Source: an uncultured Bacteroidota bacterium
GTDB lineage: Bacteria > Bacteroidota > Bacteroidia > Chitinophagales > Chitinophagaceae
Direction of reading: 5' to 3'
Assembly (NCBI GenBank): GCA_903905065.1
Contig: CAIVEW010000061.1
Coordinates: 1 to 64,000, forward strand
DNA length: 64,000 nt
Both the position numbers and the translations under genes were made by a program. The stretch's first letter is position 1, and each line of letters begins with the position of its first letter. The notes beneath the pieces were generated by a model. It was not told the DNA's origin and made no database searches. It worked only from the letters and a program-made list of their open reading frames with translations. Positions 1-64,000 of the stretch are shown here, in pieces.

Positions 1-2
1 AT

Positions 3-2978
3 AATATCGGCGTGATCCCTGCTAATGACAGCGCTGTAATTTCCTACGCATACACTTTCCTGGTTACAAATCCGGGCAATGCTGAAAACGGCGTAGAAGG
101 TATAGACAGCGCATTTCCTGAACCTACATTGATGGTGAACAACCTCCCTATTCCGGCGTCAGGACCAGCGCCCGCGCCTACCATTGATACCTTCAATGCA
201 TGTTTGTTCCCCGGCCTCACCACACTACCTGTTAGCATAATGTTCGGCAGTGATAAATGCTGGACATGGAGTACCTGGACATGGGCGCCTGCCACCGGCC
301 TTGCAACAACAACCGGCGTTAATAATACTATTTCTATTACGGGTTTACCGCCAACAATAACCTACACGATCACCGGAACAGACGCTTCTATGTGTAATAC
401 ACGGACGATGTATCTAACCATAACTACCTGCAACGGCGCCGTCATTAACAGCCCTTGCCTTGGTGATCCGCTGACTTTTAACGCCCCCGGCGATTCAACG
501 GGCGCAACTTATACATGGTATGGCCCCGCGCCGTCTACCACAGTGGTAGGCACAACGCAGAGCTTTACTATTTCTCCTTCTGTATGGGCAGATACCGGTA
601 CCTATCATGTGGTGAAAACTGTATTAGGTGTCAGTGATACGTCGGTTGCAGTTGCAATAATTCACCCCGACCCCATTATTACCGCCTCAAGTAATTCTCC
701 GCTTTGTGCCGGAGCGGCAAATACGCTCACGTTAACGGCAACACCTGCCGCCGGCAGTGCGCCAGTTACTGCGTATTCCTGGACAGGGCCAGCCTCATTT
801 ACGTCAGCCATCCAGGACCCGGTCATTCCCGGCTTTGTGACAGCCGATGCCGGTACCTATACGGTTATTGCTACATCAGTTTATGGATGCAAAGACACAG
901 CGACTACGCTTGTACAGCTATTACCGCCTCCGGGGCCGCCAACAGTCGTCGGCCATGGCCCGTACTGCCAGGGCGACGCACCTCTTGCGATCACGGTAAC
1001 ACCTTCCCCTGGAGCAACAGTGTATTGGTATCCAACCGCCGCTGGCGGTGCAGGATCGACCACCACCCCAGTTGTCAGCACTACAGTTCCGGGTTCCTTT
1101 ACGTATTACTATGGTCAGTCAATTGGTGCATGTGAAAGCCCGATCGATTCCGTCACAATTGTTGTTAACCCCACCCCATCCGCCATTTTGGGTCTGTCAG
1201 CCGTTTGCCAGTTCCTCACGATCTCACTTACGGATGCCACTACAGGTGGTGCATGGACTAGCAGTTCCCCGTCGATAGCTACAGTAAACACTACCGGCCT
1301 GGTTACAGGTGTACTGGCTGGTACGGCTACGATTGGCACAACGACCATTACCTATAAACTCCCTACAGGATGCTTTGTTACACACAATGTAACAGTTAAC
1401 CAAAAACCTGCAAAACCGGTAGTAACACCGCCCACATATTGCCAGTTTGGCACTGCTGCACCACTTACAGCTACGCCCGCAACTGGCCTGTTATGGTACG
1501 GCCCGGGTATTACTCCAGGTACACCTGTAGGACCGACGCCGGCTACTGGCACAGCAGGCGTTACAAACTACTATGCTACCGAGACCAATTCTGCCGGTTG
1601 TGTAAGCGATAGTGCGATTGACGCAGTAACCATCACGCCGTTGCCTGCACCTCCGATTACACGGGACACGCTTTATTGTCAGAATTCGGTTACTGTTCCG
1701 CTGAATTACCAGGTGGACAGCGCTGCTGGTTCAAACTTAAACTGGTACAATGCGGCCTCAGGGGGCGTTTTACTTGGTGCAGCACCTTTGCCGTCAAGTG
1801 CGGTAGTTACCTATCCCGCCGGCACGACGTGGTATGTTACCCAGACAGTAAATGGCTGCGAAGGGCATTCCTCTCCTGTTAAGGTGACTGTTGTTGACCT
1901 GCCTAGCTTCACCATTACGGCCAGCAATAACTGGGTTTGTGATCACGACTCGCTCACATTCTCTTACAATGGCTCTGTGCTTGTATCCGGCACTTACTAT
2001 TGGTATTTGCCTCCGGGTGCTACCACTATTAATGGGACGACGGTGAATGACCCAACGATCACCGTGCGTTTCGACTCTGTGTACGGCCCGCACATACTGA
2101 CGCTTGCTGCAACGGAACTTAACCTGTGCACGACTTATGATACCATATCGATAAGAGTAGTACCGCCGCCAACATCTCATTGTTATATGAAGCCGGATAT
2201 CTGCCTGGGCGACACAGTAAGCCTCGCACTTTCTGACAGGTCAGATGATGCAAGTATTTTCAGTTGGTTCATAGATGGTACACCACTTATGAATTCCACA
2301 GAGGTGAATATCGTTGCTGCAAATTCAAATACCGGCGGGCCCTTTAGCATTAGCTGGAACGATAGCGGCAATCATGTTGTTACGGTCACTTGTACTACAA
2401 CGGAAGGCTGTAAGTCAGACCCCACATACGATACGGTACATGTACATCCGTTACCGGATCCTGTCTTTAACATAGCACCTAAAGCCACCGGAACGCTGTG
2501 CCTGGAAGACAGTATATTGTTTAGCGCGCGCCACCAGGACGCCAATTGCTCTTATTTATGGGAGCCCGAGCACTGCTTTAATAACAACAATAAACCGGAG
2601 ATATGGGGTAAGGTAGAACAGGGTAGAACAGATATATGGCTTACCATTACCGATCCGTTTGGTTGTAAGGCAAGCTACAACAGGGAGCTTAGCCCGGATG
2701 CCTGCTGCACTGTGTTGTTCCCTACTGCGTTCACGCCAAACGGAGACGGCCTTAACGACAAGTTCCGGCCTATATTCAACGGCTATCATAACTTCCATCA
2801 ATTCCGCATTGTGAACCGTTGGGGTCAAACAGTGTTTGAAAGCGCGAACTCCAACCCCGAATGGGACGGCAGTTTTAATGGTGTGCCGCAGGATATGGGC
2901 GTTTACTACTACTTCATCAAATTTGACTGCGGTGGCAATACTATCGAGCAAAAAGGTGATTGTACGCTTGTGAGATAG
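3..2978 (+). CDS. T9SS type B surface protein with Ig/PKD-like repeats, 5'-truncated
   Basis: The frame is open to the left window edge (first in-frame codons at 3, 6 and 9), so the N-terminus and signal peptide lie outside; the GTG at 12 is not a convincing start. The visible ~990 residues are a Thr/Pro/Gly-rich chain of Ig-like modules, several opening with a Cys motif such as 'GPYCQGDAP', 'PTYCQFGTAAP' or 'TLYCQNSVTVP', a style common in Bacteroidota adhesins. The last ~85 residues are a gliding-motility-associated (CHU_C, T9SS type B) sorting domain: 'FPTAFTPNGDGLNDKF', 'NRWGQTVFES', 'WDGSFNGVPQ'. The protein is expected to be exported by T9SS and kept at or released from the cell surface. 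Ligand and role cannot be read from sequence. A terminator follows at 3005. Confidence 0.9.
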   Translation, partial: NIGVIPANDSAVISYAYTFLVTNPGNAENGVEGIDSAFPEPTLMVNNLPIPASGPAPAPTIDTFNACLFPGLTTLPVSIMFGSDKCWTWSTWTWAPATGLATTTGVNNTISITGLPPTITYTITGTDASMCNTRTMYLTITTCNGAVINSPCLGDPLTFNAPGDSTGATYTWYGPAPSTTVVGTTQSFTISPSVWADTGTYHVVKTVLGVSDTSVAVAIIHPDPIITASSNSPLCAGAANTLTLTATPAAGSAPVTAYSWTGPASFTSAIQDPVIPGFVTADAGTYTVIATSVYGCKDTATTLVQLLPPPGPPTVVGHGPYCQGDAPLAITVTPSPGATVYWYPTAAGGAGSTTTPVVSTTVPGSFTYYYGQSIGACESPIDSVTIVVNPTPSAILGLSAVCQFLTISLTDATTGGAWTSSSPSIATVNTTGLVTGVLAGTATIGTTTITYKLPTGCFVTHNVTVNQKPAKPVVTPPTYCQFGTAAPLTATPATGLLWYGPGITPGTPVGPTPATGTAGVTNYYATETNSAGCVSDSAIDAVTITPLPAPPITRDTLYCQNSVTVPLNYQVDSAAGSNLNWYNAASGGVLLGAAPLPSSAVVTYPAGTTWYVTQTVNGCEGHSSPVKVTVVDLPSFTITASNNWVCDHDSLTFSYNGSVLVSGTYYWYLPPGATTINGTTVNDPTITVRFDSVYGPHILTLAATELNLCTTYDTISIRVVPPPTSHCYMKPDICLGDTVSLALSDRSDDASIFSWFIDGTPLMNSTEVNIVAANSNTGGPFSISWNDSGNHVVTVTCTTTEGCKSDPTYDTVHVHPLPDPVFNIAPKATGTLCLEDSILFSARHQDANCSYLWEPEHCFNNNNKPEIWGKVEQGRTDIWLTITDPFGCKASYNRELSPDACCTVLFPTAFTPNGDGLNDKFRPIFNGYHNFHQFRIVNRWGQTVFESANSNPEWDGSFNGVPQDMGVYYYFIKFDCGGNTIEQKGDCTLVR

Positions 2979-3004
2979 TATATCGGTTCGTAATAAAAAT
3001 AGGG

Positions 3005-3037
3005 ATACCATCGTTTAAAGCGGTGGTATTCTTTTTT
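3005..3037 (+). terminator. Rho-independent terminator after the first gene
   Basis: A 9-bp stem (3005-3013 with 3021-3029, one wobble pair) has a 7-nt loop and is followed by a T run at 3032-3037, 27 nt after the stop codon. Confidence 0.75.
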
Positions 3038-3123
3038 ATTCCCGCCAGGTAAAAATTATTTGATAAATCGGAATGGAGCTTCTGGTTCATTTTGCGATAT
3101 TAAAAACAAAATGCAGGAACTGC

Positions 3124-3170
3124 GCAGCCGTGCCGCTACAGACAGGCAGGTTTGCACGCGGCTGCTTTTT
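3124..3170 (+). other. Isolated hairpin with T run, possible small RNA or second terminator
   Basis: GCAGCCGTGC (3124-3133) pairs with GCACGCGGCTGC (3154-3165) with a 2-nt bulge and a 20-nt loop, followed by TTTTT at 3166-3170. It lies between the terminator at 3005-3037 and the next start codon at 3241, with no ORF of its own, so it either ends a short independent transcript or sits in the leader of the next gene. Confidence 0.4.
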
Positions 3171-3240
3171 GAGAAATACTTCTCTTGAGAAACCAATTTG
3201 GAGGAAAATAACTAAACATGTAATTTAGGAGCACCAACTT

Positions 3241-6072
3241 ATGAAAAAGAACTTTAAAATCTTGATTTGCGCAGCCCTCTTAATTGCGCTACGCCAGGAA
3301 GCACAGGCTAAAACCGTTCCAACAAATACAGCCAAAAAACTATATTTTATAGAAAATAAAGGGCAGGTAACGGACCAGGGCCACAACTCCAGGAAAGATA
3401 TTCAATTTGTGCTGGGAGCTCCGGGCATGAGTGTTTTTGTCGGAAATGGTCAGATGCATTACCAATTTTCGAGGGTTACTAACGCTGCGAAAGCTGCGGC
3501 TAAACCTGCATCCCGGTTTACGGATATGGACAGGCAAGCCACAATAAATACCTACCGGATGGATGTGGCGCTTGTTGGCGCAAACAGCCATGCCGAAGTC
3601 ATCGCCGAAGAACCCCAGGCATACTATGAGAATTACTACCTGGCTGGTTGCCCCGCGAATGGACTACGGGTCCATGCTTTTGGCAAACTCACTTATAAAA
3701 ATGTGTATAAGGGGATAGATTGGGTCGTTCGCATCAAGGGTAATAAGCTGGAGCACGAATTTATCGTTGGCCCCGGCGGAAATGCTGCGGATATACGGCT
3801 GAAATACGATGGTCAGTCCTCATTGAAAATAAACGACGATGGCAGCATCACAGCTACTACACCCATGGGTACTGTTACGGAGCATGCACCAATATGTTTT
3901 CGTGGCGGCGGAAATATAGTTCCGTCTTCTTTCCGGCTGCATGGAAATATTTTAAGCTACGAAACCAACGGTTATTATCATGCGTTGGTTGTTGACCCCA
4001 TACTGGACTGGGGCACCTATTATGGCCCCGATACCAGCACCAGCCCGTTTTATGCCCTTGCCTGTGACGCCACTGCCCACGTATATGGTGCAGGTTTTAC
4101 TTATGCTGCAAGCCAAATAGCCACTTCTGGCAGTTACCAGGGCACTTTCGGCGGCGACCAGGATGCTTACCTTGTTAAGTTTGATTCTTCGGGAAACCAG
4201 CTATGGGGCACTTATTACGGTGGTATCGGTACGGATATCGGCTATGCCGTAGCTTGTGACTCAATCGGCAATGTGTACCTCGGTGGCACTACCAGCAGCA
4301 CCACGGGCATATCTACTCCGGGTTGTCAGCAGCCCACTTATGGGGGTGGTACCCGCGATTGTTTCCTGGCGAGGTTTACTACAGACGGTGCCAGGCTTTG
4401 GGGTACCTACCTGGGTGGCTCCGGTGATAACATTCCTGGCTCCATTGCCACTGACGCGCATTGGCATGTTTACATTGCCGGCGTTACAACCGACGGCACC
4501 AACACCGCGACCGCCGGAAGTTTTCAGCCGACACACTCCGGTGGCTACGATGATTTCCTGGTGCAGTATGATTCATCCGGAATACGGCAATGGGGCACTT
4601 ATTATGGCGGCCCGGGCGATGAATTTAGTGGTGTAGTTTGTACCGATGGCAACTACGCTTATCTCTCCGGCTGGACCAGCAGTACTACCGGCATCGCTAC
4701 TGCATTAAGCCATCAGACCGCGCTTGCGGGGGGCAGTGATGCATTCCTGGCGAAATTCAATGTTACCGGATCAAGGCTTTGGGGCACTTATTTTGGCGGC
4801 CCCGCCGCTGAGACAACTGGTGGCGCGACCTGCGACCTCAACGGTAATATTTACCTGCTCGGCAATACCCAGAGCGACGCTGGTATATCCACTGCGGGCA
4901 GCTTTCAGCCGGCAAGAGGAGGCCTGTACGATGCCTTCCTGGCAAAGTTTGACCCGGAGCTGGGCGTGCTTGACTGGGCTACCTATTATGGCGGACCACA
5001 GGCGGAGGACGTCACTTATAGCAGGATCACTACAGACGATTCTTTGAATGTCTATATAACGGGTTATACCGCCAGCACCACCGACGTAGCCTCTGCAGGC
5101 TCCTGGCAGGACGCCTTTGGCGGCGGCGACCAGGATGGTTTTCTGGCAAAGTATAATGCGGCAGGTATCCAGTATTGGAGCACCTATTTTGGCGGCGATG
5201 GTACCGATGAAGCCCGGGCTTGCGCTTTTGATGGCAAAGGGGTATATGTTGCCGGTTATACCACCAGTACCAATAATATTGCTACACCAACCGGGTTGCA
5301 GCCCACAGGTGGCGGTGGCATGTATTACTACCAGGGATTCCTCGCGAGGTTCTCTGATTTTGTCTCGGGCCTCCCGGGGCCGATAGGCGGAGCCACCCGT
5401 ATTTGTATAGGCACCCCAACAATGATGAACGACGTTGTCCCAGGCGGCACCTGGACCAGCAGCAACACGTCGGTTGCCACGATTGTTCCGACTTCCGGAG
5501 TGGTGGTTGGGCTCAGCGCTGGCACTACTGTTTTCAGCTATACTACTTCAACGGGATTTGTTACAATAGTCGTCACGGTGAACCCAGCTCCTACTGCTAT
5601 CCTGGGTCTCACAACATATTGCCTTGGGTTAAGCACAGTGCTTACAGATGCGACGGGTGACGGCGTGTGGACAAGCAGTAACCCCTCAGTTGCTGCCGCA
5701 GGCTACACTACCGGGCTAATCACCGGCGCGTCATTAGGGACGGCTACAATAACTTATACCGATACCGTCACCACTTGTTCCACATCTACTGTTTTCACGG
5801 TCATCAATTGTATTAGTGCGGTGCCATCGGTTTCCGGAAATCAGTACGTCGAGATTTTCCCCAGCCCTGCGACAGATGCGCTTACCATAAAAATGAATAA
5901 CGGGGCGTTCGCCTTATTTACTATCACCAGCGAAACCGGGCAGGTAATGCAGCAGCAAAATATTAACGCAGCACAAACAACTGTGGATGTTGCCAAATGG
6001 CCGCCCGGTATCTACAACATCACATTCACAGGCAGGGACGGCACAATAACCAGGAAATTTTTGAAGAAATAG
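3241..6072 (+). CDS. SBBP-repeat beta-propeller surface protein with T9SS type A tail
   Basis: A 943-residue secreted protein. Residues 1-23 form a signal peptide (MKK...ALRQEAQA). The next ~225 residues resemble the N-terminal domain (DUF7948 type) found before SBBP repeats, with the start 'LYFIENKGQV'. Seven blocks beginning with 'WGTYYGG' or variants (WGTYLGG, WATYYGG, WSTYFGG) follow at ~60-residue spacing, each with 'GNVYLGG'- and 'FLAKF'-like strands: the SBBP beta-propeller. Two Big_2/Ig-like modules ('GTWTSSNTSVATI', 'GVWTSSNPSVAAA') precede a type A sorting domain ('VEIFPSPATDALTI' ... 'GIYNITFTGRDGTITRKFLKK'). It is probably a cell-surface or released adhesin; the ligand is unknown. 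The start codon is supported by the signal peptide and by 'taggag' 10 nt upstream. Confidence 0.9.
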   Translation: MKKNFKILICAALLIALRQEAQAKTVPTNTAKKLYFIENKGQVTDQGHNSRKDIQFVLGAPGMSVFVGNGQMHYQFSRVTNAAKAAAKPASRFTDMDRQATINTYRMDVALVGANSHAEVIAEEPQAYYENYYLAGCPANGLRVHAFGKLTYKNVYKGIDWVVRIKGNKLEHEFIVGPGGNAADIRLKYDGQSSLKINDDGSITATTPMGTVTEHAPICFRGGGNIVPSSFRLHGNILSYETNGYYHALVVDPILDWGTYYGPDTSTSPFYALACDATAHVYGAGFTYAASQIATSGSYQGTFGGDQDAYLVKFDSSGNQLWGTYYGGIGTDIGYAVACDSIGNVYLGGTTSSTTGISTPGCQQPTYGGGTRDCFLARFTTDGARLWGTYLGGSGDNIPGSIATDAHWHVYIAGVTTDGTNTATAGSFQPTHSGGYDDFLVQYDSSGIRQWGTYYGGPGDEFSGVVCTDGNYAYLSGWTSSTTGIATALSHQTALAGGSDAFLAKFNVTGSRLWGTYFGGPAAETTGGATCDLNGNIYLLGNTQSDAGISTAGSFQPARGGLYDAFLAKFDPELGVLDWATYYGGPQAEDVTYSRITTDDSLNVYITGYTASTTDVASAGSWQDAFGGGDQDGFLAKYNAAGIQYWSTYFGGDGTDEARACAFDGKGVYVAGYTTSTNNIATPTGLQPTGGGGMYYYQGFLARFSDFVSGLPGPIGGATRICIGTPTMMNDVVPGGTWTSSNTSVATIVPTSGVVVGLSAGTTVFSYTTSTGFVTIVVTVNPAPTAILGLTTYCLGLSTVLTDATGDGVWTSSNPSVAAAGYTTGLITGASLGTATITYTDTVTTCSTSTVFTVINCISAVPSVSGNQYVEIFPSPATDALTIKMNNGAFALFTITSETGQVMQQQNINAAQTTVDVAKWPPGIYNITFTGRDGTITRKFLKK

Positions 6073-6094
6073 GCTCAGTAAATGTAACCGTTTT

Positions 6095-6122
6095 GTAGAG
6101 ACGCAATGCATTGCGTCTCTAC
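6095..6122. repeat. 28-bp perfect palindrome
   Basis: GTAGAGACGCAATG at 6095-6108 is followed directly by its exact reverse complement at 6109-6122, between two convergent genes. There is only a short T-rich stretch after it. It may act as a bidirectional terminator, or be one copy of a dispersed genomic palindrome family; no second copy was seen in the window. Confidence 0.75.
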
Positions 6123-6252
6123 TTGTTTTGAATAGATCACGAGGTTGACACTGTTTGAATACCAACGCGGAATAAAAATAGATACCCACGTTTGGCGGCC
6201 TTGAAAACTAAATGAGGGCCCCGCAGTCTTTGCGTCTTTGCGCTAACCCTTA

Positions 6253-6687
6253 CTAAAAACTATATGCCTTGATATACTCCATTTTGGTATTGCTCTTTGA
6301 GCAGCTCACCTGGAAGTAATCGTAAAACGTAGTATCGCCAGCGATCCGAAACCCGATGATATAGGTGTAGGGCGCATCACCCTTCCTGATGACCGGGGTA
6401 GCGTCTTCCGCACCCTTCGGCATAGTAAACTTGCCCTCGCCGAAGTTGGTTCCGAAGTCGGCATCTACATCATATACACCCGTAGCAATATCACTGTCCG
6501 CAATTACTTTCACCGAAAAAGAGGAATGGTTTATCGCATCCTCCACGATCGGCATTTTAGCCTCAGCAACCGTGCCCCCCGGCTTCGGAATTTTTTTTGG
6601 TTTGTGCTCTTCAGCATTGTTCCCACAGCTATAGAACGCAATAGTCACTGATACAAAAGCAATCACTAGAAGGCCTGTTTTTTTCAT
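6253..6687 (-). CDS. Small predicted lipoprotein of unknown function
   Basis: The open frame extends up to 6849, but the ATG at 6687 gives a clean lipoprotein signal (MKKTGLLVIAFVSVTIAFYSC, Cys at residue 21), so this start is chosen; the product is 144 aa. After a Lys/Pro-rich linker comes an 'ADSDIATGVYDVDADFGTNF' segment and a C-terminal beta-rich part. No family was recognised. The upstream box TATTTTTG (minus strand, 6696-6703) matches the Bacteroidota -7 element only 8 nt before the ATG. It is divergent from the M49 peptidase gene, with 109 nt between the two starts. Confidence 0.7.
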   Translation of the reverse strand: MKKTGLLVIAFVSVTIAFYSCGNNAEEHKPKKIPKPGGTVAEAKMPIVEDAINHSSFSVKVIADSDIATGVYDVDADFGTNFGEGKFTMPKGAEDATPVIRKGDAPYTYIIGFRIAGDTTFYDYFQVSCSKSNTKMEYIKAYSF

Positions 6688-6796
6688 TATGCCGGCAAAA
6701 ATAAGGTAACTGCGCGTAACAAACGCAACCCGTGGTGAAAGGCGCTTCTTTGCTATTCCACACCGTTGAAGTACCTTGCCGCAAACTTTGTTGAAG

Positions 6797-8887
6797 ATGA
6801 AATACAGTAACCATATAAAATGGGCAATACCCGTATTAGCAATGAGCACTCAATTGTTTACAAGCAGCTGTAACAACAGCACCACTACAACATCGACAAC
6901 CGTAACAACAACCACGGTAGAAGGCTACGACAGCACCTTCAATGTCATGGCACAGTCCTTTGCCGACCTCCAATTGCTACGCTACCAGGTACCTGGCTTC
7001 AATGGCTTGTCTCTTCAACAGAAGAAACTCGCCTACTACCTCTACGAAGCTGGCCTCAGTGGCCGCGATATGATCTATGACCAGAAAAGCAAGTATGGCC
7101 TGCTGCTGCGCAAAACAATAGAGACGGTCTACGGCTCTTACAAGGGTGATAAGAACAGCGACGACTGGAAGAAGTTCGAAGTGTATTGCGGGCGGTTTTG
7201 GTTCAGTAATGGCAATCATCATCACTACAGCAATGAAAAGTTCATCCCGGAATGTTCCTACGAATATTTCGCGGGGATAGTAAAAGCAGCCGATACAGCG
7301 CAACTACCAAAAAACAGCGGCGAGAGCACAGACGCATTCCTGGCGCGCATCAAGCCCATCGTATTCGACCCGAAATTTGAACCAAAGGTTGTTGACCAGC
7401 GCCCGAATATTGATAACATAGTCAACTCATCCAACAACTTCTACGAAGGCGTGACTCAGAAAGAAGTGGAAGACTTCTATTCAAAATTCGACACAAAGGG
7501 CAATGCGCCATCGTGGGGGCTCAACAGCAAGCTGATGAAAGAAAACGGCCAGATCTCAGAGCACACCTGGAAGAGCGGGGGCATGTATTGCGCAGCTATT
7601 GATAAGATCATCTTCTGGCTGGAGAAAGCATCTGCCGTGGCAGAAGACAGCATACAGAAAAAATCACTGGACCTCCTAGTACAATACTACAAAACCGGCG
7701 ACCTCAAAACATGGGACGACTACAACATCGCCTGGGTAGATTCAAAGTCGCGCATAGATGCGGTCGTGGGCTTTATAGAAGTATATCTCGATGCCATCGG
7801 TAAGAAGGGCAGCTTTGAAAGCACCATATCCCTGAAGGACATGGAAGAAACTAAGCGTATAGAAGCCATAGCCAACCAGGCACAGTGGTTTGAAGATAAT
7901 TCGCCGATAATGCCCGAGCACAAAAAGAAAACAGTGAAAGGCATTACCGGAAAAGCCATCACCGTGATCGTAGAGAGCGGTGATGCCGCGCCCAGTACGC
8001 CTATCGGCATCAACCTGCCAAATGCAGAATGGATACGCAAGGAGCATGGTTCTAAATCTGTATCGCTGTCTAACATCATTCACTCTTACAATGTAGTAAG
8101 TGCAAAGAGTGGCCTCGTTGATGAATTCGCCGTGAACGATACGGTGATGCAGCGCCTGAAAAAATACGGCGCGCTTTCCAGCGACCTCCATACCGACATG
8201 CATGAGTGTATAGGCCATGCGTCTGGCCAGATAAACCCCGGCGTAGAAACAACCGACAAAACACTGAAGAACTACGCTAGCTGCCTCGAAGAAGCCCGCG
8301 CCGACCTCGTAGGCCTCTACTACATTATGGACAAGAAGCTCGTGGACATAGGCGTAATGCCCAGCCTGGAAGTGGGCGAGGCGGGCTATGACAACTACAT
8401 GATGAACGGCCTTATGACCCAGCTCACCCGCCTGAAACCCGGAGAGCAGCTGGAAGAAGCCCACATGCGCAATCGTGCCCTCATAGCCCACTGGGCTTAT
8501 GAAAAAGGCAAGAAAGACAATGTTGTAGCCTTCGTAACAAAAAACGGCAAAACCTATGTGCAGGTGAACGACTACAACAAGCTCCGCGACCTCTTCGGCC
8601 AGTTGCTCAAGGAGATACAGCGCATAAAATCAGAAGGCGACTACAACGCAGGTAAAAACCTCGTGGAGAACTATGGCGTAAAAGTGGACGCCAGGCTGCA
8701 CAAAGAAATATTGGAGCGCTTCGCTAAGCTGAACATAAAGCCCTACCGCGGCTTCATTCAGCCCAAACTTGTACCCGTAATGAGCGGCAACGACATCACC
8801 GATGTGAAAGTGGAATACCCCGACAACTTCTTCACCCAAATGATGGAGTACGGCAAGAACTACGGCTTTCTGCCTGTGAAGAATTGA
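6797..8887 (+). CDS. M49 family (dipeptidyl-peptidase III type) zinc peptidase, lipoprotein
   Basis: The product is 696 aa from the ATG at 6797; the frame runs back to a TTG at 6776, but the ATG places a lipoprotein signal directly at the N-terminus (lipobox 'FTSSC'). Zinc site: 'HECIGH' at residues 469-474 fits the M49 HEXXGH motif, and 'EEARAD' at 498-503 fits the second motif (EECRAE in characterised DPP III). This family removes dipeptides from peptide N-termini. The lipobox suggests the enzyme is anchored to a membrane on the non-cytosolic side, so it could serve peptide scavenging. Bacteroidota homologs are sometimes mislabelled 'dihydrofolate reductase'; nothing here supports that. Length is close to that of known DPP III enzymes (about 670-740 aa). 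Confidence 0.88.
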   Translation: MKYSNHIKWAIPVLAMSTQLFTSSCNNSTTTTSTTVTTTTVEGYDSTFNVMAQSFADLQLLRYQVPGFNGLSLQQKKLAYYLYEAGLSGRDMIYDQKSKYGLLLRKTIETVYGSYKGDKNSDDWKKFEVYCGRFWFSNGNHHHYSNEKFIPECSYEYFAGIVKAADTAQLPKNSGESTDAFLARIKPIVFDPKFEPKVVDQRPNIDNIVNSSNNFYEGVTQKEVEDFYSKFDTKGNAPSWGLNSKLMKENGQISEHTWKSGGMYCAAIDKIIFWLEKASAVAEDSIQKKSLDLLVQYYKTGDLKTWDDYNIAWVDSKSRIDAVVGFIEVYLDAIGKKGSFESTISLKDMEETKRIEAIANQAQWFEDNSPIMPEHKKKTVKGITGKAITVIVESGDAAPSTPIGINLPNAEWIRKEHGSKSVSLSNIIHSYNVVSAKSGLVDEFAVNDTVMQRLKKYGALSSDLHTDMHECIGHASGQINPGVETTDKTLKNYASCLEEARADLVGLYYIMDKKLVDIGVMPSLEVGEAGYDNYMMNGLMTQLTRLKPGEQLEEAHMRNRALIAHWAYEKGKKDNVVAFVTKNGKTYVQVNDYNKLRDLFGQLLKEIQRIKSEGDYNAGKNLVENYGVKVDARLHKEILERFAKLNIKPYRGFIQPKLVPVMSGNDITDVKVEYPDNFFTQMMEYGKNYGFLPVKN

Positions 8888-8908
8888 GGAGACAATGATT
8901 CAATAAAG

Positions 8909-8940
8909 CGGGCTGCCGTATACGAGGCGGCCCGATTTAT
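8909..8940 (+). terminator. Terminator after the M49 peptidase gene
   Basis: CGGGCTGCC (8909-8917) pairs with GGCGGCCCG (8926-8934) with one G-T wobble, followed by a T-rich stretch. It lies 22 nt after the stop codon, between convergent genes, and may serve both. Confidence 0.7.
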
Positions 8941-8988
8941 TTTACGCAAAGTCATTTTCCTTCTGTGCTGAGGGTAATGTAAATCGAT

Positions 8989-9582
8989 CTATTTTGAGTA
9001 GTAAATACTATGGTCGTTCACCCTGAAGTACGCCTTCCAGATATCTTTATCATCCACAAAAGCCGGGATTTTCCCCTCGCGGTCATTATCATTGGCAGGA
9101 ATAAATTTCGCATCGTTCATTACGGTGCACAGCCTTTTAAATATAGCCAACTGCACATCCAAAGCCAGTGGGTTCGCCCCTGAAGAATCCCGCACCCCCT
9201 CATACCCGAAGTAGTCTACTTTGCCTCCCGTATCCACCAAAATATCCCGCAGGTTCAGCGTATAGCTGCCATCCGGTATATTAGAGAGTTCTTCCGCAAT
9301 ACCGTTAAACAAATAGTCATGAAAGATCTCATCACCTTTGTATTGCGGCTGGTTACCTTTTACCTGCACCTTCATGCCCCCTACTTTTATCGGCCGGGCT
9401 ATGGTCGCGGACCTATGTACCTCCCGCTCACCGCCCGTCGTGAAGTCGGCCGTTTTTACGTCTGAAAATACTATGGCTACACCCTTACGCACCACCTTGT
9501 CTCCATTTCTTTCAAAAGTTTGCGCGAAGCCTGTAAATGGAGTACATACCAATAAGACCAGGAAAAAAGAGATTGCTTTCAT
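8989..9582 (-). CDS. Secreted protein of unknown function
   Basis: A 197-residue protein with a clear signal peptide (MKAISFFLVLLVCTPFTGFAQ). The mature part is polar and mixed alpha/beta, with no motif recognised; 'YFGYEGVRDSSGANPLALD' and a C-terminal 'DDKDIWKAYFRVNDHSIYYSK' are the most distinctive segments. Probably periplasmic or surface located. It is a single gene, convergent with the peptidase gene. Confidence 0.7.
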   Translation of the reverse strand: MKAISFFLVLLVCTPFTGFAQTFERNGDKVVRKGVAIVFSDVKTADFTTGGEREVHRSATIARPIKVGGMKVQVKGNQPQYKGDEIFHDYLFNGIAEELSNIPDGSYTLNLRDILVDTGGKVDYFGYEGVRDSSGANPLALDVQLAIFKRLCTVMNDAKFIPANDNDREGKIPAFVDDKDIWKAYFRVNDHSIYYSK

Positions 9583-9772
9583 CAGACACGTTTTAGCATA
9601 TCAACAAATTAGCGGTTTCCCCAATAAATACAAAAGATAAAAGCCGGCATTAACCAGCTTTTTAAAAAAGATATGACACCCGCTTTGCTCAACCGTTATT
9701 CCACTGCTGAAAACATATTCACAAAGCACTCCCCGGCACAAGGTCCCGATTTTCATCGGGAGGGGCCGGGGG

Positions 9773-10744
9773 TTACTGCCCCTTAAACTTCTTCACCGCC
9801 TCCGTAAGCCGTGGTATTATCTCCATAGCATCGCCCAGCACACCATAGTCGGCCGCCTTAAAGAATGGCGCTTCCGGGTCTTTATTGATGACAACAATCG
9901 TCTTAGAGCCATTCACACCAGCCAGGTGCTGTATAGCACCCGATATGCCCACTGCTATATACAGGTTAGGGCGAATGGTACCACCCGTCTGGCCTACGTG
10001 CTCATTGTGCGGGCGCCAGTGGCTGTCTGCCACCGGGCGGCTGCATGCCAGCGCTGCACCCAGTTCCTTGGCCAGGCCTTCCAGCACATACCAGTTCTCC
10101 GGGCCCTTCATACCACGGCCACCGCTCACTACCAGTTCCGCTTCAGAGAGCGGCACACTGCCACTCGCCTTGCTCACTTCCACCACCTTTATAGAAAAGT
10201 CTTTGTCTTCAAAAGTCACATCCAGGTTCTCCACCGTAGCGCTACCCTCACCCTTTACCACAGGATAAGTGTTCGGCATCAGCGTGATCACCTTTACATC
10301 GCTCGTTACATTCACATACGCAAACGCTTTGCCGCTAAACACATTCTTCTTCACCACAAAACCCTTGCTCAGGTCTGGATAAGAAACGGCACCCGCCACC
10401 AGGCCTGCCTTCAGGCGTGCAGCCAACCTTGGAGTCACCGCCTTGCCCACCGTATCATGCAGGCCCACGATCACCTTCGCGCCTTCCTTCGCCGCAGCAG
10501 CCAGCATCACCTTGGTATAAGCACGACTGTTGAATTCATTCAGACGTGTATCCATGGTGTGCAGCACTTTATTAGCGCCATACTGGCCCAGTGCCTGCAT
10601 AGCAGCATTATCTGCATCACCCACTGCTACCGCCGTAACGGTGGTGCCCGTAGCCTTAGCTATATTAGCTGCATATTGTACCGCCTCCAGCGATTTCTTC
10701 TTAAAAACCCCACCCGCGTGTTCAACTAAAACAAGTACGCTCAT
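9773..10744 (-). CDS. etfA: Electron transfer flavoprotein, alpha subunit
   Basis: 323 aa, typical for EtfA. The C-terminal FAD-binding domain shows 'SRPVAD' (235-240), 'GQTG' (251-254), 'GISGAIQH' (267-274) and a 'INKDPEAPFF' segment, all signature EtfA elements. With EtfB it forms the soluble heterodimer that carries electrons from acyl-CoA and related dehydrogenases to ETF-quinone oxidoreductase. It lies downstream of etfB on the same strand with a 109-nt gap made of short degenerate repeats, so co-transcription is likely. An inverted repeat (CCCGAT-TTTC-ATCGGG, 9745-9760) follows the stop codon but has no clear T run. Confidence 0.95.
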   Translation of the reverse strand: MSVLVLVEHAGGVFKKKSLEAVQYAANIAKATGTTVTAVAVGDADNAAMQALGQYGANKVLHTMDTRLNEFNSRAYTKVMLAAAAKEGAKVIVGLHDTVGKAVTPRLAARLKAGLVAGAVSYPDLSKGFVVKKNVFSGKAFAYVNVTSDVKVITLMPNTYPVVKGEGSATVENLDVTFEDKDFSIKVVEVSKASGSVPLSEAELVVSGGRGMKGPENWYVLEGLAKELGAALACSRPVADSHWRPHNEHVGQTGGTIRPNLYIAVGISGAIQHLAGVNGSKTIVVINKDPEAPFFKAADYGVLGDAMEIIPRLTEAVKKFKGQ

Positions 10745-10853
10745 TGTATAAAAAAGTTAAGTCAAAAGTTAAAAGTCAAAACCTAAAAGTTGATAGGTGA
10801 TAGGTTAATAAGTCTCGAGGCAAGCATTGCCAAATTGTCGAATTGCCGAATTA

Positions 10854-11597
10854 TCAAATTACCTTAGCCTCCGTATGCAGCAAATTCACCAGCTCATCCA
10901 TGTTCTCTGCAGCTATCATCTTCACGCCCGATTTTGCAGGTGGCAATTCATACGATACTATTGCGGTCAGCGCATCCATCGCAGCCGGTGGAACCACCTT
11001 TAGCGGCTTGGTGCGCGCAGCCATGATACCGCGCATATTAGGAATGCGCGCTTCGGCCACACCCTTCTGGCAGCTGATCACTACCGGCAGGCTGCACGAG
11101 TCTGTTTCCTCACCACCCTCTATCTCGCGCTTAGTGGTCACTACCCCACCCGCCACATCTATTTTCGATGCGAAGCCGATGTAGTTCATATCCAGCAGCT
11201 CCGCCACCATAGCGCCCACGCTGCCGTTGTTGTAGTCTATGCTTTCTTTACCACACAGCACCAGGTCATAGCCCACAGTCTTGGCGTATTCGGCTATCTG
11301 TGCCGCCACCATATAGGTGTCATTGCTGTCTGTGTCTATACGTATCGCCTCATCGCCACCCAGGGCCAGTGCCTTGCGTATCACCGGCTCGGCATCCGCC
11401 TTGCCCACAGTTACCAGGTGCACATCAGTAGCCACACCGGCTTCCTTCAGTTCCAGCGCCCTTACTATGCCATACCATTCGTCATACGGATTGATGATAA
11501 ACGTTACCCCTGCGGTGCTGAAATGCGTATTATTATCCGCAAACGCAACCTTGGTAGTGGTGTCCGGCACCGGGCAGATACAAACTAGTATTTTCAT
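10854..11597 (-). CDS. etfB: Electron transfer flavoprotein, beta subunit
   Basis: 247 aa, usual length for EtfB. The start 'MKILVCICPVPDTT', the 'INPYDEWYGIVRALELKE' segment and the 'LVLCGKESIDYNNGSVGAM' loop are typical. The beta subunit binds AMP and holds the recognition loop that docks on the dehydrogenase. First gene of the etfBA pair. A TACTTTTG box on the minus strand (11669-11676) lies about 70 nt upstream, and the leader contains an imperfect hairpin (CCCGCT / AGCGGG arms near 11632 and 11656). Confidence 0.95.
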   Translation of the reverse strand: MKILVCICPVPDTTTKVAFADNNTHFSTAGVTFIINPYDEWYGIVRALELKEAGVATDVHLVTVGKADAEPVIRKALALGGDEAIRIDTDSNDTYMVAAQIAEYAKTVGYDLVLCGKESIDYNNGSVGAMVAELLDMNYIGFASKIDVAGGVVTTKREIEGGEETDSCSLPVVISCQKGVAEARIPNMRGIMAARTKPLKVVPPAAMDALTAIVSYELPPAKSGVKMIAAENMDELVNLLHTEAKVI

Positions 11598-12284
11598 TAT
11601 AAATTCAAAATTAAAAAGTCAAAATTGCCAGCCCGCTGTCGCTAAAGCTATAGCGGGTGAAAGGTGTGCAAAAGTAGGCAAAAAAAGAGTGATAATTAAA
11701 TGGTGATCATTGATTTTAGAATAACGAGATTGACCATATTGAGACATTCAGTTAAAAAATATCACGGTTTACCAGAAAAAAAGTTTTGTGGATAGTAATG
11801 GTTAATCGGTTATTTATCATGGGTTCGTATTTTGAAAATGTCACAAAAATATCACAGCCTGCAGTCCGACTTCGCAACAATTCAGCGGGTTTTTGATTCT
11901 CTCATCTCAGAAGAAAATGTCCCATTTGCAGATAAATAAAAAACGAGCTAATATGGGGCATTGGGTAATCTCAGATGCTTGATTTTTAGGTGACTATGTA
12001 TTAAGCGATGTCCCGTTTACACCCCATCGCGCCTCATGTGGGGCATTGTGTGGGTAATCCCTAGCCAGAAAATATTTGATGCTTTCTGTTCATTCTCGAA
12101 GATAGAATGAATGCGGAAAGTGAAATCGGTAACCGGTCAAATCTGACACAAAGTTAGGCGTGAAAATGATCCGGGACAAATAAAGAAGTCCACATTTTTC
12201 GATCACCGTCGGGTCTGCGCGGGATGATATTTTAGGATAATGGATTGGTCGATTCCCTACATTTGATCATTCAAATCCGTTTCC
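11598..12284. other. 687-nt gene-poor gap between etfB and an arylsulfotransferase-like gene
   Basis: It holds the etfB leader and promoter at the left, a 33-codon ORF with no recognised similarity at 11838-11939 (starts MSQKYHSLQSDF, no clear ribosome binding site), two related words ending in GGGTAATC at 11952-11970 and 12037-12059, and a TACATTTG promoter box at 12258-12265 upstream of the next gene. No RNA gene or mobile element was seen. Confidence 0.5.
11669..11676 (-). promoter_or_regulatory. -7 promoter box upstream of etfB
   Basis: Minus strand reads TACTTTTG, a perfect match to TAnnTTTG. No good -33 box was seen. Confidence 0.5.
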
Positions 12285-13859
12285 ATGAATAAGCTACGGG
12301 AAATAGTAATTGTGCTCCTGCTCACTCCGCTTTGTCTCACTGCGCAGATAACCCCGAAAGAAGGCAGTGCAGTCAATTACCGCATCATAGGTTTTTCATT
12401 CCCTCAAAAGGAGAAAACAACAAAATACAAACTGGAAGTGGCATCTGGCAATTGCAATGACGAAACTGTTTTTCAGAAAAATATTATTTCAACCGCTGTT
12501 GCAGATAAGAACAGAATAGTTGCCGAGGTATCGTCATTCGGCAAGCAATATACCTGGCGCATCACTTACCAGGAGCGCGGGTCAAACACAAGCAAAAGTG
12601 GACTGCACCATTTCTCCACAATGACGTCTCCCGATGTAGATCCGGACAGTGTGCGCTTGCGGATCACAGCAAATACCGGGAAATATAAAGGCGACTATGT
12701 GTTTGTAGATGGCAACAAAGTGCTGTACGATATGAATGGCGCGCCGGTTTGGTTCTTCCCCAAAATAGATGGGCTGGAGCCAGGCTCCCTGCACCTCCGC
12801 GACCTGAAGGAGAGTCCATTCGGCACGATCACCACCATCGATGATGAGCGGATATATGAGATCAATTATAGCGGCGATGTGTTATGGAAGGGCCCCGGCA
12901 ACGGCAAGACCAGAACGGATACCAGCAATTTTGAATACGCCTATCATCACGAGTTTACCCGGCTGGCCAACGGCCATTATATGACCATGAGCTTTGAACA
13001 GCCTGCCTGGGCGCTACCGGAGCCCATAGACAGCAATACCGTAGCGCATGCTCATGGCAAGATCGTGCGCGACAACAACAACGTTTATTATCAAAAAATG
13101 CTGTTCGGTACGCTGGTGGAGTTCGATGGAGACGGAAAAGTAGCGTGGAAGTGGAGCGCTTCAGACTATCTAAAAAACTCAGACCTAAGCAAGCGCATGA
13201 TCAGGAACAAATTTTTTGATCTCAACGACACCCATGCCAACGGTTTTTATTTCGACGAAAAAACGAAGGACATATATATCAGTTTCCGGAACCTAAACCG
13301 GATCATTAAGATACAATATCCATCGGGGAAAGTACTGGAGACATACGGCAAACGCTACACGCCCGGCGGTAACAGCCAACTGATAAATGGCCTGTTCTGC
13401 GGCCAGCACAGTTGCCGGCAGTCGCAGGATGGATACCTGTACCTGTTCAATAACAACATCTGTCACATGCGGGCGCTGCCCACAATACTCATGCTCAAAC
13501 AACCTGCGCCAGACAGTGACGAGCTGGAGAAAGTGTGGGAGTTTGAGTGCCCCATGGAAGACCTTGGGCCAAACGAAACTACAGCAGGCTACTTCAATTT
13601 CGGCGGCAGTGTGTTTGAAATGCCTGATCGTTCTTTCTTTGTTTGTATGGGCGGGTCGTACGGAAAGGTGTTTATCGTGAACCGGGACAAACAAATATTG
13701 TGGAGCGCCCAGCCTGAAAAATGGGATAGGGCTGCAAGCAAGTGGATAAAAGACGGTGTATTAGTAGATGGCAAAGTGAGAGAGGGCTCTTACCGCGCCA
13801 GCATCATCAGCCACGATGAACTCGAAAGCCTGATATGGAATGAACCGCTGAAAGAATAA
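12285..13859 (+). CDS. Arylsulfotransferase (ASST) family-like secreted protein
   Basis: 524 aa with a signal peptide (MNKLREIVIVLLLTPLCLTAQ). An Ig-like N-terminal ~100 residues precedes a beta-propeller-like domain with 'YHHEFTRLANGHYM', 'DTHANGFYFDEKTKDIYIS' and 'CGQHSCRQSQDGYLYLFNNN', which resemble the His-rich strands of the arylsulfotransferase family. ASST enzymes transfer sulfate between phenolic compounds; whether this distant relative does so is inference. A TACATTTG box at 12258-12265 lies 19 nt upstream of the ATG. It stands alone and is convergent with the next gene. Confidence 0.65.
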   Translation: MNKLREIVIVLLLTPLCLTAQITPKEGSAVNYRIIGFSFPQKEKTTKYKLEVASGNCNDETVFQKNIISTAVADKNRIVAEVSSFGKQYTWRITYQERGSNTSKSGLHHFSTMTSPDVDPDSVRLRITANTGKYKGDYVFVDGNKVLYDMNGAPVWFFPKIDGLEPGSLHLRDLKESPFGTITTIDDERIYEINYSGDVLWKGPGNGKTRTDTSNFEYAYHHEFTRLANGHYMTMSFEQPAWALPEPIDSNTVAHAHGKIVRDNNNVYYQKMLFGTLVEFDGDGKVAWKWSASDYLKNSDLSKRMIRNKFFDLNDTHANGFYFDEKTKDIYISFRNLNRIIKIQYPSGKVLETYGKRYTPGGNSQLINGLFCGQHSCRQSQDGYLYLFNNNICHMRALPTILMLKQPAPDSDELEKVWEFECPMEDLGPNETTAGYFNFGGSVFEMPDRSFFVCMGGSYGKVFIVNRDKQILWSAQPEKWDRAASKWIKDGVLVDGKVREGSYRASIISHDELESLIWNEPLKE

Positions 13860-13913
13860 CACTCCTTTGAGCAATATAGAAGTACTTATTCGGTTCTGCC
13901 CCTCTAAAAAAAA

Positions 13914-13938
13914 AGAGAGTTGCCTGAGGCAACTCTCT
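13914..13938 (-). terminator. Strong terminator between convergent genes
   Basis: AGAGAGTTGCC (13914-13924) and its exact complement (13928-13938) flank a 3-nt loop. On the minus strand the stem is followed by a T run (A run on plus, 13906-13914), so it mainly serves the minus-strand gene at 13963. Confidence 0.8.
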
Positions 13939-13962
13939 TTAAAATGTTTAGTATAACATGTC

Positions 13963-14265
13963 TTAACGATGCCAGCCGCCTTGTTTCCATTGATGGCCGT
14001 GGCCGTCATGGTTCCAATGACCCTGCTTGTATTTGTAGCCGGGGTGCGGTGGCGCTTCCCACCGGCCGCCATGCCATTCGTACTTGCCGTCGCGTTCGTG
14101 CCAGTCTTCGTCCACCCATACATGTTGCGGGCTAGGTGCTTCTACGCGAACCACAGCTGTAGGCCTTGGTGGACGGACATTTACATAGATCTGCCCCATG
14201 CTGCTGTACGCGCCGCAGGTTAGCGCAATTGCCAGGATAAATAATAACTTCTTAATGTTCTTCAT
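13963..14265 (-). CDS. Small secreted WXXGXW-type repeat protein
   Basis: 100 aa with a signal peptide (MKNIKKLLFILAIALTCGAYSSMGQ). The mature part is rich in Trp, His, Gly and Pro, with 'YEWHGGRWEAPPHPGYKY' and 'GHWNHDGHGHQWKQGGWHR', matching the YXWXGXW/WXXGXW repeat family seen in small envelope proteins. Function is unknown; the His/Trp content hints at metal or surface interactions, which is inference. Confidence 0.75.
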   Translation of the reverse strand: MKNIKKLLFILAIALTCGAYSSMGQIYVNVRPPRPTAVVRVEAPSPQHVWVDEDWHERDGKYEWHGGRWEAPPHPGYKYKQGHWNHDGHGHQWKQGGWHR

Positions 14266-14711
14266 ATAATTATCAATTTTTTTGGTATGCCTAACAGGTA
14301 TGTATTATCATACCACCGACGGCGAAACAATAAATTCTTTTGAAATTGCGCCTTTGCGCCAGTGCTGGCAAGGGTATTAGTTTTTCTAGTACGGTTTTGA
14401 AAATGAATTCCAGCACTGTTATTTTCCTCAATCGGGGGTCGTAAGTTATTCATAACCGCTCTTAATAATGGTCATGATCATTTTAAACCTGCTATTGGGT
14501 TTTATATAGTTTGATGCGTGGGCGGGTATTATGATCCCGGTGCTGGTTCCCAGCAAGTTGCACTTCTTACCAATAACAATTTCTGCCTTATGATACAGAA
14601 GAGCCTTTGAGTTTCATATATCTATCGCTGCAATTCCCCAATACTATTTTTCTATCCGGCAATCGGAAATAAAGCAAATTGTGCTGCCTGCAACGGAGGT
14701 AGCTTTGCGCC
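14266..14711. other. 446-nt divergent intergenic region
   Basis: It separates the WXXGXW gene (minus) from the OYE gene (plus). It contains a small inverted repeat GGTATG-TATTAT-CATACC at 14297-14314 and the OYE promoter at 14679-14707. Nothing else recognisable was seen. Confidence 0.5.
14679..14707 (+). promoter_or_regulatory. Promoter of the OYE gene, probably leaderless
   Basis: TTG (14679-14681), an 18-nt spacer and TAGCTTTG (14700-14707) fit the Bacteroidota TTG / TAnnTTTG promoter. The ATG follows after only 4 nt (14712), so the transcript would begin at or next to the start codon. Confidence 0.7.
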
Positions 14712-15779
14712 ATGAAAAACGAAATATTATTCAGCACATACAGTTTAGCCGGCTTGATGCTCAAGAACAGGATCATTATGGCACCTATGACCCGCAGCCG
14801 TGCAATAGGCAACATTCCCAACGAGCTAATGGTAAAGTATTACAGTGATCGTGCGGATGCTGGCCTCATCATTACTGAAGGGACAGCACCGGGGCCTGAT
14901 GGCCTGGGCTACGCCCGTATACCCGGCCTCTTCAACAAGGAGCAGGTGGCAGGATGGAAAAAGATCACCGAAGCCGTGCATGCAAAAGGAGGTAAAATAT
15001 TTGTTCAGCTTATGCACACAGGGCGGATAGGGCATGACAATAACTTGCCCGAAGAAGGGGATGTTGTTGGCCCGTCACCCATAGCGGCTGCAGGAGAAAT
15101 GTGGACGGATGAGCAAGGCATGCAACCCCTGCCCGCGCCAAAGGAAATACAGGAAGAAGAAATACAAGCGCTGATAGCAGAATTTGTGGAGAGCGCCAAA
15201 GCCGCTATGGAAGCAGGATTTGACGGCGTGGAGATACATGCCGCGAATGGTTACCTGCCTATGCAATTTTTAAATCCCAAATCTAACCAGCGGACGGATA
15301 AGTATGGCGGAAGCTATGAAAACCGTAACCGTTTTGTGCTGGAAATGACGGAAGCAATGGCGGCGGCAATTGGCAAAGAGAAGATGGGCATACGACTCTC
15401 TCCGTTCAATAAATTTAATGATATGGCACCGGACGAACAGGAAGCCGCGCAATATATATCGCTTGCGAAAGGGCTGAAAAAGATCGGGATCGCCTACATC
15501 CACCTGCTGCGCTTTGCAATGCCACCCGAACTTATAACGCATATGCACGAAGCCTTTGGCACGACTATTATCCTCAACGGGGGATATAATGCAGACTCCG
15601 CAGCCGCAGACCTGGAAGCTGGTAAAGCAGAGCTGATCTCCTTTGGCAGCTCTTTCATTGCCAACCCCGACCTGGTAACCCGCATGAAAAATACACTGGA
15701 GCTCGCGAAACCAGACCCCGCCACTTTTTATACTCCAGGAGAGAAAGGATACACAGACTATCCGTCATTGGTACAGTAG
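14712..15779 (+). CDS. Old-yellow-enzyme family alkene reductase (FMN, NAD(P)H)
   Basis: 355 aa, the normal OYE length. 'NRIIMAPMTRSRA' (residues 19-31) is the N-terminal FMN-site strand. 'HAANGYL' at 176-182 carries the His176/Asn179 pair that binds the carbonyl or nitro oxygen of the substrate, as in NemA-type enzymes. 'NQRTDKYGGSYENR' follows as in the family. The enzymes reduce activated C=C bonds of enones, maleimides or nitro-compounds in the cytoplasm and are often linked to electrophile stress. Neighbouring OsmC and pirin genes, on the opposite strand, also fit a stress-related neighbourhood. Confidence 0.92.
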   Translation: MKNEILFSTYSLAGLMLKNRIIMAPMTRSRAIGNIPNELMVKYYSDRADAGLIITEGTAPGPDGLGYARIPGLFNKEQVAGWKKITEAVHAKGGKIFVQLMHTGRIGHDNNLPEEGDVVGPSPIAAAGEMWTDEQGMQPLPAPKEIQEEEIQALIAEFVESAKAAMEAGFDGVEIHAANGYLPMQFLNPKSNQRTDKYGGSYENRNRFVLEMTEAMAAAIGKEKMGIRLSPFNKFNDMAPDEQEAAQYISLAKGLKKIGIAYIHLLRFAMPPELITHMHEAFGTTIILNGGYNADSAAADLEAGKAELISFGSSFIANPDLVTRMKNTLELAKPDPATFYTPGEKGYTDYPSLVQ

Positions 15780-15810
15780 CTGCTTGTTAGCGCTAACGAT
15801 GATGGTAATA

Positions 15811-15845
15811 AACGAGCGCTGCGAGGGTGCAGCGCTCGTTTTATT
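15811..15845 (+). terminator. Terminator after the OYE gene
   Basis: AACGAGCGCTGC (15811-15822) and its exact complement (15829-15840) form a 12-bp stem with a 6-nt loop and a T-rich tail. Confidence 0.85.
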
Positions 15846-15871
15846 GGGGTTACGGCAACTGCCGCAACCTC

Positions 15872-16267
15872 TTATATCAGTTCCGTCTTTATTTCTATAG
15901 GATTGCTCAACATTTTATGAACCGGACAGCTATTTGCAATAACGAGAAGCCGAGCCGTTTGCGTTTCATCCAGGTTGCCGATCAACTGAATGCTCCTGCT
16001 GATCGCCGTTTTGTTAAGCGCTTCATCACGCGTCAGCTCAATGTGCGTGTTGACTTCAGCCAGGTCCCAACCCTTTTTATCCGCATACATGCGGAGCGTA
16101 ACCGATGTGCAAGCAGCTAATGATGCCGCCAACAGTTCGGTAGGTGAAAGGCCCAGGTTCTGGCCTCCGTTCTCGACGGGCTCATCGGAAATAAGTGTGC
16201 TGCCGCCGGGAGAAGCGATATCGGTTCTGTATAATTCCTTGCCAATATGTGATGAGACTTTTGCCAC
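15872..16267 (-). CDS. OsmC family peroxiredoxin-like protein
   Basis: 131 aa. The two conserved cysteines are present: Cys53 in 'LAACTSVTLRMYADKKGW' and Cys114 in 'NSCPVHKML', the pair that reduces organic hydroperoxides in OsmC/Ohr proteins. The short form resembles the YhfA-like subgroup, whose substrate is less certain. Cytoplasmic. Only 3 nt separate it from the upstream pirin gene, so both are probably co-transcribed. Confidence 0.9.
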   Translation of the reverse strand: MAKVSSHIGKELYRTDIASPGGSTLISDEPVENGGQNLGLSPTELLAASLAACTSVTLRMYADKKGWDLAEVNTHIELTRDEALNKTAISRSIQLIGNLDETQTARLLVIANSCPVHKMLSNPIEIKTELI

Positions 16268-16270
16268 GAT

Positions 16271-17155
16271 CTATTTTTTATTAAGTACAGGATACGGAAC
16301 AAATTCGGTCTCGTCTCCTTCAATTTTATCAAATGCCTGTTCTATCCATTTTTGTTTAGCCCGATTGATGATCTCCTTGTCAGAAGCAACAAAATTCCAG
16401 TCTATAAAACGCTCTTCCCGGAAAGGCACACCGCCAAAAATGTAGATGGTGCTATTTGCGGCTATGGTAAATTCACACAAGGCGCTGTCCTTTGCAACAA
16501 GCAGTTGTTTTGGGTGATAACTGTTGCCTTCGCTTTCTATACTGCCCTCCAGTATGTACAGCCCCGCTTCGCCATAAAGCTCATGGCCGATGTTTACTGT
16601 TTGCTGCGATGTGCTTTTGATCTCTATCATAAACAGCCTGCTGTAAACCGGCACGGCCGACTTCCTGCCGAAAGCTTCACCAGCTACCAGCTTGAATTCC
16701 AGGCCGCCTTCACTCCATGCCGGGATCTGTGCTGCATCGATATGGAAAAACTCCGGTTCCATCTGCTCCAGCTCTTTTGGCAAAGCCACCCATATTTGCA
16801 GCCCGTGCATATGCTTGTCGGAATGGCGCAGGTACTCCGGTGTTCTTTCAGAATGTACGATCCACTTGCCTGCTGTCATCCAGTTCACGGCACCGGGTTT
16901 TATCTCTACGGCATTGCCCAGTGTATCGCGGTGAAGAATGCTGCCTTCAAATAAAAAAGTAAGTGTAGAAAGCCCTATATGCGGATGTGGCAGTACATCG
17001 AAATTCTCGCGCTCATTCAGCTTAACCGGCCCCATGTGGTCAATAAAAATAAATGGGCCAACCATCCTCTTCTCCCGGAAAGGCAACAGACGCCCCACCA
17101 TGAATTTGCCAATGCTAGCGGCCCGTTCTTCTATGATCAGATTGATGTTAGACAT
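16271..17155 (-). CDS. Pirin family protein
   Basis: 294 aa, bicupin. The metal ligands of pirin are in place: His57 and His59 in 'LPHPHIGLSTLTFLFEG', His101 and Glu103 in 'IVHSERTPEY'. Pirins bind Fe and some act as quercetinases or redox-linked regulators; the role here is undetermined. Twelve nt upstream lies the membrane-protein gene on the same strand, and OsmC follows after 3 nt, so the three genes may form an operon. Confidence 0.92.
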   Translation of the reverse strand: MSNINLIIEERAASIGKFMVGRLLPFREKRMVGPFIFIDHMGPVKLNERENFDVLPHPHIGLSTLTFLFEGSILHRDTLGNAVEIKPGAVNWMTAGKWIVHSERTPEYLRHSDKHMHGLQIWVALPKELEQMEPEFFHIDAAQIPAWSEGGLEFKLVAGEAFGRKSAVPVYSRLFMIEIKSTSQQTVNIGHELYGEAGLYILEGSIESEGNSYHPKQLLVAKDSALCEFTIAANSTIYIFGGVPFREERFIDWNFVASDKEIINRAKQKWIEQAFDKIEGDETEFVPYPVLNKK

Positions 17156-17167
17156 GAGCTATTAAAG

Positions 17168-17695
17168 TTAGGGAATATTGGCGGTGTGTTTTTTACAGTT
17201 TTCAATCGCCGAGTTCATTTTGGGGCAGAGGGAGTTATAAATTATTGTCAAAGAATCCCCCATTTTATGGTTAAGCGGGTTAGCTACATTAAATGAAGTG
17301 TACAAGGTGTCATTGATACTAAATTCGTAGTACATTCTTTCGCCCTTGCTATAGAAGGCAGAAGTTACAATACCATTAGTTCTTACACCATGCTTTTCAT
17401 AGCATGCTGTCTCGTGATGGCCTGACCAAACCCCAAAACATGGTCCATTGATAACAATCGACAACATACCGATCCACTTGCCCGCAATCTGCATATTTTC
17501 ATTGTTTGTAAATGCTATTTTTGAAAGGATCCAAAACGTCGCGGGAATAAACAACAAAAGAACACCTCCGGCCAACCAGGTTCCTGCCTTATCATATTGC
17601 AAACAGTCGAACTTGCCGGAATACAAAAAATAGAACTCTAAAAATAATAATACGCCCAAGCAGATCCCGATCAGGCCACGCAGAATTTTGTTCAT
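17168..17695 (-). CDS. Membrane protein of unknown function
   Basis: 175 aa with three hydrophobic segments (about residues 5-27, 39-58 and 71-90) and a polar C-terminal half containing 'GVRTNGIVTSAFYSKGERMYYEF' split over two strands, a pattern seen in DUF3592-like membrane proteins. The family assignment is tentative. Lies 12 nt upstream of pirin. Confidence 0.6.
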   Translation of the reverse strand: MNKILRGLIGICLGVLLFLEFYFLYSGKFDCLQYDKAGTWLAGGVLLLFIPATFWILSKIAFTNNENMQIAGKWIGMLSIVINGPCFGVWSGHHETACYEKHGVRTNGIVTSAFYSKGERMYYEFSINDTLYTSFNVANPLNHKMGDSLTIIYNSLCPKMNSAIENCKKHTANIP

Positions 17696-18253
17696 AATTG
17701 GATCTATTGCAGGTTTTAGTACAAGCTATGTAAAATGAAAATGCTCTAAATGAATTGATGAGCGAATATAAAGAGGGTATCATAGAAAAAACAGCATATC
17801 AGAATGCTCTCTTTTTGATGCGAAATTGTCAATATTGACATTGCTCAAATGCTTGTCTGGCTTGCAATGTAGCTGATTTTAAAGGCAAAAACTATCTTTC
17901 TGATACCTTAAAGCAAAGTTTGACCAGGAGACAGTTCGAAAGCAACTTTATTGCGAGTTTCAGTGCGAGCTTAATTTGCTTCACATAACAACCTCACGTG
18001 CGTTTTATCTTCGATCTTACCTCGATAGTTCTTAAGAAAGTCATACAATTCAAGTTCAATATCTCCATATTCTAACTTACGCTCCAGCCAAGACGAGCAT
18101 TTTGTTTAAGTTTTCTGTCAATTTATATTATTTTTAGTTGTCATTATTTACTTTTTTGATGATTTAATAGACAAAAAAAATAAGTCTAGATAACAACAGA
18201 CTTTGTTTTGTTCATAAATTTGTCAAAAATTCTAAACACAAAAATCATATAAA
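17696..18253. other. 558-nt gap holding 159-bp repeat copy A and a promoter
   Basis: Copy A of the 159-bp direct repeat occupies 17811-17969. The rest is AT-rich. A TAAATTTG box (18215-18222) lies 31 nt upstream of the next gene and matches the -7 promoter element. No tRNA remnant was found to the left of copy A. Confidence 0.6.
17811..17969 (+). repeat. 159-bp direct repeat, copy A
   Basis: It is the same length as copy B (19591-19749) with about 10 substitutions by eye (~94% identity). It begins CTTTTTGATGCGAAATTG, contains palindrome TGTCAATATTGACA at 17827-17840, and ends in a tandem motif TTGCGAG-TTTCAGTGCGAG (17949-17969). Confidence 0.9.
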
Positions 18254-19264
18254 ATGAAAAAACTTATTACTCTTTCCATTCTGCTGGCAGCACAGATCGC
18301 GGCAAACGCACAGACAGCCAGGGTACAGGTGATCCACAATTGCGCAGATGGCGCTGCGGATACCGTTGATGTATACCTCAATGGCACTAAATTACTCAGT
18401 AGCTTTGCTTTCCGCACAGCAACCCCGTTTATTGATGCACCGGCGGGTGTTCCGCTAACCCTGGGCATAGCGCCCAACCACAGTGCCAGTGTAATGGATA
18501 CTATCTACAGCACTACGGTAACACTTACCGCTTCCGGTGAGTATGTGGTAGTGGCAGATGGTATTGTGAGCGCTTCAGGATATACACCCGGTAGTGCTAC
18601 AGCGCCATTTCGGCTAAGTGTTTATGACATGGCAAGAGAAACCGCTACAACATCGGGCCAGACCGATGTGCTGGTAGAGCATGGTGCAACAGACGCACCT
18701 ACCGTTGAAGTGAAAGCAGGCAGTAGCGTGTTGGTTAGCGGCCTCTCATTCGGAAACTTCTGCAGCACAGGGTACTTGAATTTGCCCACTTCAAATGATA
18801 CACTTTATGTAACCAACAGCACCGGCTCCAGCATATTATATACCTATTCCGCACCACTGGCCGCGCTAAGTCTTGCAGATTCGGCAATTACGGTACTGGC
18901 TTCGGGATTCGTGGATTCTGCAGCAAACAGCAACCGGCCTTCATTTGGTTTGTGGGTTGCATTAAGAGAGGGAGGCGCATTGATACCACTACCAAAACTA
19001 GAAAATCCTACATCCGTAGAAAGTGTGACGAATAACAGTGCGGCACAAGTTTTCCCTAATCCGGTAAGCGATTATCTAAATATTGTATCTGCCGTGGATC
19101 TGTCCCGCATCTCCATCATGGATATCACTGGCAGAGTAGTAACCCAACTAAACGGCAATAAACAGGCACGCATTGATGTAAGTAATTTGTCTCAGGGAAT
19201 TTACATGGTAAGGCTGGAAACAATAAATGGTGAAGTAAGCACTAAAAAAATAATTAAAGAATAG
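18254..19264 (+). CDS. DUF4397 domain secreted protein with T9SS type A tail
   Basis: 336 aa. Signal peptide MKKLITLSILLAAQIAANAQ. 'ARVQVIHNCADGAADTVDVY' and 'LNGTKLLSSFAFRTATPF' are typical of the DUF4397 beta-sandwich; a second copy starts near 'TDVLVEHGATDAPTVEV'. The C-terminus is a T9SS type A sorting domain ('AQVFPNPVSDYLNIVS' ... 'GIYMVRLETINGEVSTKKI'). Surface or secreted; no enzymatic role is known for the family. It is the only gene between the two 159-bp repeats and is followed by a strong terminator. Confidence 0.9.
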   Translation: MKKLITLSILLAAQIAANAQTARVQVIHNCADGAADTVDVYLNGTKLLSSFAFRTATPFIDAPAGVPLTLGIAPNHSASVMDTIYSTTVTLTASGEYVVVADGIVSASGYTPGSATAPFRLSVYDMARETATTSGQTDVLVEHGATDAPTVEVKAGSSVLVSGLSFGNFCSTGYLNLPTSNDTLYVTNSTGSSILYTYSAPLAALSLADSAITVLASGFVDSAANSNRPSFGLWVALREGGALIPLPKLENPTSVESVTNNSAAQVFPNPVSDYLNIVSAVDLSRISIMDITGRVVTQLNGNKQARIDVSNLSQGIYMVRLETINGEVSTKKIIKE

Positions 19265-19287
19265 TATTCTATTAGCTCCCCATTTCG

Positions 19288-19329
19288 AAAAAGCCACCCC
19301 TTGCTTGCAAAAAGGGGTGGCTTTTTTTC
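19288..19329 (+). terminator. Terminator after the DUF4397 gene
   Basis: AAGCCACCCCTT pairs with AAGGGGTGGCTT around a 9-10 nt loop, followed by a run of seven T. Confidence 0.85.
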
Positions 19330-19438
19330 CGTCCACGGCTAGTCTGAGCCCTTCGCGGCAGTGGCAATACTAAGTATACTTTGAACACACTATAGCATAG
19401 ATTAGAAAAATCAGTAGTAGTGCGACTTCCAGACGATG

Positions 19439-19461
19439 TTTATTGCAAGTTTTAATGCAAG
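19439..19461 (+). repeat. Degenerate arm-like tandem motif
   Basis: It reads TTTATTGCAAG then TTTTAATGCAAG, a decayed version of the TTTAGTGCGAG tandem found at the ends of both 159-bp repeats and next to the tRNA gene. It sits 92 nt from the tRNA fragment, and the arm at the intact tRNA lies at nearly the same distance. Confidence 0.6.
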
Positions 19462-19480
19462 TAAAAAGGTAATCATAAAA

Positions 19481-19509
19481 AAAGAGCTGCATTTTTGGTG
19501 CAACTCTTT
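19481..19509 (-). terminator. Terminator-like hairpin beside the tRNA fragment
   Basis: AAAGAGCTGCA (19481-19491) and TGCAACTCTTT (19499-19509) form a stem with one wobble in the minus-strand RNA, followed there by a T run. It stands in the same place relative to the tRNA fragment as the hairpin at 28521-28546 does to the intact tRNA. Confidence 0.65.
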
Positions 19510-19530
19510 AATTTTCAGCGCTTTGCACTT

Positions 19531-19573
19531 GTGGTCCCACTCGGGCTTGAACCAAGGACCCCCTGATTATGAG
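19531..19573 (-). repeat. Copy of the 3' part of tRNA-CAT, probable attachment-site remnant
   Basis: 43 nt match 28568-28610 (anticodon loop to acceptor end of the tRNA) with one mismatch. The 5' part of the tRNA is absent, so it cannot make a tRNA. Such 3' duplications are typical after integration of an element into a tRNA gene. Confidence 0.88.
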
Positions 19574-19590
19574 GTGGCCTTTGATACTAT

Positions 19591-19749
19591 CTTTTTGATG
19601 CGAAATTGTCAATATTGATATTGCTCAAATGCTTGTCTGGCTTGCAATGTAGCTGATTTTTAAGGGGAAAACTATCATTCTGATGCCTTAAAGCAAAGTT
19701 TAACCAGGAGACAGTTCGGAAGCAACTTTAGTGCGAGTTTTAGTGCGAG
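19591..19749 (+). repeat. 159-bp direct repeat, copy B
   Basis: Same length as copy A; starts 18 nt after the tRNA fragment. It contains palindrome variant TGTCAATATTGATA (19607-19620) and ends with TAGTGCGAG-TTTTAGTGCGAG (19729-19749). Confidence 0.9.
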
Positions 19750-19828
19750 AGATTTAAGTCAGGTGTTAATATTACCCTATCTTCTTTAGCGTGGCGGAGG
19801 CCGTTTCTCTCCCTTTTGCTAACCTACA

Positions 19829-19844
19829 ATGTCAATATTGACAT
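19829..19844. repeat. Palindrome copy 3
   Basis: ATGTCAATATTGACAT, a perfect 16-bp palindrome, between the convergent DUF4397 gene and the T9SS paralog at 19893. Confidence 0.85.
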
Positions 19845-19892
19845 CAACTGAGATAATACTTAATGTCTTAGCGATCTTAGTCATGTCCTGCT

Positions 19893-21437
19893 TTATTCCA
19901 CAATCACTTTCCCTGACTGCACCCCGCTATCCGTTATGAATTGGTATAAGTATATGCCAGGCGTATACCTTGATACGTTGAAGCTCGCAGTAGAACTGTT
20001 TTGCAATGCTTGCTCGTCCATTACTCGACCAGTAACGTCAATTAGCTTAATCCTCACATTGTTTAGCAGGGAATACTGAAAATTAAGCATTCTGGTCGCA
20101 GGGTTGGGATAAACCGTCAACTCTCCGTATGATAGGCTGGGCGAGGTGGGTACTCTCGTTGTCAGGCACCCATCCGTCACACACCCATTGCTATCTGTGC
20201 CTACAAGCCACATATCCTGGACTTCGCGCCATGCAGGAATAGTATCGTTAAAAGCAGCACCTGTAAATACAAGATTGCCATTGGGCATTTCCACCACATC
20301 CCTGAAGTAAGAGTTGTGCATGGAATCGCTCAGATAATAGTTGCTCCACATAATATCGCCATTCTTACTCACTTTTGCCGCCCATGCCAGGATGTAACCG
20401 AAAGTATAAGTTCCAGCGTCGCCCTCTACCAGGTAATTGCCGTCGTGCAGCGCTATGGCTTTAAAAATATACCTGTGGCCTAAAGCATAGTCGTAGGGAA
20501 ACCTTGTTATCCATTGTATGTGAAAATTAGTATCAAGGTGGGCAAAGTAATCGGGGAAATTATTGTAGTCGGACGGATCAGAAGTTTCAAATGTATCGAT
20601 CTCTCCAAAATGGAAATAGCCGCCATTAATGTCGTTGAAAATCTGCCCCCCTCCCCCATACTTACTGCCGTAAACCGTATCTTTTATAACATTGCCCATG
20701 CCATCGAGCACCATAAACCAGACCGAGTAGCCAAGATAACTTATCGAGCCATCCCACTCGGTATGTTCACTGCCGGCTCCTGCAAGTATTCTTCCGCCGC
20801 CCAGGGTATCAATGGTAAATATTGTTGCGGGTTCTGCGGTATCTTTTTGATAGGTATGGGTCCACACGGTATCGCCCATGCTGTCTGTGCGTATAATGTA
20901 TGCAGGATAGTTGGAAGGGGTATTTAAACTGTGAGAGCCACATAAAAGGTACCCTTTATCAGGCATTACGCTTACGTCGCCGAAGCTGTCAAAGTATATT
21001 GAGGTATCAGTATAAGTTTTAAGGAAAACAGTACCCCCGGCCTCATTCAACTTTAAAAGGCCTGCTGAGCTATGCAGGTACCCGGTCGAAGGATTAGGCC
21101 ACTGTTCGTTGAACGGTAAAATATACCCTCCGCCGGATAAATGTCGCATTTGCCCCGCGTCTCCGATGTACAGCCTTTTCCCGCTAATGGTTATGTCATT
21201 TTTACCCAATTGGTTTTGTCCATCTGCGCTGATGGTCATGTCAAATAATGATAGCTGCACACCCTTTTGCGACCATGCTACTACAAAATAATTACTGTCC
21301 GGCTTGTTATAGAGGCATAGCCCCCAATCTATAGTACTATCATTGTCAAATAAACTCTGAAAATACTGTGCAAAAGACGTGTGTGGCGCTGCTAAAAGCA
21401 GCGCCACACACGCGAGACCAATCATCACCTTTTTCAT
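19893..21437 (-). CDS. T9SS type A secreted protein, paralog 1 of a three-gene family
   Basis: 514 aa. Signal peptide MKKVMIGLACVALLLAAPH...FAQ, then 'YFQSLFDNDSTIDWGLCLY'. The body contains propeller-like strands ('YIIRTDSMGDTVWTHTYQKD', 'GYFHFGEIDT', 'MPNGNLVFTGAAFND') and a conserved 'GTDSNGCV' before the sorting domain 'LTVYPNPATRMLNFQYSL' ... 'PGIYLYQFITDSGVQSGKV'. Similar over its full length to the proteins at 25017 and 26570. It is predicted to be displayed or released through T9SS; ligand unknown. The upstream frameshifted gene ends 27 nt before it on the same strand. A 15-bp perfect hairpin lies in its signal-peptide codons. Confidence 0.9.
   Translation of the reverse strand: MKKVMIGLACVALLLAAPHTSFAQYFQSLFDNDSTIDWGLCLYNKPDSNYFVVAWSQKGVQLSLFDMTISADGQNQLGKNDITISGKRLYIGDAGQMRHLSGGGYILPFNEQWPNPSTGYLHSSAGLLKLNEAGGTVFLKTYTDTSIYFDSFGDVSVMPDKGYLLCGSHSLNTPSNYPAYIIRTDSMGDTVWTHTYQKDTAEPATIFTIDTLGGGRILAGAGSEHTEWDGSISYLGYSVWFMVLDGMGNVIKDTVYGSKYGGGGQIFNDINGGYFHFGEIDTFETSDPSDYNNFPDYFAHLDTNFHIQWITRFPYDYALGHRYIFKAIALHDGNYLVEGDAGTYTFGYILAWAAKVSKNGDIMWSNYYLSDSMHNSYFRDVVEMPNGNLVFTGAAFNDTIPAWREVQDMWLVGTDSNGCVTDGCLTTRVPTSPSLSYGELTVYPNPATRMLNFQYSLLNNVRIKLIDVTGRVMDEQALQNSSTASFNVSRYTPGIYLYQFITDSGVQSGKVIVE
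21378..21412 (-). promoter_or_regulatory. Hairpin within signal-peptide codons, paralog 1
   Basis: CGTGTGTGGCGCTGC (21378-21392) and its exact reverse complement (21398-21412) enclose a 5-nt loop. In the mRNA this lies at nucleotides 26-60 of the coding sequence. The same structure with different sequence is present at the same place in paralogs 2 and 3. Confidence 0.8.
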
Positions 21438-21464
21438 AATCCTGTTTTTAAAAACTAATACTCT

Positions 21465-22741
21465 TTATTCTATTATCACTTTGCCGGTTTGCCTTTTGCC
21501 GCCGGCATTCACTTCATACAGGTAAACACCCGGCGTATACTTGGATACGTCAAATATTGCCGATGAGCTGTTTTGCAATACCTGCTGGTCTATGGTTCTG
21601 CCCGCCACATCGGTCAGTTTTATGGTGATATTTTCGCAAAGCGAATACTGGAAGTTCAGTATTTGTGATGCAGGGATAGGGTACACGGTAAACTCCGGCT
21701 GCGTTGTTTTTATTGTGCTGCGGGCTCCCGTATCTCCTGTACCGCTGCCACCGCTCTTATTACCAGTCCTGCTGTCACTGCGGCGCCTTTCGCAACCCAA
21801 TTGCTGCCGTCGAATTTCATTACCGTAACCTTATAGCTATTAGCAGCATCTCCAAAAGCCACATAAGGTATCCCACTACCGTCTATGACTATGGATGTGT
21901 ATGCTACTTCTCCCGCTGTGAAGCCGGCACTGCCTACTGCCACCCAATTAGTGCCATTGTATTTCATTACGGTCGCTTTGTAGCCATTGCCCCAGTCGGA
22001 GTAAGCTACATATGGTGTGCCGCTGCTATCTATAGCTATAGATGTGTAGGCTGCTTCCCCTGCCGAGAAACCAGCGCTACCTACCGTTACCCAATTGATG
22101 CCATCGAACTTCATTACCGTTGCTTTTCCTAAAATGCCGCCCTCTCCGTAAACCACATAGGGTGTACCTCCGGTGTCTATGGCGATAGAGATGTCTAATG
22201 GCGTTCCAGCAGAAAAATTTGGAATACCAACTGTTACCCAACTGCCACCGTTGAATTTCATTACAGTGGCTTTATCGCCAGGGTAAAGACCTGCATAACT
22301 AATATAAGGCGTACCAATGCGGTCGATTGCTATCCATTTGTATCCTCGAACAGAGGTATCCGTGAATCCTGCACTGCCAACTATAACCCAACTACTGCCA
22401 TTGAATTTCATTACAGTAGCTTTTCCGCTATCACTCCCATCGGCATAAACCACATAAGGCGTTCCACTCCCGTCTATAGCAATTGAGGTAAGAACTGCGC
22501 TGTCTGAAAAACCTGCGCTCCCAACTGTGTTCCAACTGAGACCATTATATTTCATTACGGTAGCTTTATGGCCGTTCGCACCGTCCTGGTAAACAACATA
22601 AGGTGTACCTCCTGTATCTATAGCAATGGATGTAGAATTTGCCGCTCCTGCTGAGAAACCCGGGCTGCCAACCGGCAACCATGACTGTGCATGTGCAGAG
22701 AGCGTAAATAGTAAAAGTGTAGAGAAGAAAATGTTTTTCAT
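21465..22741 (-). pseudogene. Frameshifted T9SS repeat protein gene
   Basis: Two overlapping frames make up one gene. The first (22741 to 21710) has a signal peptide (MKNIFFSTLLLFTLSAHAQ) and six repeats of ~48 residues, each with 'WVTVGSAGFS', 'SIAIDxxGTPYVVY' and 'KATVMKFNG'; it then runs into 'LVIRAVAAVQEIREPAAQ' and stops. The -1 frame (to 21465) supplies a Gly/Ser/Thr linker and a good T9SS type A domain ('FTVYPIPASQILNFQYSL' ... 'PGVYLYEVNAGGKRQ'). The frames overlap at 21710-21800. Start at the ATG 22741 is chosen over the upstream TTG (22762) because it begins the signal peptide. No slippery heptamer was recognised, so mutation or sequencing error is more likely than programmed frameshifting. 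Confidence 0.75.
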
Positions 22742-23316
22742 GTATGGTGTATTATAGGTCAAAATAACAGAGTCATCCCTATAGGATTAGTAATTAAGCT
22801 CTTTTGCAAAAGTGAATATTATTTTTGGCATTTCACCGGTACATAAAGCTGATATATTGGAGCTTTTTAAACGGTATAATTTATACCAGGTGCGAATGTC
22901 AATATTGACATTCGCACTGGTCTCTAACACAATTGTCGGGCATAGTAAGGTTCTACAAAGGCTTGAGGGAAGACAAAAGCGCCTCTTATAGATACTAAAA
23001 TGAAAACCTTGAAAAATAAGTTTATAAATGTTTTGAAAATTCAAAAAGCATTTTTATCTTTAAGTTAGCTTAATGGAAACTCCTCTTTTTTTGTCTAGTT
23101 TTTTATTTTCTGGTTTGTGTACCCTTGCTTGGGTATTTTGATGAATTATTACCCTTAGTACAGATTTAAGCTATTAGCAAAGTATATTTTATTGGATTGA
23201 TGCAGAACAATTGCGTAGCTACTTTGGCTGCTTAGTTGTAAGCAAAAAATAAATTTACCCAAGGTTTAATACTTTTTATACGTCTATATAGTTATGAATA
23301 CATAAACCCGATTTCT
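22742..23316. other. 575-nt divergent region with the longest palindrome copy
   Basis: It separates a minus-strand and a plus-strand T9SS gene. It carries palindrome copy 4 (22891-22916); the rest is AT-rich with no ORF or RNA recognised. Confidence 0.6.
22891..22916. repeat. Palindrome copy 4, extended to 26 bp
   Basis: The core TGTCAATATTGACA is extended on both sides to a perfect 26-bp palindrome starting TGCGAATGTC; a further CCAG/CTGG pair follows after a one-base insertion on the left. It lies between divergent genes. Confidence 0.9.
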
Positions 23317-24639
23317 ATGAAAAAACTCTTCCTCACTTATTTTCTTTTTGCTCTTGTTTGTGGGGCACATGCGCAGGTTATCGTTACTGCCGTTGGCGGT
23401 GGGTTCGGCGGCGATGGTGGTCCCGCATTAGGCGCGGCCCTAGGAACACCTTTTGGATTAGCTCTTGATGACAGTGGCAATCTTTATATATGTGATGTGT
23501 CTGACCGTCGTATTCGCAAGGTAACTCCGGGCTATGGGGGCATTATTACTACTATTGCAGGCAACGGGACTATTGGTTATAGCGGAGACGGTGGCTTAGG
23601 AATATATGCACAAATAAATGGCGGTGTTGACGTTGCTGTTGACCGTCATGGCAATGTGTACATTGCTGATGCGGGTAACGGCTGTATCAGAAAAGTGACG
23701 CCAGAAGACACTATTACTACGATTGCTGGAACAGGAGTTGCCGGATATAATGGAGACAGTATACCTGCAACCGCAGCGCAACTAAATGGTCCAACCGGGA
23801 TTGCAGTAGACGGTATTGGTAACCTATATATCGCTGACGAATCAAATCACAGGATAAGAAAAGTAGATACCGCAGGTATCATCACTACTATTGCTGGTAC
23901 TGGTATGGCTGGATTCAGCCCCGATGGAAGCCGTGCAGACACGGCTAAATTAGATTCGCTTTATAGTTTAAGATTTGACAAGACTGGTAACTTGTTTTTT
24001 ACAGACAATATTCGCATACGTAAGATGGATACGGCTGGCATCATTACCACAGTAGCTGGAATCGGTATTGAAGGATTTAGTGGAGATAGCGGCATGGCGA
24101 CCGCTGCTGAAATAGAAATTGACGCAATATCAATAGATAGTTCGGGGAATATATATATGGCGGAAGGGGCAACTAACCGTGTGCGCAAAATAACTACTGA
24201 CGGTATTGTCAATACCATAGCCGGTACCGGCTTTACAGGCTATTCGGGAGACTATGGCAACCCATTGCTTGCTGAGTTTCGAGGGGTGTCCGGTATAGTG
24301 GTTAGTACGACGGGAGATATATTTATCAGCGATGAAGGCAATCAAGTGGTTCGGCTAATAACAAGGCATCCGTTAAGCATAAATAAATATTCGTATGTAC
24401 AGGAAAATTTAAATGTTTTTCCGAATCCAAGCAACAGTATTTGCACTATACAGGTAAGCACTCCTGCAAGCGAACAGGCCGAAATCACAATTACAAATAT
24501 TACCGGAACAGAAGTGTGCAAATTTGTTACTGCCACTAATCAACCATATAGCATTAAACTGGATTGGCCTGCGGGAATTTATATTATCAATGCAGCGACG
24601 GAACATGAGCATTTCACAGAGAAACTAATCGTACAATAA
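23317..24639 (+). CDS. NHL-repeat secreted protein with T9SS type A tail
   Basis: 440 aa. Signal peptide MKKLFLTYFLFALVCGAHAQ. Six or so NHL blades follow, each with 'ITTIAGTG', a Gly-Asp loop, 'GIAVDGIGNLYIAD' and 'HRIRKVDTAG'. The C-terminus is a T9SS type A domain ('LNVFPNPSNSICTIQVS' ... 'AGIYIINAATEHEHFTEKL'). NHL propellers bind proteins or glycans; the ligand here is unknown. Followed after 30 nt by a small secreted gene on the same strand. Confidence 0.9.
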   Translation: MKKLFLTYFLFALVCGAHAQVIVTAVGGGFGGDGGPALGAALGTPFGLALDDSGNLYICDVSDRRIRKVTPGYGGIITTIAGNGTIGYSGDGGLGIYAQINGGVDVAVDRHGNVYIADAGNGCIRKVTPEDTITTIAGTGVAGYNGDSIPATAAQLNGPTGIAVDGIGNLYIADESNHRIRKVDTAGIITTIAGTGMAGFSPDGSRADTAKLDSLYSLRFDKTGNLFFTDNIRIRKMDTAGIITTVAGIGIEGFSGDSGMATAAEIEIDAISIDSSGNIYMAEGATNRVRKITTDGIVNTIAGTGFTGYSGDYGNPLLAEFRGVSGIVVSTTGDIFISDEGNQVVRLITRHPLSINKYSYVQENLNVFPNPSNSICTIQVSTPASEQAEITITNITGTEVCKFVTATNQPYSIKLDWPAGIYIINAATEHEHFTEKLIVQ

Positions 24640-24669
24640 TAATCTTTCAATCTCCAAAATCACACACTC

Positions 24670-24930
24670 ATGAAAAAAATAACCCTGTTAGCCTTTGGGC
24701 TTATTGTGGTTGCCTATTGTTACGGTCAGGACAGCACTGCCACGATCAATAGCAGCTGGAAGCGATACGCCGCAGATACCAGCCGCACTTACCAGCAAAT
24801 CGTAACCACCTGTGACAGTTTGTTTGCCCTTGCAGGTTATCCTGTTTTTCCGGACACTTCATCTTCTTCCCAGGGAAGCGGTGTAGAACAGGAGAGCGAG
24901 GATGGCAAGCCTTTTTTCTCTCGATGCTAA
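24670..24930 (+). CDS. Small secreted protein of unknown function
   Basis: 86 aa: signal peptide MKKITLLAFGLIVVAYCYGQ, a short helix-prone part ('SSWKRYAADTSRTYQQIVTT'), then a Ser/Glu-rich tail ending 'GKPFFSRC'. No T9SS tail and no family recognised. Just after its stop comes palindrome copy 5. A decayed copy of its last codons (reading GRFSPFC then stop) seems to lie at about 19790-19812, also just before a palindrome. Confidence 0.65.
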   Translation: MKKITLLAFGLIVVAYCYGQDSTATINSSWKRYAADTSRTYQQIVTTCDSLFALAGYPVFPDTSSSSQGSGVEQESEDGKPFFSRC

Positions 24931-24936
24931 ACTAAA

Positions 24937-24952
24937 ATGTCGATATTGACAT
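24937..24952. repeat. Palindrome copy 5
   Basis: ATGTCGATATTGACAT, one substitution from the consensus, between convergent genes ending at 24930 (+) and 25017 (-). Confidence 0.8.
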
Positions 24953-25016
24953 CGAATGCAGATAACCGCTAATGTCATTGCCGCAGAATGCAGTGGTCAT
25001 CATCATAGCATTCATT

Positions 25017-26558
25017 TTATTCCATTATTACTTTCCCCGACTGCACACCGCTATCTGTTATGAACTGGTACAAGTATATCCCAGGCGCATACATTGATAC
25101 ATCAAAACTGATTGCAGAACTGTTTTGCAGTACCTGCTTATCCATAAGTCTGCCGGTAACATCTGTGATTTTAATCGTGACACTGGTTTGCTGAGAGTAT
25201 TGGAAATTCAGCACAGTCGAAGCCGGATTAGGATAAACAGTCACGCTCTCACTGATCCTACCTAACTGCGGTGAGGTCACCTTCGTCGTCAGGCACCCTT
25301 CCATCACACACCCATTACTATCAGTGCCCACTATCCACACATCCAGCACAGTATGCCATGAAGGAAGAGTATCATTATAAGATGCACCTGTAAATACAAG
25401 GTCTCCATTGGGCATTTCCACCATATCCCTGAAATAGTTTTCATGCAAAGTATCGCTTTCATAATACTGGTCCCATAAAATATTACCATTCCTATCTACC
25501 TTCGAGGCCCAGCCGAAAGCATTAGGCAGATAATTGGTAAGCGATATACCAACAACAACGTAGCTACTGTCTCTTAATTGCCTTACTATAACTTTATCTC
25601 TATGTCCTTGGGGTGTATAACTAAATGAAGTGATCCAGGTAATACGAAAATTGGTATCCAAATGGGCGATATAAGAAGGGAAGTTTTCTATATCAGATGC
25701 ATTGGAGGTATATAGCGAATCAAAATTGCCGATATGTATATAGCCGCCATTCTTATCTTTATAAATTGCTCCCCCTCCTGCAAAATCACTACCATAAAGA
25801 GTGTCCTTTAAGATGTTCCCCATGCTATCCAAAACTAAAAACCAAGGTGTGTTATGAAAATAATTTGTCGAACCGTCCCACGCATTATACGCACTCATCG
25901 CTCCAACCACAATTCGCCCATCAGATAACGGAATAACGGTATTTACAGTTACCCATTGCGCCGTGTCTTTTTGATAGGTATGCGTCCATAAAGTATCACC
26001 CATGCTGTCAGTGCGTATGATATATCCAGGATACACTGAAGCCGAATTTACAGCATGTACACCACCAGCTATATATCCTCCGTCCAGCATTAAATTAATT
26101 GCATAGAGCGCGTCAAAATAAACTGATGTATCCGTAAAGGTTTTTAAAAAAACAGTATCCCCAGCAGCATCAAACTTCATAATGCCGGCAGCGCTATAAA
26201 CATGGCTTGCTGTAGGATTTGGCCATTGCTTATTTAACGGTAAAACATAGCCATTAGATAATTGTATCATTTCTCCAGGGTTGCCAGGTCCAATATAACC
26301 GCCATTTTTAACAAAATTTTTTTTACTTAGCACAAGACTTCCATCACTACTGATGGTCATATCAAATGCTGAGAATTGTTCTGTAGTTTCATAAAAAGAT
26401 GATCCTACAATAAAATAACTACTATCTGGCCTGTTCCGTATACACCAGCCCCAATCCTGAGTAGTATCGTTGTCATAGAGTTTCTCGAAATATTGAGCTT
26501 GGCTAAACACTGGCAACGCTATTAGCGTTGCCAGTGTTATTACTATTATCTTTTTCAT
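25017..26558 (-). CDS. T9SS type A secreted protein, paralog 2
   Basis: 513 aa. Signal peptide MKKIIVITLATLIALPVFSQ, then 'YFEKLYDNDTTQDWGWCI'. The propeller-like body shares 'YIIRTDSMGDTLWTHTYQKD', 'HENYFRDMVEMPNGDLVFTG' and 'GTDSNGCV' with paralog 1. The sorting domain ends 'GIYLYQFITDSGVQSGKV', almost identical to paralog 1. It starts 11 nt after the stop of paralog 3, so the two are probably in one transcript. A 14-bp perfect hairpin lies in the signal-peptide codons. Confidence 0.9.
   Translation of the reverse strand: MKKIIVITLATLIALPVFSQAQYFEKLYDNDTTQDWGWCIRNRPDSSYFIVGSSFYETTEQFSAFDMTISSDGSLVLSKKNFVKNGGYIGPGNPGEMIQLSNGYVLPLNKQWPNPTASHVYSAAGIMKFDAAGDTVFLKTFTDTSVYFDALYAINLMLDGGYIAGGVHAVNSASVYPGYIIRTDSMGDTLWTHTYQKDTAQWVTVNTVIPLSDGRIVVGAMSAYNAWDGSTNYFHNTPWFLVLDSMGNILKDTLYGSDFAGGGAIYKDKNGGYIHIGNFDSLYTSNASDIENFPSYIAHLDTNFRITWITSFSYTPQGHRDKVIVRQLRDSSYVVVGISLTNYLPNAFGWASKVDRNGNILWDQYYESDTLHENYFRDMVEMPNGDLVFTGASYNDTLPSWHTVLDVWIVGTDSNGCVMEGCLTTKVTSPQLGRISESVTVYPNPASTVLNFQYSQQTSVTIKITDVTGRLMDKQVLQNSSAISFDVSMYAPGIYLYQFITDSGVQSGKVIME
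26506..26538 (-). promoter_or_regulatory. Hairpin within signal-peptide codons, paralog 2
   Basis: AACACTGGCAACGC (26506-26519) and its exact reverse complement (26525-26538) enclose a 5-nt loop, at nucleotides 21-53 of the coding sequence. Confidence 0.8.
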
Positions 26559-26569
26559 ACTATTTAATT

Positions 26570-28108
26570 TTACTCCACTATTACTTTCCCCGACTGTGTG
26601 CTGCCATCGGTTATGAACTGGTACAGGTATATTCCTGGCGCATACCTTGAAACATTAAAGCTGGTAGCAGCACTATTTTGCAACCTTTGTTCATCCATCA
26701 GTCTCCCGGTAATATCGGTGATCTTAATCGTCACATTGCTTTGTAAGGAATATTGAAAATTGAGCATGCTTCTTGCAGGGTTAGGATAAACAAGTACTCC
26801 TGAATTTGTTGGTCGTATATTATTCACCCTCGTGGGTGCGCACCATACATTCTCGCAGCCATTACTGTCTGTACTTACTAACCATACATCCTCAGTTTGG
26901 TGCCATGTAGGCAGAGTATCGTTCATTGTTGTGCCGGTAAATATTAAGCTGCCGTCGGGCCGCTCGGCCACATCTCTAAGTGCGGCATACTTAGCTGTGT
27001 CACTTAGATAGTACTTGTTCCATACAATCTCTCCATTTCTGTTCACTTTTGCACCCCAGCCGTAACTACCAGCCGAAGATGTTACCAGTTGATCACCTAC
27101 TGCAACATAACTGCTGTCACTTAATTGCCGTATCATCCAGATGGCTCTATGCTCATCTGTAGGGGTGTAAGGAAATTCCGTGATCCATGTCATACGAAAA
27201 TTACTATCAACGTGCGCAATAAAGTTTGGGAAATTCCGTATATCATCAGGGTTAGAGGCATTTACCGAATCATAACTTCCCCATATTACATACCCGCCGT
27301 TTTTGTCCGGCAATATGTTGCCACCGCCCATACTGTAAACTGTATCGCTGATAATATTGCCCGCACTGTCCAACACCATGAACCAGGCTGCATCAGAATA
27401 ATACGCATCAGGCCCGGGATTTACTAAACGGCTGCTTGTCGCTCCAACTATTATCCGCCCGTCAGCCAAAGGAATGACATTGTCTATTTGAACCAAGTCA
27501 GTGGTGTCGAGTTGGTAAGTCCGGGTCCATAGTGTATCCCCCATGCTGTCGGTACGTGCGATAAGGCCCTTGTAATATGAAGAAGAATTCAATTCCCGTG
27601 TTCCACCTGCTATATACCCGCCACCAGGCATTATTGCGCAGCAGATCATTCCTTCAAAATAGACAGAAGTATCAGTAAATGTCTTTAAAAATACGGTATC
27701 GCCAACAGCATTGTATTTCACTAATCCAGCACTTGCTCTGTTATAGCTGCCGTAAAAAACATTTATGGATAATGGCGATAAATACCCTCCCCCGGGCAAC
27801 AGTATGATGCCTCCGTTGGCTCCGCCATACAGGGATGCGATGCTATCCGTGACAATACGTTCATTTAATATGGTACTGCCATCAGCAGATATTTTCATAT
27901 TAACTAATGCCCAGTAGCCGTGGTCAATGTTACTTATGCCCGCCTCCGTCTTGACAAAATAACTGCCATCAGATAGTACGAAAATATCCATCCCCCAATC
28001 ATAGCTGGAGTCAATATCGTACAGCTTTTGGAAATATTGACCAAAAGATTGGTGCGCTGCTGTTAGTAACAGCAGCACACCAATTATGCTTATTATTTTT
28101 CGTTTCAT
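26570..28108 (-). CDS. T9SS type A secreted protein, paralog 3
   Basis: 512 aa. Signal peptide MKRKIISIIGVLLLLTAAHQ...FGQ, then 'YFQKLYDIDSSYDWGMDIF'. The body is more divergent than that of paralogs 1 and 2 but keeps 'IARTDSMGDTLWTRTYQLD', 'RPDGSLIFTGTTMND' and 'STDSNGCE'. The tail is 'VLVYPNPARSMLNFQYSL' ... 'GIYLYQFITDGSTQSGKV'. Its stop is 11 nt before the start of paralog 2; 18 nt upstream lies a truncated fourth copy. A 17-bp near-perfect hairpin is in its signal-peptide codons. Confidence 0.9.
   Translation of the reverse strand: MKRKIISIIGVLLLLTAAHQSFGQYFQKLYDIDSSYDWGMDIFVLSDGSYFVKTEAGISNIDHGYWALVNMKISADGSTILNERIVTDSIASLYGGANGGIILLPGGGYLSPLSINVFYGSYNRASAGLVKYNAVGDTVFLKTFTDTSVYFEGMICCAIMPGGGYIAGGTRELNSSSYYKGLIARTDSMGDTLWTRTYQLDTTDLVQIDNVIPLADGRIIVGATSSRLVNPGPDAYYSDAAWFMVLDSAGNIISDTVYSMGGGNILPDKNGGYVIWGSYDSVNASNPDDIRNFPNFIAHVDSNFRMTWITEFPYTPTDEHRAIWMIRQLSDSSYVAVGDQLVTSSAGSYGWGAKVNRNGEIVWNKYYLSDTAKYAALRDVAERPDGSLIFTGTTMNDTLPTWHQTEDVWLVSTDSNGCENVWCAPTRVNNIRPTNSGVLVYPNPARSMLNFQYSLQSNVTIKITDITGRLMDEQRLQNSAATSFNVSRYAPGIYLYQFITDGSTQSGKVIVE
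28048..28084 (-). promoter_or_regulatory. Hairpin within signal-peptide codons, paralog 3
   Basis: ATTGGTGCGCTGCTGTT (28048-28064) pairs with 28068-28084 around a 3-nt loop; the single mismatch at DNA level becomes a G-U wobble in the mRNA. Nucleotides 25-61 of the coding sequence. Confidence 0.8.
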
Positions 28109-28126
28109 AAATCCACATTTAAAAAA

Positions 28127-28306
28127 CTACTCCACTATTACTTTACCAGATTGCGTTTTACCATTCGTTATCACCTGATACAGGTAGATACCGGGTGTAT
28201 AAGATGCTACATTAAAGCTGGCAAGGCTACTGTTTTGTAAGGTTTGCTCATCCATTTTACGGCCTATCACATGATACCAGTATTTTTTATCAGTGTCCTT
28301 TAGCAT
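28127..28306 (-). pseudogene. Truncated fourth paralog: T9SS sorting domain only
   Basis: A 59-codon frame starts 'MLKDTDKKYWYHVIGRKMDE' and continues as the last ~45 residues of the paralog sorting domain ('LQNSSLASFNVASYTPGIYL' ... 'GKTQSGKV'). The first ~12 residues do not match the paralogs, so the rest of the gene was lost and another sequence was joined on. It has no signal peptide and is unlikely to be a working secreted protein. Confidence 0.75.
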
Positions 28307-28445
28307 TTTTTACTTCTTTAATCAAATCTACAAAACCTAAATTACTCACCATCTTTTGAAGTCTTTTAACTCAGTTGGTTACTGGCGAATTAAATTCGCC
28401 TTGAGAGCACCATGTAAGACTACTAAAAGCACAATTCGCTGCTCA

Positions 28446-28498
28446 TATCAATATTGACACTGCAATCAAAGGCAACAATAGTGCGAGTTTTAGTGCGG
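28446..28498 (+). repeat. Palindrome copy 6 plus arm-like tandem motif
   Basis: TATCAATATTGACA (28446-28459, one substitution) is followed by TAGTGCGAG-TTTTAGTGCGGG (28479-28498), 70 nt from the tRNA. This is the same pair of elements found at the ends of repeats A and B. Confidence 0.75.
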
Positions 28499-28520
28499 GA
28501 GGAAATCTATAAATGTAAAA

Positions 28521-28546
28521 AGCAGCTACAAATGAATGTAACTGCT
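28521..28546 (-). terminator. Probable terminator of the tRNA transcript
   Basis: AGCAGCTACA (28521-28530) and TGTAACTGCT (28537-28546) form a 10-bp stem with one G-U wobble in the minus-strand RNA, followed by a T run. It lies 22 nt beyond the tRNA 3' end. Confidence 0.7.
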
Positions 28547-28568
28547 TGTTTACCAATCGTTTAGACTG

Positions 28569-28642
28569 TGGTCCCACTCGGGTTTGAACCAAGGACCCCC
28601 TGATTATGAGTCAGGTGCTCTAACCAACTGAGCTATAGGACC
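28569..28642 (-). tRNA. tRNA-Met (CAT anticodon)
   Basis: 74 nt that fold as a cloverleaf: acceptor GGTCCTA / TGGGACC with one G-U pair, D arm TAGCTCAGTTGGTTAGAGC, anticodon loop CTCATAA (anticodon at 28606-28608), T arm with GGTTCAAAC, discriminator A. CCA is not encoded. The D-arm and variable region resemble elongator tRNA-Met more than initiator tRNA; a lysidine-modified tRNA-Ile cannot be excluded by eye. Its 3' part is duplicated at 19531-19573. Confidence 0.93.
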
Positions 28643-28735
28643 GAGACGTTTTACCGTCAAACCCCAACGTTAATCGGGGGCTGCAAATGTAGGCGATTTT
28701 TCTAAAAAAGGAAAAAGGATTTTAACGCGAGGGTC

Positions 28736-28768
28736 AGATTTGTCAACTTTTGAAAAGTTGACAAATCT
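28736..28768. repeat. Inverted repeat with 16-bp perfect arms and 1-nt centre
   Basis: The arm AGATTTGTCAACTTTT at 28736-28751 is mirrored exactly at 28753-28768. It lies between the tRNA and the HAD gene, 18 nt upstream of that gene's -7 box, so it could be an operator or a dispersed palindrome. Confidence 0.8.
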
Positions 28769-28786
28769 ATACGTATCATTTCCGCC

Positions 28787-28794
28787 TACTTTTG
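28787..28794 (+). promoter_or_regulatory. -7 promoter box of the HAD gene
   Basis: TACTTTTG matches TAnnTTTG and the ATG follows after 4 nt (28799), implying a leaderless transcript. No well-spaced -33 box. Confidence 0.6.
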
Positions 28795-28798
28795 CAGC

Positions 28799-29446
28799 AT
28801 GATAAAGGGCATAAAACACATCATTTTTGACCTCGGCGGGGTGATACTGAATATTGACTACAAGCTCACAGAAAAAGCATTCATAGAGGCGGGCATCACT
28901 AACTTCCCGGAGCTTTACTCACAACTGCGGCAGACCGACCTGTTTGATAAATTTGAGGTGGGCGGTATTTCGGCTGCGGAGTTTGTGGGCGAATTGCAAA
29001 AGGCTGCACCTACGGCCATTACCGAGGCACAGGTACTGCAGGCCTGGAACGCTATGATACTCGACTACCCGCTGCGCCGCCTGCAGGTGCTGCAGCAGTT
29101 ACGGCTGCATTACGATCTGTTCCTGCTCAGCAATACCAATGAGATCCATGAGGCGACTTTCAATGATGTGCTGATGCGCGATCGCGGTATTCCTAACATT
29201 GGTGTATTTTTTGACCGGGTGTACCTCTCTCACCGGGTGGGCCTGCGCAAACCAAACCCCGAGATCTTCATGCGGGTAATGGATGAAAGCGGACTGAAAC
29301 CAGAACACACACTATTCATAGACGACAGCCCCCAACATGTGGCTGCTGCCAAAGAACTGGGTATTCAGACTATTTTTCTTGAAAAAGGAATGACGATAGA
29401 AGAAGATGTGTTTACCCCCCTGCCCCCTAAAGGGGGAGTTGCCTGA
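28799..29446 (+). CDS. HAD family hydrolase (HAD-IA, YihX-like phosphatase)
   Basis: 215 aa. Motif I 'IIFDLGGVIL' carries the nucleophile Asp of the D-L-G-G-V type, motif II is 'FLLSNTN', motif III is the Lys in 'VGLRKPNPEIF', motif IV 'TLFIDDSPQHV'. The helical cap fits subfamily IA (YihX/epoxide-hydrolase-like N-terminal phosphatases), which dephosphorylate small sugar phosphates; the substrate here is unknown. Cytoplasmic, monocistronic. The last codons run into a C-rich inverted repeat (CCCCCT...AGGGGG). Confidence 0.9.
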   Translation: MIKGIKHIIFDLGGVILNIDYKLTEKAFIEAGITNFPELYSQLRQTDLFDKFEVGGISAAEFVGELQKAAPTAITEAQVLQAWNAMILDYPLRRLQVLQQLRLHYDLFLLSNTNEIHEATFNDVLMRDRGIPNIGVFFDRVYLSHRVGLRKPNPEIFMRVMDESGLKPEHTLFIDDSPQHVAAAKELGIQTIFLEKGMTIEEDVFTPLPPKGGVA

Positions 29447-29633
29447 GAATAGATTTTCAGCTTCAAATTCCGATTTGGCTTTCCATACTATTCGTAAAAA
29501 ATCAGGGCTGCCGTATAGGTGTTCTCTTCACTTAATGAAAAAGCCACAAATACATGACACGGGAAAAGGTGAAACAGAATTCTAAAGATGAAAGCGTATT
29601 CACCAGCGAAGCCCCTTTTAGGGGGTTCGGGGG

Positions 29634-29882
29634 TTATACCTCTTCATAATCTATATAATCCCCTTCTTTAGGCCGGGACTGTCTTTGGCCGTTCTGAAAT
29701 GTACCTTGCGTGGCTTGCTGCCTGCTCTGTTCATTTTCTCTCATTTGAGCCTGCATTTGCTCCTGCATATTCTTTAAGTGACTGTTTGCAGCAGAAGTTA
29801 TCCGGAACACAGGAAGTAAAAATCGGAGTATACGCGATACAATATATGCTACTAAAATAAAAATAATCAGATCCTTCAACAT
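29634..29882 (-). CDS. DUF4834 family small membrane protein
   Basis: 82 aa from the ATG at 29882 (a GTG two codons upstream is less likely). One N-terminal hydrophobic helix (MLKDLIIFILVAYIVSRIL), then a Gln/Met/Arg-rich coil and an acidic 'GDYIDYEEV' end, the layout of DUF4834 proteins, which occur only in Bacteroidota. Function unknown. TAACTTTG on the minus strand (29890-29897) is a perfect -7 box 7 nt from the ATG. Confidence 0.75.
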   Translation of the reverse strand: MLKDLIIFILVAYIVSRILRFLLPVFRITSAANSHLKNMQEQMQAQMRENEQSRQQATQGTFQNGQRQSRPKEGDYIDYEEV

Positions 29883-30068
29883 AACCACACAAAGTTAGGG
29901 GTTTTGGTTGATTGGGGTTTCTAAGAATCGGCGAGCATACGTTTATGGTAGGTTAAAAAAGCTTGATTGGGTACGAGCGCAGCCCAACCGGAATGCTTAA
30001 ATTTTTAAGATAAAATATGCGCACCGCCGCTGTCCCAAAAAATAGTCTGGTTATTTTGATATGTAATG

Positions 30069-30076
30069 TACCTTTG
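30069..30076 (+). promoter_or_regulatory. -7 promoter box of the expansin gene
   Basis: TACCTTTG matches TAnnTTTG; the ATG follows after 4 nt (30081), again implying a leaderless mRNA. Confidence 0.6.
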
Positions 30077-30080
30077 AACT

Positions 30081-31025
30081 ATGACTAAACATATCTTTCT
30101 TGCCTCCATCCTTTTTTTCCTGGTGTTCCTGAGTAAACAATCGTTTGCCCAAGGTCCTTGCCCTACTACTACTTTTAGCGGTACAGCAACTTATTACACG
30201 GGGAGCGTTGCCTTTGCGTGCTCTTTTGATACTACAGAAACGGGAAGCTATTATTGCGCTATGAACCAATCTCAGTATGATACTGCGGCCTATTGCGGCA
30301 CCTGCTTATCTGTGACGGGCAGTAATGGAACCCACCTGGTGTTGGTAAATGATCTTTGCCCGTCATGCACTTCGGGCAGCCTGGACTTGAGCCCATTGGC
30401 ATTTGAGGCTGTTGTAGGCGATCTTTCTATAGGCACAGGCGCTATTTCATGGAAACTGGTCAGTTGCCCATATGCCTCGCCACTATGGATCACATGCAAT
30501 CCTGGTTCAAACCCTTATTATGGCAGCGTATTGGTGCATCATTCTGTTAATAAAATAGCAGGAGTAGAAGTATACTATGACTCTTCGTGGCATGCAATGA
30601 CCCGCACAACCGATAACTACTGGACATCGTCGCTTACGAATGACAGCGTGTTCAGCATCAGGGTCACTGACATTTATGGTTCGCAGATCACTGTTGACAG
30701 CGTAAAGACAAATGTTTCTATGAATTTCAACGCTACGTCGAACTTCGCTCCATGTTCAACGACCGATGTAACGAATGTAGCGGGGCTGGCAGAGCAGGCT
30801 TACTGCTATTACAGCAACCAGCAATTATGGCTGAATGATAACGAAGGGTATCAATCGGTACTTATTACAGACCTGTCGGGCAGAGTCATCTATTCCCAAA
30901 ATTTTGATAAACTGATCATACAATGCGGCATCCCGGTTGCGCACCTCAGCGCAGGGATGTATCTTATTCAATTAAGAAGAAGGGACGCCCCTGCTAAATC
31001 GTTAAAATGGGTGAAAGGGCAGTAG
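30081..31025 (+). CDS. Bacterial expansin-like protein with C-terminal sorting-like domain
   Basis: 314 aa. Signal peptide MTKHIFLASILFFLVFLSKQ...FAQ. Residues ~30-135 fit the expansin D1 six-stranded double-psi barrel: 'FSGTATYYTGS', 'AAYCGTCLSVTGSNGTHLVL', 'VNDLCPSCTSGSLDLSPLAF' with the key Asp at 102. Residues ~140-225 fit the D2 cellulose-binding domain (CBM63): 'YYGSVLVHHSVNKIAGVEVY', 'WHAMTRTTDNYW', 'FSIRVTDIYGSQITVDSV'. The C-terminal ~70 residues ('SVLITDLSGRVIYSQNF' ... 'AGMYLIQLRRRDA') resemble a T9SS type A domain. Expansins loosen cellulose-containing walls without hydrolysis and are often horizontally acquired by plant-associated bacteria, so contact with plant material is a fair inference. 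Confidence 0.82.
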   Translation: MTKHIFLASILFFLVFLSKQSFAQGPCPTTTFSGTATYYTGSVAFACSFDTTETGSYYCAMNQSQYDTAAYCGTCLSVTGSNGTHLVLVNDLCPSCTSGSLDLSPLAFEAVVGDLSIGTGAISWKLVSCPYASPLWITCNPGSNPYYGSVLVHHSVNKIAGVEVYYDSSWHAMTRTTDNYWTSSLTNDSVFSIRVTDIYGSQITVDSVKTNVSMNFNATSNFAPCSTTDVTNVAGLAEQAYCYYSNQQLWLNDNEGYQSVLITDLSGRVIYSQNFDKLIIQCGIPVAHLSAGMYLIQLRRRDAPAKSLKWVKGQ

Positions 31026-31055
31026 CTTAACCGGTTTGCCAACCTTTTTTCAAAT

Positions 31056-31086
31056 TTTGCTATGATATAAATTTGTTGTACATTTG
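31056..31086 (+). promoter_or_regulatory. Promoter of rimP-nusA-infB
   Basis: TTTG (31056-31059), exactly 19 nt, then TACATTTG (31079-31086): a full match to the Bacteroidota consensus TTTG-N19-TAnnTTTG. Confidence 0.85.
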
Positions 31087-31104
31087 CTTTGGAATTCAAA
31101 AAGA

Positions 31105-31135
31105 GAGGGGACACATTGTTGTCCCCTCGTTTTTT
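31105..31135 (+). terminator. Leader terminator between promoter and rimP, possible attenuator
   Basis: GAGGGGACA (31105-31113) pairs perfectly with TGTCCCCTC (31120-31128) around a 6-nt loop, followed by GTTTTTT. It lies about 20-50 nt downstream of the predicted transcription start and 6 nt before the rimP ATG, so read-through is needed to express the operon. Confidence 0.75.
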
Positions 31136-31140
31136 AAGTT

Positions 31141-31599
31141 ATGCCGGAGATCACTGAAAAAATTTATGCTTTAACAGAACCATTGCTGGATGGCACTGAT
31201 ATATTTATCGTCAACATTAAGGTGAAGCCGGTAAATAATATCAAGGTCTATCTGGATGCTGACAGCGGTTTTTCTATAGACAAGTGCACTATGGTAAACC
31301 GCAAATTATATGCGCAGATCGAGGCAGAGCAAATGTTCCCCGATGGTGATTTTTCATTAGAGGTATCAAGCCCCGGTGTAGATGAGCCGCTGGTGCAGAC
31401 ACGGCAGTATAAAAAGAATATTGGCCGCAAGGTTACCGTGACAGATGCTGAAGGAGTGGAAAAAACAGGACTGATGAAGGATGTAACTGAGGACCATATA
31501 TTACTGGAGATAAAGGGCGCCAAACAAAAAGACGCAACAATTATTGCTGAAATACCATTTACAAACATTAAAAAAACAGTAGTACAAGTTATTTTTTAA
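31141..31599 (+). CDS. rimP: Ribosome maturation factor RimP
   Basis: 152 aa, usual length. 'VKVYLDADSGFSIDKC'-like segment (NIKVYLDADSGFSIDKCT), 'LEVSSPGVDEPL' and 'NIGRKVTV' are RimP signatures. It acts in late assembly of the 30S ribosomal subunit in the cytoplasm. First gene of the conserved rimP-nusA-infB order; nusA begins 46 nt later. Confidence 0.93.
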   Translation: MPEITEKIYALTEPLLDGTDIFIVNIKVKPVNNIKVYLDADSGFSIDKCTMVNRKLYAQIEAEQMFPDGDFSLEVSSPGVDEPLVQTRQYKKNIGRKVTVTDAEGVEKTGLMKDVTEDHILLEIKGAKQKDATIIAEIPFTNIKKTVVQVIF

Positions 31600-31645
31600 T
31601 TAAAACCCTGCCTGTAACAAGAGCGGGGAGCGAAAAAGAAAGCAT

Positions 31646-32893
31646 ATGCCAAGTATCAACCTCATTGACTCCTTCCAGGAGTTTAAAGACGCCGAAAATA
31701 TTGACAGGCCTACCTTGATGAAGGTATTAGAAGACGTTTTCAAAACGTTGCTGCGCAAGAAGTACGTGACTGATGAAAACTTTGACGTGATCGTGAACGA
31801 CCAGACGGGCGACCTTGAAATATTCAGGCGAAGGGTGATCGTAGAAGACGGTATGGTAGAAGACGAGAACCTGCAGATACCCTATGCGGATGCGATAAAA
31901 ATAGAGCCGGATTATAGTGTGGGCGAGGAGGTGTATGAGGAAGTGGACGTACGCAACTTTGGCCGCCGTGCCATACTTGCGGCCAAGCAAACACTTGCTG
32001 CACGCATTGGCGACCTGAAAAAGAACAACCTGCTTAAAAAATATGCCGACCGTATAGGTGATATCATCAGCGGCGAAGTTTACCAGATATGGAAAAAAGA
32101 GATCCTGTTGCTGGATGACGAGGGCAATGAGCTGATCATGCCTAAGTCGGAGCAGATACCCACCGACTTTTTCAAAAAAGGAGAGAGTGTTCGTGCTGTT
32201 GTTAAGAAAGTGGAAATGCGCAACAACTCCCCTATCATCATACTGAGCCGCACACATCCTTCCTTCCTGGAAAAACTGCTGGAAATAGAAGTGCCGGAAA
32301 TAATGGACGGCCTGATAGTGGTGAAGAAGATAGTAAGAGAGCCGGGCGAGCGCGCCAAGGTAGCCGTAGAAAGCTACGACGACCGTATAGATCCGGTAGG
32401 TGCCTGCGTGGGCATGAAAGGAAGCCGCATACACGGTATTGTACGTGAGCTGCGCAATGAGAATATCGATATCATCAACTACACCAACAATATCCAGTTA
32501 TTGCTGCAGCGCTCGCTTACACCGGCCCGCATCAATAAAATGGAGCTGAACAACGAGGACAACAGCGCCGACGTTTATCTCGACCCGGACCAGGTATCCC
32601 TGGCTATCGGCAAGAAGGGCGTAAACATAAAGCTGGCACAGGAACTTACCGGTTATAGCATTGATGTCTATCGTGATGTGAAGGAAGAAGTTGAATACGA
32701 TATCGATCTTGACGAATTTGCAGATGAGATCGAACCTTGGGTTATTGATGAGTTCAAGCGTATCGGTTGTGATACGGCCCTTAGTGTATTGGAGTTATCG
32801 GCTGAGGAACTGGTGCGCCGCACCGACCTTGAAGAAGAAACAGTACGCGATGTGCGTAAAGTACTGGAGGCAGAATTTAATAATGAAGGATAA
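31646..32893 (+). CDS. nusA: Transcription termination/antitermination factor NusA
   Basis: 415 aa. N-terminal RNA-polymerase-binding domain, an S1 domain (~residues 140-205, 'ISGEVYQIWKKEIL', 'GESVRAVVKKVE'), then two KH domains with 'VGACVGMKGSRIHGIVREL' and 'LAIGKKGVNIKLAQELTGY'. The short C-terminal part has a helix-hairpin-helix-like segment ('TALSVLELSAEELVRRTDLE'). It binds RNA polymerase and RNA and controls pausing, termination and antitermination. In E. coli NusA autoregulates this operon through leader terminators, which makes the terminator at 31105 relevant. Confidence 0.95.
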   Translation: MPSINLIDSFQEFKDAENIDRPTLMKVLEDVFKTLLRKKYVTDENFDVIVNDQTGDLEIFRRRVIVEDGMVEDENLQIPYADAIKIEPDYSVGEEVYEEVDVRNFGRRAILAAKQTLAARIGDLKKNNLLKKYADRIGDIISGEVYQIWKKEILLLDDEGNELIMPKSEQIPTDFFKKGESVRAVVKKVEMRNNSPIIILSRTHPSFLEKLLEIEVPEIMDGLIVVKKIVREPGERAKVAVESYDDRIDPVGACVGMKGSRIHGIVRELRNENIDIINYTNNIQLLLQRSLTPARINKMELNNEDNSADVYLDPDQVSLAIGKKGVNIKLAQELTGYSIDVYRDVKEEVEYDIDLDEFADEIEPWVIDEFKRIGCDTALSVLELSAEELVRRTDLEEETVRDVRKVLEAEFNNEG

Positions 32894-32929
32894 AAGTAAA
32901 TATATCATGGCATCATGAGGCATATTGGC

Positions 32930-32960
32930 CGCCATTTTCAGCTAAAATGGCGTAGGTTTG
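32930..32960 (+). promoter_or_regulatory. Hairpin and -7 box in the nusA-infB gap
   Basis: CGCCATTTT (32930-32938) and AAAATGGCG (32944-32952) form a perfect 9-bp stem with a 5-nt loop, immediately followed by TAGGTTTG (32953-32960), a perfect -7 box. An internal infB promoter is possible. A strong AGGAGG (32994-32999), uncommon in this phylum, lies 11 nt before the infB ATG. Confidence 0.5.
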
Positions 32961-33010
32961 TATACAATGGCCGGGCTAAGCCCTGCAGTTATTAGGAGGA
33001 AAATATTAGA

Positions 33011-36000
33011 ATGACGACACCCACAAAAACACCCAGGTTACTGGAAGCCGCTAAAGAATTTAATATTGGTAAGGATACCCTCGTGGCATTTCTTACAGAT
33101 AAAGGCTTTACGGTGAGCAGTATCCCGAGCACCAAGTTAACAGAGCAGATGTACAATGCCCTGCAGGTCGAGTTTGCACAGGACAAGATCGCCAAACGCA
33201 GGAGTGACGAGATCGCGTTGCCCAAGGGCTCATTATTGGAAGGTATCAGGAAAACAAAGGACGATCTTGATATTACTGCCAAGGATAAGAAGGAAGAAGC
33301 TCACGTAGCGGAACAGAAGGCAAAATTAAAAGAAGAAAAGCCAGCTCCGGTTGCACCCCTTGCACCGGCCCCGATAGCTGAAAAGCCTAAGGCTGTGGAA
33401 GTTAAAGAAGGCACCGCAAAAACAGCGGTGGCCGGTGCTAAAGAAGAGCCTGCAACCAAAAAGGCGGCGCCCGCAACCGAAGAAGTACCTGCAAAAAAAG
33501 CGGCAGAAACTAAGGAAGAAGCCCCAGCTAAAAAGACCGCGGCAAAGGCTGAAAAGCCCGCTGCCGAGCCGGAATCTACCGAACCGGAACATCTGGACAT
33601 TAAAGCTCCGAAAATTGAGGGCCCAAATATTCTCGGTAAGATAAACCTTGATGACCTGAACCTGGCTTCGCGCCCTAAGAAGGGAGCTGCAAAGAAAAAG
33701 GAAACGGAAAAGAAGGTTGCTAAAAAGGATGTAAAAGAGGTTGCGGAAAAGATAGAGCAGGAAGAAGTGGTGGAGGCCGCACCGGTAGTTCCGCAAAAGC
33801 CAGAAGCAGCGGAACCTGCGGAGCCAGAAGAGGACAGTGCCGGAAAGCCGGAACATATAGAAATGAAGGCCCCGAGACTTGAAGGGCCTAAGATCATTGG
33901 AAGAATTGAATTACCTGTATCCCAGCCGTCTGGAAATAGCAACAGGCCCGACAACCGGGAAAAACGTAAGCGCAAGCGCATACCGGTAGAAAAGAAACCG
34001 GAAACCCACAGGCCGGATCCGAATAACCGGGACCGCAACCAGCCTCCGGGCGCCGGTGGGCCAAGGCCGCCTGCAGCACCGTTCAACCGTGAGCGCAGGC
34101 CTCCGGGAACCGGGGCTCCAGGACAGGGTGGCGGCGACCGTGGTACTTTCAGGCCTGGTGGTGGCGGTGGTGATCGCCGTGGACCGGCGCGCAATGCACC
34201 TGTTACCGCGCAGCAGCAGGAAATAGATACAAAAGCAATACAGGATAAGATACGTGAAACACAGGCTAAGCTTACGGGCTCTACCCGCAGCAAAAACCTG
34301 AAGGCCAAGTACCGCCGTAACAAGCGTGATGAAATGGCCGAGAAACGCGCCACTGCTGAAAACGCAGAACAGGATAACCTTATACAGGTAACGGAGTTCA
34401 TCTCGGTGAGTGAGCTTGCCAACCTGCTTAACGTGAGCTTTGCTGACGTTATCAGCAAGTGTATGAGCCTGGGCATCATGGTTTCCATTAACCAGCGCCT
34501 GGACGCAGAGGTAATAGAATTGGTGTCCAGCGAATTTGGTTTTGATGTGGAATTCATCAACCTGGAGCAGGAAGCTGAAGAGGAAATCGAAGATATCGAT
34601 GATCCGGAAGATCTCGTGCCACGGGCGCCAATCGTAACCATCATGGGCCATGTGGATCATGGTAAGACCTCGCTGCTTGACTATGTGCGTAGTGCAAATG
34701 TTGTGGCTGGTGAGGCCGGTGGCATCACCCAGCACATTGGTGCGTACCAGGTTACTACTGCTACGGGTAAAAAGATCACCTTCCTGGATACACCGGGCCA
34801 CGAAGCGTTTACCGCTATGCGTGCCCGCGGTGCCAAGGTAGCGGATATTGCGGTGATCGTTATTGCTGCGGATGATGCCATCATGCCGCAAACAAAAGAG
34901 GCAATATCGCACGCACAGGCCGCAAACCTGCCGATGATCTTTGCAATAAATAAGATAGATAAAGAAGGGGCTAACCCGGAGAAGATAAAAGAACAGCTTG
35001 CCCAGATGAACATACTGGTGGAAGACTGGGGCGGCAAGTTCCAGAGCCAGGAAATATCGGCCAAGAAAGGACTTAATGTTGACCTGCTGCTTGAAAAAAT
35101 TGGCCTTGAAGCAGAGTTGCTTGAACTGAAAGCCAACCCGGACCGCATTGCCAATGGCAGCGTGATCGAAGCATCGCTGGATAAAGGCCGCGGATACCAG
35201 TCTACCGTATTGGTACAAAACGGAACGCTTAACCAGGGTGATATGATCACTTGCGGTCAACATTATGGTAAGATCAAAGCGATGTTCAATGAGCGCGGCC
35301 AGCGCGTGAAAACAGCCGGCCCATCAGCTCCGGTACAGATACTTGGCCTCAATGGCGCGCCACAGGCGGGCGAGAAATTCCGCGTATTTGAAGATGAAGA
35401 CGAAGCAAAGGACCTTGCCAATCACCGCGCACAGATCATGCGTGAGCAAGGCATCCGTGCACGCAAGCATATAACACTTGATGAGATCGGGCGTCGCCTG
35501 GCACTTGGTAACTTTAAGGAACTGGGTGTTATAATCAAGGGTGACTTTGACGGTTCTGTGGAAGCGCTGAGCGATTCTCTGCAGAAGCTGTCTACTGAGG
35601 AAGTTGCAGTGAACGTGGTGCATAAGGGCGTGGGCCAGATCACGGAAAGCGATGTATTGCTGGCTACAGCATCAGATGCGATCATCATTGGCTTCCAGGT
35701 ACGCCCGTCTATGCAGGCTGCCAAACTCGCAGAGCAGGAGAATATCGAAATACGCACTTACTCCATCATCTACGATGCGATCGAGGAGATCAAGAGCGCG
35801 ATGGAAGGCCTGCTGGAACCAAAGGTGGAGAAGAAAACAGTGTGCAACATAGAGGTGCGCGAAGTGTTCAAGATAAGCGGTGTAGGTACCATAGCCGGTT
35901 GCTATGTGCTCGATGGCAAGATGACCCGCCAGACGAAACTCAACCTTGTGCGCGACGGTATCGTGGTATACAACGGCGAGCTCGCTTCACTGAAGCGCTT

Positions 36001-36127
36001 TAAGGATGATGTGAAAGAAGTGAACGCAGGGTATGAATGCGGCCTTTCTATCAAGAATTACAGCGATATCCGTACCGGTGATATTATCGAGGGATACGAA
36101 GAAGTGGAAGTGAAACGAACGCTTTAA
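33011..36127 (+). CDS. infB: Translation initiation factor IF-2
   Basis: 1038 aa. The N-terminal ~45 residues form an IF2_N helical module ('[20 protein letters not shown]'). A long Ala/Lys/Glu/Pro-rich linker follows with two copies of an '[13 protein letters not shown]'-type segment and an Arg/Gly/Pro stretch near 340-390, usual for Bacteroidota IF-2. G1 motif 'GHVDHGKT' is at residues 546-553, then 'DTPGHEAF' and 'NKID', followed by domains II, III and IV. It is the GTPase that places initiator tRNA on the 30S subunit. Last gene of the operon; a 24-bp palindrome overlaps its stop codon and a terminator follows at 36201. Confidence 0.97.
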
Positions 36128-36149
36128 CCTGCCTGCCGGCAGGCAGGTT
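36126..36149. repeat. 24-bp perfect palindrome at the infB stop codon
   Basis: AACCTGCCTGCC at 36126-36137 is followed directly by its exact reverse complement to 36149. It overlaps the last two bases of the TAA. A related 'CCTGCC...GGCAGACAGG' lies near 40388. Confidence 0.8.
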
Positions 36150-36200
36150 TGAAAATTCGGAAATTCGACAATTTCCTTGATTTTGAAAATACAGAGAAAG

Positions 36201-36225
36201 AGCTCACCGAAAGGTGGGCTTTTTT
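36201..36225 (+). terminator. Terminator of rimP-nusA-infB
   Basis: AGCTCACC (36201-36208), a GAAA tetraloop and GGTGGGCT (36213-36220) with one G-T wobble, followed by TTTTTT. Confidence 0.85.
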
Positions 36226-36317
36226 GTTGCAGGCAAGCAACAGTTTTAGCACTAATTTTGTACCCATCGTAACATGTGCATTTTCAACTTTTCAAATTCG
36301 CACATTTTCAAATTAAA

Positions 36318-37097
36318 TTGATCGTCACCTTATTATCAGACCTTGGTACGCGCGATGCGTCTGTAACTGTAGCAAAAGCTATACTGATGAACTATGCGGC
36401 TACATCAACCATTGTGGATATATCTCACGATGTGGCGCAATATGATCTGCAGCAGGCAGCATATTTACTCGTGGCCGCTTACAAACATTTTTCTCCAGGT
36501 ACCGTACACATCATTCCGATAGATGTTTTCTCAGGTGATGCTCCTTGCCTGTTGCTGGCAAAAAAAAACGATCAATATTTTATTGCACCCGACAATGGGT
36601 TGCTGTCTTTAGCATTCGGAAGTGAGATCGAACATAATCTTCGCTGTTTTGAATTCAAAAGGCCGCACCGTTTCAGCGACTGGATAAGCAGCGCGGGAAA
36701 AGTGGTAGTGTCGATACAAGAAAACAGGTTGTCGGCATACACTACGTGCGAGGTAAAGGTAGCGCACCGGCAGTTGCAGCCCCAGGTAACACCACTCGGC
36801 ATAGATTGCAATATTCGTTGCATAGACCACTACGGTAACGTAGTGCTTGATATAACCCGGCAGCAGTTTGGAGATCATGTAAAGGGTCCATTCAAGATCA
36901 GGATCATGCGCATGGACGATGTGACAACCATAAGCAACAATTACAACGAAGTACCGATGGGAGAACCACTCTGTCGTTTTAACGATGCCGGATACCTCGA
37001 AATAGCGCTGAATCACGGATCAGCAGCAGCCCAACTGGGCCTTACATCCGGAAATGCGGACAATATTGGTTACCAGACGATCAGGATATTTTTTTGA
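36318..37097 (+). CDS. SAM hydroxide adenosyltransferase (DUF62 family)
   Basis: The start is taken at the TTG 36318 (259 aa), because homologs begin close to 'IVTLLSDLGTRD'; the open frame reaches back to a GTG at 36276, but that part reads like the AT-rich intergenic words seen elsewhere. 'IVTLLSDLGTRDASV', 'IVDISHDV', 'FAPDNGLL'-like 'IAPDNGLLSLAF' and 'IRCIDHYGNVVLDI' are family motifs. These enzymes use water (hydroxide) to split S-adenosylmethionine into adenosine and methionine and are related to fluorinase and chlorinase. Promoter box TAATTTTG at 36253-36260. Confidence 0.85.
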   Translation: MIVTLLSDLGTRDASVTVAKAILMNYAATSTIVDISHDVAQYDLQQAAYLLVAAYKHFSPGTVHIIPIDVFSGDAPCLLLAKKNDQYFIAPDNGLLSLAFGSEIEHNLRCFEFKRPHRFSDWISSAGKVVVSIQENRLSAYTTCEVKVAHRQLQPQVTPLGIDCNIRCIDHYGNVVLDITRQQFGDHVKGPFKIRIMRMDDVTTISNNYNEVPMGEPLCRFNDAGYLEIALNHGSAAAQLGLTSGNADNIGYQTIRIFF

Positions 37098-37154
37098 CTT
37101 GCTCTGGTTGCGTAGAACATCCCCCAGCCATCTTCTCCCCGCACGACGTCATAC

Positions 37155-37312
37155 TAAAGAAGGAATTTCCTTCGCGAGACTTACATTTCCCTAACCGCCT
37201 TCGCTAACACAAGGGCTCTCGGCAAAGGGGGATTTCCTTCGCGATTTTACATCCTCCTAGCCACCTTCGCTGCTGCACAAGGCCAGCGCTAAAGGGGGAA
37301 TTTCATCGCGGG
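37155..37312 (+). repeat. Degenerate tandem repeat, ~67-bp unit, 2.3 copies
   Basis: Units start at about 37155, 37223 and 37289 (partial). Each contains AAAG(G/A)GGGAATTTCCTTCGCG-like words, a CCGCCTTCGCT-like block and ACAAGG. It lies between two convergent genes (ends at 37097 and 37333) and holds no ORF. Confidence 0.65.
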
Positions 37313-37332
37313 CCCTCGGTGATATCTCGTTC

Positions 37333-37998
37333 CTAGAAAAACAAAAACCTTTTCTTCTTCTTCATCAACCTCACTTTCGTCATCGGGATATCCTTATTAG
37401 GACGGTCTTTCCGGTCGCGGGGCTGGGCAGCTATCTTGTCTACTATATCCATTCCTTCCAGCACTTCTCCAAATACCGTATAGTTGCCATCCAGGTGCGG
37501 CGTGCCGCCTACGGTCTTGTACATTTCCCGCTGGGATGCGGAGAATTTGTGCCCCGTCTTCTGCGATATTTTATCAAGCTCTATATCGGTAAACTTTTTG
37601 CCAACCACTATATAAAACTGGCATGCTGAGCCTGATTTATCGGGAGTGTTGTCGCGGGCCACACCAAGTGCGCCGCGCTTGTGGTAATCGGAATCATTGA
37701 TCTCCGCAGGCACTGTATAGCCCAGGTCGCCCTCGCCCAGCGCCTCGCCGGGTTTTGCGTGTTTCGATTTAGGGTCACCGCCCTGTATTACAAATTCGGG
37801 TATACACCTGTGAAATAAAGTACTGTCATAATAATGCTCCTTTGCCAGCTTCACCATGTTGGCGGTATTCTTTGGGGTATTGTCATACAGCATCATCACG
37901 ATGGTACCATATTCTGTTTCGATTTTTATTTTATTTTTTTGGGCCAGAACATTTAGCGTAATAAGTGCAGCGATAAGAGTGAGTAGTATTTTCTTCAT
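37333..37998 (-). CDS. Exported cyclophilin-type peptidyl-prolyl isomerase
   Basis: 221 aa from the ATG at 37998; the frame extends upstream to 38109, but this ATG starts the signal peptide MKKILLTLIAALITLNVLAQ. Cyclophilin motifs: 'TPKNTANMVKLAKEHYYDST', 'FHRCIPEFVIQGGDP', 'GALGVARDNTPDKSGSACQF', 'LDGNYTVFGEVLEGMD'. It speeds up cis-trans isomerisation of proline bonds in the periplasm. The C-terminus is basic (MKKKKRFLFF). The gene lies 47 nt after the epimerase gene on the same strand. Confidence 0.92.
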   Translation of the reverse strand: MKKILLTLIAALITLNVLAQKNKIKIETEYGTIVMMLYDNTPKNTANMVKLAKEHYYDSTLFHRCIPEFVIQGGDPKSKHAKPGEALGEGDLGYTVPAEINDSDYHKRGALGVARDNTPDKSGSACQFYIVVGKKFTDIELDKISQKTGHKFSASQREMYKTVGGTPHLDGNYTVFGEVLEGMDIVDKIAAQPRDRKDRPNKDIPMTKVRLMKKKKRFLFF

Positions 37999-38045
37999 TG
38001 GATTTTCATTAAACGGTTGTAAAATATAAAAATAGAGTTTAAACT

Positions 38046-38447
38046 TTACTTCTTCTCCTGGCACAACTCCACCAGCACCCCATTCGTAGTTTTCGGATGC
38101 AGGAAGCATACCAGCTTATTGTCGGCGCCGTTTTTTGGTGCTTCGTTCAGCAATTCAAAGCCCAGCGCCTGAAGGCGTTTCATTTCGGCCTCTATATTCT
38201 CTACTTCAAAGGCAATGTGGTGTATCCCCTCCCCTTTCTTAGCTATGAACTTCGCTATGGGGCTGGCCTCATTTGTTGCCTCCAGCAACTCTATTTTGGC
38301 ATCCCCGGTCTGGAAAAAGGCGGTACTTACGCCCTCCGATGCAACCTGCTCTGTTTTATAGCAAGGTGTATTCAATAATTGTTCAAATAAAGGTATTGAG
38401 TCATTTAACTGTTTTACTGCAATACCGAGGTGCTCGATCTTCAACAT
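38046..38447 (-). CDS. mce: Methylmalonyl-CoA epimerase
   Basis: 133 aa, VOC fold. Start 'MLKIEHLGIAV' with metal ligand His6, 'GIHHIAFEV' (His76/77) and 'GVLVELCQ' (Glu127) match the metal site of methylmalonyl-CoA epimerase. It converts (2S)- to (2R)-methylmalonyl-CoA in the propionate pathway. The mutase genes are not in this window. Possibly co-transcribed with the cyclophilin gene downstream. Confidence 0.9.
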   Translation of the reverse strand: MLKIEHLGIAVKQLNDSIPLFEQLLNTPCYKTEQVASEGVSTAFFQTGDAKIELLEATNEASPIAKFIAKKGEGIHHIAFEVENIEAEMKRLQALGFELLNEAPKNGADNKLVCFLHPKTTNGVLVELCQEKK

Positions 38448-38520
38448 TACTTATAGTTTTTAACAATAGGCTTATATATTAAACCCACCATGGTAAAGCC
38501 CCAAAATAGCACTTTTGACG

Positions 38521-38528
38521 TAACTTTG
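38521..38528 (+). promoter_or_regulatory. -7 promoter box upstream of iscS
   Basis: TAACTTTG matches TAnnTTTG, 31 nt before the iscS ATG. No IscR-type operator was recognised. Confidence 0.5.
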
Positions 38529-38559
38529 TTGGCTAATCTGGATTGAAAAGAATAAAGTT

Positions 38560-39780
38560 ATGAAATTAGAATTGCCAATATACCTTGATAACAATGCGAC
38601 CACGCCAATGGACCCACGTGTGCTGGAAGCGATGCTGCCTTACTTCACCGAAAAATTTGGCAATGCCGCCAGCCGCAACCACTCATTTGGCTGGGTAGCT
38701 GAAGAAGCGGTTGACTATGCCCGGGAGCAGATAGCTAAGCTGATCAATGCAGACCCTAAAGAGATCATATTTACTTCAGGTGCTACGGAGGCTGACAACC
38801 TCGCAATAAAGGGTGTTTACGAAATGTATGCATCTAAAGGTAATCACATTATCACCTGCACTACTGAGCACAAAGCAGTGCTGGATACCTGCAAGCACAT
38901 AGAAAAGACCGGCGGCGAGGTTACGTATCTTGATGTGAAGGAAGACGGCCTGATAAACCTTGCCGAACTGGAAAAAGCAATAACACCCAAAACAATATTG
39001 ATCGCCATCATGTATGGCAATAACGAAACCGGCGTGGTACAGCCTGTGCGGGAGATCAGCAAGATAGCGCGTAAACATGGCGTGTTGTTTTTCACTGATG
39101 CCACGCAGGCAGTAGGTAAAATACCTGTAGACGTAAATGCAGACGGTATAGACCTGATGGCATTCAGCGGTCACAAAATGTACGGCCCTAAGGGTGTAGG
39201 TGCATTGTATGTGCGTCGTAAGAATCCACGCGTAAAAGTTACTGCGCAGATGGACGGTGGCGGGCACGAGCGCGGTATGCGCAGCGGTACACTGAACGTA
39301 CCTGCAATAGTGGGTTTTGGCAAGGCCTGCGAACTCTGCATGAATGAAATGGAAAGTGAAGCCAAACGACTGAGCGCTATGCGCGACAGGCTGGAGAATG
39401 CACTCATGGAGCTGGAAGAAACTTATGTGAATGGTAACAGGGAGCATAGGTTGCCGCATACTGCCAATATTTCGTTCAAATATGTAGAAGGGGAAGGCCT
39501 GATGATGGGCTTTAACAAAAACATAGCGCTGTCAAGCGGTTCGGCTTGTACCTCTGCATCGCTGGAACCATCTTATGTGCTGAAGGCACTGGGCCTGGGC
39601 GACGACCTGGCACACAGCTCGTTGCGTTTTGGCCTGGGACGTTTCACCACTGACGAACAAATAGATTTTACGATAAAAGCAATAAAAGAGACGGTGATCA
39701 AGCTTCGCGAGATGAGCCCCCTTTGGGAAATGTTTAAAGAGGGTGTAGACATTAACGCGATAGAGTGGGCGCATCATTAA
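38560..39780 (+). CDS. iscS: Cysteine desulfurase, IscS/NifS type
   Basis: 406 aa, the IscS length. PLP sites: 'TTEHK' (His104) and '[10 protein letters not shown]' with the Schiff-base Lys206. The active Cys330 lies in the long mobile loop '[17 protein letters not shown]' of group I desulfurases. It removes sulfur from cysteine and hands it, as persulfide, to IscU. It is followed by iscU and iscA on the same strand, a minimal ISC set without a visible iscR, hscA or fdx. Confidence 0.95.
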
Positions 39781-39897
39781 GCAATTTGGCAATTTGATAA
39801 TTCGGCAATTAGCCAATTTTCATATGCCGACGAGTTAAGGAAAGAATATTAAAGGCGAGAGACAACATCATTGTCAAATTTTCAAATTAAAAACACC

Positions 39898-40314
39898 ATG
39901 GCATACTCGGAAAAAGTTATAGACCATTACTCCAACCCCAAAAATGTGGGGACACTGGATAAAGCAAAGACAAATGTGGGCACTGGCCTCGTCGGTGCTC
40001 CTGAGTGCGGCGATGTTATGCGCCTGCAGATAGAAGTAGATGAAGAGAGCGGCGTGATACGCGATGCCAAGTTCAAGACTTTTGGCTGCGGCTCTGCCAT
40101 TGCATCTTCTTCTCTCGCCACAGAATGGCTGAAGGGTAAAACAGTAGACCAGGCCCTCTCAATAGACAATATGGATATTGTGGAGGAACTGAACCTACCG
40201 CCCGTAAAAATACATTGCTCTGTGCTGGCTGAAGACGCTATCAAAGCGGCTATCAACGATTACCGGGTGAAGAATGGCCTGCCGGAATTGGTGGCTGAAA
40301 AGAAGGCGCATTAA
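39898..40314 (+). CDS. iscU: Fe-S cluster assembly scaffold IscU
   Basis: 138 aa from the ATG at 39898; an in-frame TTG at 39871 lies in low-complexity leader and is not used. The three cluster-binding cysteines Cys37 ('APECGD'), Cys64 ('FGCGSA') and Cys107 ('IHCSVL'), and Asp39, are all present. It builds [2Fe-2S] clusters with IscS. The C-terminal 'EKKAH' is a short extension. Confidence 0.95.
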   Translation: MAYSEKVIDHYSNPKNVGTLDKAKTNVGTGLVGAPECGDVMRLQIEVDEESGVIRDAKFKTFGCGSAIASSSLATEWLKGKTVDQALSIDNMDIVEELNLPPVKIHCSVLAEDAIKAAINDYRVKNGLPELVAEKKAH

Positions 40315-40428
40315 GTAGTCATAAGTCGTGAGTCGTAAGTCAGCGTTTGCTTATTTGCTCAACTCACTTAAGACTTGTGACTGACGACCCTGCCTAACGG
40401 CAGACAGGTTACGACTAAATTTTAGAAA

Positions 40429-40755
40429 ATGATTTACGTAAGTGATAAAGCGAAGGAAAAAGTCATGAAGCTCAGGCAGGATTCCGGCCTGACTGATGAC
40501 TATTTTCTTCGCGTTAGTGTTGTGGGGGGCGGTTGCTCCGGATTGTCTTACAAACTCGATTTTGATAACGAGACCCAGCCTCGTGACCAGGTTTTTGAAG
40601 ACCAGGGCGTGAAACTGGTTACCGACCTTAAGAGTTTCCTATACCTCTGCGATACTACGCTCGATTTTTCTGATGGCCTCAATGGCAAGGGGTTTCACTT
40701 CAGTAACCCCAATGCCAGCCGCAGTTGTGGCTGTGGGGAAAGTTTTGCGGTATAA
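40429..40755 (+). CDS. iscA: Iron-sulfur cluster carrier, IscA/HesB family
   Basis: 108 aa. The three conserved cysteines are Cys36 ('GGGCSGLSY'), Cys100 and Cys102 ('SRSCGCGESF'). A-type carriers pass Fe-S clusters from IscU to target proteins. It follows iscU after 114 nt of degenerate 'AAGTCGTGAGTCG'-like words; same strand, so probably the same operon or function. Confidence 0.93.
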   Translation: MIYVSDKAKEKVMKLRQDSGLTDDYFLRVSVVGGGCSGLSYKLDFDNETQPRDQVFEDQGVKLVTDLKSFLYLCDTTLDFSDGLNGKGFHFSNPNASRSCGCGESFAV

Positions 40756-41098
40756 CATTTTCGCCGGATCGAAAACCTCCATTTTAGTGTGTTATTGTTT
40801 CAGACCGGAATATGCCGAAAATCAATGGCATAGCGCTAAGGGCACCTGTGCGCCAAAATGAAACAATAATCATTAAATGTGTTCCTCTGGCGACTTTTAA
40901 AAACACAATCGATTTTTGGACGGTGAGTTATTCTCCCGGAATGTATTGGTAACTTCTCCCTTTAGGATGCACCACAAATTTAGCTGATTGCTATCTCCAA
41001 CTTTTGGATGCCATTTGCCCTATTTGTTTTCTTATGCTATTCTAAAAATATGGAGGAAGTCACTTTAGGGGTTTGGGGTTATTTCCTTAACTTGCTTT
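40756..41098. other. 343-nt gap between iscA and the capsule locus
   Basis: It contains the inverted-repeat structure at 40792-40869. The remaining ~230 nt before the CpsB-like gene show no clear promoter match, ORF or repeat. Confidence 0.5.
40792..40869 (+). other. Candidate multi-stem structured element
   Basis: TTATTGTTTCA (40792-40802) is the exact complement of TGAAACAATAA (40859-40869). Between them lie a 6-bp hairpin (TATGCC / GGCATA, 40811-40832) and a 5-bp hairpin with one bulge (GGGCA / TGCGCC, 40840-40854), which together could form a three-way junction. It may be a terminator-like 3' end, a dispersed repeat or an RNA element; no known riboswitch class was recognised. Confidence 0.4.
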
Positions 41099-41872
41099 AT
41101 GTTTTCAAGATTATTTAATCGGAAGAAAAACGAGGATGCAGAATATGAGTTACCGGTTCCGCAAAATGCCAGCTGGGCCTTTTTAGGGGCCGATATGCAC
41201 TCCCATTTTTTACCGGGTATAGACGACGGGGCGAAAACTATTGAGGACAGTCTCACGCTGTTGCGCGCCATGATAGATATGGGTTACAAAACCATTATTA
41301 CGACACCCCACGTAATGATCGACTACTATCCTAACACCACCGCGACCATACAGGCGGCCCTGCAGAAAGTACAGGACGCACTTAAAGAAAACAACATTGA
41401 ACTCTCATTAAAGGCAGCTGCAGAATATTATATTGACGAACATTTCATCTCTTTGCTCGACAAAAATGAACCGTTGCTCACCATTCGTGAAAATGAGGTG
41501 CTGGTAGAATTCTCCATGCTTTATGAGCCACCAATGCTCAAGGACGTTATTTTTAAACTCCAGACTTCCGGCTACCGGCCTATCATCGCCCACCCCGAAC
41601 GTTACTTGTTTTTTCATCGCGATTTCAACCGGTTCCGGGAGTTAAAGGACCGTGGCTGCATGCTGCAATTGAATATGCTTTCCATAGCCGGGTATTATGG
41701 GCAAAACATTAAACAGGTAGCCGACCAGCTCATGCAAAAGGGCATGTACGATTACTGCGGCAGTGATATGCACCATGAAAAACATGCAGGCGTGCTGAAA
41801 ATGATGGCCGGCACACGCGATTATCATAAATTCGCCGGGTATCCCTTCCTGAATTCAAGATTGTGCTTTTGA
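41099..41872 (+). CDS. CpsB/CapC (YwqE-like) PHP-domain tyrosine-protein phosphatase
   Basis: 257 aa. 'MHSHFLPGIDDG' (His34, His36) is the first metal-binding motif of PHP phosphatases; 'TPHVMIDYY', 'AAAEYYID', 'LVEFSM', 'IIAHPERYLF' and 'GSDMHHEKH' supply the other ligands. These manganese-dependent enzymes dephosphorylate the Tyr cluster of Wzc/CpsD-type kinases, matching the kinase at 44189. First gene of the polysaccharide locus. Confidence 0.9.
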   Translation: MFSRLFNRKKNEDAEYELPVPQNASWAFLGADMHSHFLPGIDDGAKTIEDSLTLLRAMIDMGYKTIITTPHVMIDYYPNTTATIQAALQKVQDALKENNIELSLKAAAEYYIDEHFISLLDKNEPLLTIRENEVLVEFSMLYEPPMLKDVIFKLQTSGYRPIIAHPERYLFFHRDFNRFRELKDRGCMLQLNMLSIAGYYGQNIKQVADQLMQKGMYDYCGSDMHHEKHAGVLKMMAGTRDYHKFAGYPFLNSRLCF

Positions 41873-41964
41873 TGCCTTAATGAAGCGCTTATTTTTTATA
41901 CTTTTGTGCCCCGCTGCGCAGTTATTTGTAAAACTGTCGCACGCTGGATAAAGATTTAGGGTTC

Positions 41965-43260
41965 ATGGAAAAAAGATCATACAATATTGCAGTTATCGGG
42001 CTTGGATATGTTGGGTTACCCCTGGCGGTAGAGTTCAGTAAGTACTACCCTGTCGTGGGTTTCGACATTAACAGAAAACGCATTGGTGAGCTGCAAAACG
42101 GTATTGATTTCACTTTAGAAATAGAAGAAACGCTGCTGAAACAGGTGATACTGGGCGAACCGGCCCAGGATTTAAAGGGTTTGTACTGTAGCAACAACAT
42201 CGATCACATTGGTAATTGCAACGTATACATCATCACTGTTCCCACACCAGTTGATAAAAACAACCGCCCGGACCTTGGGCCGCTATACAAAGCCAGCGAA
42301 ACGGTGGGCAAGGTGCTGAAGAAAGGGGATATCGTGGTTTATGAATCAACTGTTTTCCCCGGTGCTACTGAAGACGAGTGTGTACCCGTGTTGGAACGAG
42401 TATCCGGCCTTGTTTTTAACACCGACTTTTTCTGTGGCTATTCGCCAGAGCGGATTAACCCGGGCGATAAGTTACATACCGTTTCCAAAATTAAAAAAAT
42501 AACCTCCGGATCTACCCCTGATGTCGCAGAAACTGTAGATAGCCTGTATCGTTCTATCATCACAGCCGGCACCCATAAAGCCGCCAGTATCAAGGTTGCC
42601 GAGGCGGCTAAAGTGATCGAGAACTCCCAGCGCGACATCAACATCGCGTTCGTAAACGAGCTTGCCAAAATATTTAACCGGCTGGGAATCGACACCCACC
42701 AGGTTTTAGAGGCCTCTGCCACTAAGTGGAACTTTCTGCCGTTCAAACCGGGATTGGTTGGCGGGCATTGCATAGGCGTAGATCCGTATTACCTGGCGCA
42801 AAAAGCACAGCAGGCAGGCTATCACCCGGAGATCATACTGGCGGGCAGGCGTCTTAATGACGGTATGGGCATATACATAGCCGGAGAGATCGTGAAGCTG
42901 ATGATAAAGAATGATCTTACGGTTAAAGGAGCTAACGTGCTTTTGCTGGGAATTACTTTTAAGGAAAACTGCCCGGACGTAAGAAACACCCGCGTGGTGG
43001 ACATAATTACAGAACTGGCTTCCTATGGAATTGAATTAACCATATATGACCCCTGGGCAAACCCCGGAGATGTGGCACATGAATATGGCATTAAAGTGGT
43101 ATCAGCACTTCCTGATGGAAAGCTGTATGACTCCATGGTATTGGCGGTGGCACATGAAGACTTTTTAGGTACCAATTGGCGGGAAAAGGTGAAACCCGGG
43201 GGTATTATCTATGATGTAAAGGGGTGTCTGGAAAAAAACATGGTTGATGCAAGGTTATAA
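41965..43260 (+). CDS. UDP-N-acetylhexosamine 6-dehydrogenase (TviB/WecC type)
   Basis: 431 aa. Rossmann motif 'GLGYVG' (12-17), '[10 protein letters not shown]', catalytic Cys269 in '[12 protein letters not shown]', and C-terminal '[17 protein letters not shown]'. '[20 protein letters not shown]' places it nearer TviB-like enzymes than UDP-glucose dehydrogenases. It should oxidise a UDP-N-acetylhexosamine to the uronic acid, a likely acceptor for the amidotransferase at 60447. Confidence 0.92.
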
Positions 43261-43364
43261 TGCGGCTCGCATGCCGTTTAAACTGAGCTATCTAAATGCT
43301 GAAGCCCTGCTCTTATTTTTCATTTTTCCCTTATTTTAGACTATTTTTGGTGAAATTTCGTGAG

Positions 43365-44171
43365 ATGCATAAGTTGATTAGGCAAAGCTGTTCCGGCTTT
43401 GTTCTTTTATTGCTTTTTATTGTTGGCACGTGCATGACATCATGTATTACAAGTAAAAATTCAATATATTTTAATGATCTCAAAGATGATTCTCTTTATC
43501 CCGGCCCCGGGCCTATTGTAATGGATTCCCTCACCCCTTTTGTGGAACCAAAAATTCAAAAAAACGATGTGCTCGCTGTAACTATTCAGACAATAGGGCA
43601 AAACGAAACAAACACTCCGATCACATCCAACTCAACCGGTAGCTTCAGCGCACTGAATGGTTTCTTGGTGGATCAGAGGGGTTATATAGAACTATCCCTG
43701 ATCGGCTTTATTAAGGTAGAAGGGTTTACAACCACCGAGGCAAGGGAATTAATAAAACAAAAGGCCAAGGAGTTCTGGAAAGAACCAGTGGTGAATGTGA
43801 AGATCGCCAATTTTGATATTTATCTCCTGGGGGACGTAGGTAAAGCCGGCACCATAACATCTACCAGTGAAAAAATAAGTATTGTAGATGCAATAGCACT
43901 GGCAGGCGACCTCAATATCACGGCAAAACGTAACAATATATTGCTGATCAGGAACGAAGGAGATAAGAAAGAATTTGTACGTTTTGATATGAGATCGTCC
44001 AAAATATTTCAATCACCTTATTTCTATCTGAGGCAACGGGATATGATCTATGTAGAGCCGCGCCGTGATAAGGTGCAAAGTGGAGATGGCAGTTTTACCC
44101 GGTATTATGGCTATTTCAGCAGTCTCGTCACCATTGTATCACTGGCGTTTGCGTTTAGACTTGTTAAGTAA
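43365..44171 (+). CDS. Wza-like outer-membrane polysaccharide export lipoprotein
   Basis: 268 aa from the ATG at 43365, which starts a lipoprotein signal with Cys27 ('CMTSC'); the frame extends to 43296 but that part is not signal-like. 'IQKNDVLAVTIQTIGQNET' is the Poly_export domain, followed by SLBB-like 'FDIYLLGDVGKAGTI'. A C-terminal hydrophobic segment ('YFSSLVTIVSLAFAFRLV') is typical of this lineage. It forms the outer-membrane channel for the polymer. TATTTTTG at 43342-43349 could be its -7 box. Confidence 0.9.
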   Translation: MHKLIRQSCSGFVLLLLFIVGTCMTSCITSKNSIYFNDLKDDSLYPGPGPIVMDSLTPFVEPKIQKNDVLAVTIQTIGQNETNTPITSNSTGSFSALNGFLVDQRGYIELSLIGFIKVEGFTTTEARELIKQKAKEFWKEPVVNVKIANFDIYLLGDVGKAGTITSTSEKISIVDAIALAGDLNITAKRNNILLIRNEGDKKEFVRFDMRSSKIFQSPYFYLRQRDMIYVEPRRDKVQSGDGSFTRYYGYFSSLVTIVSLAFAFRLVK

Positions 44172-44188
44172 TAAAAATTTTTCTCTGA

Positions 44189-46690
44189 ATGACAGATAAT
44201 ACTCCACCGATAACTGCCAGTGACAATAAGCCTAAGATGGAAGGCGGCGGCGGTGGTAATATCAATATTAAATGGTTGGTTACAACGGTTTTGGCCATTT
44301 GGCCCTGGCTGCTGGGCAGTATTATTATTGCGCTTATCATTGGCAACTTGTTTCTGCGCTACACAGTGCCCAGGTATTTGTCAAGAGGAGAATTCTTAAT
44401 CAATGACTCAAAGAAAGGCGGCTCAGGCGCCGGCGATGAGGTGCTTGAGGCGCTCAAACTCAATACCAACAAAATAAATGTTGACAATGAGATAGAAATA
44501 CTGAAAAGCCGCTCCACAATGGTATTGATCGCCAAGCGGCTGCACCTGAATGTGAACTATTCGGTGGAAGGGCGGTTTAAAACTACCGAGATATACAAAA
44601 ACAGGCCTTTCGAAATAGTAATTGCAGACAGTGTGGACGACGACTTTGGCTGTAAGATCAATATTTCCGGGAACAATACTTACCAGTTCAATGAGCCTGG
44701 CGCGAAGACGTTCGTGGCCAAATATGATGATACCATAACCACGTCTGCCGGCCGGAAATTTATCGTTAAGAAAACAGACCAGTTTGACCCTGCAAAAGCC
44801 CAGTTCTCTGTTTATATCACTTCATTTCTCACGGCAGCCATTAGCTATCTGAACGGTATTGACTTTGCCAGTCCGAATAAAGCTACCAGTTGCCTGTATT
44901 TATCCCGCATAGACAATCTCCCGGAAAGAGCTGTTGATATGATCAACACGATGATGGACGTCTATAAAGCCAAAAACGTGGCCGACAGGACTCGAATTGC
45001 CGATAATACTATTGCCTTCATCGAAGACAGGCTCCTAAAGGTGAATGGAGACCTTACCGTGCTGGAAACCAATATCCAGCAGTTCAAAGAGGAAAATGAT
45101 GTCAGCGACCTGAAAACCCAGTCCCAGGAGATGATTGCGGCGGCAACCACGCTTGAGGAAAAAGGCCAGACTGTGGAGCTGGAACTGGAAGTAACCAAAT
45201 CGATCAGCGATTATTTGAATTCAGGAACCGATAAGTCGATGACACTCCCCGCTTCCCTGCTTACGAATGCAGGCCTGGTGGAATTAATGTCTAACTATAA
45301 CAGGCTTTCTATTGAAATCCAGACCAAAGAGATCGAATACCAGCCTACTAATCCCATAGTTCAAAACCTCTTGGTGCAAAAAGAGAACGCCCGGCAGGAA
45401 ATTGTCAATGCACTTGCTTCTTCAAAAGACGAATTGCAGTTGAAGCTGAACCGGATCAATCAGAAAAAAAAGGATTTACATCTGAAGGCTGGTGACATAC
45501 CGCGCGTAGAGCGGCTGTACCTCGACTATTCGCGCAGGCAGGCGGTACTGCAGGAGCTTTATTTGTTCCTGTTGAAAAAAAGGGAAGAGACCTATATTGA
45601 AAAATCCTCTACTGTGGCGGACGCCATTGTTATAGACCCGGCATTGCCAGGCGGACAAGTAGCGCCAAACCGCAGCAGGATACTGATGATGTCTTTCCTT
45701 TTCGGCGCATTGATACCATTCGGCGTCATTGTGCTTCGCAGGGCGCTCAACATTAAGATCATCAGCAAGACCGATATCATGAAGGTAACTATGATACCTA
45801 TCATAGGCGAGATCGGCAACAACCAGTCTGGTGAAACCGTTTCTATCACAAAGAACAGCCGCACCATCATATCTGAGCAGTTCCGCGCATTACGTACCAA
45901 TCTTCAGTACCTGCTCACTGACAAGAATGATAAAGTGATCATGATCACATCGAGCATGAGCGGCGAGGGTAAATCATTCATTGCTGTAAACTTGTCCGTA
46001 ACCTTAGCGATGTCCGGCAAGAGAGTGGTACTAGTGGAGCTTGACTTGCGTAAGCCGAAGATATCGCGCATCCTGGGTGTGGATAATAACTTAGGATTCT
46101 CTAACTACGCCATCGGCAAGGCCGAGATCAGTGAGATCATTATCCCTTCAGGGGTGGAAGACTCGCTTCATGTGTTACCCTCAGGGCCGGTACCACCAAA
46201 CCCGTCCGAACTTATTTTGCTGCCCAGAGTAGAAGATCTCTTCGCTTACCTGAGAGCGAGTTATGACTATGTGATCGTGGATACATCGCCGGTGGGCCTG
46301 GTTACGGACGCCCAGTTGCTCAACAAGTATGCTGACACAACACTGTACATCCTGCGCCAGGGCTATACTTATAAACAGCAATTGAATATCCCGAACGAAC
46401 TCTATTATGGCGGCAGAATACCAAGGCTGAATTTCATACTCAATGACGTTGTGGCCAACAGGGGCTTCGCTTATGGCTATGGCTATGAGGAGGGTTATGG
46501 TTACGGGTATGGATACGGGTACGGGTATGGATACGGCTATGGCTACGGATACGGCTATGGGTATGGGTATGGATATGGGTATGGGTATGGCGCGTACGGC
46601 AACGGCTACTACCTTGAAGATGACAAGAAACGGAAGGGCATAAGAGGCTGGTTCCGGTCGAGCAAACCAAAGGCAGATAAGGATAAATAG
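44189..46690 (+). CDS. Wzc-like polysaccharide co-polymerase with BY-kinase domain and (Gly-Tyr)16 tail
   Basis: 833 aa. A first membrane helix lies at ~residues 33-55 and a second near 510-525 on either side of the Wzz/GNVR periplasmic part with coiled coils (~260-440). The cytoplasmic kinase has Walker A 'SGEGKS' (591-596), Walker A' 'VVLVELDLRKPK' and Walker B 'YVIVDTSPVGLVTDA'. The tail holds 16 consecutive Gly-Tyr dipeptides (residues 769-800) before a Lys-rich end, replacing the usual C-terminal Tyr cluster. It controls export and chain length by autophosphorylation. Starts 17 nt after the Wza-like gene. Confidence 0.93.
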   Translation: MTDNTPPITASDNKPKMEGGGGGNINIKWLVTTVLAIWPWLLGSIIIALIIGNLFLRYTVPRYLSRGEFLINDSKKGGSGAGDEVLEALKLNTNKINVDNEIEILKSRSTMVLIAKRLHLNVNYSVEGRFKTTEIYKNRPFEIVIADSVDDDFGCKINISGNNTYQFNEPGAKTFVAKYDDTITTSAGRKFIVKKTDQFDPAKAQFSVYITSFLTAAISYLNGIDFASPNKATSCLYLSRIDNLPERAVDMINTMMDVYKAKNVADRTRIADNTIAFIEDRLLKVNGDLTVLETNIQQFKEENDVSDLKTQSQEMIAAATTLEEKGQTVELELEVTKSISDYLNSGTDKSMTLPASLLTNAGLVELMSNYNRLSIEIQTKEIEYQPTNPIVQNLLVQKENARQEIVNALASSKDELQLKLNRINQKKKDLHLKAGDIPRVERLYLDYSRRQAVLQELYLFLLKKREETYIEKSSTVADAIVIDPALPGGQVAPNRSRILMMSFLFGALIPFGVIVLRRALNIKIISKTDIMKVTMIPIIGEIGNNQSGETVSITKNSRTIISEQFRALRTNLQYLLTDKNDKVIMITSSMSGEGKSFIAVNLSVTLAMSGKRVVLVELDLRKPKISRILGVDNNLGFSNYAIGKAEISEIIIPSGVEDSLHVLPSGPVPPNPSELILLPRVEDLFAYLRASYDYVIVDTSPVGLVTDAQLLNKYADTTLYILRQGYTYKQQLNIPNELYYGGRIPRLNFILNDVVANRGFAYGYGYEEGYGYGYGYGYGYGYGYGYGYGYGYGYGYGYGYGAYGNGYYLEDDKKRKGIRGWFRSSKPKADKDK
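46493..46588 (+). repeat. Hexanucleotide tract encoding (Gly-Tyr)16
   Basis: Sixteen in-frame units of the form GGNTAY. Base use varies at the third positions, so it is not a perfect microsatellite, but several adjacent units are identical. Gain or loss of units would keep the frame. Confidence 0.92.
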
Positions 46691-46733
46691 TGAGGGTACG
46701 GAATACCCTGGGTGAAAAAAGCGTAATTATCTT

Positions 46734-47600
46734 ATGGCTGATATGACTAACAGCAGTGATATAGATAAGTGGGACATCAATATTACTTCAGGCGGCAGTT
46801 ACCTTGATTTTCATTTTAATGAATTATGGCATTACCGCGACCTGTTACTGATGTTTGTCAAAAAAGACATCATTACCGTTTATAAGCAAACCATTCTCGG
46901 CCCTATCTGGTTTGTTGTGCAGCCGTTGCTTACATCTGTCATGTTTTTTATTGCGTTTTTCCTTATTGCCAAAATACCTGTAGCCGGCTTCCCACCCATC
47001 CTATTCTACCTTGTTGGCAATACGTTGTGGGGTTATTTTTCTGACACGCTCAATGTGACTTCCAAAACATTTACGGAAAATGCTACTGTGTTTGGAAAAG
47101 TATATTTCCCCCGCATCATACTACCATTGTCTAAAGTGTTGTCCGGCCTTGTGAAATTTTTTATTCAGTTCGGGTTGTTTGTAGTAGTGTGGCTTTACTA
47201 CGTATTTATCGACAAAAGGGTTACTCCAAACTGGTATATACTGCTTACTCCTGTATGGCTGTTTTTCATTGTGCTGCTTAGCTTCGGGTTTGGCATCATC
47301 ATTACATCGCTCACAACAAAATACAGAGATCTTGTTTTCCTGATCGGTTTTGGCGTTCAGTTGGCTATGTATGTCACTCCGGTGATAATGCCTTTGTCCG
47401 GGGTTCATAGCAAATGGAAAATATTTTTCCTGATCAACCCCCTGACTGCTTTGTTTGAAGCCTTCAAGTATGGTTTTTTCGGGCAGGGTGTATTCGACAT
47501 ACGCTGGCTGTTATACAGCATGGTATTTACATTGGCAATAGTGATAATCGGGTTCATGGTTTTTAATAAAGTTGAAAAGAAATTTATTGACACAGTGTAG
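46734..47600 (+). CDS. ABC transporter permease for polysaccharide export (Wzm-like)
   Basis: 288 aa, ABC-2 type with six hydrophobic segments. 'YRDLLLMFVKKDIITVYKQT' before the first helix and 'TKYRDLVFLIGFGVQLAMYV' are typical of Wzm/TagG-type permeases. It moves lipid-linked polymer across the inner membrane with the ATPase encoded 9 nt downstream. Confidence 0.93.
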   Translation: MADMTNSSDIDKWDINITSGGSYLDFHFNELWHYRDLLLMFVKKDIITVYKQTILGPIWFVVQPLLTSVMFFIAFFLIAKIPVAGFPPILFYLVGNTLWGYFSDTLNVTSKTFTENATVFGKVYFPRIILPLSKVLSGLVKFFIQFGLFVVVWLYYVFIDKRVTPNWYILLTPVWLFFIVLLSFGFGIIITSLTTKYRDLVFLIGFGVQLAMYVTPVIMPLSGVHSKWKIFFLINPLTALFEAFKYGFFGQGVFDIRWLLYSMVFTLAIVIIGFMVFNKVEKKFIDTV

Positions 47601-47609
47601 TCTATTCGG

Positions 47610-48869
47610 ATGAGCAAAGAGGTAGTCATAAAAGCCGAAAATATTTCCAAACAGTACCGCCTCGGGCAGGTAGGCACCGGCACGCTCAGCCATGACCTAA
47701 AACGCTGGTGGGCGCTGATGCGCGGCAAGGAAGACCCATACCTGAAGATAGGCGCAGAAAATGACCGTACCAAAACCGTGCAAAGCGACTATGCTTGGGC
47801 ACTCAGAGACATCAATTTTGAAATAAATAAAGGGGATACGCTCGGCATCATTGGCAAAAATGGCGCTGGCAAGTCTACCCTGCTGAAACTGCTGTCAAGG
47901 GTCACGAGCCCCACCACCGGGCAGATAAAAGTAAAAGGACGTATCGCATCGCTGCTGGAAGTGGGCACTGGTTTTCACCCGGAGCTAACCGGCAGGGAAA
48001 ATATTTTCCTTAATGGGGCAATCCTCGGAATGACGAAGAAGGAGATCCTCAAAAAATTTGACGAGATCGTTGATTTCGCCGGTGTGCAGATGTACATAGA
48101 TACCCCGGTGAAAAGGTACTCTTCAGGTATGTATGTGCGACTGGCATTTGGCGTGGCAGCCCACCTGGAACCCGAAATACTGATAGTGGATGAAGTGCTT
48201 GCTGTAGGGGACGCCGAATTTCAGAAAAAATGCCTTGGCAAAATGAGCGACGTAGCCGACCACGGGCGTACGATCATTTTTGTAAGCCATAATATGCAGG
48301 CTGTGCAAAGCCTTTGTAAAAGTGCTATTTATTTAAAATCCGGCAACATTGTAGACCAGGGCGATACGGACAAAGTAATCAACAATTACCTGAGCCGGGA
48401 AGTAAAAAATTGCATCGCTGCCAGTTGGGATGACGAAAGCGACGCGCCCGGTAATGAACATGTGCGGCTTATGGGTGCACGCGTAGATCCCAAATTGGAA
48501 AAAGACAGTGACGCCATTACTGTTGCCACAGAGATCAATATCACTTTTGATTTCATTTTATACAAAGACTATAATCTCAACCTTAGCCTTCACCTGCTCA
48601 CTGCCGCCGGACTGATCGTTTTCAATTGCTCTACGTTGTCGCTACCTTTGAACAAAGGTGCCCATACCGGCACGCTCACCATACCCGGCAGGCTGCTCAA
48701 TGACGACATTTATTCCATACGGCTTCTTTTTGTAAAAGATACTTCAGCCATACTTTTTCTCATTGAAGATATACTTACATTTGAAGTAATTGACGAACCG
48801 AGAACAGGCAACTGGTATGGAAAATGGCCGGGGGCAGTAAGGCCTGCGCTGCCGTTCACACTTAGATGA
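47610..48869 (+). CDS. ABC transporter ATPase with C-terminal polymer-binding domain (Wzt-like)
   Basis: 419 aa. Walker A 'GKNGAGKST' (82-90), signature 'YSSGMYVRLAF', Walker B 'EILIVDEVLAVGD', H-loop 'FVSHN'. Residues ~265-419 are a Wzt-type beta-sandwich that reads the polymer end ('SDAITVATEINITFDFILYK'). Presence of this domain points to export of a finished, end-capped O-polysaccharide or capsule. Overlap-free, 9 nt after Wzm. Confidence 0.93.
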   Translation: MSKEVVIKAENISKQYRLGQVGTGTLSHDLKRWWALMRGKEDPYLKIGAENDRTKTVQSDYAWALRDINFEINKGDTLGIIGKNGAGKSTLLKLLSRVTSPTTGQIKVKGRIASLLEVGTGFHPELTGRENIFLNGAILGMTKKEILKKFDEIVDFAGVQMYIDTPVKRYSSGMYVRLAFGVAAHLEPEILIVDEVLAVGDAEFQKKCLGKMSDVADHGRTIIFVSHNMQAVQSLCKSAIYLKSGNIVDQGDTDKVINNYLSREVKNCIAASWDDESDAPGNEHVRLMGARVDPKLEKDSDAITVATEINITFDFILYKDYNLNLSLHLLTAAGLIVFNCSTLSLPLNKGAHTGTLTIPGRLLNDDIYSIRLLFVKDTSAILFLIEDILTFEVIDEPRTGNWYGKWPGAVRPALPFTLR

Positions 48870-48875
48870 TTTTTT

Positions 48876-49952
48876 ATGATAAACGTTACAAAACCTTTTC
48901 TTCCGCCGCAGGCTGAATATGAAGCATACCTCAGTGGTATCTGGGGGCGCGTGTGGCTTACCAATAACGGCCCTCTTGTAAACGAACTGGAGGCGGGGCT
49001 GAAAGAGTTTCTTAAAGTAGACAACTTTTTGTTTTTAACTAACGGTACCATAGCCATACAGATAGCCATCAAGGCATTGAGGTTGCAGGGTGAGATCATC
49101 ACCACTCCTTTCAGCTATGTCGCTACTACAAGCAGTGTAGTGTGGGAAGGATGCACACCGGTATTTGCAGATATTGACCCGCAAACCTTAAATATAGACC
49201 CGGCTAAAATTGAGGCTGCCATCACCAGTAAAACATCGGCGATACTCGCAACCCATGTTTACGGCAACCCATGCGACATAGACGCGATCGCGGCAATAGC
49301 CCAGAAGCACAACCTAAAAGTGATCTATGATGGCGCGCACAGTTTTGGCTCAAAGTACAAAGGGAAGTCTGTTTTTGGATATGGAGACGTCACTACGGCG
49401 AGTTTCCATGCTACAAAATTATTCCACACAGTGGAGGGCGGTGGCGTATTTGCTAATGACCCGGAACTTTTAGATACCATGGACTTTATGCGGAACTTCG
49501 GGCATAACGGGCCGGAGCAGTTTGAAGAAGCAGGGATAAATGGCAAGAACTCAGAGTTTCATGCAGCGATGGGCATCGTAAATCTCAAATGGGCAGACAG
49601 GATACTGGAATCAAGGAGGTTGCAATCTGAACGGTATGATAAGAAATTAGCCGGCCTTAACGTATCCCGGATAAAGTACAATCCCGATGAATTCAACTAC
49701 TCTTATTATCCGATAATTTTTGAAACTGAAGCTCAGTTGCTGGCATCTGTCGACCTTCTTAACGCAAACTGGGTATATCCGCGGAGGTATTTTTATCCTG
49801 GCCTCAACTCGCTTAAATATGTAAATCCTGTGGACATGCCTATTAGCGACAGCATCAGCAAGCGGGTTATCTGCCTTCCTTTATATTACGGCCTTACTAA
49901 TGAGGAAATTGACTTTGTGTCCGGGATATTGCTAAAGGCCAGGAATAGCTAA
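48876..49952 (+). CDS. DegT/DnrJ/EryC1/StrS family sugar aminotransferase
   Basis: 358 aa. PLP Lys181 in 'SFHATKLFHTVEGGG'; 'PFSYVATTSSVVWEGCTPVF' and 'DGAHSFGSKYKG' complete the cofactor site. Such enzymes transaminate nucleotide 4-keto or 3-keto sugars to make amino sugars. No sugar 4,6-dehydratase is visible in the window, so the substrate is unclear. Starts 6 nt after the Wzt-like gene. Confidence 0.9.
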   Translation: MINVTKPFLPPQAEYEAYLSGIWGRVWLTNNGPLVNELEAGLKEFLKVDNFLFLTNGTIAIQIAIKALRLQGEIITTPFSYVATTSSVVWEGCTPVFADIDPQTLNIDPAKIEAAITSKTSAILATHVYGNPCDIDAIAAIAQKHNLKVIYDGAHSFGSKYKGKSVFGYGDVTTASFHATKLFHTVEGGGVFANDPELLDTMDFMRNFGHNGPEQFEEAGINGKNSEFHAAMGIVNLKWADRILESRRLQSERYDKKLAGLNVSRIKYNPDEFNYSYYPIIFETEAQLLASVDLLNANWVYPRRYFYPGLNSLKYVNPVDMPISDSISKRVICLPLYYGLTNEEIDFVSGILLKARNS

Positions 49953-50054
49953 CCTTATTGCAAGCGGCCTCCCTGCTCCGCTCCTTGCCGGGAATTATTA
50001 TTTCTATTGCAGGTCAAAACCGGCGTTTACCGCTACTTTTTAAAGAGCATTGCA

Positions 50055-50762
50055 ATGAAGAAGATCGCCATTATGCAGCCGTATCTATTTCCGTATATCG
50101 GTTATATACAACTGATCAGTGCTGTTGATAAGTTTGTGATCTACGACGATGTAAGTTTTATTAAGCAGGGATGGATAAACAGGAACCGTATCTTACTCAA
50201 TTGTAAAGAACAGATGTTTACTGTGCCGCTGAAAAATGCAAGTTCTTTTGTTGCCATCAACAAAACAGAAATAAACAGTCACTTATATCCCGGCTGGGGA
50301 GTAAAATTCCTTAAAACCGTCACCCAGGCCTACTCCAAAGCGCCTTGTTTCAAACCGGTATATAGCCTGGTACAGGACGTTGTCAATAGCCGGGCACATA
50401 CTATCAGCGAGCTCTGTACTACCGCACTGCAGCATATATGCAGGTATCTCGGTATAACCACGGAGTTTGTTTTGTCATCCTCGGTTTATAATAATCACGA
50501 TCTGAAAGCGCAGGCACGTGTAATTGATATTTGCTTGAAGGAAGGCGCACATACCTATATTAATGCAATCGGGGGTATGGAGTTGTATTCAAAAGAAGAT
50601 TTTACGGCCGCTGGTCTAGTGTTACAATTTATTAAACCCCTGCATATCCCCTACCGGCAATTTAATTGTAATTTTGCTCCCTGGCTTTCGATAATTGATG
50701 TGCTGATGTTCAACGAACCGGCCGATGTTTCCGGGTTGCTCCGGCAATATGAAATAAAATAA
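50055..50762 (+). CDS. WbqC family protein
   Basis: 235 aa from the ATG at 50055, where the conserved 'MKKIAIMQPYLFPYIGYIQL' begins; an upstream in-frame start at 50007 is less likely. 'FVIYDDVSFIKQGWINRNRI' and 'YINAIGGMELYSKEDF' are WbqC hallmarks. The family is common in O-antigen loci; its reaction has not been settled. The next gene starts 2 nt later. Confidence 0.9.
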   Translation: MKKIAIMQPYLFPYIGYIQLISAVDKFVIYDDVSFIKQGWINRNRILLNCKEQMFTVPLKNASSFVAINKTEINSHLYPGWGVKFLKTVTQAYSKAPCFKPVYSLVQDVVNSRAHTISELCTTALQHICRYLGITTEFVLSSSVYNNHDLKAQARVIDICLKEGAHTYINAIGGMELYSKEDFTAAGLVLQFIKPLHIPYRQFNCNFAPWLSIIDVLMFNEPADVSGLLRQYEIK

Positions 50763-50764
50763 TT

Positions 50765-51715
50765 ATGAAGAGTATTGGCGGTTATTTAGGAATGGAATTT
50801 CGCGAAGGCGCTGAATACCACGATCAATTGCTGAAATTGAACACAGGCAGAAACGCTTTCGAGTATATCTTACGCGCCAAAAATTATAAGCTGGCCTACC
50901 TGCCTTACTACGCATGCGACGCATTGATGGAGCCGATAAGAAGATTGGGAATAAAGCATGTTTTTTACAGCGTCGATGAATTTCTTGACCCGGTTATCGA
51001 CTTTAAGGTAAATAGTGACGAGTGCTTTCTCTATATCAACTATTATGGTGTGAAGGACGAGACCGTTGAACGCCTTGTAACGCAGGTTGATAATCTTATC
51101 ATAGATAATTCACAGGCATTTTTCGCAAAACCACTGGCCGGAACAGATACCTTTTATTCCTGCAGGAAATTTTTTGGGGTCCCTGATGGCGCTTATTTGA
51201 GTGTGCATACCGACAATAAGCTGCAGGTTCCCGAGGATACTTCCTATACCCGGTGTGTGCACCTGCTGAAAAGTATTGATCGCAGCATTGAGGAGGGCTT
51301 CAGGGATTTCCTGCATAATGAGGCAGTGCTTGGCGCCACGGAGATAAGGCAGATGTCATTGCTCACACAAACGATCATGTGTTCTGCAGATTACGTATTT
51401 TGCATGGAGAAAAGGAATAAAAACTTCCAATACCTGCACGAAAGGCTGGAGCATATTAATGAATTAAAACTTAACTTTAAATTTGTCAACGGTGCCTTTT
51501 CCTATCCATTGCTGATCTCAGATCCGCAATTGAGGCAAATGCTCATCAACGAGCGTATATATATACCGGACAACTGGCCAAGCGTAAGAAAGTGGATGGC
51601 GAAAGGAGGATACGAATACTTTCTCTCCGAATGCCTGGTAGCCTTACCCCTTGACCAGCGTTACGATGAGCAGGACATGAGCCTTATAGTTGAAACAATA
51701 AACAAACTGACTTGA
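50765..51715 (+). CDS. Divergent DegT-like PLP enzyme
   Basis: 316 aa, shorter than normal DegT enzymes (~360-400). 'NLIIDNSQAFFAKP' and 'SCRKFFGVPDGAYL' (candidate PLP Lys135) look like the Asp and Lys sites of the aspartate aminotransferase fold. The N-terminal 'LNTGRNAFEYILRAKNYKLA' resembles the start of such enzymes. It may be an aminotransferase or a PLP-fold protein with another role. It sits between WbqC and a GNAT gene with 2- and 4-nt gaps. Confidence 0.7.
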   Translation: MKSIGGYLGMEFREGAEYHDQLLKLNTGRNAFEYILRAKNYKLAYLPYYACDALMEPIRRLGIKHVFYSVDEFLDPVIDFKVNSDECFLYINYYGVKDETVERLVTQVDNLIIDNSQAFFAKPLAGTDTFYSCRKFFGVPDGAYLSVHTDNKLQVPEDTSYTRCVHLLKSIDRSIEEGFRDFLHNEAVLGATEIRQMSLLTQTIMCSADYVFCMEKRNKNFQYLHERLEHINELKLNFKFVNGAFSYPLLISDPQLRQMLINERIYIPDNWPSVRKWMAKGGYEYFLSECLVALPLDQRYDEQDMSLIVETINKLT

Positions 51716-51719
51716 TATC

Positions 51720-52280
51720 ATGGGGATAAAAGGCAAACTGGTAACACTCAGAGCTATAGAAAAGGAAGACCTCGTTTCCCTGCACAAGTGGACTAATGAC
51801 GAGGAGATGAATACCATGCTTGGTGGCTGGCATTTCCCTTCAAGCATGAACGACCAGCAGAAATGGTTTGAAACGCTAAACCTGAATTCACTGCATCAGA
51901 GATATGCTATAGACGTACCGGGTAAAGGGCTTATAGGCACCGCAAACCTGGTGGATATAAACTGGAAAGACAAAAATGCATTTCACGGAATGTCGATAGG
52001 CGATAAAACAGCGCGAGGCAAAGGATATGCGGTGGACACCATTATGGCTATAATGAGATTTGCATTTGAAGAGCTGGGGCTGAACAGGCTGGAAACAACG
52101 ATCATAGCCTATAACGCCCCCTCCCTGGCGCTGTATACCAAAAAATGCGGCTGGAATACAGAAGGCATACAGAAAAAGTGGTACTACCGAAAAAACCAAT
52201 ACTGGGACAGGCATGTAATGGGTATCACCCGCGAGGAATATTTTGAGTTGGTCAATAAAAATAATTATTGGAATGGATAG
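51720..52280 (+). CDS. GNAT family N-acetyltransferase
   Basis: 186 aa. 'LVTLRAIEKEDLVSLHKWTN' is the start typical of RimJ/RimL-like GNATs; 'GMSIGDKTARGKGYAVDTI' holds the acetyl-CoA pyrophosphate loop (R-G-K-G-Y/A), followed by 'FEELGLNRLETTIIAYNAPS' and 'YTKKCGWNTEG'. In this locus it probably acetylates the amino group made by a DegT enzyme. Its end overlaps the next start by 8 nt. Confidence 0.88.
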   Translation: MGIKGKLVTLRAIEKEDLVSLHKWTNDEEMNTMLGGWHFPSSMNDQQKWFETLNLNSLHQRYAIDVPGKGLIGTANLVDINWKDKNAFHGMSIGDKTARGKGYAVDTIMAIMRFAFEELGLNRLETTIIAYNAPSLALYTKKCGWNTEGIQKKWYYRKNQYWDRHVMGITREEYFELVNKNNYWNG

Positions 52281-53229
52281 TGGTACACCCGTAGTCAGTG
52301 TTTGCATGATTACCTATAATCACGAAAAATTCATCGGGCAGGCTATCGAGGGCATAGTCAGCCAGGAGTGCAATTTTAAGTTTGAAATAGTGATAGGCGA
52401 GGATTGCTCGAAAGACGGAACAAGGAAGATAATAGAGGATTATACTGCTAAATACCCGGATATCCTGGTCCCGCTGTATACTGAAAAAAACATGGGCGCG
52501 AAATTGAATGCGACCAGGGCATTGACACATTGCCGTGGTAAGTATATTGCGTTCCTGGAAGGAGATGATTACTGGACCGATCCGCTCAAACTGCAAAAGC
52601 AGTTCGACTTTATGGAAGCAAATCCGGATTATACAATTTGTTTTACAAGAGTTGATGTGAAAGACGAAAACAACCTTGAGGCCGACGACCCCTACCCTGT
52701 GCTTACCAAGGATGAGTTTTCGCTGGAAGACGTTGTGATGGCAGAAAACTGTTTTATACCCACCGCTACACTATTTTTCCCCAATATCCTGCCGCGGCCA
52801 TTGCCTGAATTTTATGTAAATGCCATGAGCGGCGATATTGGCCTGCACCTGTTGCTTGGAGACAAAGGCAAGATCAAATGCCTGCCGGGCAAAACGGGGG
52901 TCTACCGCGAGCACCCCGGAGGTATCACCAAAACCGAAAAAGCCAGGAAAGAAAGCTACCAGGAATTATTTAAATTGTATATCCGTGCAAACGAATATTT
53001 TGAGTACAGACATGATAAAGTGATAAAAGCCCGTTTATTGCAGATGTCGAAAATTAAACTTATTTTTGGCTCAAAGGACCTGAAGGGCGTGGAAAAATTA
53101 AAATATGTAATGAACAATGCGCCGGATTACTTCAAATATGCCGGCCGCCGCACTTTGAAAGAGACCTTATATATTTATACCCTGCTATTGTTCCCCTCTT
53201 TGCTTAAATTTAAAAAAATATTTTTATAA
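52273..53229 (+). CDS. Family 2 glycosyltransferase
   Basis: 318 aa from the ATG at 52273, which overlaps the preceding stop (ATGGATAG); a TTG at 52243 would extend it but is less likely. GT-A fold: 'VSVCMITYNHEKFIGQAIEG', 'IVIGEDCSKDGT', and metal-binding 'FLEGDDYWTDP'. Transfers a sugar from a nucleotide donor to the growing repeat unit on the cytoplasmic side of the inner membrane. Confidence 0.9.
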   Translation: MDSGTPVVSVCMITYNHEKFIGQAIEGIVSQECNFKFEIVIGEDCSKDGTRKIIEDYTAKYPDILVPLYTEKNMGAKLNATRALTHCRGKYIAFLEGDDYWTDPLKLQKQFDFMEANPDYTICFTRVDVKDENNLEADDPYPVLTKDEFSLEDVVMAENCFIPTATLFFPNILPRPLPEFYVNAMSGDIGLHLLLGDKGKIKCLPGKTGVYREHPGGITKTEKARKESYQELFKLYIRANEYFEYRHDKVIKARLLQMSKIKLIFGSKDLKGVEKLKYVMNNAPDYFKYAGRRTLKETLYIYTLLLFPSLLKFKKIFL

Positions 53230-53256
53230 TACCTTTGAATATCATCTAATAGTAAA

Positions 53257-54216
53257 ATGAAAAAGATACTCAGGCAGCTTTTGTCACCTATACTCAAATC
53301 TTACGATCTTAGGATTGAACGAAATAAACAGGACATTGACTCATTATATAAGTTATTGTATAATCAGATCCATGACATGGATAACGCAATGCCAATAGCT
53401 GCAGCCCAAACCGTAGGCGCATTTAGTTTTCAGTGGTCCAATTTGCGCGAGGGCGAGGCCATGCTGAGCGACAAATGGTTTAAAGAAAATGTTGCGGACA
53501 TAATTGCCGACCATGAGTTATTACTGAATAAGGAATGGTTTAAAGGAAAAGACGTTATCGACTGCGGCTGTGGCGGCGGACGCTGGTCGTACGGCCTTGC
53601 AAAACTGGGCGCTAATATCACAGCGGTAGACGTGAACCAGTCTGCAATAACAGCTACAAAGGATGAATTAAAGAATATAAATGTGCGGAAGGAGTTCATT
53701 GTTACTCCATTGGAAGATCTTTCATCGCACCTGCCTGCGGGCAAAAAATATGACCTTGCCTGGTCATGGGGCGTTCTGCCGTTTGTGAGCAGCTTTACCA
53801 GGAGTTTCCAGCAGGTTATGGATTGCGTAAAGGACGGAGGGTTTATTTATGTGAATCTTTATGGCAGGGAAACACTGAACTACGAACAGGACATTGACCT
53901 GTTCAAGAACCGGGTGCGCTACAATACGCTGCCTTCTTGGGAGGAAAAAGAAAAATTCCTGATAGAAAAGGCTGGCGGTAATAAGGAGAAAGTACACCAG
54001 AACCACGACATGTTTTCACCATTGCTCAACAGGAGGTTCGAATATAGTTTTATTAAAAAGACCCTCGAAGACAATGGCTTCACAGACGTAGTGCGGACTG
54101 TAAATAATACCGAGCTTTATGTAAGAGCGGTAAAAAAAGCCATAAACCCAGCCGATAAACCTATGATAGGTTATACGCCACAAAAAGAATGGTGGTTCGC
54201 GAAGTACCAAAAATAG
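53257..54216 (+). CDS. Class I SAM-dependent methyltransferase
   Basis: 319 aa. Motif I 'VIDCGCGGGRWSYGLAKLGA' with following acidic 'ITAVDVNQSAI', then 'DLAWSWGVLPFV' and 'GGFIYVNLYGRETLNYEQDI'. In a polysaccharide locus it may methylate a sugar hydroxyl or the terminal residue; the Wzt C-terminal domain often recognises such an end cap, so a chain-terminating role is possible but unproven. Confidence 0.85.
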   Translation: MKKILRQLLSPILKSYDLRIERNKQDIDSLYKLLYNQIHDMDNAMPIAAAQTVGAFSFQWSNLREGEAMLSDKWFKENVADIIADHELLLNKEWFKGKDVIDCGCGGGRWSYGLAKLGANITAVDVNQSAITATKDELKNINVRKEFIVTPLEDLSSHLPAGKKYDLAWSWGVLPFVSSFTRSFQQVMDCVKDGGFIYVNLYGRETLNYEQDIDLFKNRVRYNTLPSWEEKEKFLIEKAGGNKEKVHQNHDMFSPLLNRRFEYSFIKKTLEDNGFTDVVRTVNNTELYVRAVKKAINPADKPMIGYTPQKEWWFAKYQK

Positions 54217-54237
54217 TAGTTGATCCAAGCTGTTTGT

Positions 54238-55467
54238 ATGCGTATATGGGCTTTCCCCTCAATTTATCCATTTGAAAGGGCCGGATTACAGTGGAAAGGC
54301 ATCTTTGCACACCGGCAGTATAAAGGGCTTATAGAAAACGGCGCAGATCTGAAAGTGATCATACCTGTGCCGTGGAATCCCCCCTTCCCCGTGTCTCATC
54401 TGCATCCCGAGTGGAAAGAATATGCAAAACTGAATTATCCTGAAAAAAGGGTGTATGATGGTATTACGGTATTTCACCCGCGCATAGCCAATATCCGGCC
54501 AAACCGCTTCGTGAAAAAAAATTATGAAGAAAGGACTATAGATGCCATAGTGGATTTTTTCAAAAAAAATAAAATCACACTGAATCGGTCAACCGATATT
54601 TTTTACTCACAGTGGACGCCAAGTTCGGCAGTGGTGCAGAAAGCGGCATATCGGTTGGGTATCCGGTCGGCCATATTGTGCATAGGTGACGATGTGGTTT
54701 TATTTCCGCACGAAAAACCTTCGTCGATGGCGCAGTTCAGACAAACCTGGGCGGAAGCCGATATGAGGTTTGTAGTAGCCGACTACCTGGGCCGGGAAGC
54801 AAATAAAGCGGCTGGCATGAACAAACCCTATGACGTTGTGTTCATGGGCGTGGACTACAACTATTTTAAGCCGCCTGCTGCTGGCGAGGCACAGGCCATA
54901 AGAAGCAAATACAATATTCCCGCCGATAAAACGATGATACTGCTGGTGGGCACTGCCAGTAAGCGAAAAGGCTGGATGGAACTTTTTGATGCGCTGGCAA
55001 TTGTGAAAAAAACTGACCCTGGTTTTTTCCTGGTGGGTGTATATACTAACCCGCCGGAATTTGACATATACCAGGAAGTCGAAGAACGAGGCCTGGCTTC
55101 TTTTTTTCTTGGTCTTAACGGCATATCGCCCGACTCGCTGGATCAATTGTACAAAGCCTCCGACATTTTCTGCCTGCCGTCCCATTCCGAGGGTATGGCC
55201 AATGTGGTTATTGAAGCCATGTCATCCGGCCTTGCTGTTATTACGACAGATGTTGGCGGCCACAATGAAATTGTCCACGACGGGGAAAATGGGATCCTGA
55301 TACAGCCTTTTGATCATGTAGTGCTTGCATCCGTTTTGCAGGAATTACTCGCTAACAAGGACCGCAGGCTGCAGCTGGGCAGAAACGCCCGGGAATTCAT
55401 TGTAAAAAAATGGGGCACCTTTACGGATACCTCACGGCAACTATACCGGAAACTCTGTTCCATATAA
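54238..55467 (+). CDS. Family 4 glycosyltransferase
   Basis: 409 aa from the ATG at 54238 (an in-frame TTG at 54220 is 4 nt after the previous stop and would add 6 residues). GT-B fold: C-terminal 'ILLVGTASKRKGWMELFDAL', 'CLPSHSEGMANVVIEAMSSG' with the donor-binding Glu pair, and 'VITTDVGGHNEIV'. Cytoplasmic sugar transferase of the locus. Confidence 0.9.
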   Translation: MRIWAFPSIYPFERAGLQWKGIFAHRQYKGLIENGADLKVIIPVPWNPPFPVSHLHPEWKEYAKLNYPEKRVYDGITVFHPRIANIRPNRFVKKNYEERTIDAIVDFFKKNKITLNRSTDIFYSQWTPSSAVVQKAAYRLGIRSAILCIGDDVVLFPHEKPSSMAQFRQTWAEADMRFVVADYLGREANKAAGMNKPYDVVFMGVDYNYFKPPAAGEAQAIRSKYNIPADKTMILLVGTASKRKGWMELFDALAIVKKTDPGFFLVGVYTNPPEFDIYQEVEERGLASFFLGLNGISPDSLDQLYKASDIFCLPSHSEGMANVVIEAMSSGLAVITTDVGGHNEIVHDGENGILIQPFDHVVLASVLQELLANKDRRLQLGRNAREFIVKKWGTFTDTSRQLYRKLCSI

Positions 55468-55547
55468 AACCGCTACTTTTGATAAGCCGGCATAAAATCT
55501 TTAACTTCAAGAACGAGACAATAAACCCTAAAAACACGGAGCAGTAA

Positions 55548-56546
55548 ATGAAGCCAGAGATCATACATAAGTTTATGACGATTAAAAAGGTCGTCTCAAA
55601 TAAACTGATAAACAGCGGTGTATACGCCAAAAAGAGGGCACAGGAACTGACTATCATTATGTATCATGGGATAGACAAGAACGAAAATACCACTTACAAT
55701 AACCGGTTTTTTAGTGTTGAAAATTTCGAAAAGCATATTGCATCGCTGAAAAAACACTTTAACATACTCACCTGTGATGATTTCCTGGAAGGAAGATACG
55801 CCGCTGAAAAAACGAACATTGTCATAACATTTGATGACGGCTATGCCAACAACTTTAATTATGCCTTGCCTGTGCTCGAAAAATATGATGCGCATGGCTT
55901 CCTTTTCATAACAGGGGTAGGCACGATGGAAAAAAAGATCCTTTGGGCGGATGCGCTTGATATCGTATCACATCATGCCCCTGTAAACAGTAAAATAACA
56001 CTCAATGGGGTCGAGTTTGTCCTTAATGGCCCTAGATTTGTATGCGATGCAATGAATACGGACCTGGTCGCTTATATCCAGGCCAGCAGTAAAACAGGTT
56101 ATGAAGAAAAAGCAAACCTGGTAGATCAGTTACTACGTATTTATGATTTTACAAAGCACAGGGAGATAAACGACTACTGGGAATTAATGACCAATGAACA
56201 GATACATAAAGCATCCCTGAGCAGGAATATCACTATCGGATCGCATGGGTTTTATCACAACAACCTTGGCTCACTTGATAATGCGGATGCGGTAAATGAG
56301 GTGAGGCTATCGAAAGAATATCTAGAGGGCATCATACAAAAAGAAATTTGTACTATCGCATTTCCAGATGGATCTTATACCGAGCAGCTTAATGACTCGC
56401 TGGAAAAAGAAGGCTTTAAAAAACAGTTCCTTGTGAATTACAGGTTTGGCGACTACAATAAAAAAAAGAATGTTTACGATAGGTTTGGATTATATCCGGG
56501 TATGGGAAATAATCACAGGATCATCTACAAAATTATGAATCAATGA
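55548..56546 (+). CDS. Polysaccharide deacetylase family protein (CE4)
   Basis: 332 aa. 'ITIMYHGIDK'-like start (LTIIMYHGIDKNENT), motif 1 'TFDDGY' (94-99) with the catalytic and metal Asp, and 'GSHGFYHNNLG', fitting the His-x3-His zinc motif. 'FPDGSYTEQL' is motif 3-like. No signal peptide is seen, so it probably acts on a cytoplasmic sugar intermediate. Its end overlaps the next gene's ATG by 4 nt (ATGA). Confidence 0.87.
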   Translation: MKPEIIHKFMTIKKVVSNKLINSGVYAKKRAQELTIIMYHGIDKNENTTYNNRFFSVENFEKHIASLKKHFNILTCDDFLEGRYAAEKTNIVITFDDGYANNFNYALPVLEKYDAHGFLFITGVGTMEKKILWADALDIVSHHAPVNSKITLNGVEFVLNGPRFVCDAMNTDLVAYIQASSKTGYEEKANLVDQLLRIYDFTKHREINDYWELMTNEQIHKASLSRNITIGSHGFYHNNLGSLDNADAVNEVRLSKEYLEGIIQKEICTIAFPDGSYTEQLNDSLEKEGFKKQFLVNYRFGDYNKKKNVYDRFGLYPGMGNNHRIIYKIMNQ

Positions 56547-57349
56547 ACGTTTGCATTTACACCTCTGACCAACCGTCACCGGCAAGCTTATTGAACATTA
56601 ATTATCTTTTGCAAAAAAGGCCAGAGCATAATTATTCGTTTCTTACCATTTTGAGACCCAGGGTGAACCAGGGTTTTGAAAGCAAGCTAAAGAAGATCTA
56701 TGGAGAGCTGCGATTTGACGATGGCCGTTATGATTTTGAAAGAGATACCCTGGCGATAGACAAAAAACTCAACTCACTGATAGTGCCGGTAAACAAGAAA
56801 CTATTTACAAATGGGTATGCCGACCAGGTGAATGATGAAAAAAGCGTAAAATTCCTTAACGAGGTAAAGCCTGATGTGATCATACAATCTGATGCCGGCA
56901 TCCTGAAACAGAATATTTTTAGCCTTTCGAAGATAGCTACAATAAATGTACACCATGGTATTGCTCCCGAGGTACGCGGTATCGCCTCGGCATTCTGGTG
57001 CCTTTTCTATGGCATCAAGGATAAGATAGGCGTTACCTGCCACCTCATTGATGACACACTGGATACCGGAGCCATTGTTGCCCAGCGAACGTTAGCTGCT
57101 CCCACAGGTTCTTTTATTGATATCCAGTTCGAAAATTACCTGCTTGCCCGGGATGTACTCGTGGACAGCATTGACCTGCTCAGCAAGGGCGCTTACAAAG
57201 TAAAAACCGAGAGCGATGTAAAATCCTATTACTTCGGTATGGTAAACCCCTACTTGTATTACACGCTTAAAAAGAGAAATTTTGAGCCGGTGATGAAAAT
57301 AGCGGACAGGGCGTTCAAACTGAAAGAGAAAAAATACCTCGAGTTTTAA
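56543..57349 (+). CDS. Formyltransferase domain protein (sugar N-formyltransferase-like)
   Basis: 268 aa. The N10-formyl-THF transferase core is present: Asn135 and His137 in 'INVHHGIAPEVRG', and Asp174 in 'DDTLDTGAIVAQ', matching the Asn-His-Asp triad. The N-terminal part is atypical. Relatives in polysaccharide loci formylate 4-amino sugars. Translationally coupled to the deacetylase gene by ATGA. Confidence 0.85.
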   Translation: MNVCIYTSDQPSPASLLNINYLLQKRPEHNYSFLTILRPRVNQGFESKLKKIYGELRFDDGRYDFERDTLAIDKKLNSLIVPVNKKLFTNGYADQVNDEKSVKFLNEVKPDVIIQSDAGILKQNIFSLSKIATINVHHGIAPEVRGIASAFWCLFYGIKDKIGVTCHLIDDTLDTGAIVAQRTLAAPTGSFIDIQFENYLLARDVLVDSIDLLSKGAYKVKTESDVKSYYFGMVNPYLYYTLKKRNFEPVMKIADRAFKLKEKKYLEF

Positions 57350-57398
57350 CCATCTGTATTTTCACGGGTTCTTACCTCTTTGCTAAATCTACCCAACA

Positions 57399-59120
57399 AT
57401 GATCTCATTCAACGAGCTGAAACGAAACCTGAAAAAGGATTTTTCGGGATTCAAGAAGGTAAAGGTCGCTCTGCTTTCTGACTCTGCTTCCCAGCTGCTG
57501 AACAATGCGATCAAAGCCTTTGGTTACGAGGTGCAACTGGACTTTGACATTTATGAGGCCGATTACAACCAGGTAGCGCTGCAGGTATTTGATCCCACTT
57601 CCGAACTGTACCGCTTCAACCCCGATTTCATTTTCATCAACAGGTGCACCGAAAAGCTGATGAAAGACTTTTACAAAAAGGATAGAGCGCAGCGTGATGT
57701 TTTTTCGGAGGAGGTTGCTAAGACCACGCAGCAATATTATGATGTCATTACTCAACGTCTTCGCGCTAAGGTGATCGTCAATACCTATCCAGAGATCAAT
57801 GACAGTTTGTTTGGGAACTTTGCTTCGAAGATCACTTCGTCGTTTCTATACCAACAAAGGAAGTCTAACCTCGCACTCATGGACCTGAGCCAGCGGGTAA
57901 AGGACCTCTTTATATGCGATCTCGCAGCGCTGCAATCTGAGCTGGGCTACCGGTTTGTATTCGACTCCAAAATGTATGTGAATGCGGATATGGTCTATAG
58001 CCTGGAGTTTTTGCCCTACATTGCCAAGCACCTATCGGATATTATACTCAGCATCAACGGCACCTTTAAAAAATGCCTCATCCTCGACCTGGACAATACT
58101 ACCTGGGGCGGCATCATTGGCGATGACGGAATGGAAGGCATACAGATCGGATACCTTGGCTCCGGCAAAATATTTACCGAGCTACAGCTTTGGGCGAAGC
58201 AGCTAAAACATAGGGGCATCATCTTAGCCGTGTGCAGCAAGAATACCGAAGAGATCGCGAAGGAACCGTTCCTGGGGCACCCGGACATGGTACTGCGTAT
58301 GGATGACATAGCTGTTTTTGTAGCCAACTGGGAAACTAAAGTGGAGAACATCCGCTACATACAATCGGTACTGAACATTGGTTTTGATTCAATGGTGTTC
58401 GTAGATGACAACCCATTTGAGCGCGAGATGGTGAAGGCCGGTATACCGGAAATTTGCGTGCCCGACCTCCCCGAAGACCCCGCCGAATACCTCTTGTTTC
58501 TGCGCAGCCTGAACCTGTTTGAAACAGCCTCGTTTACCGAAGAAGACGAGCTGCGGACAAAACAATACCAGGAAGAAGCACAAAGGAACATATTGCTCAG
58601 GAGCTTTGAAAATGAAAATGATTTTCTTGCCAATTTAGGCATGGTGTCAGATGTCAGGAAATTTGACGCTTTTACCATTCCACGTGTGGCACAGCTTACC
58701 CAGCGCTCCAACCAATTCAACCTACGCACGGTTCGCTACACCGAGGAGGACATAAAACGAATCAGTGCAGATCCTGGCTATTTTACTATTTCCCTTACAC
58801 TGGAAGACCGCTTTGGGGACCATGGCCTTATAGGTATCATCATCCTGAAAAAGGAGGATGATACTTCGCTTTTTATCGATTCCTGGATCATGAGCTGCAG
58901 GGTATTGAAAAGGGGCATGGAAGATTTTACGCTGAATACGATCGTATCTCTTGCCGCCGCCAATCATTTTACGAAAATTACGGCTGAATACCTGCCAACG
59001 AAGAAGAATGGCATAGTAAAAGACCACTATAAAAACCTTAATTTTGAGCCCATTGGCGACCTATGGGTACTCGATGTAGCCGGATTTAAGGACCGTGATA
59101 CATTCATATCTAAAAAGTAA
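57399..59120 (+). CDS. FkbH-like HAD-IIIC protein
   Basis: 573 aa. An N-terminal ~215-residue SGNH-like/uncharacterised part, then the HAD-IIIC domain with 'LDLDNTTWGGIIGDDG' (Asp230, Asp232), 'ILAVCSKNTEEIAKEPF', 'FVDDNPFEREMV', and a C-terminal GNAT-like half ('AQLTQRSNQFNLRT', 'LIDSWIMSCRVLKRGMED'-like). FkbH proteins load glyceryl-type groups from 1,3-bisphosphoglycerate onto an acyl carrier protein. No ACP gene is visible nearby, so a transfer to or modification of sugars is only inference. Confidence 0.88.
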   Translation: MISFNELKRNLKKDFSGFKKVKVALLSDSASQLLNNAIKAFGYEVQLDFDIYEADYNQVALQVFDPTSELYRFNPDFIFINRCTEKLMKDFYKKDRAQRDVFSEEVAKTTQQYYDVITQRLRAKVIVNTYPEINDSLFGNFASKITSSFLYQQRKSNLALMDLSQRVKDLFICDLAALQSELGYRFVFDSKMYVNADMVYSLEFLPYIAKHLSDIILSINGTFKKCLILDLDNTTWGGIIGDDGMEGIQIGYLGSGKIFTELQLWAKQLKHRGIILAVCSKNTEEIAKEPFLGHPDMVLRMDDIAVFVANWETKVENIRYIQSVLNIGFDSMVFVDDNPFEREMVKAGIPEICVPDLPEDPAEYLLFLRSLNLFETASFTEEDELRTKQYQEEAQRNILLRSFENENDFLANLGMVSDVRKFDAFTIPRVAQLTQRSNQFNLRTVRYTEEDIKRISADPGYFTISLTLEDRFGDHGLIGIIILKKEDDTSLFIDSWIMSCRVLKRGMEDFTLNTIVSLAAANHFTKITAEYLPTKKNGIVKDHYKNLNFEPIGDLWVLDVAGFKDRDTFISKK

Positions 59121-59158
59121 ATTACGGCAGGGTCGCAGTATAAAGGTGCGGGAATTTA

Positions 59159-60418
59159 ATGAGCAAAGCAAAGGAGTATAACCTGGTGCATATAACTACC
59201 GATGGCGAATACAAAACGCCGCTTGTGGCCAGCCAGTTATTTGACCAGGCTGAATTCCAGGCCGTCAATAAACAAGGGTTTGCGCCAACGCAAGTAGAGG
59301 CATGGACCATTGGGCCCATGCGGGAGTACTTTGACGAAGCCGCAAAAACGAAAATAAACGAATTGCAGCTAAGGTGCCCGCACATTAAGGTGCGCATGGT
59401 AAACGGCATAGGCCGCCTGAAAATGTTCCCGGCTTATCCCCTGCTTTTATCATTTCGCAAACGGTTGGGCGAGCCACCCGTTGTCTATCATTGCCGTGGA
59501 GAAAATGCGGCGCTATGGGCTGCGAGATTGCGCCACGCATTTCCCGGCGACAAAGTAGTGCTGGATGTGCGCGGGTACTGGCCTGCAGAAACAATTTATA
59601 AAAACGGCGTAGAAGATCCGGCGCTCGCCAAAGGTGAAGACCTAGCCGCCTTCCAGAAAGCGCTGCACTTCCTGAAGTATGTGGTGAGCATAGTAGACGC
59701 AGTAACAACGGTGAGCACCTCCCTGCGCGACCTGCTTATAAAAGATGCCGGGGCTCCGGCCGATACCTCGGTGGTGCCTTGTTGTATAGCCCAGATCACA
59801 CCCGACACCCGGAGAAAGGAGATAAGGAAACGCTGGGGAGTAGCTGATGATGAGATAGTGCTTGTATACTCCGGTGGCACCGCCGCCTACCAGCACCTGG
59901 AAGATCTCACTATTCCATTCCTGAAGAAAGTGATGGAGCGCAACGCAAAAATTCGTGTTGCATTCTTGTCATCCGAAGAGGAGAAAATAAAAAGCATGCT
60001 GGTTGCCGCCGGCATGTATAGCGATAAGATCATACTAAAAGGTTTTCCGCAAAAAGAAGTCGCCGAAGCACTCACAGCCTGTGATGCGGGCATTCTGATC
60101 AGGAAACCCACGGTTGTAAATGCCGTAGCTAATCCTGTGAAAATTGCCGAATACCTGGGCTCGGGCTTGCCCATAATCATTGAAAAAAATGTGGGCGGGG
60201 TAGCAGATGTAATGTTTGAGCAGTCGATACTAAAAGGCATTCAGATAGCAACGCCCGGCGCCAGCATGGATGCAGATGCAAATGCAGTAAACAACTGGCT
60301 GGAAGAAAACCTGGCCAGCAAGCGCGAACTTGCCAGGGCGTATGCTGAAAACGTGTACCTATGGAGCGCAGCAATAAATGTGAGCAGGAAGATGTACGAA
60401 AATGCACTGAACAAATAA
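59159..60418 (+). CDS. Glycosyltransferase, GT-B fold (family 4-like)
   Basis: 419 aa. The N-terminal domain has 'VVYHCRGENAALWAARL' and 'KVVLDVRGYWPAETIY'; the C-terminal domain has 'EIVLVYSGGTAAYQHLEDL' and 'AEYLGSGLPIIIEKNVGGV'. The usual Glu-x7-Glu site is weak, so the family assignment is less sure than for the gene at 54238. Starts 38 nt after the FkbH-like gene. Confidence 0.82.
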   Translation: MSKAKEYNLVHITTDGEYKTPLVASQLFDQAEFQAVNKQGFAPTQVEAWTIGPMREYFDEAAKTKINELQLRCPHIKVRMVNGIGRLKMFPAYPLLLSFRKRLGEPPVVYHCRGENAALWAARLRHAFPGDKVVLDVRGYWPAETIYKNGVEDPALAKGEDLAAFQKALHFLKYVVSIVDAVTTVSTSLRDLLIKDAGAPADTSVVPCCIAQITPDTRRKEIRKRWGVADDEIVLVYSGGTAAYQHLEDLTIPFLKKVMERNAKIRVAFLSSEEEKIKSMLVAAGMYSDKIILKGFPQKEVAEALTACDAGILIRKPTVVNAVANPVKIAEYLGSGLPIIIEKNVGGVADVMFEQSILKGIQIATPGASMDADANAVNNWLEENLASKRELARAYAENVYLWSAAINVSRKMYENALNK

Positions 60419-60446
60419 GAGATACAAGCGATAAACTAAGTGTGGC

Positions 60447-62414
60447 ATGTGTGGTATATTATCGATAGTAAATACAAAAGGTAGCGCCAGATCGGAACAA
60501 CTGATAGCGGCATGCAGTATCATAAGGCACCGCGGGCCTGATGATGAGGGCTTCCTCACCTGGTCGCCCGGTGATGCGCCCACTATTTGGGCCGGCGATG
60601 ATACCGCAGTCTCCACACTTGACCACTGGAAATATAAAAAACTACCGCCGGATCAGCGCTTCAAAGTAGGCTTTGGCCATCGGCGCTTGTCCATCCTCGA
60701 TCTTTCCCCCGCAGGGCACCAACCAATGATCTATGAAAAAGCGGGACTGGCAATTTCGTTCAATGGCGAGGTGTACAATTACTTAGAGATCAAAGAAGAA
60801 CTTTTAAAGTCAGGCCATACCTTCGTCAGCACTTCCGATACCGAAGTGATACTGCACGCGTGGGAAGAGTGGGGCGTGAAATGCCTGGACAAGTTCAATG
60901 GTATGTTTGCGTTCATTATCCTCGACTATCATAAAAAGGAATTTTATGCCGTACGAGACCGTTTCGGTGTCAAGCCGCTGTTCTACTATAAAGGCGGCGA
61001 TAACCTCTACCTGGCTTCTGAAATAAAACAGATACGAACAGCGCCAGGCTACCAGTTAAAAATAAATGAGCCTATTGTTCGTCAGTATCTCGCTACCAGC
61101 GTGGTGGACCATACCCACGATACCTTCGACACAGAAATAAAACACCTGCCCTGCGGCCACTACCTGAAAATGAACCTGGATGGCGATGGTGCATATACTA
61201 TCCATAAGTGGTATACTCTTGTTCCGAAAAAATGGACCGGCAGCTATGAGGAGGCCACCATACGGCTCAGGGAGCTGCTGATAGACGCGGTGAGCCTGCG
61301 TTTACGGTCAGATGTTACGGTAGGTTCCTGCCTATCCGGCGGCCTGGACTCCTCCAGCATTGTTTGCATAGCGGCCGACTTGCTGAAGGCTAAAGGGGAC
61401 TATGCGGGGCAGGAAACAGTGACCGCCTGCTATGACAATGCAAAGTATGATGAGTGGAATTTTGCACAGGAAGTAATTAAGAAAACGAATGCACACTCCC
61501 ATCGTACCTTTCCGTCCTTTAACCAACTGGTAGAAGAAGTAAACTCCTTTATCTGGCACCAGGACGACCCGACGGGCAGCACTTCGCAGTTTAGCCAATG
61601 GGCGGTCTTTAAGAAAACGAACGAAGCCGGGCTGAAAGTAATGGTAGACGGCCAGGGCGCAGACGAACAACTTGCGGGATACGGCAGCAACGACGTTTCA
61701 TTTTATAGTGGCCTGTTTAAGAAAGCACAACTCGTTGCAGTACTGGATGAAGCAAAGGCATACAAAAAAGAAACAGGAACGTGGCCGGTGGGCTTCATGC
61801 TTCATGCCATGCAACTGGCTACCGGCCGCGCTTTCACCGGCATGCTCCCCCACAAATTGAAATTAAAAGAAGTGCCATCTGTCAACTGGCTTACGAGTCC
61901 TGAGCCGGTAAGTATATACAAGTTCCCTGCGCCCACCCTGCAGGAAAATCTATTGCGGCAGCTTTATGGCGAGCCACTGCCGGCATTGCTTCGCTACGAA
62001 GACCATAACTCTATGGCGTGGAGTGTGGAGTCGCGAACCCCATTTATGGACTACAGGCTGCTTGAATTTACTTTCGGGCTCCCGGAACGATTCCTGTATA
62101 AGCGTGGTGTTCGGAAAGCCATTCTCAGAGACGCCATGCGCGACATACTTCCGCCTGCCATCTCAGCGAGAAGGGATAAAATGGGCTTTGTAACCCCCGA
62201 AGAAGTTTGGCTGAAAGGTGAAGGCAAACAATGGTTTTTAGATGCTGTGGACTACACCTGCAATGTGTTCAGAGCCATGTTCCATGTCGACTTACTAAAA
62301 AAAGAGATCAACGACATCATAGACAGTAAAAAGCCTTTCAATACGTTGCCCTGGCGCGTCGCATCGCTGGGCATCTGGCATAAAAATGTAACAGGGAATC
62401 ACCGCCATTTATAA
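60447..62414 (+). CDS. Asparagine-synthase-type glutamine amidotransferase
   Basis: 655 aa. Cys2 (MCGILSIVN) is the N-terminal glutaminase nucleophile; 'GHRRLSILDLSPAGHQPM' and 'FNGEVYNY' are class II motifs. The synthase domain has the ATP loop 'SGGLDSSS' (297-304) and 'SRTPFMDYRLLEF'. In polysaccharide loci such enzymes (WbpS-like) turn uronic acids into uronamides, and a dehydrogenase able to make the uronic acid lies at 41965. Ordinary asparagine synthesis is the alternative. Its 3' end overlaps the opposite-strand gene by 16 nt. Confidence 0.9.
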   Translation: MCGILSIVNTKGSARSEQLIAACSIIRHRGPDDEGFLTWSPGDAPTIWAGDDTAVSTLDHWKYKKLPPDQRFKVGFGHRRLSILDLSPAGHQPMIYEKAGLAISFNGEVYNYLEIKEELLKSGHTFVSTSDTEVILHAWEEWGVKCLDKFNGMFAFIILDYHKKEFYAVRDRFGVKPLFYYKGGDNLYLASEIKQIRTAPGYQLKINEPIVRQYLATSVVDHTHDTFDTEIKHLPCGHYLKMNLDGDGAYTIHKWYTLVPKKWTGSYEEATIRLRELLIDAVSLRLRSDVTVGSCLSGGLDSSSIVCIAADLLKAKGDYAGQETVTACYDNAKYDEWNFAQEVIKKTNAHSHRTFPSFNQLVEEVNSFIWHQDDPTGSTSQFSQWAVFKKTNEAGLKVMVDGQGADEQLAGYGSNDVSFYSGLFKKAQLVAVLDEAKAYKKETGTWPVGFMLHAMQLATGRAFTGMLPHKLKLKEVPSVNWLTSPEPVSIYKFPAPTLQENLLRQLYGEPLPALLRYEDHNSMAWSVESRTPFMDYRLLEFTFGLPERFLYKRGVRKAILRDAMRDILPPAISARRDKMGFVTPEEVWLKGEGKQWFLDAVDYTCNVFRAMFHVDLLKKEINDIIDSKKPFNTLPWRVASLGIWHKNVTGNHRHL

Positions 62415-63379
62415 AAAACTTCGGGCACCGCTTCTGCTATGCTGCTGATCACATCAGGGGGTAAGGGTCCCAATTTCATGGCCATAACTGCGTCTGTAGC
62501 CTGCTTCGTGTTTTTGATACCCGGTATGGTAAGGGTATTGTATGGATTAGATAGTTCGAAACGCAATGCACTCACGGCAATACCTCCGGGCATATCCTGC
62601 AGAAAGGATAGTTTTCTTACCGAGTCGGTTACCCATTCCACTTGTTCCTGGTTAAACCCGCTTCGTATGTCGTTATCTGCAAAAGCAATGCTGCCAGCCA
62701 GTGTGCGTGGGCTTATAAAGCCAGATGCCAGCGGCACACGGCAAATGAAGGTATACTTGTTTTTATTCAACGGATCGGCAAAAAAATTTTCATATCGCCT
62801 GTCTAATACATTGTAAACCGCTTCTATTACCGATCCAAAGCCATGATCGATCACATTGGCTACTCCTTTTTGCGTTTTGCAGCTTACGCCATATGCCTGT
62901 ATCTTGCCATCCGTGATCATTTTATCAAATGGCGCCCGGTCAAGCAACGAGAAATCATAGTCATCCGGAGGGTTGTGCAGCAACATTACACCCAGGCGGT
63001 CGGCACCCAATCGCCGGAGGCTTCCCTCGACACTGACAATGAAATTTTTTGCAGAAAAATCATCAGAGTCACCACTGTCCCCCAACACCATTCCATACTT
63101 CGTACATACCACCACATTTTCATTCGCCGCGCCCGGATACGATCTTAGCGCGGCTCCCAGTAATTCTTCCGACCGGCCAAATCCATAGGCTACCGCCGTA
63201 TCAAAAAAAGTAATGCCATTATCCAGGGCATAATGTATGGCCCGTTCGGACTCGGCAATATCAATAGTTCCATATCCCGACGGACGGCCATGAAGGTCGT
63301 AATCGCCGGCAAGCTGCCAGCAACCGAATCCAATTCGGTTTATCGCCTTGCCACAAAAATTCAATAGATTGGCGTCCAT
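62399..63379 (-). CDS. Aldo/keto reductase
   Basis: 326 aa from the ATG at 63379, which shares one base with the stop of the upstream dioxygenase gene (TGATG). The catalytic tetrad is present: Asp60, Tyr65 ('FFDTAVAYGFGRSE'), Lys94 ('VCTKYG') and His135 ('MLLHNPPD'). The NAD(P)H-binding C-terminal part contains 'TIPGIKNTKQATDA'. It probably reduces a keto sugar or similar intermediate of the polysaccharide pathway. It overlaps the 3' end of the amidotransferase gene by 16 nt. Confidence 0.9.
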   Translation of the reverse strand: MDANLLNFCGKAINRIGFGCWQLAGDYDLHGRPSGYGTIDIAESERAIHYALDNGITFFDTAVAYGFGRSEELLGAALRSYPGAANENVVVCTKYGMVLGDSGDSDDFSAKNFIVSVEGSLRRLGADRLGVMLLHNPPDDYDFSLLDRAPFDKMITDGKIQAYGVSCKTQKGVANVIDHGFGSVIEAVYNVLDRRYENFFADPLNKNKYTFICRVPLASGFISPRTLAGSIAFADNDIRSGFNQEQVEWVTDSVRKLSFLQDMPGGIAVSALRFELSNPYNTLTIPGIKNTKQATDAVMAMKLGPLPPDVISSIAEAVPEVFYKWR

Positions 63380-64000
63380 CAAATAAAGTTGAAGCCTCCT
63401 TTAATAAGCGTTCTGGCTCCGTAAAATGAATTGCGGCCATGCAATAGCCTGTCATCCTGGAAGAAAGCGGCCTCACCGGGCTTCAGATATACTTCGGTCA
63501 ACAGGCCACCACCTACGATCTTATTTTCAAGGAATTTGTGAAACTCCTCGCACATTTCTATCACTTCTTTACCATTGTCCGGCATCACTCGGAAATAATT
63601 CCAGTTCAATTTTATACCGCGGGCATCATTGTCAATGATTTTGCGTTTTTTACGTTGGTCATTCCCCTTCCCAAAATCAACTTCCAGAGTTTTCAACTGC
63701 TCATACAATACCGGTTCATATTTTTCCAGGATCTTGACCACATCTTCCGAATCAATGAACGTGGTCGCTCCACCCACTTCTGCATTTTCCATGCAGAAAA
63801 AGAAATTCACATCCAGGTCAAAATTTACATAAGCCGCATCGGTATGCAGTGGCTGCCGGGTATTTGCATGCCGAAAGGTGAAGTCATTATTTTTATCGTA
63901 CCGCACATCTGTCCAGCGTTCCTGGGCTTTGGCGTTTCCGGTTTTTATGTCTTCGTCCACATTTATTATCTCCCCAAGCTTGTCAACCAATGCAGAGTAA
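63379..64000 (-). CDS. TauD/TfdA-like Fe(II)/2-oxoglutarate dioxygenase, 5'-truncated
   Basis: The frame is open to the right window edge, so the N-terminus is missing; the TTG at 63990 is not convincing. 'QPLHTDAAYVNFD' supplies the His-x-Asp iron ligands, 'AAFFQDDRLLHGRNSFYG' the distal His, and 'ARTLIKG' the 2-oxoglutarate Arg. This is the TauD/clavaminate-synthase-like pattern. It is translationally coupled to the aldo/keto reductase, so both may act on the same metabolite. Confidence 0.85.
   Translation of the reverse strand, partial: YSALVDKLGEIINVDEDIKTGNAKAQERWTDVRYDKNNDFTFRHANTRQPLHTDAAYVNFDLDVNFFFCMENAEVGGATTFIDSEDVVKILEKYEPVLYEQLKTLEVDFGKGNDQRKKRKIIDNDARGIKLNWNYFRVMPDNGKEVIEMCEEFHKFLENKIVGGGLLTEVYLKPGEAAFFQDDRLLHGRNSFYGARTLIKGGFNFI

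Follow-up and report, generated by a model that had tools for sequence, protein, structure and literature searches.

Hairpins in the signal-peptide codons of three gene families of one Chitinophagaceae genus: a probable leaky terminator of the upstream gene

In cellulolytic Clostridia, operon-internal intrinsic terminators set the gene ratios of ABC importers, with a measured termination of 20.7-96.1% (excerpts of PMC9045158). In Escherichia coli, terminators inside open reading frames are kept closed by translation, as described for rsxC, narY and a pyrL reporter (excerpts of PMC5021804). RNA 3' ends internal to open reading frames have also been reported in E. coli, and some were ascribed to intrinsic termination (excerpts of PMC7815308). 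No terminator encoding a signal peptide was encountered among the literature matches listed (titles and abstract openings of open-licence papers).

The window analyzed here, a stretch of 64,000 nucleotides from an uncultured Chitinophagaceae bacterium, carries three paralogous genes with a hairpin in the first codons:

19893..21437, minus strand: paralog 1, 514 aa, with a type IX secretion C-terminal sorting domain (Por_Secre_tail)
21370..21377, minus strand: U-rich stretch 3' of the paralog 1 stem, TCTTTTGC, the S-F-A codons
21378..21412, minus strand: paralog 1 hairpin, 16 bp (17 with an outer G-U), 3-nt loop, coding nt 26-60, z -5.82
21465..21800, minus strand: 3' part (sorting-domain end) of the gene upstream of paralog 1, its stop 27 nt 5' of the paralog 1 ATG
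25017..26558, minus strand: paralog 2, 513 aa, Por_Secre_tail, starting 11 nt past the paralog 3 stop
26506..26538, minus strand: paralog 2 hairpin, 15 bp, 3-nt loop, coding nt 21-53, z -5.44
26570..28108, minus strand: paralog 3, 512 aa, Por_Secre_tail
28040..28047, minus strand: U-rich stretch 3' of the paralog 3 stem, CTTTTGGT, the S-F-G codons
28048..28084, minus strand: paralog 3 hairpin, 17 bp including one U-G pair, 3-nt loop, coding nt 25-61, z -7.00
28130..28270, minus strand: C-terminal remnant of the gene upstream of paralog 3, its stop 18 nt 5' of the paralog 3 ATG

An intact, 1320-aa version of the gene upstream of paralog 3 is present in genome G004. The three palindromes were already located by the first-pass annotation, which also placed them correctly within the coding sequences; they stand on the minus strand, the coding one for all three genes. 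Its dimensions for paralog 3 (17 bp, 3-nt loop) hold, while paralogs 1 and 2 had been given as 15 and 14 bp with 5-nt loops and are longer because one further inner pair closes. The T run noted behind the stems of paralogs 1 and 3 is present as well, and doubles as signal-peptidase-site codons (S-F-A/G), with T-rich synonyms favored. Behind the paralog 2 stem, there is no T run (TAGCCAAG).

The hairpins are genuine and lie well outside chance expectation. For each of the three, 0/200 dinucleotide shuffles were as stable, and for each of 10 family members, among them the three paralogs, 0/400 codon resamplings with a fixed peptide attained the arm observed. The window and 20 stretches of the genome (464 kb, 385 ORFs) contain nine in-ORF hairpins of at least 12 bp (at most two G-U pairs, loop 3-9), three of which are those of the paralogs. 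Arms longer than 10 bp occur in 4/117 signal-peptide-like genes of this sample, the three paralogs and one lipoprotein; the earlier remark that other secreted-protein genes lack such a structure was, hence, nearly right, with one exception. Shuffles, codon resampling and genome sample counts thus exclude chance or codon bias as the origin. A curated Rfam RNA is ruled out too: at gathering score, four loci with such hairpins gave no match, and the sole match in window positions 19000-29000 is a tRNA at 28569-28642, with none at the hairpins.

Nor do secreted or coupled genes in general carry such hairpins. In a survey of 971 genes from 60 stretches, a stem-loop at E ≤ -18 was present in 1/60 coupled and 5/220 uncoupled signal-peptide genes. 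The majority of the low-energy entries resemble long, imperfect folds, the near-perfect early stems being those of L062 and L070. Outside the span of this survey, L096 has a 16-bp stem with two G-U pairs in its hydrophobic stretch, 116 nt from the upstream gene.

What accompanies the hairpin is a close upstream gene end. In the type IX family, such an end on the same strand precedes 12/12 genes with a hairpin versus 0/4 without. All 12 hairpins lie about 20-60 nt past the upstream stop, that is, shortly after it, as in an intrinsic terminator; in three of these settings, just a remnant or a short ORF is kept upstream. Homologs without the pairing, which the first reading would have taken as a refutation, were found (4/16 family members), all four without a close upstream gene. 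Long homologs of the large G031-type upstream gene were found in G031, G032 and G029 alone, and all three are coupled; therefore, this family offers no separated gene pair for a separation test. Y1-type transposase genes lie near two homologs. A scan of genome contigs returned only the two nearest relatives.

Two further genes of the same genus, encoding a lipoprotein and an M1 aminopeptidase, have a hairpin of this kind at the same place in their signal-peptide codons. The lipoprotein hairpin, at the junction with MbnP, is tied to a close upstream gene end in 17/17 orthologs (the upstream end being resolved in 16), about 15-22 nt past the upstream stop, versus 0/10 paralogs; 30 loci were fetched for this comparison and 27 read. 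For M1, within the genus and G157, the hairpin is present in 24/25 coupled genes versus 0/12 uncoupled genes (Fisher p 7e-9, ignoring relatedness). An order-wide M1 search matched 99/119 genomes; among the 30 loci read, the hairpin was seen only in G157 and in G000 itself, which rules out a taxonomically wider element. Beyond the genus, five M1 loci (L211, L214, L218, L221 and L226) are coupled without having the hairpin.

The FKBP-M1 junction provides the separated pairs. At the seven loci where FKBP immediately precedes M1 but the two are uncoupled, a similar, terminator-like hairpin of 10-14 bp follows the FKBP stop by 20-26 nt and stands 101-156 nt before the M1 start, in most cases with a T run behind it. 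L175, where the upstream gene is of the OmpA type, and L176, which ends in the same way as L175, were left out of this count. The intergenic hairpin at the FKBP end in G029 shares the core TGGTATTTGC..AGCAARTACCA with the embedded hairpins, and the uncoupled clade, ten genomes in all, branches from within the genomes that bear the hairpin (98/96).

These loci bear on the export timing proposed by the first-pass annotation. A signal-peptide or export-timing element of secreted proteins would fit the location of the hairpin, within signal-peptide codons in all three families, but is scarcely credible: same-genus orthologs with ordinary signal peptides and no close upstream gene have no hairpin, and where FKBP and M1 stand apart, the hairpin is found between the genes, behind FKBP.

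Pairing is kept while the sequence changes. In the type IX family, two-sided changes are seen in 14/16 stem pairs, with a score of 0.708 versus a shuffled mean of 0.284, which bears out the covariation suspected from the three paralogs. This alignment comprises 10 distinct hairpin-bearing sequences; G004 and G001, equal to paralog 3 over the first 90 nt, were omitted, as were G005, G002, G024 and G022b, which have no strong hairpin. In the lipoprotein family (14/17 sequences, L143, L147 and L149 being left out), 15/16 pairs show two-sided changes. Scored symmetrically on the coding strand, the stems of the three families contain 586 Watson-Crick, 31 G-T, 3 A-C and 4 other pairs. Since G-T pairs so outnumber A-C pairs on this strand, the mRNA is what is kept; together with the two-sided changes, this supports a truly covarying element at the RNA level. 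The palindrome correction offered earlier as a mutational alternative is disfavored by this bias and, as the whole story, ruled out.

A broader DNA-level origin, by template-switching correction or as a mobile palindromic cassette copied between genes with no selection on RNA, would account for the sharing of the core GGTATTTGC..GCAAATACC among M1, an FKBP-type gene (G023, G003) and an unrelated G019 gene, and for its closely similar form between genes in G029. It is very improbable, given the strand bias and the distribution of the core: across 35 genomes it occurs at 26 places, 23 of them M1 genes, and therefore does not qualify as a dispersed repeat. Most of the 24 carrying genomes have one place, and G023 and G003 have two. 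A palindromic repeat of the REP or MITE type, expected in many near-identical copies per genome, is rejected on this count, and the diverse stems of the type IX and lipoprotein families also speak against it.

The hairpin is probably a leaky intrinsic terminator that serves the upstream gene from within the signal-peptide codons of the next one, although termination itself is predicted from sequence. The stems are stable and GC-containing (14-18 bp, z to -7.0), and in stem size, spacing from the stop and number of U's they match 68 hairpins (arm of at least 10) in same-strand gaps of the lineage. The mean number of T in 8 nt is 4.0, 4.5 and 3.6 versus 3.8 in these gap hairpins; the tracts are short, and paralog 2 lacks a run. 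Codon choice after the stem favors T-rich synonyms: the Ala after the M1 stem is GCT in 24/24 coupled genes versus 3/8 readable uncoupled ones (L129 taken as coupled; 5/13 hairpin-less M1 rows unreadable), and the Ser after the stem is TCT in 7/7 type IX genes with S-[FY]-[AG]-Q.

Several observations count against a terminator. A generic terminator scan found 9 sites versus 8.2 in shuffles, no excess, and among the three window stems called a coding-strand site only at paralog 3. No hairpin accompanies 59/60 coupled signal-peptide genes of the survey at E ≤ -18, the coupled lipoprotein paralogs L151 and L159, the coupled second M1 copy of G012 or the five coupled M1 loci outside the genus, and in G017, which has the MbnP gene without the lipoprotein, there is none in the following 80 nt. 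Conversely, G007 keeps a perfect 16-bp hairpin with only a short ORF upstream, and a G019 gene 170 nt from its upstream neighbor carries such a hairpin. Finally, the position of the hairpin varies no more when measured from the start codon than when measured from the upstream stop.

This constancy could reflect a translational-coupling device, in which terminating or scanning ribosomes meet a hairpin directly ahead of the downstream start codon, are held over the AUG and re-initiate more readily. Across three unrelated families, the hairpin begins at coding nt 20-37, which, from the extent of a ribosome footprint, would be just past a ribosome on the AUG, and it is tied to close gene pairs; the lineage probably makes little use of Shine-Dalgarno sites. 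Such a device is nevertheless unlikely: most coupled genes do without the hairpin, and in the seven separated FKBP-M1 loci, it is too far ahead of the M1 start to hold a ribosome on that AUG.

A 3'-end stabilizer or processing site, blocking 3' exonucleases and protecting the upstream mRNA, would suit the long stems with weak U-tracts, and the same junction link fits. We consider it quite improbable, as the T-rich synonym bias past the stem and the T runs behind most intergenic versions point to termination as well, even if the two readings are hard to part on sequence.

Under the terminator reading, the RNA hairpin would belong to the 3' end of the gene immediately upstream and lie inside signal-peptide codons because the next gene starts so close; the stem would code for the hydrophobic core and the U-rich stretch for the cleavage region. 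RNA polymerase may stop there part of the time, or the hairpin may cap and protect the upstream mRNA, and the downstream secreted protein would be made in a smaller amount, from read-through transcripts. More speculatively, a ribosome starting on the downstream gene might open the stem and increase read-through. Among the four functions first proposed, premature termination has the strongest support, though as a property of the place where the upstream gene ends; the hairpin may also control translation of the downstream gene. The first reading had missed the role of the upstream gene's end and the design common to unrelated genes.

Only tentatively can a fuller, dual-use element be proposed, in which one gene's terminator is the next gene's signal-peptide code (stem as hydrophobic core, U-tract as cleavage site), in a register that never pairs second codon positions together. 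Re-initiation on the overlapping start codon would open the stem, so that secreted-protein output would depend on ribosomes keeping pace with RNA polymerase, and hairpin signal peptides would have been copied between genes.

Loosely constrained signal-peptide codons can carry a conserved RNA signal associated with a neighboring gene, and within this one genus they do so in at least three families that are unrelated. The sequence of a signal peptide is usually explained by protein needs; here, RNA pairing dictates it. The M1 signal peptide has a near-fixed WYLLxANT core, where most signal peptides would let the sequence drift. Terminator finders that skip coding sequence would miss such sites, at which the overlap of regulation and coding can be tested directly.

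As in the Clostridia importers, a stable stem-loop directly follows an upstream operon gene, often with few U's, and a lower downstream transcript is expected; in the excerpts of that report, however, the terminators are intergenic with measured termination, whereas the present stems are in downstream signal-peptide codons and known from sequence (PMC9045158). With the ORF-internal 3' ends of E. coli, the likeness is an RNA 3' end, predicted in the present case, inside an open reading frame; the excerpts of that paper contain no hairpin in signal-peptide codons, and the term "signal peptide" is absent from its text (PMC7815308). In rsxC, narY and the pyrL reporter, as here, the terminator hairpin lies in translated RNA, where an advancing ribosome can block its formation; according to the excerpts of that study, those sites are within operon genes, while the present hairpins mark a gene junction, are conserved by covariation and recur in three unrelated families (PMC5021804).

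The first-pass annotation had placed the three palindromes of the window correctly: all lie within the signal-peptide codons of three minus-strand paralogs, whose products have 512-514 aa and a type IX sorting domain. Folded as mRNA, the stem of paralog 1 measures 16 bp, or 17 bp if an outer G-U is counted, those of paralogs 2 and 3 measure 15 and 17 bp, and all loops have 3 nt. Of the earlier arms (15, 14 and 17 bp) and loops (5, 5 and 3 nt), only those of paralog 3 are thus retained. The folding z-scores are -5.82, -5.44 and -7.00, and none of 200 shuffles was equally stable. When the peptide was kept fixed and the codons were resampled synonymously, the observed arm was reached in 0/400 cases for each of 10 type IX family members. 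Across 464 kb (385 ORFs) of the same genome, nine in-ORF hairpins of at least 12 bp were found, three of them the paralog hairpins.

Type IX homologs were matched in 12 of 60 relatives (E <= 1e-30; the window's own genome counted), and one further fragment, in genome G033, emerged when the 35 genomes of the genus were searched with a profile. The 5' ends of 16 genes were examined, window paralogs included: 12 carry a stem of at least 14 bp in the same codons, the G004 and G001 genes being identical to paralog 3 across the hairpin region. Only weak stem remnants are present in G005 and G002, and the hairpin is absent from these codons in the most distant genes (G024 and G022b). The proposal that pairing is held though the sequences differ is borne out by the homolog comparison that had been called for, on 10 distinct stems. 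Two-sided changes occur at 14 of the 16 pairs, 85.6% of the cells are paired vs. 64.3% in shuffles, and the covariation score is 0.708 vs. 0.284, counts that are underestimated because stems with longer loops are out of register in the alignment. Genes for Y1-type (IS200-like) transposases lie near two homologs (L085:2172-2885 and L086:8971-9516).

All 12 hairpin-bearing type IX genes start at most 35 nt from the stop of an upstream gene on the same strand, or overlap that stop; none of the four hairpin-less genes starts so close to one. The upstream genes belong to more than one family. For the large gene of the G031 type, long homologs were seen in G031, G032 and G029 alone; the upstream gene is a short ORF in G007, and in G022 the contig has only the end of the upstream gene. 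Paralog 3 and the G011 gene are preceded by a gene remnant, which in the window is a 3' end (28130-28270) with a tRNA gene behind it (28569-28642, minus strand; whole region 28130-28642); a whole 1320-aa gene stands upstream of the paralog-3 counterpart in G004. The gene upstream of paralog 1 (window 21465-22762) is split over two frames, with overlapping ORFs at 21710-22762 and 21465-21800, which reflects either a frameshift or an assembly error.

The decisive comparison for the link with the upstream gene is provided by an M1 aminopeptidase (PF01433), whose hairpin was noticed in the neighbouring gene of a retrieved locus (L081). All 36 places found in the genus were examined. The hairpin is present at 23, and all 23 gene starts fall in the range from 11 nt before to 45 nt past the point where an upstream ORF ends. 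Coupled genes, which start close to or overlap this end, carry it in 24 of 25 cases, including one from another genus (G157), and only the second M1 copy of G012 lacks it; uncoupled genes carry it in 0 of 12 (Fisher p 7e-9, relatedness ignored). Seven uncoupled loci are still downstream of an FKBP gene, at 125-176 nt, and all seven gaps contain a hairpin of 10-14 bp beginning 20-26 nt past the FKBP stop, most with a T run behind. The one in G029 reads TGGTATTTGC-ATC-AGCAAGTACCA, then TTTTTGTTTTTGG, and a coupled gene has TGGTATTTGC-TCTC-AGCAAATACCA, then CATTTGCTTTT; the remaining six FKBP-end hairpins differ in sequence from that of G029. In G009 and G019, a hairpin also follows the different gene found upstream (OmpA-type in G009). 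No like hairpin was seen at the uncoupled second copies L166 and L168, and an upstream ORF is absent from the stretch of L170.

In the M1 tree (46 rows; short fragments; midpoint root), the ten uncoupled genomes of the genus group together as a single clade (98/96) that is nested among those with the hairpin, with four label changes vs. 15.7 in shuffles. From this nesting, the embedded hairpin looks like the older state within the genus. The design is lineage-restricted: it is absent from 28 of 30 M1 loci examined from the order search, and five loci outside the genus (L211, L214, L218, L221 and L226) lack it although an upstream ORF ends no more than 50 nt away.

A third family, found in a genome survey, is a lipoprotein (L062, classed from its signal sequence; no Pfam match) whose gene start overlaps the end of an MbnP-type gene (PF20243). 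Its stem-loop lies at the same place in 17/17 orthologs (-19.2 to -34.1 kcal/mol; upstream gene end resolved in 16) and in 0/10 paralogs (0 to -14.8), two of which nevertheless begin 11 and 42 nt past an upstream ORF. Covariation affects 15 of 16 pairs (score 0.724 vs. 0.347; 14 of the 17 sequences aligned). Against the link with the upstream gene, no hairpin was found within 80 nt of the MbnP gene in G017, where the lipoprotein is missing. Coupling by itself is insufficient, as 59 of 60 coupled signal-peptide genes in the survey have no stem-loop at E <= -18.

The reference for gene-end hairpins was taken from same-strand gaps after genes in 60 unselected stretches (arm 10 or more; n = 68). 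Their arms average 12.9 bp, they lie a median of 26 nt past the stop, and the following 8 nt contain 3.8 T on average. Embedded stems (arm 11 or more) resemble them in size and distance, with matching U counts of 4.0, 4.5 and 3.6. Furthermore, post-stem codons favour T: Ala is GCT in 24/24 coupled M1 genes vs. 3/8 readable uncoupled ones (genome 0.24), and Ser is TCT in all seven type IX genes having S-[FY]-[AG]-Q (genome 0.18). The G002 gene, without a strong hairpin, uses TCA for that Ser. Speaking against a terminator, a generic scan for terminators across the region called paralog 3 on the coding strand, the paralog 2 palindrome solely on the opposite strand and paralog 1 on neither; its sites were not above shuffles (9 vs. 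8.2).

With G-T and A-C mismatches given equal scores during stem extension, the three families gave 586 Watson-Crick, 31 G-T, 3 A-C and 4 other pairs (G-T:A-C of 5:0 in type IX, 2:1 in M1 and 24:2 in the lipoprotein, which carries most of the weight; related sequences are not independent). Such a G-T excess is predicted by selection on the coding-strand RNA, not by a strand-symmetric DNA process. All 46 stems of at least 11 bp use a register in which no two second codon positions face each other, so that both arms can encode hydrophobic or small residues.

Hairpin signal peptides also occur in other genes. In G023 and G003, the FKBP-type gene of the same operon has the M1 hairpin signal peptide WYLLVANTTFA (L165:764-853, L167:850-939), as if duplicated between genes. 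In G019 (L181:1497-1529), a gene without Pfam match contains CATTGGTATTTGCC-AATAC-GGCAAATACCAATG in its signal-peptide codons even though its upstream neighbour, which is followed by a hairpin too, lies 170 nt away; this case counts against the link with a close upstream gene end. Of the 30 ortholog loci examined, this is the one with such a stem, and the core is shared with the M1 hairpin, which points to some copying of hairpin signal peptides between genes. On the reverse strand of L070, a gene (ATG ~7079) whose start overlaps the upstream gene end (MSVKKVIAKHFSCPAYLPSML) has a 13-bp hairpin inside. Two further palindromes of the window were recorded. The perfect 28-nt intergenic one at 22890-22917, GTGCGAATGTCAATATTGACATTCGCAC, is perhaps a regulator site; its core TGTCAATATTGACA and a close variant are repeated in the window and other stretches. 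The other, at 28736-28768, AGATTTGTCAACTTTT-A-AAAAGTTGACAAATCT, is nearly repeated in L060, with C instead of T, and is possibly a repeat family member.

The hairpins are a real, conserved, RNA-level element. It would be of a known functional kind, an operon-internal terminator or gene-end hairpin, in an unusual place. Most likely, the upstream gene would be transcribed to its end and the stem would then form; some polymerases would halt in the U-rich stretch behind it, and the remaining ones would go on to transcribe the downstream gene, in which the hairpin codes for the signal peptide. More speculatively, read-through could respond to translation, because the downstream start is at or near the upstream stop; ribosomes keeping pace with the polymerase are reported to block terminator hairpin formation (PMC5021804). 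Among the titles and abstract openings listed in searches of open-licence papers, none showed a terminator-encoded signal peptide. For the intergenic stems of Clostridium ABC-importer operons, many with few U, a termination of 20.7-96.1%, setting the gene ratios, is reported (PMC9045158). Those figures belong to the Clostridium stems, which lie between genes, whereas the hairpins described here lie within signal-peptide codons.
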